Assembly: GCA_021295715.1 (NCBI GenBank)
Contig: JAGWBV010000055.1
Span: 1 to 38,346 of the forward strand
DNA length: 38,346 bases
Reading direction: 5' to 3'
Origin: Candidatus Poribacteria bacterium
Lineage (GTDB): Bacteria > Poribacteria > WGA-4E > WGA-3G
Shown here: in pieces, positions 1 through 38,346 of the stretch
Layout: every line of letters begins with the position of its first letter
Position numbering within the stretch: position 1 is the first letter of the stretch
Position numbers and translations under genes: made by a program
Notes under the pieces: model-generated
What the model was told of the DNA's origin: nothing
What the model saw: only the letters and a program-made list of their open reading frames with translations
Database searches by the model: none

Positions 1-1
1 T

Positions 2-1384
2 TTCCACGATACGATCGCAGCCATCGCAACAGCACGCGGCGAAGCCGGCATCGGCATCGTCCGAGTGAGTGGGGACCTTGCCCTACCGATTGCTGCTGAA
101 TTGTTCCGATCACCGCGCGGTGTGTCTCCTACAGAATTGTCAACGCATACACTCACTTATGGACATGTTATAGATACGAACGCGTCCGATGAGGTCATCG
201 ACGAAGTGTTACTCGGTGTCATGCACGCACCGAACACATATACCGGTGAAGACAGCGTCGAATTTAACTGCCACGGCGGAATCGTGACGCTCACGGCAGT
301 GTTGGACCTGGTGGTGAAGAGCGGGGCACGAGTCGCTGAACCCGGTGAATTTACAAAACGTGCTTTCCTCAATGGAAGACTGGATTTAGCACAAGCGGAA
401 GCCGTCGCCGAACTTATCGCCTCAAAAACGGATCTCAGCCGAAAGATCGCTATAGACGCACTCGCTGGAAAACTCTCTGATACTGTAAATTCTCTCAGCG
501 ACCAACTCGCTGACTTGCTCGCAGAAATTGAAGCTTCCATCGACTTCCCCGAGGAAGATTTGGATTTCATGAAGGTGGAAACGCAACTTGGAGCGGCGCG
601 TGCTGTTCAAAACGACTTAACGGCACTGCTCAACACCGCCGACGATGGTAGAATTATCACCGAAGGAGTCAATGTCGCTATACTCGGGAAACCGAACGTC
701 GGGAAATCAAGTCTGCTCAATGCGCTCGTTGGTGCGACACGCGCAATCGTTACAGATATACCCGGCACAACACGCGATACAATTGAGGAAACGATTAATG
801 TCAACGGCATCCCCTTGAAACTTATTGATACTGCTGGGATTCGACAGACAGATGATATTGTAGAGCAACAAGGTGTTGAGCGAAGCAAAGCGGTGATTGA
901 CAGGGCGGAGTTATTACTGTTGATGTTTGATGCTTCGCAACCGCTGAACGCCGCAGATCTGGAACTCTTGCAAACAGCGCAATCAGCCAAGGCAATTCTT
1001 ATTCTCAACAAGGTGGATCTACGAGTTGTGACACCGCCAACGACATTGCTTGTGCACTGTCCTAAAAAACGGATTGTCGAGACAGCGATTCCTGATGGCA
1101 AAGGGCTTGATGCCCTAAAGTCTACAATCTCTGAGGAATTGCTTGGAGGTGAATTAGTCGTCGGTGAATCGCCGATTGTAACAAACGCTCGCCACCAGGA
1201 AGCGCTCCGACGCGCGAACGAGGGACTCAATTATGCGATAGAGAGTCTCGAAAATGGTATGCCTCCTGATCTTGTCGCTGTCGATCTGCGGATCGGTTTG
1301 GATGGTCTCGGAGACATCGTCGGTAAGACGACAACTGAAGATATTTTGGATAGAATCTTCTCTCAGTTCTGCGTCGGAAAGTAA
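2..1384 (+). CDS. mnmE: tRNA modification GTPase MnmE (5' end cut by window)
   Basis: MnmE (TrmE), with MnmG, builds the 5-carboxymethylaminomethyl group on wobble U34 of certain tRNAs. The frame is already open at base 2 and reads [18 protein letters not shown], the usual MnmE N-terminus, so only a few codons are missing upstream. Visible motifs are the G1 loop GKPNVGKSS near base 690, the switch region DIPGTTRD, G3 DTAG, G4 NKVD, and the C-terminal FCVGK that carries the catalytic Cys, ending in TAA. The formyl-THF-binding N-domain and helical domain surround the GTPase in the normal order. Length is about the family norm of 450-460 residues. Nothing in the sequence looks damaged. Confidence 0.97.
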
Positions 1385-1480
1385 ACAAAATTAGAACTTT
1401 TATCGTAATTAGGTGTGTCTATTTCCTACGGACGAGCAGAAAGTATTGATTCTGGATACAACATCACAAAGGAGAGGATC

Positions 1481-1681
1481 ATGTTAGGAGCAAAACAACA
1501 GTGGTGTCCTCGCTGCAAAAGGCACGTTCAAACTGAACAGAAGCAATCCTACATTGGCAGGCAGAAAGAGCTCGTCAGAATAATTATTACCTGTTTCAAG
1601 TGTCGAACAACGCTGACGAGCAAAACAACCAGCGCAGCTGCACTTGAGCAAAGCGAAGAAGAGACCCCAACGCAACAGTAG
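1481..1681 (+). CDS. small zinc-ribbon protein, unknown function
   Basis: A 66-residue protein starting at the ATG preceded by an excellent ribosome-binding site (AAAGGAGAG, 1469-1477); in-frame codons further upstream have no such signal. It has two CxxC knuckles, CPRC near residue 9 and CFKC near residue 39, separated by a basic and hydrophobic stretch, so it probably folds as a zinc ribbon. The C-terminus is polar and acidic. It could be a small nucleic-acid-binding or regulatory protein; I do not recognise a named family. It follows mnmE by 96 bases on the same strand and may share its transcript. Confidence 0.72.
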   Translation: MLGAKQQWCPRCKRHVQTEQKQSYIGRQKELVRIIITCFKCRTTLTSKTTSAAALEQSEEETPTQQ

Positions 1682-1693
1682 CGCAAACACCTT

Positions 1694-1894
1694 ATAGGAC
1701 TTACGCACTTCCCCGGCAGGGTCATTCAGTTCTCGGTTTTTTGTCCAAAGAAACCCCCTAAATCCCCCTTATCAGGGGACTTTCGACCTTCCTTGCGGAA
1801 AACTAAATAGCCCTGGCTTCCCCGGTAGGTGCGGTTTCCTAACCGCACCGATTGCGCTATAATAGACTGAATTCTTTGATTTTGCGTAAGTCCT
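1694..1894. repeat. dispersed hairpin-rich repeat with inverted ends (MITE-like)
   Basis: The segment is bounded by a perfect 12-base inverted repeat, AGGACTTACGCA at 1696-1707 and TGCGTAAGTCCT at 1883-1894. Inside is a perfect 9-bp hairpin (1828-1849, stem GGTGCGGTT, loop TCCT). The left 23 bases (1694-1716) recur exactly at 4233-4255. It has no coding capacity. It resembles a miniature inverted-repeat element or REP-type sequence; no target duplication was established. Confidence 0.6.
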
Positions 1895-2140
1895 GCCTCA
1901 TTTATCATACTCTTCATTTTCAAAACTCCAGTCTTTAGGCTGGAGATGTAGAAAATGTCAAAATTAAGTTGACTGAAATTTGTTTGTGTGATACGATTTA
2001 AGTGCATTGCTGGTAGAGAATTCCATCTGCTCTGCACAGGGCAGTCTCTACCACCAACCGAATGGAATCGGGTAGCTAAAGATACCGTATTCAGAACAAT
2101 TGGAACAATTAAATGTTTCCTCAGCATCTGTATGGGGTGA

Positions 2141-3231
2141 GTGTTTAAGCTTAAAAACTCTTGGGACTATGCTCATGGTTACAGGACGGGTGGCAGGCTT
2201 GACTATGAGTGCGAGTTGTGGATGGATAAGCGGTTGAGTAAATCACAACCTCTGCATTCACAGAGTATACAACATGTGCGTTGGCGGTTTTTCAAGAATC
2301 GTAAAGCATTCCGTGAACTTCGTAAAAACGGTGATAAAAGAGCAAAACCACCATATAGAGATAAAGCGTTCCAGACTACAACTTGGAAAAAACAAGCTAT
2401 TAGATTTAGAAACGATCTTTTTGGTAAAAAGTTAAGTCTCTCTAATGGTAGAGGTAACAAGCCTTTAGTGGTTAGTCTTCCAAAAGAGTTTGATATAAAA
2501 TACGCTGAATCACATATAGCACTTGTTGAGTTGGTTTACGATAAGGGTCAGTATTGCCTACATTTTAATCGGAAGGTATTGCAGGAGTTGATATAGGCGA
2601 GATACATCCTATAGTGAGTCATGATGGTGTGATTACTAACATCTTTAATGGGCGGTATATTAGAAGTCTATACCGGTTGAGGAATAAGGTGATCGCGTCA
2701 TTTGGCAAGAAAATAGATAGGTGTGAACGTCATTCTCAACGCTGGTGGCATCTGGTGAAACGCAAATGGAAACGCATCAAAAAGATTGATAACCAGATAA
2801 TGGACGGCTTACACAAACACACTACAAAGTTTGTAAAGTTGTGTGAATCGCGTAGTATTGGCACCATTGTGCTTGGCGATTTAACTGGCGTTCGTGAAAA
2901 TATCAACTATGGCAAGCGTGCGAATCAAAAGTTACACCAGTGGGCATTTGGTAAAATCACACAACTCATCACCTACAAAGCCAGGACTTTAGGTATCAAA
3001 GTGGAAGTGATTGATGAGTCTTACACTTCGCAGACTTGTCCGCATTGTGGCAATAGAAAGAAGCCTACGAATCGTAACTACACCTGTAAATGTGGTTTTA
3101 CATATCATCGCGATGGTGTAGGCGCAATCAATATAAGACAAAAGTATCTTGGATACTTAGGTGTCCCAGTAGCGGCGACTATGGCATCGCCCGTCGGTAT
3201 TCGCTTAGAAGTCCGATGTTGCTCCGCTTGA
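2141..3231 (+). pseudogene. tnpB: TnpB (OrfB) RNA-guided nuclease-like protein, frameshifted
   Basis: Two frames make one TnpB. The first (2141-2596, possible GTG start) covers the helical N-terminal part, including SQSIQHVRWRFFKNRKAFRELRK. The second, open from 2569 to 3231, begins EGIAGVDIGEIHPIV, the RuvC-I motif with its catalytic Asp, and continues to the zinc finger (CPHCG then CKCG) and RuvC-III (HRDGVGAINI). A frameshift lies near 2569-2596, and the extreme N-terminus of the family seems to be missing, so the copy is probably inactive. The RuvC-II position reads LGDLTGVREN, with Gly where canonical TnpB has Glu; a Glu about 47 residues on (VIDESYTSQTCP) may replace it. Such families cut DNA with an RNA guide transcribed over the element's right end. 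Confidence 0.85.
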
Positions 3232-3264
3232 GCGGAGAATGTTCCCACGAGGAACAAAAGGAAT

Positions 3265-3284
3265 CTCCAGTCTTTAGACTGGAG
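3265..3284 (+). repeat. right-end hairpin of the IS element
   Basis: Perfect 8-bp stem CTCCAGTC/GACTGGAG with a TTTA loop, the partner of the left-end hairpin at 1927-1946, which differs only by a G at one stem position. In IS1341-type elements the guide RNA usually runs through this end. Confidence 0.7.
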
Positions 3285-3315
3285 AGGGTTCAATAACGAA
3301 AAAAGGAGAAAATTA

Positions 3316-4230
3316 ATGTTTAATACTGTTTGTCGCCGCATATCGCTCGGCGTCCTACTCCTGATGGTCGGCACAGTCCCCGCACTCATCGCGAGCGAGG
3401 AAATTAAATGGGAAAAAACGCTTGAGGACAGCATAACAAAAGCCGCTGAGACCGGCAAACCGATGATGATGGACTTCTATACCGATTGGTGAGGGTTCTG
3501 TAAGCGGCTGGATGCCGAAACGTTTACGGATGCACAGATTATCGAACTCTCTGAAAAGTTTGTTTCCGTCAAAGTGAATCCTGAAGATAAGAATTATCCG
3601 CTCAATGAAGAGACGCGGAATCGGTACGGTGTCGCTGCTTATCCAGCAGTCCTGTTTGTCAGTTCCGATGGGGGTCTCATCCAAAAGGCTTCAGGATTTC
3701 TCACACCGGAACAGTTTTCACCGATTATGCAGGATGCTTTGGCAAAAGAGGAAGTCTTTTCAAAGAAACTCGACGAACTCAAGAAGAAGCCAGACGATGC
3801 CAAACTCAACGCGCAAGTCGCGCTCACCTATCTCGAACGGAACCAGCTTGATAAAGGGGTCTCGTTCAGTGAGAAAGCGTTTGCGCATGATCCGAAAAAT
3901 CGCACGAAGCTCATCCCCGACCTGCATAACCAATTGGGACTCGCTTACGGCGCGCTCGTTGAAGCGGCTATGCTTGCAAATACCGAAGAAGCCGAGACCC
4001 ACTTTGAAAAGGCTGTCTCCCACTTCAAAACCGTCATAGACACGTACCCGAAAAGCAAGGCACATGAACCCGCTCAATACTACCTCGGCGTGACATACGC
4101 CATCAAAGGGAACTTTGAAGATGCGATTGCCGTGCTTGAGAAGTTATCCCGCCATGCCAAGGACGAGAACATAAGGCAGAACGCCGAGGTGATGCTGGAA
4201 CGGGTCAAAGATTTGGCGAGTTCCAACTAA
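3316..4230 (+). CDS. secreted thioredoxin-fold protein with in-frame TGA (candidate selenoprotein), TPR-like C-terminus
   Basis: The ATG at 3316 follows a good RBS (AAAGGAGA, 3303-3310) and begins a signal peptide (LGVLLLMVGTVPALIAS). The frame runs to TAA at 4230 with one interruption, TGA at 3490-3492, codon 59. Around it the protein reads DFYTDW-(TGA)-GFCKRLDAETF. Family members have DFYxDWCGxCKRLD here, so the TGA sits exactly on the first Cys of CxxC, giving UxxC if read as selenocysteine. A small GC hairpin (CGGC 3505-3508, loop TGGAT, GCCG 3514-3517) follows at a SECIS-like distance. The rest is intact: the cis-Pro segment YGVAAYPAVLF, then helical TPR-like repeats from about residue 140 on. 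The alternative is a point nonsense mutation of TGC/TGT. Likely an extracytoplasmic redox protein. Confidence 0.8.
3490..3517 (+). promoter_or_regulatory. possible bacterial SECIS element after in-frame TGA
   Basis: TGA at 3490 is followed by a 4-bp all-GC stem (3505-3508 with 3514-3517) closing a 5-base loop TGGAT that contains G residues. A weaker outer pairing of GTAA (3500-3503) with TTAC (3524-3527) could extend it. In bacteria the SECIS hairpin lies in the coding sequence just downstream of the UGA, as here, but the stem is short and could be chance. Confidence 0.35.
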
Positions 4231-4232
4231 CA

Positions 4233-4280
4233 ATAGGACTTACGCACTTCCCCGGTAGGTTCGGTTTCTAACCGTACCTA
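4233..4280. repeat. second copy of dispersed repeat end plus hairpin between convergent genes
   Basis: Bases 4233-4255 match 1694-1716 exactly over 23 bases. They run into an imperfect hairpin, TAGGTTCGGTT (4256-4266) with AACCGTACCTA (4270-4280), one mismatch and loop TCT. The hairpin lies between two convergent genes and its right arm contains the stop codon of the pseudouridine synthase, so it may also act as a shared 3'-end structure. There is no T-run. Confidence 0.55.
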
Positions 4281-4994
4281 CACCACCATCAACTCAGAGA
4301 TCTCATCTGGCGTTAGAAGTCGATACTGTCCAGATGGCAGGTTTCCTAACCGCAAATTACCAATTCGGACCCGCTTCAAACGGATTACCGGATGCCCCAT
4401 GGCTTTAAACATTAAACGGACCTGCCGTTTCTTTCCCTCGTGAATCACGACCTCAAATTTCGCTGTCTCACCATCTTTGCTGACTCTTAAACGCTTGACT
4501 TTCGCCGGTGCCGTTCGTCCACTCGGAATCGTAACGCCCTGACGCAACCGTTGAACAGCGTCGTCCCTCGGTACACCCTTCACCCACACAAGATAAGTTT
4601 TCTCTACTTCATGGCTCGGATGTAGCAACCGATATGCAAAGTCTCCATCGTTTGTGAAGAGAAGGAGCCCCTCGGTTTCCAAGTCCAAGCGTCCAACAGG
4701 ATAGATGGTATCGGGTAGATCCGCGACAAGTTCCATGACAGTAGGGCGCCCGCGTTCATCGCGGCGCGTCGTTAGACAGCCTGTGGGTTTATTCAGCATC
4801 AGATAGGTATGTTCTGCTAACGGTTCAACCTGTTTCCCTTCAAATTCGACAGTATCGATTCCAACTTCAATCGGGTGTCCCGGCACCAAAACAGGTTCGC
4901 CGTTGACAGTGACGAAACCGGCGTGGATGCTCTTTTTCACCGACCGCCGCGAGGCGATGCCTGAGGTAGCAATATACTTTTCAAGTCGCATCAT
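4278..4994 (-). CDS. rluB: RsuA/RluB-family rRNA pseudouridine synthase
   Basis: It converts a specific uridine in rRNA to pseudouridine. An N-terminal S4 RNA-binding domain (MMRLEKYIATSGIASRRSVKK, then VTVNG) is followed by the catalytic domain with the family motif GRLDLETEGLLLFTNDG, where the Asp of RLD is the nucleophile, and HEGKKRQVRLMFKAMGHPV near the end. The start chosen is the ATG at 4994, which overlaps the stop of the upstream gene as ATGA. An in-frame start at 5009 exists but has no better signal. It is last in a four-gene minus-strand operon. The family also contains RluE/RluF and RsuA types; RluB is the best guess from the overall sequence. Confidence 0.88.
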   Translation of the reverse strand: MMRLEKYIATSGIASRRSVKKSIHAGFVTVNGEPVLVPGHPIEVGIDTVEFEGKQVEPLAEHTYLMLNKPTGCLTTRRDERGRPTVMELVADLPDTIYPVGRLDLETEGLLLFTNDGDFAYRLLHPSHEVEKTYLVWVKGVPRDDAVQRLRQGVTIPSGRTAPAKVKRLRVSKDGETAKFEVVIHEGKKRQVRLMFKAMGHPVIRLKRVRIGNLRLGNLPSGQYRLLTPDEISELMVV

Positions 4995-5632
4995 TTTTCT
5001 ATGTCCCAACCCTTTTCCGTTGCAATTTGCCGCAACTTTCGGTCCGGGTTGACAGCAACTGGATGTCCAAACAATTCCAGCTTGTAGGCATCTGTGTGAT
5101 GATTTCCGTATGCGTAGGAACCACTCAGGTCAAATTCGTGTTCAGTTGCGATGTGTTGGGCAAGTTTCGCTTTGTTTTCTGCAAAAGGGTGAAGCCCGAT
5201 ACGTTGTCCCGTGAACTTTCCATCGACCACTTCCAATTCGTGAGCGACCATCATATCGGTTTGAAAATGCTCATGAAACGACTCAACGAGGAACGACAAC
5301 GAACCTGACATAAGAATAACTGTTCGCCCTTCGGCACGATGAGCATGGATCAATTCGGAAATGTGAGGCGCGATGCTCGCACGCAGCCTCTCGACAAAAC
5401 AGCGGCGTGCAATCTCATGGATGTGGTTTTCTTCTAAACCGCGGAGATAGATTTTGTTAGATTTCGCCACGGGTAAGGACTTAACCCTCAAAAAATTGGA
5501 TGTCCATGCAAGTAAGTTCGGTAGGGGAATCTCACCGTGGTTCAGCAGATACGTCAGAAAGACCTGCTCTGAGGAGAGGCGGATGAGCGTGCCATCTAAG
5601 TCGAAGATAGCGCATGTTTTAGATGCTGTCAT
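4991..5632 (-). CDS. HAD-superfamily (subclass IB) phosphatase, SerB-like
   Basis: A 213-residue haloacid dehalogenase-type hydrolase. Motif I is FDLDGTL near residue 10, with the first Asp the expected phospho-acceptor. Motif II is LMSGS near residue 108, and the C-terminal motif is YAYGNHHTDAYKLELFGHPVAVNPD, resembling the GxGxxD Mg site of subclass IB with an extra His. Family members hydrolyse phosphoserine, glycerol-phosphate or other small phosphates; the substrate cannot be read from sequence. It overlaps both neighbours by the four bases ATGA, so it is translationally coupled to pdxJ upstream and the pseudouridine synthase downstream. Confidence 0.85.
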   Translation of the reverse strand: MTASKTCAIFDLDGTLIRLSSEQVFLTYLLNHGEIPLPNLLAWTSNFLRVKSLPVAKSNKIYLRGLEENHIHEIARRCFVERLRASIAPHISELIHAHRAEGRTVILMSGSLSFLVESFHEHFQTDMMVAHELEVVDGKFTGQRIGLHPFAENKAKLAQHIATEHEFDLSGSYAYGNHHTDAYKLELFGHPVAVNPDRKLRQIATEKGWDIEK

Positions 5633-6381
5633 GTCGTCTGTTGCCCTAATGCGCGTCGATAGGCTTTAACAGCGGCTTCCATCCCGATATAGAGCGCATC
5701 CGCCATGAGATGGTGTCCGATGGAGACTTCAAGGAGTCCCGGTAATTTCTGCATCAAAGGTAGGTTTTCAAGATTCAGATCGTGCCCAGCGTTGACACCC
5801 AGCCCTAAATCCACTGCTTTTACTGCCGCATTTTCAAGCAACGCGAACTCGTGTTCGATCTCTGTTTTTGTTTCTGCCATTGCATAAGGTGCGGTATAAA
5901 GTTCGATTCGATCCGCCCCGATGTCACGTGTCCTTGCTATCTGTTGCGCATCGGTTCCACTAAATAGACTCACACGGATATCCGCATTTTTCAACGCTTT
6001 GATGATCGGTTTCAACGTATCTCCATCTTTGCGGATATCCCAGACGGTGTGGCTTGTTATTTCACCTGCGACAACCGGAACGAGCGTGCATTGTGTCGGT
6101 TTTATGCGTAGCACCATATTAATGAGGTCGGGTCTCGGGTCGCCTTCAATATTGTATTCAATGTTGGATGGCTCTTGCGTATTGATTTCTTTTAACCGTT
6201 CAGCGATGTTCTGTACATCTGCAGGGGTGATATGGCGCTGATCCTCGCGCGGATGCACAGTAATACCTTGCGCACCAGCGGCGACGCAGGTATCAACAGC
6301 GGTGAGAATATCCGGAATATCACCACCTCGAGAGTTTCGTAATGTTGCGATTTTATTTACATTCACACTTAATGCTATCAT
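5629..6381 (-). CDS. pdxJ: pyridoxine 5'-phosphate synthase
   Basis: PdxJ condenses 3-amino-1-hydroxyacetone phosphate with deoxyxylulose 5-phosphate to form pyridoxine phosphate, the last ring-building step of the DXP-dependent vitamin B6 pathway. The sequence is a full-length TIM barrel of 250 residues. It has the N-terminal LSVNVNKIATLRNSRGG, the active-site stretch ITVHPREDQRHI, NIEGDPRPD, and GLGVNAGHDLNLENL with the conserved His. It starts 18 bases after gdh and ends in an ATGA overlap with the HAD phosphatase gene. The coupling suggests the phosphatase may act in the same or a nearby pathway, but that is only inference. Confidence 0.97.
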   Translation of the reverse strand: MIALSVNVNKIATLRNSRGGDIPDILTAVDTCVAAGAQGITVHPREDQRHITPADVQNIAERLKEINTQEPSNIEYNIEGDPRPDLINMVLRIKPTQCTLVPVVAGEITSHTVWDIRKDGDTLKPIIKALKNADIRVSLFSGTDAQQIARTRDIGADRIELYTAPYAMAETKTEIEHEFALLENAAVKAVDLGLGVNAGHDLNLENLPLMQKLPGLLEVSIGHHLMADALYIGMEAAVKAYRRALGQQTT

Positions 6382-6399
6382 TTTTTCTCCATCAGCCTT

Positions 6400-7824
6400 T
6401 TACGGAAAAATCCCCAGTTGCATATAGGATTTCGCAATTTTATGGATGGCATTGATAAATGCCGCCGTCCGATAGTCCATGTCGTTTTCGTTGGTTTTGT
6501 GTTGCATACGGGTTTCACGTATCTCCTGATAGGCATTTATCATTGTGTCCTGAAGTCCAGAGTTCACCAAATCTTCCTCATCGGCGCCATGTATTAACGC
6601 ACGTTCATCGTCTGAAAATGTATAGCCTGTTGCCTTTTCAACAGCACGGCGCATCGCGTGTTGGCTTTGGTCCTCAAACCGTTTACCGAGCCGCCCGAAT
6701 TGGACATGCGACAAATTCCGAAGCCACTCGAAGTAAGAGACTGTGACACCACCGGCGTTGAGAAAAGTGTCCGGTATAATTAGAATCCCCCGTTTTTGGA
6801 AAATTTCATCAGCAGCGGGTGTTGTGGGTCCATTTGCAGCTTCGGCGATAATAGCGGCTTTGATTCGGGGTGCGTTTTCTACTGTGAGTTGATTTTCAAG
6901 CGCAGCCGGAATGAGAATATCACACGCTAATTCCAAACCATCGCTCGGATTCTCAATGCGTTCAGCACTCGGATACCCGCGAATTGATCCGGTTTCCGCA
7001 CGATGCATGGCGACTTGTTCGACATCAAATCCCCGTGGGTCATAGATACCACCATTCCGCTCAATAATTCCGATGACGCGTGCATCCGCCTCCATCAGAA
7101 ACTTAGCCGCATGGTAACCGACATTACCAAACCCTTGGACAATGACGCTTTTTCCGTGTAAACCGGGGGATAGCCCAAGCGGTTTCATATCCTCCGCGAA
7201 ACTGCATGCCTCTTCTAAACCGAAGACGACACCGCGTCCAGTAGCACCTTTCCGCCCATGAATCCCGTTTTGTTCGATCGGTTTGCCTGTTACACACGCA
7301 ATAGCATTAAGTTTGTCAGGTGCCATTGTGATATACGTATCCAGAATCCATGTCATTTCGGTTTCGCTGGTCCCGAAATCAGGTGCCGGGACGTCTATCC
7401 CGGGTCCAATGTAGTTTTTCTGGATGAGTTCATAAGTATACCGGCGAGTAATGCGTTCCAATTCGCTTTCGGAATATTCGCGTCTATCCAGTTGAATGCC
7501 ACCCTTAGCACCCCCGAACGGCACGTCAACAATCGCGCACTTGTAGGTCATCAACGCCGCAAGTGCCATTATCTCGTCTTCGTTGACGAGCGTGCTGTAT
7601 CGGATGCCACCTTTCGTTGGGAGGATGTGATGGCTATGCTCTGCTCGCCAGCCGTGGATGGTTTGAATAGTCCGGTCGTCCCGTTTTATTGGAAACGTGA
7701 AATGGCAGGAGCTATTACATATCTTTATCTGCTCTAAAAGCCCACGCGGATAGTCAGTGAATCGGGCAGCCTTGTCAAAATCCTGATTCACTTTCTGGAA
7801 AAACGAGAAACTTTCGGTTTCCAT
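6400..7824 (-). CDS. gdhA: Glu/Leu/Phe/Val dehydrogenase (NAD(P)-dependent glutamate dehydrogenase)
   Basis: It interconverts glutamate with 2-oxoglutarate and ammonia. The start chosen is the ATG at 7824 ([17 protein letters not shown]). The open frame extends 72 codons further upstream, but that part does not resemble the family and runs over the 3' end of the neighbouring gene. Motifs are KGGIRYS and [18 protein letters not shown] with the catalytic Lys region, [11 protein letters not shown], and the Rossmann loop [12 protein letters not shown], followed by [10 protein letters not shown]. At 474 residues it is somewhat longer than the roughly 420-450 usual, with a C-terminal helical extension. 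It heads the operon gdh-pdxJ-HAD-pseudouridine synthase. A perfect hairpin (7849-7872) lies just ahead of the start and may affect expression. Confidence 0.92.
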
Positions 7825-7848
7825 AATGCTCAACCTGAATGTAGTAAC

Positions 7849-7872
7849 GGGCGAGGCACAGAGGCCTCGCCC
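7849..7872. terminator. perfect 9-bp GC-rich hairpin between NHL gene and gdh
   Basis: Stem GGGCGAGGC (7849-7857) pairs with GCCTCGCCC (7864-7872) around a 6-base loop. The following T-run (TTTT, 7873-7876) is on the plus strand, although the genes on both sides are on the minus strand. In the minus direction it comes just after the NHL gene stop and 25 bases before the gdh start without a T-run. It could be a 3'-end stabiliser or leader structure. Confidence 0.5.
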
Positions 7873-7879
7873 TTTTATC

Positions 7880-8740
7880 CTACCGTTGCCGGATGAACTT
7901 TTGAAGACGTGCATCCGCTTGAACTTCGCCGACATAGATATCGCCGTGCGAATCCAACCAGATACCGTGTGGACATGCCATAAATTCACCGGGGACGCTA
8001 CTGCCGCGTTCACTACCCCATCGAGACACAACCTCGCCATCCAGCGTCATAATTGTAATACGTTGATCCAGCTCAGCGATATAGACGAGTTCGTCCTCGC
8101 CAATATAGATTGTGTCTGGATGTGCCAGATCTCCCCATTCTTCAATGTACTCACCATCAAGGGTAAAGAACTGGATACGATTGTTTTCTCTATCGGCGAC
8201 CATGAGTCTATTGCGTGGGTCAACTCTCACACAATGCGGGAGATCGAACTCACTCGGACCTGTGCCGGGTTGTCCCCACGATTTAATTAGTTCACCATTA
8301 GGTGAGTATTTGTGGACGCGGGCGTTGCCGTAACCGTCGGTGATATACATTTCACCATCGGGTCCGATTGCCAAATCCGTCGGCTTATTGAAGGGTTCGC
8401 CTTCCGCGCCGGGGACATCTGGTGTGCCGAGCGTCATCAGGAGCTCGCCGTCCGTAGTGAACTTCCGCATAACGTGCGTGTCACGTTCCGTGCAATAGAT
8501 ATTATCGTCGGCATCAATGAAAATCCCGTGAGCGTCCTTGAGAATGTCATCGCCCCATGAATCAAGGAAGTTGCCATCCCGATCGAAGATGACCATCGGA
8601 TGTTCGCTGCGACTGTAAACATAGATGCGGTCCTGTGAATCGACAGCAACAGCCGGAACCCAACCAAATTCCCAACCCTCTGGAAGTGTCCACCAATTCT
8701 CTTGCACAGTATATTGATGTGTGCCTTGTCCAAAAACCAT
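7880..8740 (-). CDS. NHL-repeat beta-propeller protein
   Basis: A 286-residue protein built from about six NHL-type repeats. Examples are [72 protein letters not shown] and [16 protein letters not shown], each followed by a GEL/GNF...WG strand, as in six-bladed propellers. There is no signal peptide with the start chosen at 8740, which has the RBS GGGAG eight bases upstream. The relatives I recognise are annotated as NHL proteins or compared to the lyase domain of peptidyl-glycine amidating enzyme; function is unproven. It has its own promoter (see 8776-8804). Confidence 0.85.
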
Positions 8741-8775
8741 AGATTTTCTCCCTACTCCAAAATGAATTGACATCT

Positions 8776-8804
8776 ATTTTAGCAAGTTCATCGCGATTTC
8801 TCAA
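8776..8804 (-). promoter_or_regulatory. sigma-70-type promoter for the NHL-repeat gene
   Basis: On the minus strand TTGAGA (8804-8799) is separated by 17 bases from TAAAAT (8781-8776). This lies 36 bases ahead of the chosen start codon. Confidence 0.55.
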
Positions 8805-8855
8805 GGATTTTAATTGTTCCTTGCGGTTCGGTGAGCCGTATTGGGTGAATAACGT

Positions 8856-11800
8856 TCATTTGACAAGAATCTCATTGAAAAGCGCACGGGTCGTCTCTGT
8901 CCATTTTCCGTAATCCTGTAAAAACGCTTCTGCAGCGGGTTTATCATTATCTCCCGTGTATCCGAGACGGCGTGCTAACTGTCCGAGTTCCGCACGATTT
9001 TTAGGAAGGGCATCCAATGCTCGGTCATGGACAATCCGTAAGGCATTTTCAACACGCCTCAGGAATTGATACGCCTCCGTTAATCCATCGCGCTGTCCCT
9101 CTGTCAGCACTCCAATTTTGTGCAATCTTTCAATCGCGAGGGGTGTGTTTTGCACACGCACAGAAGTTTCTCCACCGCCGTGTACCAATTGAAGCGTTTG
9201 AACAACAAATTCTATATCCACAAGTCCGCCGTATCCTGACTTGACGTTAACTACGGATGTCTGGGCTTTGCCGCCCCTTCTCCGCCGGGTGGAGGTCCTT
9301 CGAGTTGCTTGTGCTTCTTTTCGTTGGCGCGTATGCACAATCTCGGCGATTTCCTCAGAGGTCAGGGCATCCGCATAACAGAAGGCGTGGGCGATTTCCA
9401 AAAATCGGTTTCCGAGGTGTTCTATGTCTCCCGCGACGACACGTGCACGTGTCAACGCCTGACGTTCCCATACCTCTGCGGTGTTATCGTAATAGTTCTG
9501 GTATCCTGCCAACGGCAGCGCAATCGCACCGCCTTTCCCGTGCGGACGGAGCCGCAGATCTACCTCATAGATACTCACACCGTTTCCAGCAAGTCGGTTT
9601 ACTAACTCCAAACCGATCGCTGAGAAGTATTCCACATTCGGCATACCTTTTGTCGTCTCACCCTCTGCTGAATAGACGTACATAACGTCTAAGTCTGAGC
9701 TGAAGTTCAATTCACGTCCGCCAAATTTACCCATCGCAATGATCGCGAACGTTACCGGTGTTCCATCGGAAGCGAGTGGCGTGCCGTGTGCCTCGCAGAG
9801 TTCCGCCTCAATTTCTGGATAAATCGCCTGTAAGGTGGCTTCAGCTAAATCGGAGAGTTCTTGCGTTGTATCCGGTAATGTCGCATTCCCGAGAATGTTC
9901 CGCAATGCGATACGCCAAATCTCGTCATTCTTATACCGCCGCAGCAGAGGCAGCATTCTGCCTTCAGATGCCTGCGCCACCACCTCCAACGCCTCCGTTT
10001 GTTTCTCAGCAAGCGTCTTGGAGCGTTCTATCAGCGTCGGGACCGTCAGTAAATCAAAGAGTTCAGGACTCGCGATGAGCATGTCTGCGAGATATAAACT
10101 TGAGCCACAGACACGAGTCAGGGCTTCAAGTGTTGAAGGTTTTTCAGCGAACATCGTGTAGTAGCTGCTTCGCGCACCCACTTTATCTGTAAATGCCGAG
10201 AGGTAACGAAGTGCCATGTCCGGATTCGGGGCGTCACGCAGAACGTTTAGGAGCGTCGGCGCGAGTTTAAAGAAGGTGCGCCGCACATTTGGTGAGAATT
10301 GAATACCATCCCCGCCGTTTGCGAGTTGCCTTAAGAGACGCTGTGCATTTCGGACGTTTTCAAAGCGGAACGTGCTCAAGAAATTTTCTAATTGTTGCGG
10401 ATCCTCTTCGGAGAGTAGGATGGCGATGTCAAGTCCATCTTCGGACTGGATCGAAGTCGCAGTGATCTTCTTAAAAATGGTGCGCACCTGTTCGGTGTGA
10501 GCGTGGTAGTCTTCTCGAAACACTTCCAAGGCATCCGTTTCTGTCGTGTGCTGATACCCCAGACGCCGGGCGAGTTCCCGTTCCTCCGTTTCTTTCTCTG
10601 GAATGAGGTAACGCTGCTGATCCGCCTCAATTTGGATGCAGTTCTCAACAGTGCGTAAAAACCTGTAGGCCGCCATAAGCGCGTCCGCATCCTCCGCGCT
10701 GAGGAGTGTGCTCTCTTTTAACGCCGCAAGCACTTCTAAGGTATTGTGCGAACACAATGATTTTCGCTTGGCACCGTGAATCATCTGAAGACACTGAACG
10801 GTGAATTCAATATCACGAATAGCACCCGGACCGAGTTTTACGTGTTTCTCAAGATTCGCACCCTCATTGACGAGTCGCTCCTCTATTCTCGCTTTAGTGC
10901 GTCGGATGTCTGCCTTAATCTCGGTAAGCGTTACGCCATCTAAGTAACGTTGATAGACAAACGGCTGAATCATGCGAATGAACTCGTCGCCAAAAGCCAT
11001 ATCACCAGCGACAGGACGCGCTTTAATTAAAGCTTGACGTTCCCACAGGTCGCCCCACCCTTCATAGTAACTTTCGTAACTCTCCATCGAACGTATGATA
11101 ACACCTGCGCTACTTTCCGGGCGCAAGCGGATGTCAACACGAAACACATAACCCTCTGGGGTTATCTCACTCATCGCCTTGATGATAAATTCACAGAAGC
11201 GTGAGAAGTACTCGCTGTTATCATTTCCCATATCGGTCCGCGCATCATCTGAATACACGAAGATAAGGTCAATGTCGGAGCTGAAATTGAGTTCATAGCC
11301 ACCTAATTTTCCCATCCCGATGATAGCGAAACGACACGGCGCGGTGCCTTCTTCATTGAGGGGTGTCCCGAACTTCGGTTTCATAATCTGGTCACGCCCG
11401 ATCTCGTAGCCGTGTTGCAGTGCGGCTTCAGCCAAATTGCTTAACTCTAACGTCGTTGTTTCGACATCTGCCACCTTCAGCAGATCGCGCAGTCCGATAC
11501 GGAGCGTTTCCCGTCGTTTATATCGACGCAAGATACGGAGTTTCTGTTCTACCGAAGCGAACCGTGAGATAGATTGTTCAAGCTCCTGATACATTACCTC
11601 GGAAGTCTTCTGTGTCTCCATCACATTCGGGTCAATGATGTCATAGAAATATTCAGGCGTGCGAATTAGAATCTCAGACAAATAGGTGGACGCACCGAAA
11701 GTTAAGATGACAGGACGTATGAAATGCGGGGCATCTCGCAGCAGATCATAGAGCGATTTGCGATTAAACGAGGCCTCTGCAAAGCGCGAAAAACGATTTA

Positions 11801-12023
11801 AAGCGGCTTCAGGGTTGGGTGAGTCTATAGAGGCTTTCAACAAGGGGATGACGAGGTCCGCAAAGCATGCTTGGATGTCTGCGTCGTCAGTGGTGAGTTC
11901 TTGGAGACTTCGGAGTATAGATTCGCTATCTACGCTACTGGCTCTATCGGCAGCATTGGATAAAATCCGAGGAATTTCTTCTCTCTGACGTTGTGGGAGC
12001 GACAAATCTATATGGTTCATCAT
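8856..12023 (-). CDS. glnE: bifunctional glutamine synthetase adenylyltransferase/deadenylase
   Basis: GlnE adds AMP to glutamine synthetase when nitrogen is plentiful and removes it when nitrogen is short, normally under PII control. The protein has 1055 residues (a few more than typical) and two nucleotidyltransferase domains. The N-terminal one (deadenylase) has GMGKLGGYELNFSSDIDLIF near residue 240. The C-terminal one (adenylyltransferase) has MGKFGGRELNFSSDLDVMYV near residue 765. Each is followed by an RLRP motif and a helical GlnD/UR-type domain. A basic insert, ATRRTSTRRRRGGKAQ near residue 920, interrupts the second helical region. Tandem ATGs at 12023 and 12020 follow a strong RBS (AGGAGGAG); 12023 is kept. 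With gdh it makes this a nitrogen-assimilation neighbourhood. Confidence 0.97.
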   Translation of the reverse strand: MMNHIDLSLPQRQREEIPRILSNAADRASSVDSESILRSLQELTTDDADIQACFADLVIPLLKASIDSPNPEAALNRFSRFAEASFNRKSLYDLLRDAPHFIRPVILTFGASTYLSEILIRTPEYFYDIIDPNVMETQKTSEVMYQELEQSISRFASVEQKLRILRRYKRRETLRIGLRDLLKVADVETTTLELSNLAEAALQHGYEIGRDQIMKPKFGTPLNEEGTAPCRFAIIGMGKLGGYELNFSSDIDLIFVYSDDARTDMGNDNSEYFSRFCEFIIKAMSEITPEGYVFRVDIRLRPESSAGVIIRSMESYESYYEGWGDLWERQALIKARPVAGDMAFGDEFIRMIQPFVYQRYLDGVTLTEIKADIRRTKARIEERLVNEGANLEKHVKLGPGAIRDIEFTVQCLQMIHGAKRKSLCSHNTLEVLAALKESTLLSAEDADALMAAYRFLRTVENCIQIEADQQRYLIPEKETEERELARRLGYQHTTETDALEVFREDYHAHTEQVRTIFKKITATSIQSEDGLDIAILLSEEDPQQLENFLSTFRFENVRNAQRLLRQLANGGDGIQFSPNVRRTFFKLAPTLLNVLRDAPNPDMALRYLSAFTDKVGARSSYYTMFAEKPSTLEALTRVCGSSLYLADMLIASPELFDLLTVPTLIERSKTLAEKQTEALEVVAQASEGRMLPLLRRYKNDEIWRIALRNILGNATLPDTTQELSDLAEATLQAIYPEIEAELCEAHGTPLASDGTPVTFAIIAMGKFGGRELNFSSDLDVMYVYSAEGETTKGMPNVEYFSAIGLELVNRLAGNGVSIYEVDLRLRPHGKGGAIALPLAGYQNYYDNTAEVWERQALTRARVVAGDIEHLGNRFLEIAHAFCYADALTSEEIAEIVHTRQRKEAQATRRTSTRRRRGGKAQTSVVNVKSGYGGLVDIEFVVQTLQLVHGGGETSVRVQNTPLAIERLHKIGVLTEGQRDGLTEAYQFLRRVENALRIVHDRALDALPKNRAELGQLARRLGYTGDNDKPAAEAFLQDYGKWTETTRALFNEILVK

Positions 12024-12056
12024 TTTCTCCTCCTATGCCACGCTACGATTAATCTT

Positions 12057-12086
12057 ATTTTAGCACATTTTTTGCCCGCATTGCAA
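12057..12086 (-). promoter_or_regulatory. probable promoter for glnE
   Basis: Minus strand TTGCAA (12086-12081), 18-base spacer, TAAAAT (12062-12057), 33 bases ahead of the glnE start. The -35 match is partial. Confidence 0.4.
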
Positions 12087-12109
12087 CCCAATTCTCCAAA
12101 CATTAGGGC

Positions 12110-12260
12110 ATTCAGTTCTCCTGTAGGAGGGAATTCCGATTCCCGACAATATTCGCTATCGGCGAAGAGGCGATCGGCAATCAGTAAAGAGGTTTTCGTT
12201 TAATGACACCCTCTTGCTGACCGCCGATTGCTGATTGCTGACTGCCGATAGTTGACTACT
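12110..12260. repeat. intergenic direct and inverted repeats
   Basis: The gap between glnE and the isomerase gene has a small palindrome, CTCCTGTAGGAG near 12118. It also has several degenerate copies of a CTGATTGCTGACTGCCGAT-like unit near 12220-12250, and an imperfect inverted counterpart near 12170-12190 (ATCGGCAATCAGTAAAGAG). The rest of the gap holds no gene I can support. Confidence 0.45.
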
Positions 12261-12345
12261 ACCTAAAATCCTGCTTGCTATTAACACCTGTCTATGCTAC
12301 TATTATGCCAGACAATTCGTTTTGTATTTCAAAGGAGACACACCT

Positions 12346-13218
12346 ATGTTTAAACTCGGCGTTATTAACGACGAAGTTTCGCAAGACTTCGCCACCGTTG
12401 TCAATTTTGTAAAAGAATTCAACCTACACTCCATCGAAATTCGCTCTGTCTGGGACAAACTCCCGCACGAACTCACCGACACCGACATCGACGAGATGAA
12501 ACGCTTGCTTGACGGCACGGACATCGAAATTATTGGGGTCGCATCTCCGTTCTTTAAATGCGATATGGACAATACCGCAGAACGCAAAGAACATCTCGAT
12601 ATACTCAAAGGGTCCATCCAGACCGCAAAGGCGTTTGATGCCAATCTCATCCGCACTTTCGTTTTCTGGGACACCGGTGAAACCGAGGAGCGATGGGATG
12701 AAATTATCGCCTCCTACGATGAGCCGCGCAAAATGATAGACGGTGAAGGGATCGTCCTTGGCATGGAAAACGAATCCACCACCTCGCTCCGAACCGCTAA
12801 ACTCACGGCGAAATTTATTGAGCAGATTGATGCTCCAAATATCCGCGGTATCTGGGATCCTGCGAATGAAGCACACGCAAAGGGGGGCGAAACCCCGTAT
12901 CCCGATGCCTACAACCGCATGAAATCGACAATGATCCACGCACACCTCAAAGACGCGGGTCCGAACCCCGATACCGGTGAAATCGAATCCGTTCCCGTTG
13001 GCGATGGTATCATTGACTGGCAAGGGCAGCTGCAAGCCCTCATCGACGACGGCTACGAAGGGCATCTTACCCTTGAAACGCATTGGCGACCTTCACTTAA
13101 AATTGATGAAGCCATCCTCAACCGTCCAGCAGGGCACGCATTCTCTGAAGCCGGTGAGGAAGCCTCACGCATCTGTATCGAAAACTTACTGGCGATGATT
13201 GAGAACTTGAAGCAATAG
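12346..13218 (+). CDS. sugar phosphate isomerase/epimerase-type TIM-barrel protein
   Basis: A 290-residue AP-endonuclease-2/xylose-isomerase-like TIM barrel. The start at 12346 has an ideal RBS (AAAGGAGA, 12331-12338); an upstream in-frame codon at 12322 is not needed. Features of the fold are the N-terminal KLGVINDEVSQDF, metal-ligand regions GMENES (residue ~145) and IWDPANEAHAKGG (~170), IHAHLKDA (~200), and GHLTLETHWRP near the end, where E, D, H and E would bind the divalent metal. Members isomerise or epimerise sugars, or dehydrate keto-inositols; the substrate is unknown. It is followed 10 bases later by an enolase-superfamily gene, so the two probably act in one sugar or sugar-acid catabolic route. 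Confidence 0.88.
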   Translation: MFKLGVINDEVSQDFATVVNFVKEFNLHSIEIRSVWDKLPHELTDTDIDEMKRLLDGTDIEIIGVASPFFKCDMDNTAERKEHLDILKGSIQTAKAFDANLIRTFVFWDTGETEERWDEIIASYDEPRKMIDGEGIVLGMENESTTSLRTAKLTAKFIEQIDAPNIRGIWDPANEAHAKGGETPYPDAYNRMKSTMIHAHLKDAGPNPDTGEIESVPVGDGIIDWQGQLQALIDDGYEGHLTLETHWRPSLKIDEAILNRPAGHAFSEAGEEASRICIENLLAMIENLKQ

Positions 13219-13228
13219 GCGAAATCTA

Positions 13229-14314
13229 ATGAGAATTAAAACAGTTCGCACAGCTCTTTACGACATCCCACCTGAAGTTGAACGCGTTGATGCCATTCAA
13301 ACTTTCGTCTCTATGGAATTTCCCTTCATCGAGATTGAAGACGCAGATGGCGTTGTAGGCACCGGATTCTCTTACACTATCGGTAAGGGCGGGGAAGCGA
13401 TTAAGCAGACGATGGATGCTTACCTCACGCCTATTCTCCTTGAAGAGGATGCTTCCAACATCGACAGGATTTGGAATCGGATGTGGATGGAGACACACTG
13501 GGTTGGCAGAGGTGGTATCGTCGGTTTAGGTATGGCAGCGGTAGACATCGCCCTCTGGGATCTCATGGCAAAGCGTGCAGGAGTGCCGCTCTACCAACTC
13601 CTCGGTGGGGCAAGATCCGCTGTCCCCGTTTACAATACAGATGGTGGCTGGCTACACCTTTCCGAGGAGGAACTCGTTAAGCAATCCGTGGAATTTGTAG
13701 AGCAAGGCTTCAAAGGTATCAAGATTAAGGTCGGGCGAGACAGTCTCTATGAAGATGTCGCACGCATCTTCGCTGTCAGAAAGGCAATCGGTCAGGAACC
13801 CTATCTCATGATTGATGCCAACATGAAGTGGAACGCCCGCGAAGCCATTCAACTCGCGTGTCGTGTCGAGGAAGCAGACCTTTTCTGGTTTGAGGAACCG
13901 ATCGAGGCAGACGATGTGGCCAGTCATGTGACACTCCGCGAGAAAACCACTATCCCGATCGCTGTTGGTGAGACGATTTATAATAAATACGTCTTTAAGG
14001 AATACATCGCACAAGGTGCGGCGGATATCCTACAAGCTGACGCTGTTCGCGTCGGTGGTATCTCTGAATGGATGAAAGTTGCACATATGGCGGAATGCTT
14101 CGGTCTTTCCGTCTCACCTCACTTTTTAATGGATTTGCACGTTCATCTCTCTGCTGCTGTGCCGCATTCGCTTTTTGTTGAATATATCCCTTCGCTTGAC
14201 CCGGTTCTTGATGATACCTTGACACTCAGGAACGGACATTTTTCACCGCCTGATCGTCCGGGACACGGCATTCTGTTCAATAAAGAGAAACTCGCACCTT
14301 ATCAAATATTTTAA
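13229..14314 (+). CDS. mandelate racemase/muconate lactonizing enzyme family protein (enolase superfamily)
   Basis: Members abstract the proton alpha to a carboxylate in acid sugars or other carboxylates, then eliminate, racemise or cyclise. Of the superfamily motifs, IKIKV supplies the KxK lysine near residue 165, MIDANMKWN the first metal ligand near 195, WFEEP the second and VGET the third, and SPHFLMDLHVHL the His region near 300. The capping domain at residues 1-120 and barrel are complete at 361 residues. The His with KxK layout fits the mandelate-racemase subgroup (sugar-acid dehydratases), but the substrate cannot be assigned. It is coupled to the isomerase-like gene upstream and followed by a repeat-filled gap. 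Confidence 0.92.
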   Translation: MRIKTVRTALYDIPPEVERVDAIQTFVSMEFPFIEIEDADGVVGTGFSYTIGKGGEAIKQTMDAYLTPILLEEDASNIDRIWNRMWMETHWVGRGGIVGLGMAAVDIALWDLMAKRAGVPLYQLLGGARSAVPVYNTDGGWLHLSEEELVKQSVEFVEQGFKGIKIKVGRDSLYEDVARIFAVRKAIGQEPYLMIDANMKWNAREAIQLACRVEEADLFWFEEPIEADDVASHVTLREKTTIPIAVGETIYNKYVFKEYIAQGAADILQADAVRVGGISEWMKVAHMAECFGLSVSPHFLMDLHVHLSAAVPHSLFVEYIPSLDPVLDDTLTLRNGHFSPPDRPGHGILFNKEKLAPYQIF

Positions 14315-14337
14315 TGTTACCTTGCGGATTTTTAATG

Positions 14338-14432
14338 TTACCTTGCGGAGTAATGGAGTGAGTTTCCTATTTAACGTGCTTTTCTCCTATCCGCCCTCCA
14401 CTCCGTTACGGGCTTACGGTTTGGCTTTACCT
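14338..14432 (+). repeat. dispersed repeat, copy A
   Basis: TTACCTTGCGGAGTAATG (from 14338) and ATCCGCCCTCCACT...GTTACGGGCTTACG (from 14389) match the 28.15-28.26 kb intergenic region in the same order and orientation, with variable sequence in between. Just before it the 18-mer TTAATGTTACCTTGCGGA occurs twice, at 14311-14328 and 14332-14349; the first copy overlaps the stop codon of the enolase-superfamily gene. Confidence 0.7.
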
Positions 14433-14444
14433 TTAATTCTGCGC

Positions 14445-14664
14445 CCGAAGATAGCAGCCTGCAACACCGGCGCAGGCAGATATGAGTAGAACCCGTTGAG
14501 AAACCGATCACCTAATTTAACGCTTTGCGAATAATTAAAATATGATTAGAATTTATCAATTCTTAGCCGAAGACAGTAGCCTGCAACACCGGCGCAGGCG
14601 GATATAAGTAGAACCCGTTGAAAAACCAATCACCTAATTTAACGCTTTGCGAATAATTAAAAAT
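14445..14664 (+). repeat. tandem duplication (period 122) of hairpin plus gene leader
   Basis: About 95 bases from near 14445 recur at 14567-14663 with a few differences. Each copy has the hairpin GCCTGC...GCAGGC (first copy 14457-14477), then TAGAACCCGTTGA, CACCTAATTTAACGCTTTGCG and AATAATTAAAA with an ATG. The second copy runs into the start codon of the SDR gene (14665); the first ends in an ATG that opens no real gene. The hairpin part matches the third copy near 28270. Confidence 0.85.
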
Positions 14665-15375
14665 ATGAAACTTGAAAACCGTATCGCTATTATTACAGGC
14701 GGCGGGCGCGGGATCGGTCGTTCGACTGCCTTGGCGTTTGCCAAAGAAGGCGCAGACATTGTGCTCGCTGCACGGACAGATACTGAGATAACCGCTGTCG
14801 CCGAAGAGGTGACGCAGCTCGGCAGACAGGCACTCGCCATCAAAACCGATATCCAACTGAAAACGGATGTTGATGCCATGGTTGCCCAAACGCTTGACAC
14901 CTTCGGTAAGGTGGACATCCTTGTCAATAACGCAGGTATCGCAATCCACAACCCAATTCCGAAGATCCGAGAAGAAGATTGGGACCTGACAATGGCAGTC
15001 AATCTCAAGGGCGTGTTCCTCGGCACACAAGCCGTTTTCAGCCACATGTGTGAGCAGAAATACGGACACATTGTCAATGTCTCCTCGGTCTCCGGTAAAT
15101 TTGGACACGTCAACGGCGGTGCGTATTGCGCCTCTAAATTCGCTGTTGTCGGTTTCACCGAGACAACGAACAACGAAGGGAGGTCACACGGTGTAAAAGC
15201 ATCGGTTGTCTGTCCGGGTCCTGTGGATACCAAGATGCGCCGCGATAACCATCCGGACGATGTGATTGAGCATCTTACACTTCCAGAAGATGTCGCGGAT
15301 CTCATCCTATTTCTGGTGACACAGCCCCCTCGCGCGCACACGCTTGAAACCGTCATCCGAACGCCCTTGATGTGA
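14665..15375 (+). CDS. short-chain dehydrogenase/reductase (SDR)
   Basis: A 236-residue classical SDR, an NAD(P)-dependent oxidoreductase of alcohols or ketones. It has the nucleotide-binding TGGGRGIG at residue ~11, NNAG at ~88, the catalytic Ser in NVSSVSGK (~140) and YCASK (~155), with PGPVDTKM further on. The start at ATG 14665 puts the protein at the usual length; it has no obvious Shine-Dalgarno sequence. The FabG-like glycine motif and the overall size are standard, but the substrate is unknown. Its leader is tandemly duplicated upstream. Confidence 0.92.
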   Translation: MKLENRIAIITGGGRGIGRSTALAFAKEGADIVLAARTDTEITAVAEEVTQLGRQALAIKTDIQLKTDVDAMVAQTLDTFGKVDILVNNAGIAIHNPIPKIREEDWDLTMAVNLKGVFLGTQAVFSHMCEQKYGHIVNVSSVSGKFGHVNGGAYCASKFAVVGFTETTNNEGRSHGVKASVVCPGPVDTKMRRDNHPDDVIEHLTLPEDVADLILFLVTQPPRAHTLETVIRTPLM

Positions 15376-15448
15376 ATTTTTGAGTTTTTGCCTCCCGCTC
15401 AAATCCGGTGCGGTTAGGTGAAAGACCCTACCCGGATTATGGACAGAA

Positions 15449-16210
15449 ATGCTTATTGACTCGCACGCACACATCCAACTCTCCCAATTTAATCGTGATC
15501 GTGACGCAGTGCTAAAACGCGCTCATGAAGCCTCAGTCTCCCATATTCTTGTCATAGGGTTTGACATGGAAACCAGCCTCGGTGCTGTGGAGTTGGCGGA
15601 GCAACACACGCGTATCTATGCCACCGTTGGGATGCATCCGCATGACGCAAAGGATCTGACCCCCGATGCCCTAAAGACTTTTCACGAACTCGCCGCACAT
15701 CCGAAGGTAATCGCACTCGGCGAAATGGGATTAGACTATTACCGCAACCTATCGCCGCGTCCCGTGCAAAAAGAGGCGTTTGAAAAACAGTTAGACCTTG
15801 CCGAAGAATTACAGATGCCGATTGTCATCCACAATCGCGATGCCTATATGGACATCCTCCCTATTTTAGAAGCACGCCAGGGAAGAATCCGAGGCGTGTT
15901 GCACTGCTTTACCGGCGATGTCGAATTAATGCACAGAAGTCTCGCTATCGGTTTTCACATCGGTATCGGAGGGATTGTAACGTATCCGAATGCCAAAGAT
16001 GTCCAAGCAGTCGCACAAGAAGTGCCATCAGATAAACTGCTCATAGAAACCGATTGCCCGTGGCTGACCCCGCAATTTCGACGCGGAAAGCGGAACGAAC
16101 CTGCTTATGTCCATGCCGTAGCAGAAAAGATTGCAGAGTTTCGCGGCACCTCTATAGAAACAATCGGCGAAACAACGACAAAGAATTTCCAAAAACTCTT
16201 TAGATGTTAG
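15449..16210 (+). CDS. tatD: TatD-family metal-dependent DNase/hydrolase
   Basis: A 253-residue amidohydrolase-fold protein; TatD enzymes are Mg-dependent 3'-5' exonucleases or deacylases acting in DNA repair and quality control. All metal-binding motifs are visible: SHAHIQL at residue ~5, GEMGLDYYR (Glu ~92), VIHNRD (~127), LHCFTG (~152) and ETDCPWLTP (~202). It starts 73 bases after the SDR gene. The family has several paralogues (TatD, YcfH, YjjV); this looks YcfH-like. Confidence 0.94.
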   Translation: MLIDSHAHIQLSQFNRDRDAVLKRAHEASVSHILVIGFDMETSLGAVELAEQHTRIYATVGMHPHDAKDLTPDALKTFHELAAHPKVIALGEMGLDYYRNLSPRPVQKEAFEKQLDLAEELQMPIVIHNRDAYMDILPILEARQGRIRGVLHCFTGDVELMHRSLAIGFHIGIGGIVTYPNAKDVQAVAQEVPSDKLLIETDCPWLTPQFRRGKRNEPAYVHAVAEKIAEFRGTSIETIGETTTKNFQKLFRC

Positions 16211-16246
16211 CGCGAAACTATAGTTTTCGCTTCTGGGAAAATTACC

Positions 16247-17071
16247 ATGAAACGAAATAACTGGTTATTGATTGCAAAGCACAAATTACGCAAACAGATT
16301 CCTACCCTTTGCGTATTCCTTTGTTGTCTTCCACTGACGACGCTTCTCGGTTGTGGTGCCATAAGTGCGGTAAAGGCTCCCTTTGAAATGGCAGGATTCA
16401 TGAAGGGTATGGTGACACAACTTAAGGAGCGGGAGGCGTTCTTGATAGAATCTGCGGAAAAACCTTTAACGGAAAGCCAGGGAGAACTCTTAACGCAACT
16501 TCTTGAAGAAAAGGCTGGTTTGGATACGGTTTTGTCGAGTCAACCGTATTTGACTTATCTGGAAGAGCAGATCGGCGCGGCTCATAAAGATTATCCGACC
16601 TATCTTGCCGCTGTTCCCACCACCGAACAGAAATTGACCCTCCTATTTACGTTTAAAGAGATTCTGCCGCCAGAGGCAACAGATGAGCAAATCCAAATCT
16701 CTATGAACTTCTATTTCCAATTCTGTGAACTGATCGTGAACGAACCGGACGTTGCCTACGAATCAGAGGAGATCGAGACATTCATAAAGATACACCTGAT
16801 TGATCCGTTAATGGATACGTATCCATCAAAAATGTCTACTTCCGATGCGCTTAAAGTAATGAAGATGGGTGCGGTGCCGACTGGCATGGCTGCATTGGAT
16901 ACAGAAGTACTTCGTAAAGTCTGGGTTAAGCATCTGGAAGTTTACGGTTCTCGGGAAGGGTTGCTACGCTGTGCTATCTCGACTCCGGACGAATTTGCCC
17001 TCATCCGATCGTTTTTTGAGGAGGCCGCCGCCCTTGAAACATGGATTCGGCTTCCACCCAAACAGGAGTGA
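16247..17071 (+). CDS. putative lipoprotein, unknown function
   Basis: A 274-residue protein with a lipoprotein signal: a basic N-terminus (MKRNNWLLIAKHKLRKQ), a hydrophobic core (TLCVFLCCLPLTTLL) and a lipobox ending LLGC at Cys36. The mature part is helical and acidic with no motif I recognise; it may lie on the periplasmic face of a membrane. The stop TGA at 17071 is 10 bases before the permease start, so the two may be co-transcribed. No homologous family is claimed. Confidence 0.75.
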   Translation: MKRNNWLLIAKHKLRKQIPTLCVFLCCLPLTTLLGCGAISAVKAPFEMAGFMKGMVTQLKEREAFLIESAEKPLTESQGELLTQLLEEKAGLDTVLSSQPYLTYLEEQIGAAHKDYPTYLAAVPTTEQKLTLLFTFKEILPPEATDEQIQISMNFYFQFCELIVNEPDVAYESEEIETFIKIHLIDPLMDTYPSKMSTSDALKVMKMGAVPTGMAALDTEVLRKVWVKHLEVYGSREGLLRCAISTPDEFALIRSFFEEAAALETWIRLPPKQE

Positions 17072-17081
17072 TTCCTGACCT

Positions 17082-18197
17082 ATGAAGCGTCTAAATCTCC
17101 GCATGTACGCGATGGTGCTTGCCCTCGTCTGTGTTTGGGTGATTTTCACATTGCTGACTGGCGGCACCTTTCTTAGTACTCGAAACCTATCCAACCTCTC
17201 TCGCCAAGCCGCGGTCACAGCCATTCTCGCTGTTGGCATGACTTTAGTCATCGTTTCTGCGAATATTGATCTTTCTGTCGGTTACGGGGCTGGATTGCTC
17301 GGTGCCATTGCTGCGATTATACACGTTTGGTGGGGGCAACCGATCCTCTTGACACTCATCGCCGTCATTTGCATCGGGATTCTGATGGGGTTGATGCAGG
17401 GTTACCTCGTGGCGTATCAGCGAATCCCAGCGTTTATCGTCACATTAGGCGGATTTTTGGCGTATCGCGGTTTGATGTTAGCCTTCACCAGAGGCGAGAC
17501 CATCCTACTTCCGGACAATTGGCTCAAAGCGATCGGGAACGCCTATCTCTCATCAACACTTGGGTGGGGACTCATGATCGTTGGATTGGGTATCAACGGA
17601 TACCGCTTTTACCGACAGCGAACCGCCCAACTACAGTACGGTACTGAGCAAACATCCTTAAGAGTTCTTCTATTGAAGGTAGTCGGAACATCCGCACTCA
17701 TCGTAGCGTTTATCTCCGTAATGAATACTCACAAGGGGATTCCCTTTCCAGTCTGCATACTATTCGGTTTAGCCTTCGTATTCCACTTTATCGCCAACCA
17801 CACCCGTTTTGGACGTTATGTATATGCAGTCGGTGGAAACGCCGAAGCGGCATACCTCTCCGGAATTAACGTCCGCGGGATTACGTTGCGGGTGTTTGCA
17901 ACGATGGGTGCGTTAATGGCGATCGCTGGGGTGGTTATGACAGCACGTGTCGGGAGTGCCAGTCCAGAAGCGGGACGGTTGCTGGAATTGGATGCCATCG
18001 CTGCGTGTGTTATCGGGGGTGCCAGTTTAATGGGTGGACGCGGGAGCATCTTCGGTGCAATTTTAGGCGCGTTCGTCATGGAAAGCCTCAATAACGGGAT
18101 GAGCATGGCGAACATGGATGCCTCGTGGCAAGACATAATTAAAGGGATTGTGCTTGTCGCAGCCGTGGGATTCGATATGGCATCCCGGCGACGGTAA
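17082..18197 (+). CDS. xylH: ABC transporter permease, XylH-like (sugar uptake)
   Basis: A 371-residue inner-membrane permease of the ribose/xylose branched-chain type. It closely follows XylH of the D-xylose ABC importer: FLSTRNLSNLSRQAAVTAILAVGMTLVI, the SANIDLSVG signature, an insert about residues 150-220, HKGIPFPV, FGRYVYAVGGNAEAAYLSGINV, LLELDAIAACVIGGASLMGGRGSI and ESLNNGMSM. About 10 hydrophobic segments are evident. XylH-type proteins partner with a periplasmic sugar-binding protein and a double ATPase; neither gene is next to it here. The substrate may be xylose or another pentose, but this is inference. Confidence 0.9.
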   Translation: MKRLNLRMYAMVLALVCVWVIFTLLTGGTFLSTRNLSNLSRQAAVTAILAVGMTLVIVSANIDLSVGYGAGLLGAIAAIIHVWWGQPILLTLIAVICIGILMGLMQGYLVAYQRIPAFIVTLGGFLAYRGLMLAFTRGETILLPDNWLKAIGNAYLSSTLGWGLMIVGLGINGYRFYRQRTAQLQYGTEQTSLRVLLLKVVGTSALIVAFISVMNTHKGIPFPVCILFGLAFVFHFIANHTRFGRYVYAVGGNAEAAYLSGINVRGITLRVFATMGALMAIAGVVMTARVGSASPEAGRLLELDAIAACVIGGASLMGGRGSIFGAILGAFVMESLNNGMSMANMDASWQDIIKGIVLVAAVGFDMASRRR

Positions 18198-18309
18198 AAA
18201 GTTCCACAACCAGCATCATCCACAAAATTTCGCTATCCACAGAAAAATTTTTAAACCTTTTCCCCAAAAATTCCCCTCTTTATAACTAAATCTAATTGGG
18301 AATTTATCT

Positions 18310-21270
18310 ATGCAATACGATTCATCAACGTACACAGACCTGACAGATGGTGAGCTCATCCAACTCGTGCAAGATGGAGATGAGGAGGCGTTTGCCCAAC
18401 TCGCAGCACGTCACAGTCCGAGAATTTGGCAACTCGTTGTTTTGAATTCCCGTCAGATCCGCGATGCTGAAGAGATTTTCCAAGACATTTGGATAGCCGT
18501 CTGGGAAAACATCAGCGGTTTACGCGAAGTCAGCAGTTTCGGTGCTTGGCTCCGGAAGATAGCCTACACCACCTGTCGAAGGTACTACACTGCCAGCTCG
18601 CACACAAGGGGTGAGATCCTGCAGAGCGCAGAGCAACTCGCTGAAACGATTGATCGAGATGTGCTTGCCCGGTTTCGAGAAATGGAACTTCGCGCCGCTG
18701 TAACCGAAGCAGTACACGACCTACCAGAGCGGGTTCGGGCGATCGCGGTGCTCTACTACTTAGAGATGTGGACGATGAAAGAAATTGCGACCGAGTTGGG
18801 TTTGGCGGTTGGCACCGTCAAGACAAGACTCAGCCAAATCCGGGCACGCCTGCGCGAGGAATTTGGCGTTGAAGAAGTTAAGAGGGGAAGAACTATGGCA
18901 CATGAAACAGAAGTATCCAAACCGACACGTGACAAACCTAAAGTTTTTGGTGTCGGCGACGCAGGTGGCAATGTTGTCAAACAGATGATTGCCTCCGATT
19001 TCAAAGGCGTTGAATTTTACGCTGTTAATACAGATGTGGCGGCACTCCGCACATGCGGTGAAGCGACACAGGTGCAAATTGGTGCTGAAACTACGCAAGG
19101 ACTTGGTGCGGATGCAAAACCTGAAATCGGCAGAGCGGCAGCTGAAGAAAATTTAGAATCGCTCAACGCCATTGTCGCGGACGCTCGCATGGTTTTCGTT
19201 ACTGCAGGCATGGGGGGTGGAACAGGGACAGGTGCCGCTCCGCTGATCGCATCCGTCGCCCGAGATCACGGTGCTTTAACGATAGGTGTTGTGACGCTTC
19301 CACTTGATTCCGAGGGACAACGCCGCGCCGAATACGCACAACTGGGACTCCATGAACTCCGAGAGAACACCGATGCAGTTATCGTAGTCCCGAATCAGCG
19401 GCTTCTTGATACTGTGGACACAGAACCCTCGACGCGTGAAACGTTCCGCATGAGCGATGAAACCGTGTTACTCGGCATTAAAAGCGTCGCCGCTATTATT
19501 GTCGAGTCAGGGGGGGTTAACGTTGATTTCGCCGATATAGAGAGCATTATGAAGGACGCTGGCACGGTGTTGATGGGCATAGGGCAAGCATCCGGTGAAA
19601 ACAGGGCAAGCATCGCAATGGAAACCGCCATCACTTCACCGCTGCTGGACGGGAAAAGCATCGGGAACGCAACTGGGCTGATTGTTAATATTAGTGCCCC
19701 GCAGGACTTTATGATGAATGAATTGGATACGGCGATGAAGGTGCTCCAAGACGAAGCATTCGACGCACAGATTATCTTTGGACTGGTCTACAAGGACGAC
19801 GATCCTGAACCTGAAGGCACGGTTGATGTTACACTCCTTGCAGCTGGGGTTGAGCCACAAAGCGAATCTGCTGTTGCACCGTCCACCCAGCAGCGTGGAG
19901 GCTCTCCTGGAGGCGGCACTCGCGTCTCATCTACAACTGCGTCCGAATTTGTTCATCTGCACAACCACAGTGAGTATAGCATGCTCGATGGTGCCTGCCG
20001 TATTCCAGATATGGTGGATTGGGCGGTTGAGAATAGTGTCCCTGCTGTCGCACTCACCGATCACGGAAACATGTTCGGCGCATGGGAGTTGTACAGCAAG
20101 GCGACAGAGGCGGGAGTCAACCCTATCATCGGTTGTGAGGTGTATGTCGCACACGGTAGTCGGAAGACACTTGGACAAGAACACGGGGATCCCTATCACC
20201 TCACGCTGCTGGCAGAGGATGCAACCGGCTACCGAAATCTTTTGGAATTGGTATCCCTCGGATACACAGAGGGCTTCAATCGCAAACCACGCATCGACAT
20301 GGAAATCTTACGCGAACACCGCGACGGAATTGTCGCGCTAACGGGATGTATTCAAGGACAGGTGCCACAACTCCTTTGCGCGAATCGGCGAGACGAGGCG
20401 ATCCAGAACTTCAAAACGTTGATGGAGATAATGGGGAAAGGTAATCTCTATGTCGAGCTGCAAAACCACTACATCGACGAGGAGATTAAAGCGTATCCAG
20501 TGATGACACAGTTGGCAAACGAGTTCAATCTCCCTATCGTCGGCACAAACGATTGCCATTACCTCCGCAAATCGGATCACGGGATGCACGACATTCGCCT
20601 CTGTATCCAGACGCAGAAAACTGTCAACGACCGGCAGCGGCTCCGCTATGATAACCACTTCTACTTCAAAAGTGTTGAGGAGATGCGAGAGGCACTGAAG
20701 GATTACCCGCCAGAGGCTATCAGCAATACACTTGCAATTGCGAGTCGGTGCAACCTCGAACTCGACTATCAACAGAATCTGATGCCCAAATACGAGGTCC
20801 CCGAAGGGCATACACACGACAGTTATCTGAAGAAATTGTGCTATCAGGGCTTACGTGAAAGGTACGGTCAACTCTCCGAACCCATCCGACAACGCGTCGA
20901 TTACGAACTGGATATCATCAGACAAGGGAACCACGCCAACTATTTTCTGATTGTGGCGGATTATGTCAACTACGCCCACAAACAAGGGTATCCACTTTCC
21001 GCTCGTGGTTCTGCCGCCGGGAGTCTGGTGTTATACGCACTCGGTGTGATTAGTTTTAATCCAATGGATCACGGGTGTCTGTTTGAACGATTTTTGAACC
21101 TTGAACGTCTCAGTGTTCCAGATATTGATATAGATTTCGCTGATCGTGCACGAGAACATGTAATTGCGTATCTCGCGAAGAAATACGGAGTGGATTCCGT
21201 CAGTAAAGTCGCTACCTTTACCACTTTGGGTGCGAAAACCGCTATCAAGGATGTCGGTCTGAAAAGTTGA
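18310..21270 (+). CDS. fusion frame: ECF sigma factor + FtsZ GTPase domain + front half of DNA polymerase III alpha
   Basis: One uninterrupted frame of 986 codons holds three parts. Residues 1-195 are an ECF sigma factor: region 2 DAEEIFQDIWIAVWENI, region 4 LPERVRAIAVLYYLEMWTMKEIATELGLAVGTVKTRL. Residues 196-530 are FtsZ-like: GVGDAGGNVV, VFVTAGMGGGTGTGAAP (the GTP signature), GGVNVDFADIESIMKDAGT (T7 synergy loop) and IIFGLVYKDD. After a Gly/Ser/Thr/Pro-rich linker, residues from 546 are DnaE: PHP motifs EFVHLHNHSEYS and LTDHGNM, then SARGSAAGS and PDIDIDFAD with both catalytic Asps. The FtsZ part has a possible own start (ATG 18895 with GAGGGGAAG before it). No stop separates the parts. The DnaE part breaks off at TGA 21270. 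The frame is real in this sequence; whether the fusion is functional or reflects gene decay or mis-assembly is open. Confidence 0.8.
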   Translation: MQYDSSTYTDLTDGELIQLVQDGDEEAFAQLAARHSPRIWQLVVLNSRQIRDAEEIFQDIWIAVWENISGLREVSSFGAWLRKIAYTTCRRYYTASSHTRGEILQSAEQLAETIDRDVLARFREMELRAAVTEAVHDLPERVRAIAVLYYLEMWTMKEIATELGLAVGTVKTRLSQIRARLREEFGVEEVKRGRTMAHETEVSKPTRDKPKVFGVGDAGGNVVKQMIASDFKGVEFYAVNTDVAALRTCGEATQVQIGAETTQGLGADAKPEIGRAAAEENLESLNAIVADARMVFVTAGMGGGTGTGAAPLIASVARDHGALTIGVVTLPLDSEGQRRAEYAQLGLHELRENTDAVIVVPNQRLLDTVDTEPSTRETFRMSDETVLLGIKSVAAIIVESGGVNVDFADIESIMKDAGTVLMGIGQASGENRASIAMETAITSPLLDGKSIGNATGLIVNISAPQDFMMNELDTAMKVLQDEAFDAQIIFGLVYKDDDPEPEGTVDVTLLAAGVEPQSESAVAPSTQQRGGSPGGGTRVSSTTASEFVHLHNHSEYSMLDGACRIPDMVDWAVENSVPAVALTDHGNMFGAWELYSKATEAGVNPIIGCEVYVAHGSRKTLGQEHGDPYHLTLLAEDATGYRNLLELVSLGYTEGFNRKPRIDMEILREHRDGIVALTGCIQGQVPQLLCANRRDEAIQNFKTLMEIMGKGNLYVELQNHYIDEEIKAYPVMTQLANEFNLPIVGTNDCHYLRKSDHGMHDIRLCIQTQKTVNDRQRLRYDNHFYFKSVEEMREALKDYPPEAISNTLAIASRCNLELDYQQNLMPKYEVPEGHTHDSYLKKLCYQGLRERYGQLSEPIRQRVDYELDIIRQGNHANYFLIVADYVNYAHKQGYPLSARGSAAGSLVLYALGVISFNPMDHGCLFERFLNLERLSVPDIDIDFADRAREHVIAYLAKKYGVDSVSKVATFTTLGAKTAIKDVGLKS

Positions 21271-22352
21271 CAGAACTCATTCCGTCTCTTCCGTATATCA
21301 CGCTTGATGAAGCCTTGGAACAGGTCCCCGAATTTCAGGCACTTGCTGAACTCCCCGAAAATAGAGAATTGATTGAGATTAGCAGATCGGTGGAAGGTAT
21401 GAAACGGCACGTCTCCTGCCATACCTCCGCAATTGTCGTCTCAGATGGTCGGTTGACAAATTACGTCCCACTCTTCAAGGATAGACATGACCAAGTCGCG
21501 ACACAGTTTGAAGGGAAAACCGTCGAAGATGTCGGTATCGTCAAATTTGATTCCCTCGGTTTACGGAGCCTCAGCGAGACGCATGACTGTCTTCAGATGA
21601 TTGAGGCAAACCATGGTGTCAAGATTACACTCGAAAAGATTCCTTTTGACGATAGGAAAACCTATTCTTTGGTTAGCAACGGACACATCGCTGGTTTATT
21701 CCAGTTGGAGACCTCTCCCGGTATGCTTCAGGTTGTCACGGAACTCAAACCCGACAACTTTGAGGAGTTTTCTACAATTATTGCCCTTTATCGTCCGGGG
21801 CCGATAGAGAATGGCGATATGCAGCGGTACATGGACCGGAAAAATGGGCTGCAGCCCGTGGAATATATACACCCCGCACTTGAGAGCATACTCAAAAGCA
21901 CCTACGGTGTCTGCCTTTATCAGGAACAGGTAATGCAAATTGCTCACGACATAGCTGGCTTCACGCTCGCTGAAGGGGACATACTCCGCCACGCAATAAG
22001 CAGAAAAATGGGCGGGGAAAACGAGGGGTTGCTCGCGGCACAGCGCGAAAAATTCGTTGAGGGGGCAGTAAAAAAAGGTTTTGATAAGGAAGAGACTGAA
22101 AAGGTATTCGAGTCGCTTGAACCTTCTGCACGTTGTGCCTTTAACAAGTCGCATGCAGTTGCTTACTCGATGTTAGCGTATCGCATGGCATACCTGAAAA
22201 CGCACTATCCACACGAATTTATGGCGGCGGTGATGACCGGCGAGGCAGACGATTCAGCAAAAATTGCCTACTATCGAGAGGCGTGTGAAAAACTCTCTGA
22301 CTTCTTAGATGTGGAAATCAATCCGCCTCCGCTTGCCGCAAATGAGTCTTGA
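19945..22352 (+). pseudogene. dnaE: truncated DNA polymerase III alpha (dnaE), frameshifted
   Basis: The DnaE match begins at EFVHLHNHSEYS (19945) and stops being readable near 21258 (AIKDVGLKS then TGA). It resumes in another frame at about 21267 as LTELIPSLPYITLDEALEQVPEF. Compared with DnaE, about 13 residues between RDVG and the TELIP helix are missing, so there is a deletion with frame change. Downstream the match continues (KFDSLGL with the third Asp, GLFQLETSPGM, IALYRPGPIENGDM, CLYQEQVMQIA, AFNKSHAVAYSML), but F and Y residues of usually fixed motifs have become S and C. It ends at TGA 22352 after EINPPPLAANES, without the HhH, OB and tau-binding parts (about 350 residues short). Probably a degenerate second copy. 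Confidence 0.85.
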
Positions 22353-22395
22353 CTTCTATAAGCAATATTAGGTTTTGAGGAAGGGCGGAAGCATA

Positions 22396-22439
22396 GGAAG
22401 ATTGGAAGAATCACTATGTTCGTTATCTTCCAACCTTCC
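22396..22439. repeat. imperfect hairpin between convergent genes
   Basis: GGAAGATTGGAAG (22396-22408) pairs with CTTCCAACCTTCC (22427-22439) with one mismatch, in the gap between dnaE remains and the solute-binding protein gene. No T-run follows, so a terminator role is uncertain. Confidence 0.4.
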
Positions 22440-22499
22440 AACTTTCCAATCCAATTTCGGATTCAGAACTTGAGCATTAATACTTAAACTTGCTTAAGA

Positions 22500-23861
22500 T
22501 TATCTTGCCAAATTCCGTGCCTCTTTGTATTTCTCCTTAGCAAATTGTCCCCATTCCTTGATTTTTTCATTGCGGACAGTTGGATCTTTCCATGCCCCAC
22601 CTGCCAACTCTATCGCTTCTTCTTCGGTGATTGGCATCTTCGTTAAAACCGCAATCGCTGCGTCCCGTTTCGCCGGGTCCTTACACTTCCGGATCGCCTT
22701 CCATGCGTTGACGAGATCCTTATGCGAATTAATAATTAGGACACCGAAAAGCTCGTTGAGGAGATCCCATCGTTTACTACCTTTTTCTGAGTTGTATTGG
22801 AAGGGAGTCCCCTCCATCGCAAATGGGTTCGGGACGATACATCGCTCGCCTAATTTGTCATACAGTCCTGATAGTACACTCGCGCGGTTCAAACCACCCT
22901 TCCATTTGGGTCCCTCTGAATCGGTGTCGCGGAGCATCCAGAGTTTCTGTGCGTCTTCCGATAAAACAAACTCAAGAAACTTTTGTGCGACAGGTAGATT
23001 CGGTGCCCCTTTGAGGATGGCAATAGGATCGGCAGTAACCACCGCGCCATCGGCTGGAACAATATATTGAATTTTGTCCGCGCCGACAATAGCAATTTGG
23101 CCGTACGCGTAAAAATCAATTGCGAGTCCATAAATGACTTGTCCTGCAACGACATCTGTCGGAATTGCGTTGGCACCCGCGGAGAAACCGCGAACATTCC
23201 CACCAAGTTTGGTCAGGAGTGCGAACCCTTCGTCCCATCCGAGCGTTTGCAGGATAATCTCATACACCATGTGTGCTGAGCCGCTCTCTCTTAGGTCGGC
23301 TGCGCCAATTTTACCCAGAAGTGCGATATCACCCAAATCCGCCCATGTCTTGACTTTTGGGAGACGCAGCATTTCGCGCAGCTCCTCATTATGCATGATG
23401 CCGAAACTCGATAACGCCGCGCCGTACCACTGATATTCGGCGTCATAGAGCGGGATACCTTGAAACGATTGCGTCATCTGCGCAAGTTGTGGCTCAGGTA
23501 GTTTGTAGGCATTCAACCAACCGTTGTTTGAAAGACGGAGATAGTTGTCAGTGCCACCACCAAAGAAAATATCGACACTGATGCCGTCTGGCACGCGCTT
23601 AAACTCCGATTCGATGAACCGATAGTTGGAAGAGGTGCCACCTACATCTCGCCAGTCGGTTTTGACTGTTCTACCGGTTTGTTCTTCATACCATTTCTCG
23701 AAATTGTTTCCAAATTCCGTCTCAATACCCTCCGGATGTGGCGAGATAATGATAAGTTCGTCTTGTGCGAACAGGACAGCGGGTAGTGCCAAAAGACATA
23801 ATATAATCCCCCACGCCACAATATGTATACTGCAACGTCCAATGGGTTTTAAATAGGGCAT
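22500..23861 (-). CDS. ABC-type extracellular solute-binding protein (iron(III)-like family)
   Basis: A 453-residue periplasmic binding protein. The start at 23861 has RBS AAGGAGAACG and leads into a signal peptide ending LALPAVLFAQ-DELIIISPHPEG. The mature N-terminus and ISVDIFFGGGTDNYLRL, the FGIMHNEELR segment and GQVIYGLAIDFYAYGQ fit the cluster of iron(III)/2-aminoethylphosphonate-type binding proteins (extracellular solute-binding family 1). It lacks a neighbouring permease and ATPase here. The C-terminal helical tail KCDPAKRDAAIAVLTKMP-like region is longer than in the ferric binding proteins. The ligand is not predictable. It is the last gene of a minus-strand cluster, 37 bases after the M23 peptidase remains. 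Confidence 0.83.
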   Translation of the reverse strand: MPYLKPIGRCSIHIVAWGIILCLLALPAVLFAQDELIIISPHPEGIETEFGNNFEKWYEEQTGRTVKTDWRDVGGTSSNYRFIESEFKRVPDGISVDIFFGGGTDNYLRLSNNGWLNAYKLPEPQLAQMTQSFQGIPLYDAEYQWYGAALSSFGIMHNEELREMLRLPKVKTWADLGDIALLGKIGAADLRESGSAHMVYEIILQTLGWDEGFALLTKLGGNVRGFSAGANAIPTDVVAGQVIYGLAIDFYAYGQIAIVGADKIQYIVPADGAVVTADPIAILKGAPNLPVAQKFLEFVLSEDAQKLWMLRDTDSEGPKWKGGLNRASVLSGLYDKLGERCIVPNPFAMEGTPFQYNSEKGSKRWDLLNELFGVLIINSHKDLVNAWKAIRKCKDPAKRDAAIAVLTKMPITEEEAIELAGGAWKDPTVRNEKIKEWGQFAKEKYKEARNLAR

Positions 23862-23898
23862 ATTTTCGTTCTCCTTAGTAATACTTAAATACATGCAA

Positions 23899-24808
23899 TT
23901 ATGGTGAAAATGTTGGTTGCTGATCTAAAATATATGGAATCGGATTCACCCACCTCTTTTTTTCTATCTCATAAACCGCATAGTGTAGGTGTGCCCCCGT
24001 GCTACGACCGGTATTTCCGACATAGCCGATAATCTGATCGCGCGTCACTTTTTGTCCGACTTTCAGACCATCTGCGTAATCTTTCAAATGTGCGTATAAC
24101 GTTTTGAGCCTGTTTCCCTCATGGTTAATCTCAATCGTCTTTCCTAAATAGGTGCCCCTTTCAATCTTCGCAACTGTTCCATCGGCAGCAGCGATAACGG
24201 GAACTCCGGATCGGGTTTTAATATCCAACCCTTGGTGAAATTCACGTCTCTTCGTTAGTGGATGGGTGCGCCACCCAAAACCAGAAGAATACCAATAACC
24301 GTATTTCTCTCCGTTTTCCTGTTGAAGTTTCACGGGTAAAATCGAAGGATGTCCGTCGAGATGTTTTTGATGTTCGCTCACGTAGTTATAGAGAGGTAGA
24401 ATTTCATGCTTCAGGATGCTGGGGGTTAGCGAGTCCGTTTTTTCGTGTGTATTATCTGAGTTTTCCTGTTGAGCATTGACTGACCCTTCACTCCCTTCGT
24501 CCACCCAAGGGACACTACTACCTCCGCCGCCTTGCCCGAGGATCCCTAAAGCCTGCTGAATCTTTTCCGCCATCTGGCGGATATCTTTCATCTCTTCATT
24601 GACACCAGCGAGCTCCAAGTCGACCTGAAGTTTTGCCTGCGATAATTGCTCAAAATTTTCCAGACTTGTCTGTAGTTTTTGTACGGAACCAGATCCCTGC
24701 TAAGACTAAAAGTGAGACAGTGCATACGAAAAGTAGAATGTGTCCTTTGCTGATTGCGTGCTGGCGAACTGCGTTTTCACGAGATGACATCAGAATAACG
24801 GTGTACAT
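23899..24808 (-). pseudogene. M23 peptidase (LytM/EnvC-type), frameshifted after its membrane anchor
   Basis: The C-terminal part has an intact M23 zinc endopeptidase domain: SGFGWRTHPLTKRREFHQGLDI (the H...D ligands) near 24240 and AHLHYAVYE near 23980, cutting peptidoglycan cross-bridges. Its coiled-coil N-terminus reads back in frame through KLQTSLENFEQLSQAKLQVDLELAG. The membrane anchor lies in another frame upstream (start ATG 24808 with RBS AAAGGAGGA; MYTVILMSSRENAVRQH, then the TM LLFVCTVSLLVLAGIW). The two halves join only through a frame change near 24690, and stop codons lie just upstream in the second frame. It could be a true mutation or a one-base sequencing error. Confidence 0.75.
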
Positions 24809-24855
24809 CAAGTTAATCCTCCTTTGTCTCTTCAATATATATGCCTAAGATTGTT

Positions 24856-24990
24856 TTACAAGCGCGAAACAATCGCGGGCATTTTCCAAACAAGAACGAT
24901 GATACCACCAAGTAGAATAAGGTACCACACAATCAACATTCGAATACGTGTTCCTTTGAAAATACGATGTTGAGAACGCCTCAATTTCAC
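24856..24990 (-). CDS. 44-residue single-pass membrane microprotein
   Basis: A small frame with GTG start at 24990 after a good RBS (AAGGAG, five bases ahead) and TAA stop at 24856. The protein has a basic N-terminus (MKLRRSQHRIFKGTRIRM) followed by one hydrophobic segment (LIVWYLILLGGIIVLVW) and a short tail, so it should sit in the inner membrane with the basic side in the cytoplasm. It starts 9 bases after the CorC-like gene stop and lies between it and the M23 peptidase remains, so it is part of the same transcript. It is not a family I can name. Confidence 0.6.
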   Translation of the reverse strand: MKLRRSQHRIFKGTRIRMLIVWYLILLGGIIVLVWKMPAIVSRL

Positions 24991-24999
24991 GATCGCTCC

Positions 25000-25767
25000 T
25001 TAATTCTTTGCCACTTTTTTTATAGCCTGGAGTTGAGAAATACCGTACTCGAAGACTTCCACTATATTAAATTCATAGCCTTCGTATTCAATTTTTTCAC
25101 CTTTTTGTGGAAATCGCCCGAGCAACGCAAGAATAAAGCCTCCGATAGTATCACACCAGTCTGTAGGAATTTGCGTGTTTAATGATACATTAACATCGAC
25201 AATTAACGCTCGCGCATCAATACGCCACTGATTGTTTCCGAGTTTTTCAAGGCTGGGCGTGTTCCGTTTGAGATTAGCCGTTATGTTGCCTACAATCTTC
25301 TCTAAAATATCTATCAGTGCTACAATCCTTACACAACTTCCGTGCTCGTTAAGGACAATCGCAACTGGTATCTCGGATTGGCGCAATTCACCCAATAGAT
25401 CCATAGCAGACTTAAGTGGAGGCACATAAGGTTGGTTCTTTACAAATGGCGATAAATCATCGGAATGTTGCTCAGTGGTCAGGATGTCCATAGCATCAAC
25501 GACTCCGATCAATCGGTCAACACGTTCGTTATAAATAGGGATGTAACGATAATTGAACGTTCTACAAAAATTGGGTACCTCAGAAGGTGTTGATCTTACC
25601 TTCAGCAGATTAATTTCCGACAGCGGCATCATCACTTCCTGTGCTGTCAATGCTTTCAGATCGAACACCGAGCGTAATAATCGGGCTTCATGCTCCGGAA
25701 ATACCTGAATATTCTCCAGAAGTAACGTCCCAAGTTGTTCGCGTGTAGGACTCGTCTTTCGTTTCAA
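25000..25767 (-). CDS. CBS-pair protein with CorC/HlyC domain
   Basis: A 255-residue protein like E. coli CorC, without the N-terminal DUF21 membrane domain of CNNM-type transporters. The linker (TREQLGTLLLENIQVFPEHEARLLRSVFDLKALTAQEVMMPLSEINLL) leads into two CBS motifs (YRYIPIYNERVDRLIGVV and IPVAIVLNEHGSCVRIVALIDILEKIVG). It ends with the CorC_HlyC domain (WRIDARALIVDVNVSL, TIGGFILALLGRFPQKGEKIEYEGYEFNIVE). Such proteins bind nucleotides and influence Mg/Co efflux. The start used is TTG at 25767. The same frame upstream is closed by TGA at 25780-25782, which ends a 33-residue frame (see that entry). Confidence 0.8.
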   Translation of the reverse strand: MKRKTSPTREQLGTLLLENIQVFPEHEARLLRSVFDLKALTAQEVMMPLSEINLLKVRSTPSEVPNFCRTFNYRYIPIYNERVDRLIGVVDAMDILTTEQHSDDLSPFVKNQPYVPPLKSAMDLLGELRQSEIPVAIVLNEHGSCVRIVALIDILEKIVGNITANLKRNTPSLEKLGNNQWRIDARALIVDVNVSLNTQIPTDWCDTIGGFILALLGRFPQKGEKIEYEGYEFNIVEVFEYGISQLQAIKKVAKN

Positions 25768-25779
25768 GTTCCCTATACG

Positions 25780-25881
25780 TCATCTTTTTTGAGCCTTCGC
25801 TTCTTCTTCGTTGTAGGCAACAAGCGCGTTAGATTTGACTAACTCTGTTTTCCCAATCTTCTGATTATGAACAGTAGCCAT
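25780..25881 (-). CDS. possible 33-residue microprotein
   Basis: A short frame, ATG 25881 to TGA 25780, encoding MATVHNQKIGKTELVKSNALVAYNEEEAKAQKR. It has an upstream GGATT RBS-like segment and starts 12 bases after the PhyH stop. It lies in the same frame as the following CorC-like gene, separated only by the TGA. It is charged and without a membrane segment. Support is limited to its RBS and spacing. Confidence 0.35.
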   Translation of the reverse strand: MATVHNQKIGKTELVKSNALVAYNEEEAKAQKR

Positions 25882-25893
25882 ATAATAATCCTT

Positions 25894-26715
25894 TTATGTT
25901 TGGGCAACAAGCGTCAGTTCCGTTTTGCCACCGAGTCCTGCAACAACAGGGAATGTTTTCTCACCTGGTTTTCCATCTTTCGGCACATACCGGACCTGCG
26001 GTGAGAAGTAAGCGTACAACGCCGTGTTTCGAGGGTTAGGTGTAGTGTTTGGTCCGGAACCGTGTACCATTAAACTATGGAAAAATAGACCACTTCCCGC
26101 AGAAAGTGGGACATCCATCTGTTGTTTGGCAACCTCCTTCCGATCAGTGAGTTCTGAACCCTGCTGACGGGCGATATGTCCCCACGACTGCATTCCCCAC
26201 AGATGGCTTCTTGGAATTACCTTGAAACAACCGTTTTCAACTGTAGCGTCATTGAGTGCAATACTCACGGTAACAAGGTTTGGAGGTTCCATGGGCCAAT
26301 ACGCTGAGTCTTGATGCAACCCGTGCGAAGAGCCATGAAACGCCGGTTTGAACATCAATGTACTTCTGAAGAGCAGTAGGTCGTCCGTTCCAATAAGTTC
26401 TTGAACGACTCTTATGAGTTTCGGATGTTGTGCGAGGTCCCGAAAAACTTCGGAGTACTGGCGCGTATTTTCTGCCTTCCGCAGCACGGGTAAATTGTTC
26501 TCTTGTGTTTCGTCTTTGGCAAACGGTTCACGCTGTACGTGCCGACGCGCAACCTCTGCCCGTTCCTTCTCTGCATCGGACTCGTGTCCTGCAGCAAACT
26601 GATGCAAACGGTGGATCTCCGTCTGGCACGTTTCCAGTTCTGCTGCTGATAGCAGGTTCTCAACGACGAGATAACCTTCCTTTTCAAAAAACGCTTTTCG
26701 CCCCTTCAAGTCCAT
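25894..26715 (-). CDS. phytanoyl-CoA dioxygenase (PhyH) family protein
   Basis: A 273-residue Fe(II)/2-oxoglutarate-dependent oxygenase of the PhyH family. It has the HxD metal motif in SHGLHQDSAYW (about residue 135), the distal His in LMVHGSGPNTTPNPR (about 220) with the Arg of TPNPRNT for 2-oxoglutarate, and IPRSHLWG between. The N-terminus FFEKEGYLVVENLLS is typical. Substrates vary from hydroxylated lipids to small metabolites and cannot be inferred. It starts one base after the stop of the Nramp-like gene, so the two are one transcript. Large PhyH expansions are known in poribacterial genomes. Confidence 0.92.
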   Translation of the reverse strand: MDLKGRKAFFEKEGYLVVENLLSAAELETCQTEIHRLHQFAAGHESDAEKERAEVARRHVQREPFAKDETQENNLPVLRKAENTRQYSEVFRDLAQHPKLIRVVQELIGTDDLLLFRSTLMFKPAFHGSSHGLHQDSAYWPMEPPNLVTVSIALNDATVENGCFKVIPRSHLWGMQSWGHIARQQGSELTDRKEVAKQQMDVPLSAGSGLFFHSLMVHGSGPNTTPNPRNTALYAYFSPQVRYVPKDGKPGEKTFPVVAGLGGKTELTLVAQT

Positions 26716-26716
26716 T

Positions 26717-28147
26717 TTATCCTCCGATTAATTGTTTAACTTCCCAGACAATACTTGAAATCGCAAATCCGATATAGACACATGAAGCGATGACCATCAT
26801 GAAGGTAGAAAGCCGTTTCGGTTTTGCGAAATCAGGCAGAAAACGATAGTTCATGTAAAGGGTAAGCGGCACATAAATCGCCATAGCGAAACCGCCCATA
26901 TACGCCGCATTGAAGAGAAATCCTAATTCACTGACGTTTAACTGCTCCATAACGAAGGTGATTACGCACCCACCGACAATCCAGATGCCCGCAATAAGGA
27001 GATACCACCAACTTAAACTTCGTCTTTGTGCCCCTCGAAAGTTGGTATAGATAATATCGGAAACGGAGCGCGACACGCCATCAACGAGGGCGAGTTGCGT
27101 GCCAAAAAGCGTCGCAACACCAACCAATAAGAAGATTCGCTGTCCCACCACGCCCCAGATTTCGCCTAATATCCGCGCTTCATCGTAGATGAGTTTACCT
27201 TGTTCAGGGACAATTCCTTGGGGATGTAAAACCGCGAGCGCGCCGAAAATAAAAAGTAGAATCGTGAATGTGTTGAGTGCCCAAAAGAACAGTATCTGGT
27301 CTTTTTTCACATATTGCCACCATTCGATGAAGCGTTTTCGGTTTTCCTCCGTCGCCTCAAAGAGAAACCCCGTCGCGGGCACCTTTTCGCTCCTGCCTCG
27401 AAGTGGGTTCTGTAGCCCCGGCAGCTGCGCACCCATACCGATGTTTTTATCCCGGAGATAGAACGTGTAAAAGAGATTTGCTGTCCCTCCTGCGCCTGCG
27501 AAAACGAACGCACTAAACAATTTTTTCACCGACATGCCTGGGTCTATATATCCAACATTTATCAGACCAGAACCGAGTTTCTGCCATGTTTCCATTGAAC
27601 CGACAGCGATGGCAACCAGAATTAACCCAATCGTTACAATGCCAACGAGCACCTCAACCGTCCGTTCAACGGATTGGTAAATCATCTTCGGTCCGAAAAG
27701 GATGGCTGCGACCCCAGCAAACGTCACGATTGTCCAGAAGGTATCAGAACCCCAACCCCCAGGTCCAAGTATGAGTGCTTTGAGTGCAAGTCCCGATGTC
27801 CGTGCCCATCCGGGGGCAATCCAACCCACCACAGTGAGTAGGATGAACAACGGGGCAAAGCCTCGCCAGATACGGTTGTACCCCGTATACACTGTCTCGC
27901 CTGTGGCGATCGTCCAGCGGCCCACTTCAAAGTTTATCCAGAGTTGCAGGAATACACCGAGCACCGCCGCCCAGATCATGCTCCCACCATACTCAGCAGC
28001 GATGAGAGGCCAAATCACGCTCTCACCCGCACCAATCGACAGACCGACTAAGATAGCACCAGGACCCGCAATTTTCCAAAAAGGTAGATGTTTCTCTGGC
28101 AATTCGACGATCCTAAAATCGTCAAGCGGTTGATAAATCTTAGACAT
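26717..28147 (-). CDS. Nramp-superfamily transporter lacking the canonical metal-binding motifs
   Basis: A 476-residue membrane protein with about 11-12 hydrophobic segments in the Nramp (LeuT-like) arrangement: GPGAILVGLSIGAGESVIWP, IWAAVLGVFLQLWINFEVGRWTIATGE, FSAFVFAGAGGTANLFYTFY and others. Canonical Nramp proteins carry DPGN in TM1 and MPH in TM6, which hold the divalent metal; here the TM1 spot reads GAGES and the TM6 spot GGTAN. It is therefore probably a divergent member (as in Nramp-related transporters) with other selectivity. It is first in the minus-strand cluster and followed by PhyH after one base. Confidence 0.85.
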   Translation of the reverse strand: MSKIYQPLDDFRIVELPEKHLPFWKIAGPGAILVGLSIGAGESVIWPLIAAEYGGSMIWAAVLGVFLQLWINFEVGRWTIATGETVYTGYNRIWRGFAPLFILLTVVGWIAPGWARTSGLALKALILGPGGWGSDTFWTIVTFAGVAAILFGPKMIYQSVERTVEVLVGIVTIGLILVAIAVGSMETWQKLGSGLINVGYIDPGMSVKKLFSAFVFAGAGGTANLFYTFYLRDKNIGMGAQLPGLQNPLRGRSEKVPATGFLFEATEENRKRFIEWWQYVKKDQILFFWALNTFTILLFIFGALAVLHPQGIVPEQGKLIYDEARILGEIWGVVGQRIFLLVGVATLFGTQLALVDGVSRSVSDIIYTNFRGAQRRSLSWWYLLIAGIWIVGGCVITFVMEQLNVSELGFLFNAAYMGGFAMAIYVPLTLYMNYRFLPDFAKPKRLSTFMMVIASCVYIGFAISSIVWEVKQLIGG

Positions 28148-28153
28148 TTTAAT

Positions 28154-28370
28154 TTACCTTGCGGAGTAATGAAGTGAATGTGAAACTTTGACGCGTATGC
28201 CTCAAATCCGCCCTCCACTACGTTACGGGCTTACGATTTGGCTTTATCTTGAATTCTGTGTCCGAGGACAGCCGCCTGCATTCTCACTGCGAAGCAGGCG
28301 CAGGCGGATATGAGCGAAAACCATCAATAGACAAATAACTTCATTTAACGTCTTGTGCGTCATTAAAAAA
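28154..28370. repeat. dispersed repeat, copy B
   Basis: This gap between two minus-strand genes repeats the 14.33-14.48 kb element in the same orientation: TTACCTTGCGGAGTAATG (28154), ATCCGCCCTCCACT-CGTTACGGGCTTACG (28206) and a hairpin CCGCCTGC (28272-28279) with GCAGGCGG (28300-28307). Middle sequences differ. The whole gap has no gene. Confidence 0.7.
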
Positions 28371-31304
28371 CTATTTCAGGACCGCCTCATGTAAGATTTC
28401 AACAGGATGCTTCGGTTGCACACCCGTCCCATGTTCCAGTTGGTGTCTACAAGAGAAGCCCGCAGCACTGAGCGCAAAACTGCCCGGCGGTTTCTCACGG
28501 ACAGCCTCAAAAAGTCTCAATTCGCCAATTTTCATAGAGAGATCATAGTGTGCCTTCTCATATCCGAACGCACCTGCCATGCCACAACAACTCGAATCAA
28601 TCACAGTGACATTGTGTTCCGACGGCAAACTTAACATCTTCACAGTCGGCTGAGTACCGACGAGTGCTCGCTGATGACAATGTCCGTGCAGCAGGATATC
28701 ACGCGGTTCTGTTGAGAATTCCAAGGGCAATTCACCCTTGTCAGCAAGTTGGACAAGAAATTCCTCAAACGAACAGGTCCCCTCAGCAACACGTTTCGCG
28801 TCGGGTGTGCCGATCAACTCGACGTAATCATCAATGATAGCAGAGGTACAACTCGGTTCACACCCAACAATTGGAATTCCCGCGTCAGCATAACCGCGAA
28901 GCGCGTCAATATTGTAACTTGCATTCGCAACGGCTCGGTCCAGCATTCCTTCCGAAATAAGAGGTCGTCCACAACACCTTTTCTTCGGCAGTAACACTTC
29001 AAATCCACACGCTTCGAGCAACTCCACCGCAGCTTTACCAATAGAAGGCTCGCTGTAGTTCATAAAGGTATCCGAGAAGAGAACCACCTTTTTATCCGAT
29101 GTTCGTCGGGATTTTCGCTTTCGGAACCACTGTTCATGGGTAGGACGCACGAAGGTCGGCATATCGCGGCGCCGATCAACACCGATGAGTTTCTCAGCGA
29201 CCCATTTGGAAAACCCAGTGTTGACTGCCCAGTTCGAGAAAGGTGAAAACATTGATCCTAAGGGCGCGAGCGCACCGATTTCACCGAACAAACGCCGGTG
29301 CAACGGTAAGCCGTTTACTTTGTGATAATGTGCAAGGACTTCATACTTAATCTTCGCCATATCTACATTCGATGGACATTCCGCCTTGCACGCTTTGCAT
29401 CCCAGACATAAGTCTAAAACTTCTTGGAGCCGTTCACTTGTGAGTTCTGTATGTGGCAACGCCCCTGAAATGATCGATCGGAGCGCATTTGCACGACCCC
29501 GTGTCGAGTGTTCCTCTTCTCGTGTGCCAATAAAGGAGGGACACATAGTGCCTGTTAGTGTTTTTCGACACGCGCCGACACCGTTGCACATTTCAATTGC
29601 CCCACCAAATCCGTCTTGACTGGAGAAATCGAAGTAAGTATCAATCTTAATGGTGTTATAGTCTCTGCCGAAGCGTAGATTCTCTGTCATCGGTGGTGCA
29701 TCAACGATTTTACCCGGATTCATAATCCCCTTCGGATCAAACGCTCTTTTCACTTCAGCGAGGGCTTGATATATCTGCGGACCGAACATGCTCTCTATCC
29801 ACTCACTGCGGACGAGACCATCACCGTGCTCGCCGCTCATCGCACCGTCTAATTCCATGAGCAAATCGCGAACCTCACGAGCGATGTCGTGCATCTTCTG
29901 AATATCGGTTTCGGATTTGAGGTTGACGATCGGACGGTTGTGCAATAACCCAACGCTCGCATGCGCGTAGTAGGCAGCAGTAGTCCCATGTGATGTAACA
30001 ATCTCATCAAATCTGCGGACGTATTCCGGTAAATTCTCTATCGGTACTGCGGCATCTTCGACGAAACCAACCGGCTTCGCATCACCCTTCATACCCATTA
30101 GCAAACCGAGTCCTGCTTTCCGAGTCTCCCAGACGCGGGACTTCTCCTCAGCGGTGAAACAGTGGACGAAGGCATAACCGAAACCAGTGCTTTTCAGCGT
30201 CTTTTCGAGCTTATCTAATTGCGACTCCAATTCCGCTTGTGTCTCACCGTAAAATTCAACAGCAAGCAATGCAGCGGGTTCGCCTTGTATAAAAGTAGTA
30301 AGCCGCGAAAATTGCAATGAACCCCGCGCCATATCGAGGATTGTCTTATCTATGAGTTCTACGGCAGTTGGGTTACATTCCAGGATGGGTTGCATCGCCT
30401 CCATAGAGCCAACAAGGGACTCGAAATGCACAACACACAAAGCGGTCAGTTTAGGAATCGGCACGAGGTTTATTGTTGACTCAAGAGTCGTTGCAAGTGT
30501 GCCTTCAGATCCGACAAGAATTTTCGTCAAACTAAACGGACGATTTTCGTCACATCCATCGCGACGATAAGGCGTAACCTCTTTTGAACCAGAATTTGGA
30601 ACAAACTCATCAAGGTTGTAACCCGCGACGCGACGCAAGATACGAGGATAACGTTTACGGATCTCGGCTTCGTTGTCCGCGCACACTCGGCAAAGTTCAC
30701 GATAGATATTTGCCTCTAATGTATTGCCTTGTTTTTTAGTCTCTAATTCTGCAATCGAAATGGGGGATGCTGTGATTTCATCAGCGTTGGAAAGAACTAA
30801 GTCAAGCGACATGACGTGGTCAATGGTTTTACCGTAGATGAGGGAATGCGAACCCGCAGAGTTGTTTCCGATGGTACCACCGACGTTCGCTCGACTGCTC
30901 GTGGCAACATCAGGTGCATACATCAAGCCGTGAGATTTTAACTTGTGGTTCAGTTCGTCTAAAACGATACCGGGTTGCACGCGCGCCCAATGCTCTGCAA
31001 CATTTACCTCAAGGAGTTGGTTCATGTATTTGGACATGTCCAACACGATCGCCTCACCGACGCTCTGGCCAGCGAGGCTTGTGCCGCCACCGCGTGGAAG
31101 GATCGGAATGTTGTGTTCTGCCGCGATTTGCACAGTCTTAATAACATCTTGGCTATCTTTCGGAATTACAACGCCTATCGGCTGTATTTGATAGAGGCTC
31201 GCGTCCGTGCTATAGAGTGCTTTAGAATACAAATCAAAGCGTACCTCTCCTGCAAGCGTATTAGATAATTGTTGTTCAAGGGATTCCGATATAGAAGGGG
31301 CCAT
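28371..31304 (-). CDS. FAD-linked and 4Fe-4S dehydrogenase (D-lactate/glycolate dehydrogenase type)
   Basis: A large protein of about 977 residues that fuses a GlcD-type FAD oxidase with a GlcF-type iron-sulfur half, like E. coli YdiJ. The FAD-binding PCMH domain (GVVIPKDSQDVIKTVQIAAEHNIPILPRGGGTSLAGQ and NVGGTIGNNSAGSHSLIYG) is followed by the C-terminal oxidase domain. Next come NGVGACRKTLTGTMCPSF and CLGCKACKAECPSNV (4Fe-4S), and two CCG motifs (RCCGRPLISEG, SSCCGMAGAFGYE). It should oxidise a 2-hydroxyacid such as D-lactate, D-2-hydroxyglutarate or glycolate and pass electrons to quinones. ATG 31304 is chosen; the codon at 31331 is possible but adds no family match. A tRNA-Leu lies upstream, transcribed divergently. 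Confidence 0.9.
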   Translation of the reverse strand: MAPSISESLEQQLSNTLAGEVRFDLYSKALYSTDASLYQIQPIGVVIPKDSQDVIKTVQIAAEHNIPILPRGGGTSLAGQSVGEAIVLDMSKYMNQLLEVNVAEHWARVQPGIVLDELNHKLKSHGLMYAPDVATSSRANVGGTIGNNSAGSHSLIYGKTIDHVMSLDLVLSNADEITASPISIAELETKKQGNTLEANIYRELCRVCADNEAEIRKRYPRILRRVAGYNLDEFVPNSGSKEVTPYRRDGCDENRPFSLTKILVGSEGTLATTLESTINLVPIPKLTALCVVHFESLVGSMEAMQPILECNPTAVELIDKTILDMARGSLQFSRLTTFIQGEPAALLAVEFYGETQAELESQLDKLEKTLKSTGFGYAFVHCFTAEEKSRVWETRKAGLGLLMGMKGDAKPVGFVEDAAVPIENLPEYVRRFDEIVTSHGTTAAYYAHASVGLLHNRPIVNLKSETDIQKMHDIAREVRDLLMELDGAMSGEHGDGLVRSEWIESMFGPQIYQALAEVKRAFDPKGIMNPGKIVDAPPMTENLRFGRDYNTIKIDTYFDFSSQDGFGGAIEMCNGVGACRKTLTGTMCPSFIGTREEEHSTRGRANALRSIISGALPHTELTSERLQEVLDLCLGCKACKAECPSNVDMAKIKYEVLAHYHKVNGLPLHRRLFGEIGALAPLGSMFSPFSNWAVNTGFSKWVAEKLIGVDRRRDMPTFVRPTHEQWFRKRKSRRTSDKKVVLFSDTFMNYSEPSIGKAAVELLEACGFEVLLPKKRCCGRPLISEGMLDRAVANASYNIDALRGYADAGIPIVGCEPSCTSAIIDDYVELIGTPDAKRVAEGTCSFEEFLVQLADKGELPLEFSTEPRDILLHGHCHQRALVGTQPTVKMLSLPSEHNVTVIDSSCCGMAGAFGYEKAHYDLSMKIGELRLFEAVREKPPGSFALSAAGFSCRHQLEHGTGVQPKHPVEILHEAVLK

Positions 31305-31378
31305 ATTTATCGTCCAAAAAGCTGTAAACATCGCAAGAGATAACCGCGACTGTTATTTTTTATCCTCCCCAAAAAAAT

Positions 31379-31407
31379 TTGACATTGCTACCCGCGTAAA
31401 GTATAAT
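31379..31407 (+). promoter_or_regulatory. promoter of tRNA-Leu (TTGACA-N17-TATAAT)
   Basis: TTGACA at 31379-31384 and TATAAT at 31402-31407 with exactly 17 bases between them, 12 bases before the tRNA. Confidence 0.85.
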
Positions 31408-31419
31408 TAAGCATACGGT

Positions 31420-31503
31420 GCCCCTGTGGTGGAATTTGGTATACACAGCAGGTTGAGGGCCTGTGCCTTAATTGGCATACTGGTTCGAGTCCAGTCGGGG
31501 GCA
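31420..31503 (+). tRNA. tRNA-Leu(GAG)
   Basis: An 84-base tRNA with acceptor stem GCCCCTG/CGGGGGC, D-arm, anticodon stem GCAGG/CCTGT and loop TTGAGGG giving anticodon GAG (reads CUC/CUU). It has a long class II variable arm (TGCC TTAATT GGCA) and T-arm ACTGG-TTCGAGT-CCAGT. CCA is not encoded. A T-rich stretch (31509-31516) follows. Confidence 0.95.
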
Positions 31504-31544
31504 TCTTCCTTTTTTGGGTTCCAGATTCTAATTCCAGTTGCCAC

Positions 31545-32696
31545 TTACGAAGTACCCTCAAGCAACTCCTGATATACCCGATAAGTCTGTGCCGCAATCG
31601 TTTCCCATGTGAAGTCCTTGACGCGGTTAAGCCCACCTTCAATTAAATCGTTCCGAAGACGGGCATCGTGTGTGATGCGATGTATCCGTTCTGCCAAAGC
31701 CTTCATATCCCCCTCACGGAAGGTAAGCCCCGCGTTATCAATCACGTGCGGAATCTCGCCAGAATCTGAACCGATAACCGGCACTTCACATGCCATTCCT
31801 TCGATAAGCACCCTACCGAAGAATTCTACCCATCCGGGTGTCGTCCGAGAGGGCAGCACCAGTGTATCCATACAATTAATATAGGCGGCTACCTCTTCAG
31901 GAGGCACCGCGTCTATCCACACAATGTGCCCAGAAATTCCAAGGGTTTCGGCAGTTTTTTGAAAACTGGGTTTATCTTCACCGCGCCCGACGATTAAAAG
32001 TTTATATGTGCGCGTCGTATCTTGGCTTACAAGGTGCGCCACAGCCTCAAGAAGCGTCTCGATTCCCTTCATCCGAAGCAATCTGCCGACGTAGCCAATG
32101 ACAAAACAATCGCTGAGCTGCAATGAAGCTCTCAACTTGCTGACATCCATTTTATAGAAATGTCGCACGTCAACGCCATTCGGAAACGGGGTTTGCTGTC
32201 CGGTGTAACCGCGTTGGGTTAAGATCTTACCAGCATTCACACTCAGCGGGAAAGCTCTATCTGTTTCTCGAAAGACACGGCGTTCAATCCATACAGGTAA
32301 AAAGCCAAATCGCTGCTTGGTCGGTATACTGAGGGATGTGCGAAAAATAAAACGACTGTTTGGACAATATTTTCGTTTCAACCGAACTGTCTGTAGAGCA
32401 TTGAGGCTCCACGCCTCCTCTTCTAAGTGGATAATATCCGGTTGAAAATCTCGGAAGTGAGGTTTCACATCCTGGTGATAGTAGAAACGACTACCATACC
32501 CCGAGAATCGTATTGGACATGGAAATTCTTCACACGGCGTATCCGACTCCGGCTCAAAGACAATATTTTGGAAACTTTCATACCAACGTGCAGGAACCAC
32601 AACCCGTAATGTGACATCCGGACGTTCCGCGATAAGAGCGAACTTTCGTCGGTACGGCTTCATAATATAGGAATGAGAAAGGACTAAGACACGCAC
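31545..32696 (-). CDS. glycosyltransferase family 4 (GT-B) protein
   Basis: A 383-residue retaining glycosyltransferase. The N-terminal Rossmann domain (VLVLSHSYIMKPYRRKFALIAE) is atypically short. The C-terminal nucleotide-sugar domain has VIGYVGRLLRMKGIETLLEAV, LLIVGRGE and EFFGRVLIEGMACEVPVIGSDSGEIPHVI, with the E..F..G..EG motif of GT4. These add sugars to lipopolysaccharide-type or exopolysaccharide acceptors on the cytoplasmic side. It is convergent with tRNA-Leu. It begins about 15 bases after the coiled-coil gene upstream; acceptor and sugar are unknown. Confidence 0.9.
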   Translation of the reverse strand: MRVLVLSHSYIMKPYRRKFALIAERPDVTLRVVVPARWYESFQNIVFEPESDTPCEEFPCPIRFSGYGSRFYYHQDVKPHFRDFQPDIIHLEEEAWSLNALQTVRLKRKYCPNSRFIFRTSLSIPTKQRFGFLPVWIERRVFRETDRAFPLSVNAGKILTQRGYTGQQTPFPNGVDVRHFYKMDVSKLRASLQLSDCFVIGYVGRLLRMKGIETLLEAVAHLVSQDTTRTYKLLIVGRGEDKPSFQKTAETLGISGHIVWIDAVPPEEVAAYINCMDTLVLPSRTTPGWVEFFGRVLIEGMACEVPVIGSDSGEIPHVIDNAGLTFREGDMKALAERIHRITHDARLRNDLIEGGLNRVKDFTWETIAAQTYRVYQELLEGTS

Positions 32697-32710
32697 GAGT
32701 AATTAAGTCC

Positions 32711-33112
32711 CTAAACACTCCCAAAGATTCTCGGGCTCACTGATTCCTCAGCTTCAGAGGCATCGGTGTCCGATTCATTGCTTTCAGTCTCAAAAGTGAT
32801 TTCATCGCTGGTATCTACTGGGCTTTCATCCGAGGCAACGAGAACATCCATCAAGCCCTCAAGTCTTTCGCGGATCTCTGATCGTTCATCCGAAACGCTT
32901 GCCCGCTCTGAGTCAAGTTCCTCCGTAAGATCGGTATTACGATCTTCAAGATCTTGAATCTGTGCATCGCGTTGCAATAGATCACTGTTGAGTCGGGCAA
33001 CTTCAGCCTCGAGTTCTAACTTTTCTGCTCTCAGTTCCTGAACAGTTGAAATCGCAAGTTCAACACGTTCCTCCAGCAGCGATACAATACTTTGTTCTAA
33101 TGCGTCAGACAT
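32711..33112 (-). CDS. coiled-coil protein, unknown function
   Basis: A 133-residue protein with a strong RBS (GGAGGAATTAAT before ATG at 33112). Residues about 5-90 form heptad-rich coiled coil (VQELRAEKLELEAEVARLNSDLLQRDAQIQDLEDRN), and the C-terminal 45 residues are acidic and probably disordered (SDESPVDTSDEITFETESNE). It resembles ZapB- or GrpE-like coiled-coil proteins only in overall character. It lies between the glycosylase gene and the glycosyltransferase gene on the same strand. Confidence 0.72.
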   Translation of the reverse strand: MSDALEQSIVSLLEERVELAISTVQELRAEKLELEAEVARLNSDLLQRDAQIQDLEDRNTDLTEELDSERASVSDERSEIRERLEGLMDVLVASDESPVDTSDEITFETESNESDTDASEAEESVSPRIFGSV

Positions 33113-33139
33113 ATTAATTCCTCCAAAGTGGTATGTTTA

Positions 33140-34060
33140 TTAATTCGCGGCGGATTTGCGATTCTCCACCGCAGCAGTAACACTCGTTTCAATCAGTGAT
33201 AGATGCTCAACATCTGCCCAATCTGGACATTCATGGACGTAGTGAAAAAGGTACTGTTGTGCGTACCCCACACTATCCCCGAAATAGGTGTGCGCAAACT
33301 CGCGTATCTCATGATACGTAGCACGCCGGCGCAAATAAAGTGTCTCAAAGATTCGTTTTATCCAAACATCAATCGGTAGTGCTGCAAGATGCCCAAGCGA
33401 AAATAAACAGATACAATCGGCGACTTTCTCACCTATACCGTTTCGGCGCATTAATTCACGCTTTGCCGCAGGATACGACATTTCCTTCACCGCCGTGAGT
33501 TCAAGTTCACCACTAACAACTGCTGCCGCAGCCTCTCGAAGATAACTCGCTCGGTAGCCGGTACCACACGCGAGAAGTTCGTCCTCTGTGGCAGCCGCGA
33601 GTGCTTTTGGACTCGGAAAACTATAATCCACGTAACCTGCAAACGCCAACTGTTCACCAAAACGCTCGGAGAGTCGGCGGATGATCCCACGAATCCGGGA
33701 TACATTGTTGTTCTGAGATAGAATGAAAGATGCTACCGTTTCCCAAAGTTCTTGGTTCAGAATGCGCATCCCCCAAAGTTTCTCGATTGTCCGATGCATA
33801 TACGCATCGTTGTCAGCTTCAGCGAGGATCTTTGGAACATCGCGATCAAGATCAAGATAATGTCGGAGAAATGGTGCGAAGGTAGTCGTATCCTCGGTCG
33901 TAGAACTCTCCACACGCAAGGTAGTTCCTACTTGACAAATTTTGAGGATGCGTCCCTCCACAACACCGTAGTAGGCGTCATCTATTCGATTCCATCGAAA
34001 CGACTGTCCGGATTCTAAGGTATATTTCAAGCTAAAATCTGTTGCATCCCGAATCTGCAT
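33140..34060 (-). CDS. ogg: 8-oxoguanine DNA glycosylase / AP lyase (Ogg type)
   Basis: A 306-residue protein in the HhH-GPD superfamily that excises 8-oxoguanine opposite C. It has the OGG N-terminal domain with SGQSFRWNRID, the helix SQNNNVSRIRGIIRRL, and the helix-hairpin-helix RRNGIGEKVADCICLF, in which the Lys of EKVADC matches the catalytic Lys of OGG1. PIDVWIKR holds the catalytic Asp. The start used, ATG 34060 (MQIRDATDF), gives the normal N-terminus; a TTG at 34099 is also open. Its gene is divergent from the PpiD-like gene. Confidence 0.92.
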   Translation of the reverse strand: MQIRDATDFSLKYTLESGQSFRWNRIDDAYYGVVEGRILKICQVGTTLRVESSTTEDTTTFAPFLRHYLDLDRDVPKILAEADNDAYMHRTIEKLWGMRILNQELWETVASFILSQNNNVSRIRGIIRRLSERFGEQLAFAGYVDYSFPSPKALAAATEDELLACGTGYRASYLREAAAAVVSGELELTAVKEMSYPAAKRELMRRNGIGEKVADCICLFSLGHLAALPIDVWIKRIFETLYLRRRATYHEIREFAHTYFGDSVGYAQQYLFHYVHECPDWADVEHLSLIETSVTAAVENRKSAAN

Positions 34061-34116
34061 CGTGTATCTTGCTAAGTTTTGGTAAGCACTTGTAAGCAAC
34101 GCCCTTGATGTTTGCT

Positions 34117-34160
34117 AATTTGCTAATTAGTATATAGCAAATTTCAAAAATTAGCAAATT
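34117..34160. repeat. AT-rich 12-base inverted repeat
   Basis: AATTTGCTAATT (34117-34128) is matched by its exact reverse complement AATTAGCAAATT (34149-34160), and a nested TTTGCTAATTTGCTAATT direct repeat adds to it. It lies in the gap between the divergent ogg and PpiD-like genes. A T-run follows (34159-34163), so it may terminate a transcript running rightward or serve as a binding site. Confidence 0.6.
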
Positions 34161-34204
34161 TTTATTCTCTGTCCCAAAATCCACTCTATTTTCAGGGACC
34201 TGAT

Positions 34205-34233
34205 TTGACATTTCGCTTGGTTACGGGTATAAT
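34205..34233 (+). promoter_or_regulatory. strong promoter TTGACA-N17-TATAAT for the PpiD-like gene
   Basis: TTGACA at 34205-34210 and TATAAT at 34228-34233, spacer 17. The start codon it serves lies 170 bases downstream, so the transcript has a long leader with a hairpin (34324-34344). Confidence 0.8.
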
Positions 34234-34323
34234 ATTAACACTTTTGTCTGACAGTAATAGAAACTGTAGTAAAGTCGAAAAATATGTAGACAGTTGCTCA
34301 ACGAAACAACCCTTCCCGCCGCT

Positions 34324-34344
34324 GGCGAGGATTGTATCCTCGCC
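34324..34344 (+). promoter_or_regulatory. perfect leader hairpin
   Basis: GGCGAGGAT (34324-34332) and ATCCTCGCC (34336-34344) form a 9-bp perfect stem with a TGT loop in the 5' leader of the PpiD-like gene. TCTTTC follows, too weak for a clear intrinsic terminator. It may be an attenuator, an RNA-stability element or a repeat. Confidence 0.5.
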
Positions 34345-34403
34345 TCTTTCGAGTGTCTCATTAATTCTAAACTTTACTATAAACAGGAGATACCTTGTAA
34401 AAT

Positions 34404-36362
34404 ATGATTATCTTTCTACGCGAAAAATTTATTGCGCAACTCTTTATGTGGATAATCGCCATTGTGTTCCTTGCAGGGACAGTGTTCCTCTATAGCAATA
34501 CGCGGGGCGGAGGCGAAGATCCTGAAGGAGAAGTCGTTCTCAGAATTAATAACATAGAAGTCAAGCGCGGAGAGTTTGAGAGTGCCGTCGCCAATGCCTT
34601 GGAAACTCAAAGACGAAACCAGAGATTCGGTGCGCTGGACCGAGAGGAAACGCAAAAATCGGTAATTGATCGCTGGGTACAGCAAACCATACTTGGGAGT
34701 GTGGATATCGGTCCTGCTGAAATAGAACGCTACATCCGAAGCGACACCACCCGAGTCGAGCAGTACAATCTTTACCAACAATTCGGGGCAGTAGACCTCT
34801 ATACAGAGAATGTTCGTTTACAACTGAGTTCCGCCGCACTCCGAGATAGTGTTCAGTCGCTTGAGTTGATAACCGATACTGAAGCAGAACAAGCATATCG
34901 ACTTGAATCAGACAAGGCAAAAGTTAAATTTATTGAGTTTAAGCATAGCGATTATGTCGCAACGACTGAAGTAGATGAAACAGAAGCAGAGGCGTACTTT
35001 GAGGAAAATCGGGATAACTATAAATCGGAAGAACAGGTGAATGTAAAGTTTATTAGGGTAAATCCTGCTGTTCTCGTTTCAGAAGAAGACATTGCTGCGT
35101 ATTATGCGGAAAACCAAGCGGAGTTTACGACACCCGAAGTGGTTAAAGCACGTCATATCTTGAAAAAATTTCCTGATAATGCGACCGACGAACAAAAGGC
35201 GGAAACCAAAACCGCCGCAGAGGAACTCCTCAAAACTATCAACGCTGAACTTGAAGCAGGTGCGGATTTCGCAGAACTCGCAATGACGCATTCAGAGGGC
35301 CCTTCCGGTGCGCAAGGTGGTGCCTTAAGAGGCGGAAACCCAAAACTTCCGCCCGGAGACTACTTTGCACGTGGGGACATGGTCAAACCCTTCGAGGAGA
35401 CAGCTTTTGACATCTTGGAACCAGGAGCAGTCAGCGGTTTAGTCGAAACACAATTTGGGTTTCACATCATCAAGTTGGAAGAAAAGAGAGCACCAGAAGT
35501 TCAACCTTTCGACCAGGCCCAATACGAGATCCGACAAAAACTCGTTCAAGTCAGCGGCGTTGATGAAGCAAAAAAAGTTTCATCCGACCTTCTGTATGAA
35601 ATCGAAATTCACGATTATGACGCGGCTCTTGCACTTGAAAGATACAAGGAGCTTTCCCTCATCGCGCTGGAAACCGGGTTCTTTAGCCGTGATGTTACAA
35701 CTATTCCACAGATTGGCGCAAGATGGGGGTATCAAGGGTTAATCGAAGAACTCTTTGATATGGAAGTGAACGTAATAAAGGTTATTGAGGCGAAAAGGTC
35801 GGATGGAGAAAGAGTAGAAGCCTATTTTGTCGCCACCGTTCTTGAGAAAAAACCGGCGACGATTCCACCGTTTTCGGAAATCAAACCACAGGTCTTCAGC
35901 GATCTGAAAACAGAAAAATCCAAAGAGCGTGCCTTTGCGGATGCACAAAATCTGGTCAATAAACGGGCGGACACCACATCGCTGGATGTCTTATTGGAAA
36001 AGTATGATGCGCCTGAAGGCTTAGAGGTAGACCAACTTTCTGTCCAGGAAAGTAACCTTTTCGCACTCAGTCCAAACAGCGATTATATTGCAGGTATGGG
36101 AAGTTCGACTGAAACTATGTTTGCCGCATTTCGGATGAAGGTTGATGAGATTGGGGGTCCCTTCAAAGGGAGCAATTCTGTCTATATTGTCCAACTCGTT
36201 GAGCGGGAAGAACCTGACATTGAAACGTTCCAAATGGACCCGGCTGAGAAAGCGCGGCATCGTCAAGCTCTCATCCAAGCGAAGAAACGGGAAACATATC
36301 TGAATTGGTTCGCTGCACGCAAAAAGGCGAGTGAACTTTGGATCCATCCAGATTATCGTTAA
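34404..36362 (+). CDS. membrane-anchored peptidyl-prolyl isomerase (SurA/PpiD type)
   Basis: A 652-residue envelope folding factor. A single N-terminal membrane segment (FIAQLFMWIIAIVFLAGTVFLYS) is followed by a SurA/PpiD-type N-terminal chaperone region. A parvulin rotamase domain sits at about residues 230-355: VKARHILKKF, DFAELAMTHSEGPSGAQGGALRG and VSGLVETQFGFHIIKLEEKR. A long helical and beta C-terminal part follows. It acts outside the inner membrane to help fold exported outer-membrane or secreted proteins. RBS AGGAGA lies 9-14 bases ahead. The order and length match PpiD (about 620 residues). Confidence 0.9.
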   Translation: MIIFLREKFIAQLFMWIIAIVFLAGTVFLYSNTRGGGEDPEGEVVLRINNIEVKRGEFESAVANALETQRRNQRFGALDREETQKSVIDRWVQQTILGSVDIGPAEIERYIRSDTTRVEQYNLYQQFGAVDLYTENVRLQLSSAALRDSVQSLELITDTEAEQAYRLESDKAKVKFIEFKHSDYVATTEVDETEAEAYFEENRDNYKSEEQVNVKFIRVNPAVLVSEEDIAAYYAENQAEFTTPEVVKARHILKKFPDNATDEQKAETKTAAEELLKTINAELEAGADFAELAMTHSEGPSGAQGGALRGGNPKLPPGDYFARGDMVKPFEETAFDILEPGAVSGLVETQFGFHIIKLEEKRAPEVQPFDQAQYEIRQKLVQVSGVDEAKKVSSDLLYEIEIHDYDAALALERYKELSLIALETGFFSRDVTTIPQIGARWGYQGLIEELFDMEVNVIKVIEAKRSDGERVEAYFVATVLEKKPATIPPFSEIKPQVFSDLKTEKSKERAFADAQNLVNKRADTTSLDVLLEKYDAPEGLEVDQLSVQESNLFALSPNSDYIAGMGSSTETMFAAFRMKVDEIGGPFKGSNSVYIVQLVEREEPDIETFQMDPAEKARHRQALIQAKKRETYLNWFAARKKASELWIHPDYR

Positions 36363-36489
36363 TTCAACGCCAGTTTGAAAATTAGTCTGTAGGTTGGGTA
36401 GAGCGGTAAATACACCGAAAGAATCGCAGAATGTGGAGAGATATACCGTTTTTCAAGACACTTTCTGTGTCAATATATCAAACTCACGT

Positions 36490-37557
36490 TTAATTCAGGA
36501 GTTCGTAGAAGAAATTGCGGCGTTTGGGAGTATAACCCAACTCGCTTATGGTGCGTTCGATCTCCTCAATCGGCATGCAATAGACGGTTCCAGCTTTGCT
36601 GACAACGTTTTCCTCTATCATTGTACCACCCATATCATTTGCACCGAATTTAAGTGATAATTGTCCGATCTTCGGACCTTGGGTTACCCATGAAGATTGA
36701 AAGTTATCGAAGTTATCCAAGAACAATCGCGAAATAGCAAGCGTTTTGAGATATTCAAAACTTCCTGCAGGTGGTATATGATCCATACGAGTATTGGCGG
36801 GTTGTAGCGACCAACAGATAAATGCTGTGAATCCACCTGTCTCATCTTGTAAATCGCGCAGTCTGACGAGGTGCTCAACACGTTCGGTGTAGCTCTCTAC
36901 ATGCCCATACATCATCGTCGCACTCGACTTGAGTCCAACTAAATGTCCCTGACGCATGACCTCCAGCCACTCATCAGCGGTGCATTTCTTAGGGCTAATC
37001 TCATTACGGGCATGGTCAGTGAGAATCTCTGCACCGCCGCCAGGGATCGAATCAAGCCCAGCATCTCGCAACCGGATGAGCATTTCTTGCAACGACATAC
37101 GGTTTATTTTGGCAAACCAGTCCAACTCTGGTGGGGAAAACCCATGGATATGAATGCGGTAATTTGCTTTGATCCAACGGAGGAGATCTTCGTACCAGTC
37201 AAGTTTGAGTTTCGGATGCAATCCACCTTGCATGAGAATCAACTCACCGCCAAGATCCAGTGTTTCCTGTATCTTTTTCCCCAGTTCTTCCCGCTCCATA
37301 ACATAAGCGTCAGGGTCTTGACGATGGCGATAGAAAGCACAAAAATCGCAGTCAACATAACACCAATTGGTATAGTTGATATTTCGGTCAACAATGTAAG
37401 TGACGTAACCTTCGGGATGTTTGCGTTGCCGGGCAATATCTGCAGCGTGCCCCAGAGCGAGTAAGTCGTGGCTCTTAAAAAGCGTCAAGCAGTCATCAAA
37501 GTCTAACCGTTCGCCCGAAAGCGATTTCTCAAGGATAGGTTGGATGTTTGTATCCAT
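36490..37557 (-). CDS. mqnC: cyclic dehypoxanthine futalosine synthase MqnC (radical SAM)
   Basis: MqnC turns dehypoxanthine futalosine into its cyclic form in the futalosine pathway to menaquinone, using a 4Fe-4S cluster and S-adenosylmethionine. It has the CxxxCxxC motif in NWCYVDCDFCAFYR (residues about 66-73), ILMQGGLHPKLKLDWYEDLL, SIPGGGAEILTD and a C-terminal TQGPKIGQLSLKFGANDMGGTMIEENVV. At 355 residues it is the usual length. RBS AAGGAAA precedes ATG 37557. A related MqnE/CofH enzyme would be about the same size, but the VTYIVDRNINYTN and PGGGAEI signatures favour MqnC. Confidence 0.93.
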   Translation of the reverse strand: MDTNIQPILEKSLSGERLDFDDCLTLFKSHDLLALGHAADIARQRKHPEGYVTYIVDRNINYTNWCYVDCDFCAFYRHRQDPDAYVMEREELGKKIQETLDLGGELILMQGGLHPKLKLDWYEDLLRWIKANYRIHIHGFSPPELDWFAKINRMSLQEMLIRLRDAGLDSIPGGGAEILTDHARNEISPKKCTADEWLEVMRQGHLVGLKSSATMMYGHVESYTERVEHLVRLRDLQDETGGFTAFICWSLQPANTRMDHIPPAGSFEYLKTLAISRLFLDNFDNFQSSWVTQGPKIGQLSLKFGANDMGGTMIEENVVSKAGTVYCMPIEEIERTISELGYTPKRRNFFYELLN

Positions 37558-37609
37558 TTACAAGTTTCCTTAATCCATAAAGTATACTGATGCCAAATCT
37601 AATGTTGCA

Positions 37610-37638
37610 ATTCTAACACTTTATAACCTGTTTGTCAA
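37610..37638 (-). promoter_or_regulatory. probable promoter of mqnC
   Basis: Minus strand TTGACA (37638-37633), 17-base spacer, TAGAAT (37615-37610), about 53 bases ahead of the mqnC start. Confidence 0.6.
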
Positions 37639-37656
37639 CTTTTCTGCCATTTTAAT

Positions 37657-37684
37657 TTGACTTTTGCAGGAAATTAAGTATAAT
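37657..37684 (+). promoter_or_regulatory. promoter of rpoZ
   Basis: TTGACT at 37657-37662 and TATAAT at 37679-37684 with a 16-base spacer, about 46 bases before the start codon. It is close to and divergent from the mqnC promoter. Confidence 0.65.
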
Positions 37685-37730
37685 TGTAACACGTTTGTTC
37701 TGAATCTGTATTTAAGTAAGGAGAGACAAA

Positions 37731-38075
37731 ATGAGCGAAGTGGTTTACAATGAAGACTTAGTGAAACGCGTATCAAATAAATACCTCGCAGTGAATATTG
37801 CCGCGAAGCGCGCCAGAGATATAAACGCAGATGGTTTGCCTATTGCGCCTTCAAGCACTGCAGATAAAAGGAAGAAATCTGTCGCCGTTGCAACGCAGGA
37901 GTTGGTTGAAGGGAAACTTCACTTTGAAAGAAGCGAGGTCAAAGCACCCGCTCAGAATACGCCGTCGATTTTTGCCGACTCGCAGGATTCAGAAGATGGG
38001 AGTGATATATTTGATGAAGAACTCCTCGCACGCGAAGGTGATGCTGACCCAGAGGAGCGTGAGGAAGGTATTTAA
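37731..38075 (+). CDS. rpoZ: DNA-directed RNA polymerase subunit omega
   Basis: A 114-residue protein whose first half matches the omega subunit. It includes the core YLAVNIAAKRARDIN and the downstream SVAVATQELVEGKLHF (like KPVxxALxEIxxGKI). The second half is an acidic, probably disordered tail (DSEDGSDIFDEELLAREGDADPEER). Omega folds around the beta' subunit and helps polymerase assembly. RBS AAGGAGAG precedes ATG 37731. It is followed by tRNA genes after about 110 bases. Confidence 0.9.
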   Translation: MSEVVYNEDLVKRVSNKYLAVNIAAKRARDINADGLPIAPSSTADKRKKSVAVATQELVEGKLHFERSEVKAPAQNTPSIFADSQDSEDGSDIFDEELLAREGDADPEEREEGI

Positions 38076-38150
38076 GGCTCTTCAATGGCGGAAATTGCTC
38101 CTACCCAACTAACCTCTTGCCAAAAAAAACGCCAAAAAAATTGAAGGCAC

Positions 38151-38179
38151 TTGACAATTCCCAATAAAGTGGGTATAAT
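38151..38179 (+). promoter_or_regulatory. promoter of the tRNA-Thr/tRNA-Tyr cluster
   Basis: TTGACA at 38151-38156 and TATAAT at 38174-38179, spacer exactly 17, just before the tRNA at 38190. Same architecture as the tRNA-Leu promoter. Confidence 0.85.
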
Positions 38180-38189
38180 TAAAAGTGCT

Positions 38190-38261
38190 GCTGACGTGGC
38201 TCAATGGTAGAGCAAGTGATTTGTAATCACTAGGTTGGAGGTTCGATTCCTCTCGTCAGCT
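38190..38261 (+). tRNA. tRNA-Thr(TGT)
   Basis: Acceptor GCTGACG/CGTCAGC, D-arm GCTC...GAGC, anticodon stem AGTGA/TCACT with loop TTTGTAA (anticodon TGT, reads ACA), T-arm GGAGG-TTCGATT-CCTCT and discriminator T. CCA is not encoded. Confidence 0.96.
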
Positions 38262-38269
38262 TTTTTAAT

Positions 38270-38346
38270 GGGGGTATGCTAGAGCGGTCAAATAGGGCAG
38301 ACTGTAAATCTGTTGGCTATGCCTACGGTGGTTCGAATCCATCTGC
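38270..38346 (+). tRNA. tRNA-Tyr(GTA), 3' end cut by window
   Basis: Starts GGGGGTA; anticodon stem GCAGA/TCTGT with loop CTGTAAA (anticodon GTA); long variable arm; T-arm GGTGG-TTCGAAT-CCATC. Only the last few acceptor bases lie beyond the window. It follows tRNA-Thr by eight bases in one transcript. Confidence 0.95.

Follow-up and report, generated by a model that had tools for sequence, protein, structure and literature searches.

A candidate exported thioredoxin-TPR selenoprotein with a conserved in-frame UGA in Candidatus Poribacteria

In a draft metagenome-assembled genome of a Candidatus Poribacteria bacterium (175 contigs, 96% complete), an otherwise open reading frame is interrupted by a single TGA at the first active-site position of a thioredoxin-like domain. 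Does this codon end the protein, or is it read as selenocysteine (Sec)? We addressed the question in a 38,346-nucleotide stretch of DNA (hereafter the window) and in the genomes of related bacteria. Comparison among these sequences makes it very probable that the gene encodes an exported thioredoxin-TPR (Trx-TPR) selenoprotein, in which UGA codon 59 is decoded as Sec under the direction of a hairpin located just downstream. The features discussed below are as follows.

1688..3294 (+): remnant of an inserted IS605-type tnpB, outside the selenoprotein gene and given for context (DNA comparison with L052, L053 and L055; Pfam Cas12f1-like_TNB/OrfB_IS605)
3301..3315 (+): ribosome-binding site AAAGGAG and spacer (sequence; kept in relatives by upstream comparison)
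3316..4230 (+): candidate exported thioredoxin-TPR selenoprotein gene, 304 residues with Sec at 59, ending in TAA (TGA-readthrough translation, Pfam, AlphaFold2 model)
3316..3396 (+): predicted N-terminal signal peptide (read by eye from a basic start, a hydrophobic stretch and ALIAS; residues 1-26 of the model are unstructured)
3409..3735 (+): thioredoxin-like domain (Pfam, PDB sequence and fold searches; nearest solved fold the DsbD C-terminal, or gamma, domain)
3490..3492 (+): TGA codon 59, where the UxxC active site begins (54/54 distinct Poribacteria orthologues have TGA)
3499..3501 (+): TGT, resolving Cys62 of UGFC (Cys in 54/54)
3505..3517 (+): bSECIS-like hairpin CGGC-UGGAU-GCCG (synonymous conservation; same geometry in SelD; covariance model R1)
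3778..4224 (+): TPR helical tail (Pfam TPR models; helices in the AlphaFold2 model)

The frame opens with ATG at 3316, preceded by the ribosome-binding site AAAAAAGGAG, and closes with TAA at 4228-4230; the TGA at 3490-3492 is the sole in-frame stop before that end. Translated with the TGA as a residue, it reads MFNTVCRRISLGVLLLMVGTVPALIAS...MMMDFYTDW-U-GFCKRLDAETF..., with one TGA in 304 residues. An earlier sequence-only reading had described exactly this frame, open except at codon 59, together with a signal peptide and a good ribosome-binding site, and each of these features was seen again here. In close relatives the gene occupies the same place, with mnmE and zinc-ribbon genes on one side and an rluB-like gene on the other. 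The 1.6-kb tnpB remnant was not present in the three close relatives compared; its end lies ~20 bp upstream of the ATG, leaving the ribosome-binding site in place, and the insertion may have replaced the promoter of the selenoprotein gene. The remnant itself is broken across two frames, and no tnpA was seen. An Rfam search of the window returned tRNAs only. Elsewhere in the window, a single 986-aa frame at 18310-21270 (+) combines an ECF sigma factor, FtsZ and the PHP/N-terminal part of DNA polymerase III alpha, with the polymerase continuing in another frame at 21267-22352; this is an unusual gene fusion or else a chimera made in assembly.

Domain matches extend across the TGA. Pfam Thioredoxin_7 (2.9e-13) and Thioredoxin_2 (3.9e-13) both matched above cut-off over residues 32-137, across the TGA, and TPR models matched residues 153-300, while the segment before the TGA, searched alone, gave no Pfam match. 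An AlphaFold2 model built from a 29-sequence alignment (pLDDT 91) consists of a thioredoxin domain followed by helices, and the Pfam matches, the model and the alignment agree on the features that define the thioredoxin fold, a UxxC pair at the start of a helix and an invariant proline (Pro110). Taken with the signal peptide, this fold likeness suggests a periplasmic thiol reductase or a chaperone-like redox protein.

Codon 59 was TGA in every one of the 54 distinct Poribacteria orthologue sequences examined, which ranged in identity from 90% down to 33%; it was never Cys and never another stop. Within the same order, 72 of 73 genomes carried a TGA-interrupted copy. The flanking motif DFYTDW-U-GxC-KRLDAxTF was conserved among orthologues, and more distant TGA-bearing members (G075, G141 and G093) had the same two-domain layout. 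Cys occupies the Sec position in a full-length two-domain homologue from outside the order (L164, genome G085) and in an Aminicenantes homologue (L082). Cys and Sec therefore alternate between lineages, with Poribacteria uniformly Sec; the Cys/TGA alternation that the sequence-only reading had proposed to look for is thus found through L164, but among the poribacterial orthologues the TGA is invariant. Downstream of the TGA, eight of nine congeners gave a dN/dS of 0.13-0.26 and the ninth 0.47, values similar to those of the upstream part. These ratios show that purifying selection continues past the TGA, and the low values argue that this part is translated and selected. Some relatives (G056, on contig C130, G052 and G041) hold more than one TGA-containing copy of the gene, and the orthologue match in G069 (L151, contig C2) contains one TAG in addition to the TGA.

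The sequence-only reading had pointed to a small GC hairpin 12 bases after the TGA. The stem-loop at 3505-3517 begins exactly 12 nt after the UGA and has a 4-bp stem and a 5-nt UGGAU loop, with 16 nt from UGA to loop. Published rules for bacterial SECIS elements call for a stem of 4-16 bp, a loop of 3-9 nt with a G within its first two bases and a UGA-to-loop distance of 16-37 nt (PMC13188914); the hairpin agrees with these. A further criterion is a minimum free energy of <= -7.5 kcal/mol. Folded alone, the sequence of this region from the window has its energy minimum (-13.8 kcal/mol) in a structure that pairs the flanks differently and is not the conserved hairpin, and the case for the hairpin therefore rests on comparison. 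Synonymous sites are nearly fixed in codons +5 to +9 downstream of the TGA (CGG CTG GAT GCC GAA), the same codon being kept in 51/51, 54/54, 53/54, 51/54 and 43/43 of the sequences that retain the residue. These codons (64-68) show the lowest codon diversity of 121 five-codon segments (0.046, against a median of 0.45), a minimum with P = 1.5e-5 under random codon choice, uncorrected for the number of segments. Three relatives (L040, L046 and L047) carry a compensatory change of CGGC/GCCG to CAGC/GCUG; the stem is so nearly constant that the family shows little covariation. Together with the 54 orthologues and the dN/dS values, this synonymous minimum bears out the earlier argument that the TGA is not placed by chance.

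A second gene in the same genome shares this arrangement. SelD has its own TGA, in VKCAG-U-ASKL, followed again after 12 nt by a hairpin, GCUC-CGGGU-GAGC, with a 4-bp stem and a 5-nt G-rich loop as in the Trx-TPR gene; in relatives the SelD element reads GAUC-CGGGG-GAUC in places. Pair counts that pool the two hairpins draw on two unrelated genes and show common geometry, not common descent. Covariance model R1, built on this hairpin type (12-nt spacer, 4-bp stem, 5-nt loop) and biased toward it, matched the 5.1 Mb genome at the Trx-TPR gene (E = 8e-5) and at SelD (E = 2e-3), with nothing else below E = 2. Weaker R1 matches (L215-L221) were inspected and rejected, none lying in a frame that continues.

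Is Sec decoding available to this bacterium? The genome encodes selB (C54:29721-31616), which scored 349.6 bits, above cut-off; immediately after it comes a tRNA-Sec-like gene, selC (C54:31679-31752, or 1501-1574 of L002; 39.5 bits). It also encodes selD (C29:59245-60168). The tRNA gene is identical, base for base, to the tRNA-Sec of relatives up to GGTGGGTTCG, after which the remainder of the T arm with the acceptor (the last ~15 nt) and ~110 bp of spacer are missing, inside contig C54. This truncated gene is the only copy found in the assembly, and it reflects a fault of assembly or else a genuine, recent deletion. SelA was not found in this assembly. In the nearest relative, selA has neighbors whose counterparts here sit at the end of contig C18; that contig breaks off at 56805, with ~1.5 kb still to go before selA, and the missing gene is therefore most simply explained as an assembly gap. 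Two short SelA-like PLP enzymes (L017 and L018, with PF03841 and TIGR00474 matches) fell below the selA cut-off and were rejected as SelA. Across the lineage the machinery is widespread: tRNA-Sec scored above cut-off in 69 of the 79 genomes searched and canonical SelA in 65, and both are intact in finished (single-contig) congeners, where the full set of selA, selB, selC and selD is present. Use of another Sec route by Poribacteria lacking SelA was considered and dropped in light of those 65 genomes. An enrichment of SelA and SelB COGs among sponge symbionts has been noted (PMC5649159). The sel genes on which the sequence-only reading would have its case turn are thus present as selB, selD and a selC, whereas selA and the 3' end of the tRNA, both intact in relatives, are absent from this assembly.

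These two gaps give some footing to the idea that, within a selenoprotein family, this one strain can no longer decode Sec, its own copy stopping at codon 58. We consider this unlikely: the end of contig C18 accounts for selA, the source is a fragmented draft, and selB, selD and the Trx-TPR gene show no decay, with low dN/dS against the nearest species. Less likely still is decoding of the UGA as some other amino acid, either Cys through an opal-suppressor tRNA or Trp through a changed code. Opal suppressors that insert Cys have been suggested for other bacteria, and Sec and Cys would fill the same site; against such a reading stand the presence of SelA, SelB, SelD and tRNA-Sec across the lineage and the Sec codon, with its like hairpin, in SelD itself. 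Moreover, TGA terminates five of the 26 genes tallied in the window, in keeping with the sequence-only view that it is an ordinary stop elsewhere, and the tRNA-Trp of the genome (in L003) has the anticodon CCA. A nonsense mutation or sequencing error in a pseudogene, which the sequence-only reading had raised as the competing explanation given that TGA is one base from the Cys codons TGC and TGT, has next to no chance of being correct, because the TGA is conserved across an order, being shared by 54 distinct orthologues that come from independent assemblies, with an intact frame and both purifying selection and RNA-level constraint after it.

Selenocysteine decoding, the reading we favor, is thus the sequence-only proposal of a candidate selenoprotein, now supported by conservation of the TGA, of the coding sequence downstream and of the hairpin, and by Sec machinery in the lineage. 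From these comparisons we infer the steps of Sec insertion, export, reductase activity and client binding. SelB and tRNA-Sec would decode UGA codon 59 as Sec, with insertion directed by the hairpin that begins 12 nt 3' of it. The signal peptide would direct export to the periplasm. There Sec59 and Cys62 would work together as the UxxC redox pair of a thioredoxin domain resembling DsbD gamma, and the TPR tail would most likely bind client or partner proteins.

How does this protein compare with known systems? DsbD provides the nearest solved fold: its C-terminal (gamma) domain is a periplasmic thioredoxin-like reductase, the role suggested for the poribacterial protein, and shares 25-28% identity, whereas the poribacterial protein has neither the DsbD alpha domain nor the membrane domain, carries Sec for Cys and adds a TPR tail. 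YbbN/CnoX (3qou, 3qdn) has the same order of a thioredoxin domain followed by TPR helices, but it ranked lower than DsbD in the fold search and superposed poorly overall (TM 0.28), and the poribacterial protein has a predicted signal peptide and UxxC. In E. coli, YbbN is cytosolic. Among NCBIfam selenoprotein models none matched at cut-off (the best scored 72.9 bits against 805, 27.5 against 300 and 24.1 against 275); the top match, TsoB, a rhodanese/DsbD-like selenoprotein (NF045694), aligned over the thioredoxin part with E = 1.4e-20, its 72.9 bits being limited to the terminal thioredoxin-like part. Thioredoxin-fold UxxC selenoproteins are known, and include Sec-thioredoxin (PF00085) and a thiol:disulfide interchange protein (PF13098) in a published inventory (PMC13188914). 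Like them, the poribacterial protein has a thioredoxin fold, places Sec first in the active site, keeps the second Cys and has a SECIS element directly after the UGA, but it differs in the TPR tail fused to its thioredoxin domain. A literature search found no paper naming Poribacteria together with selenoproteins, although the protein may be listed elsewhere. It apparently represents an undescribed family within a known kind, the thioredoxin-fold UxxC selenoproteins.

With the TGA read as a stop, standard annotation should split this gene into a 58-residue stub and a headless TPR protein. The findings add a well-supported selenoprotein family to a candidate phylum of sponge symbionts, and a compact SECIS geometry common to the Trx-TPR gene and SelD. 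Because model R1, with its bias toward this hairpin type, found only these two genes in the genome, one could speculate that Poribacteria keep the whole Sec machinery chiefly for them, with the Trx-TPR protein as its main client, an idea that we hold only tentatively and think doubtful. In contrast to families that switch between Cys and Sec, this one holds Sec near-invariably across an order, and it is therefore well suited to studying what advantage selenium brings to a periplasmic thioredoxin.
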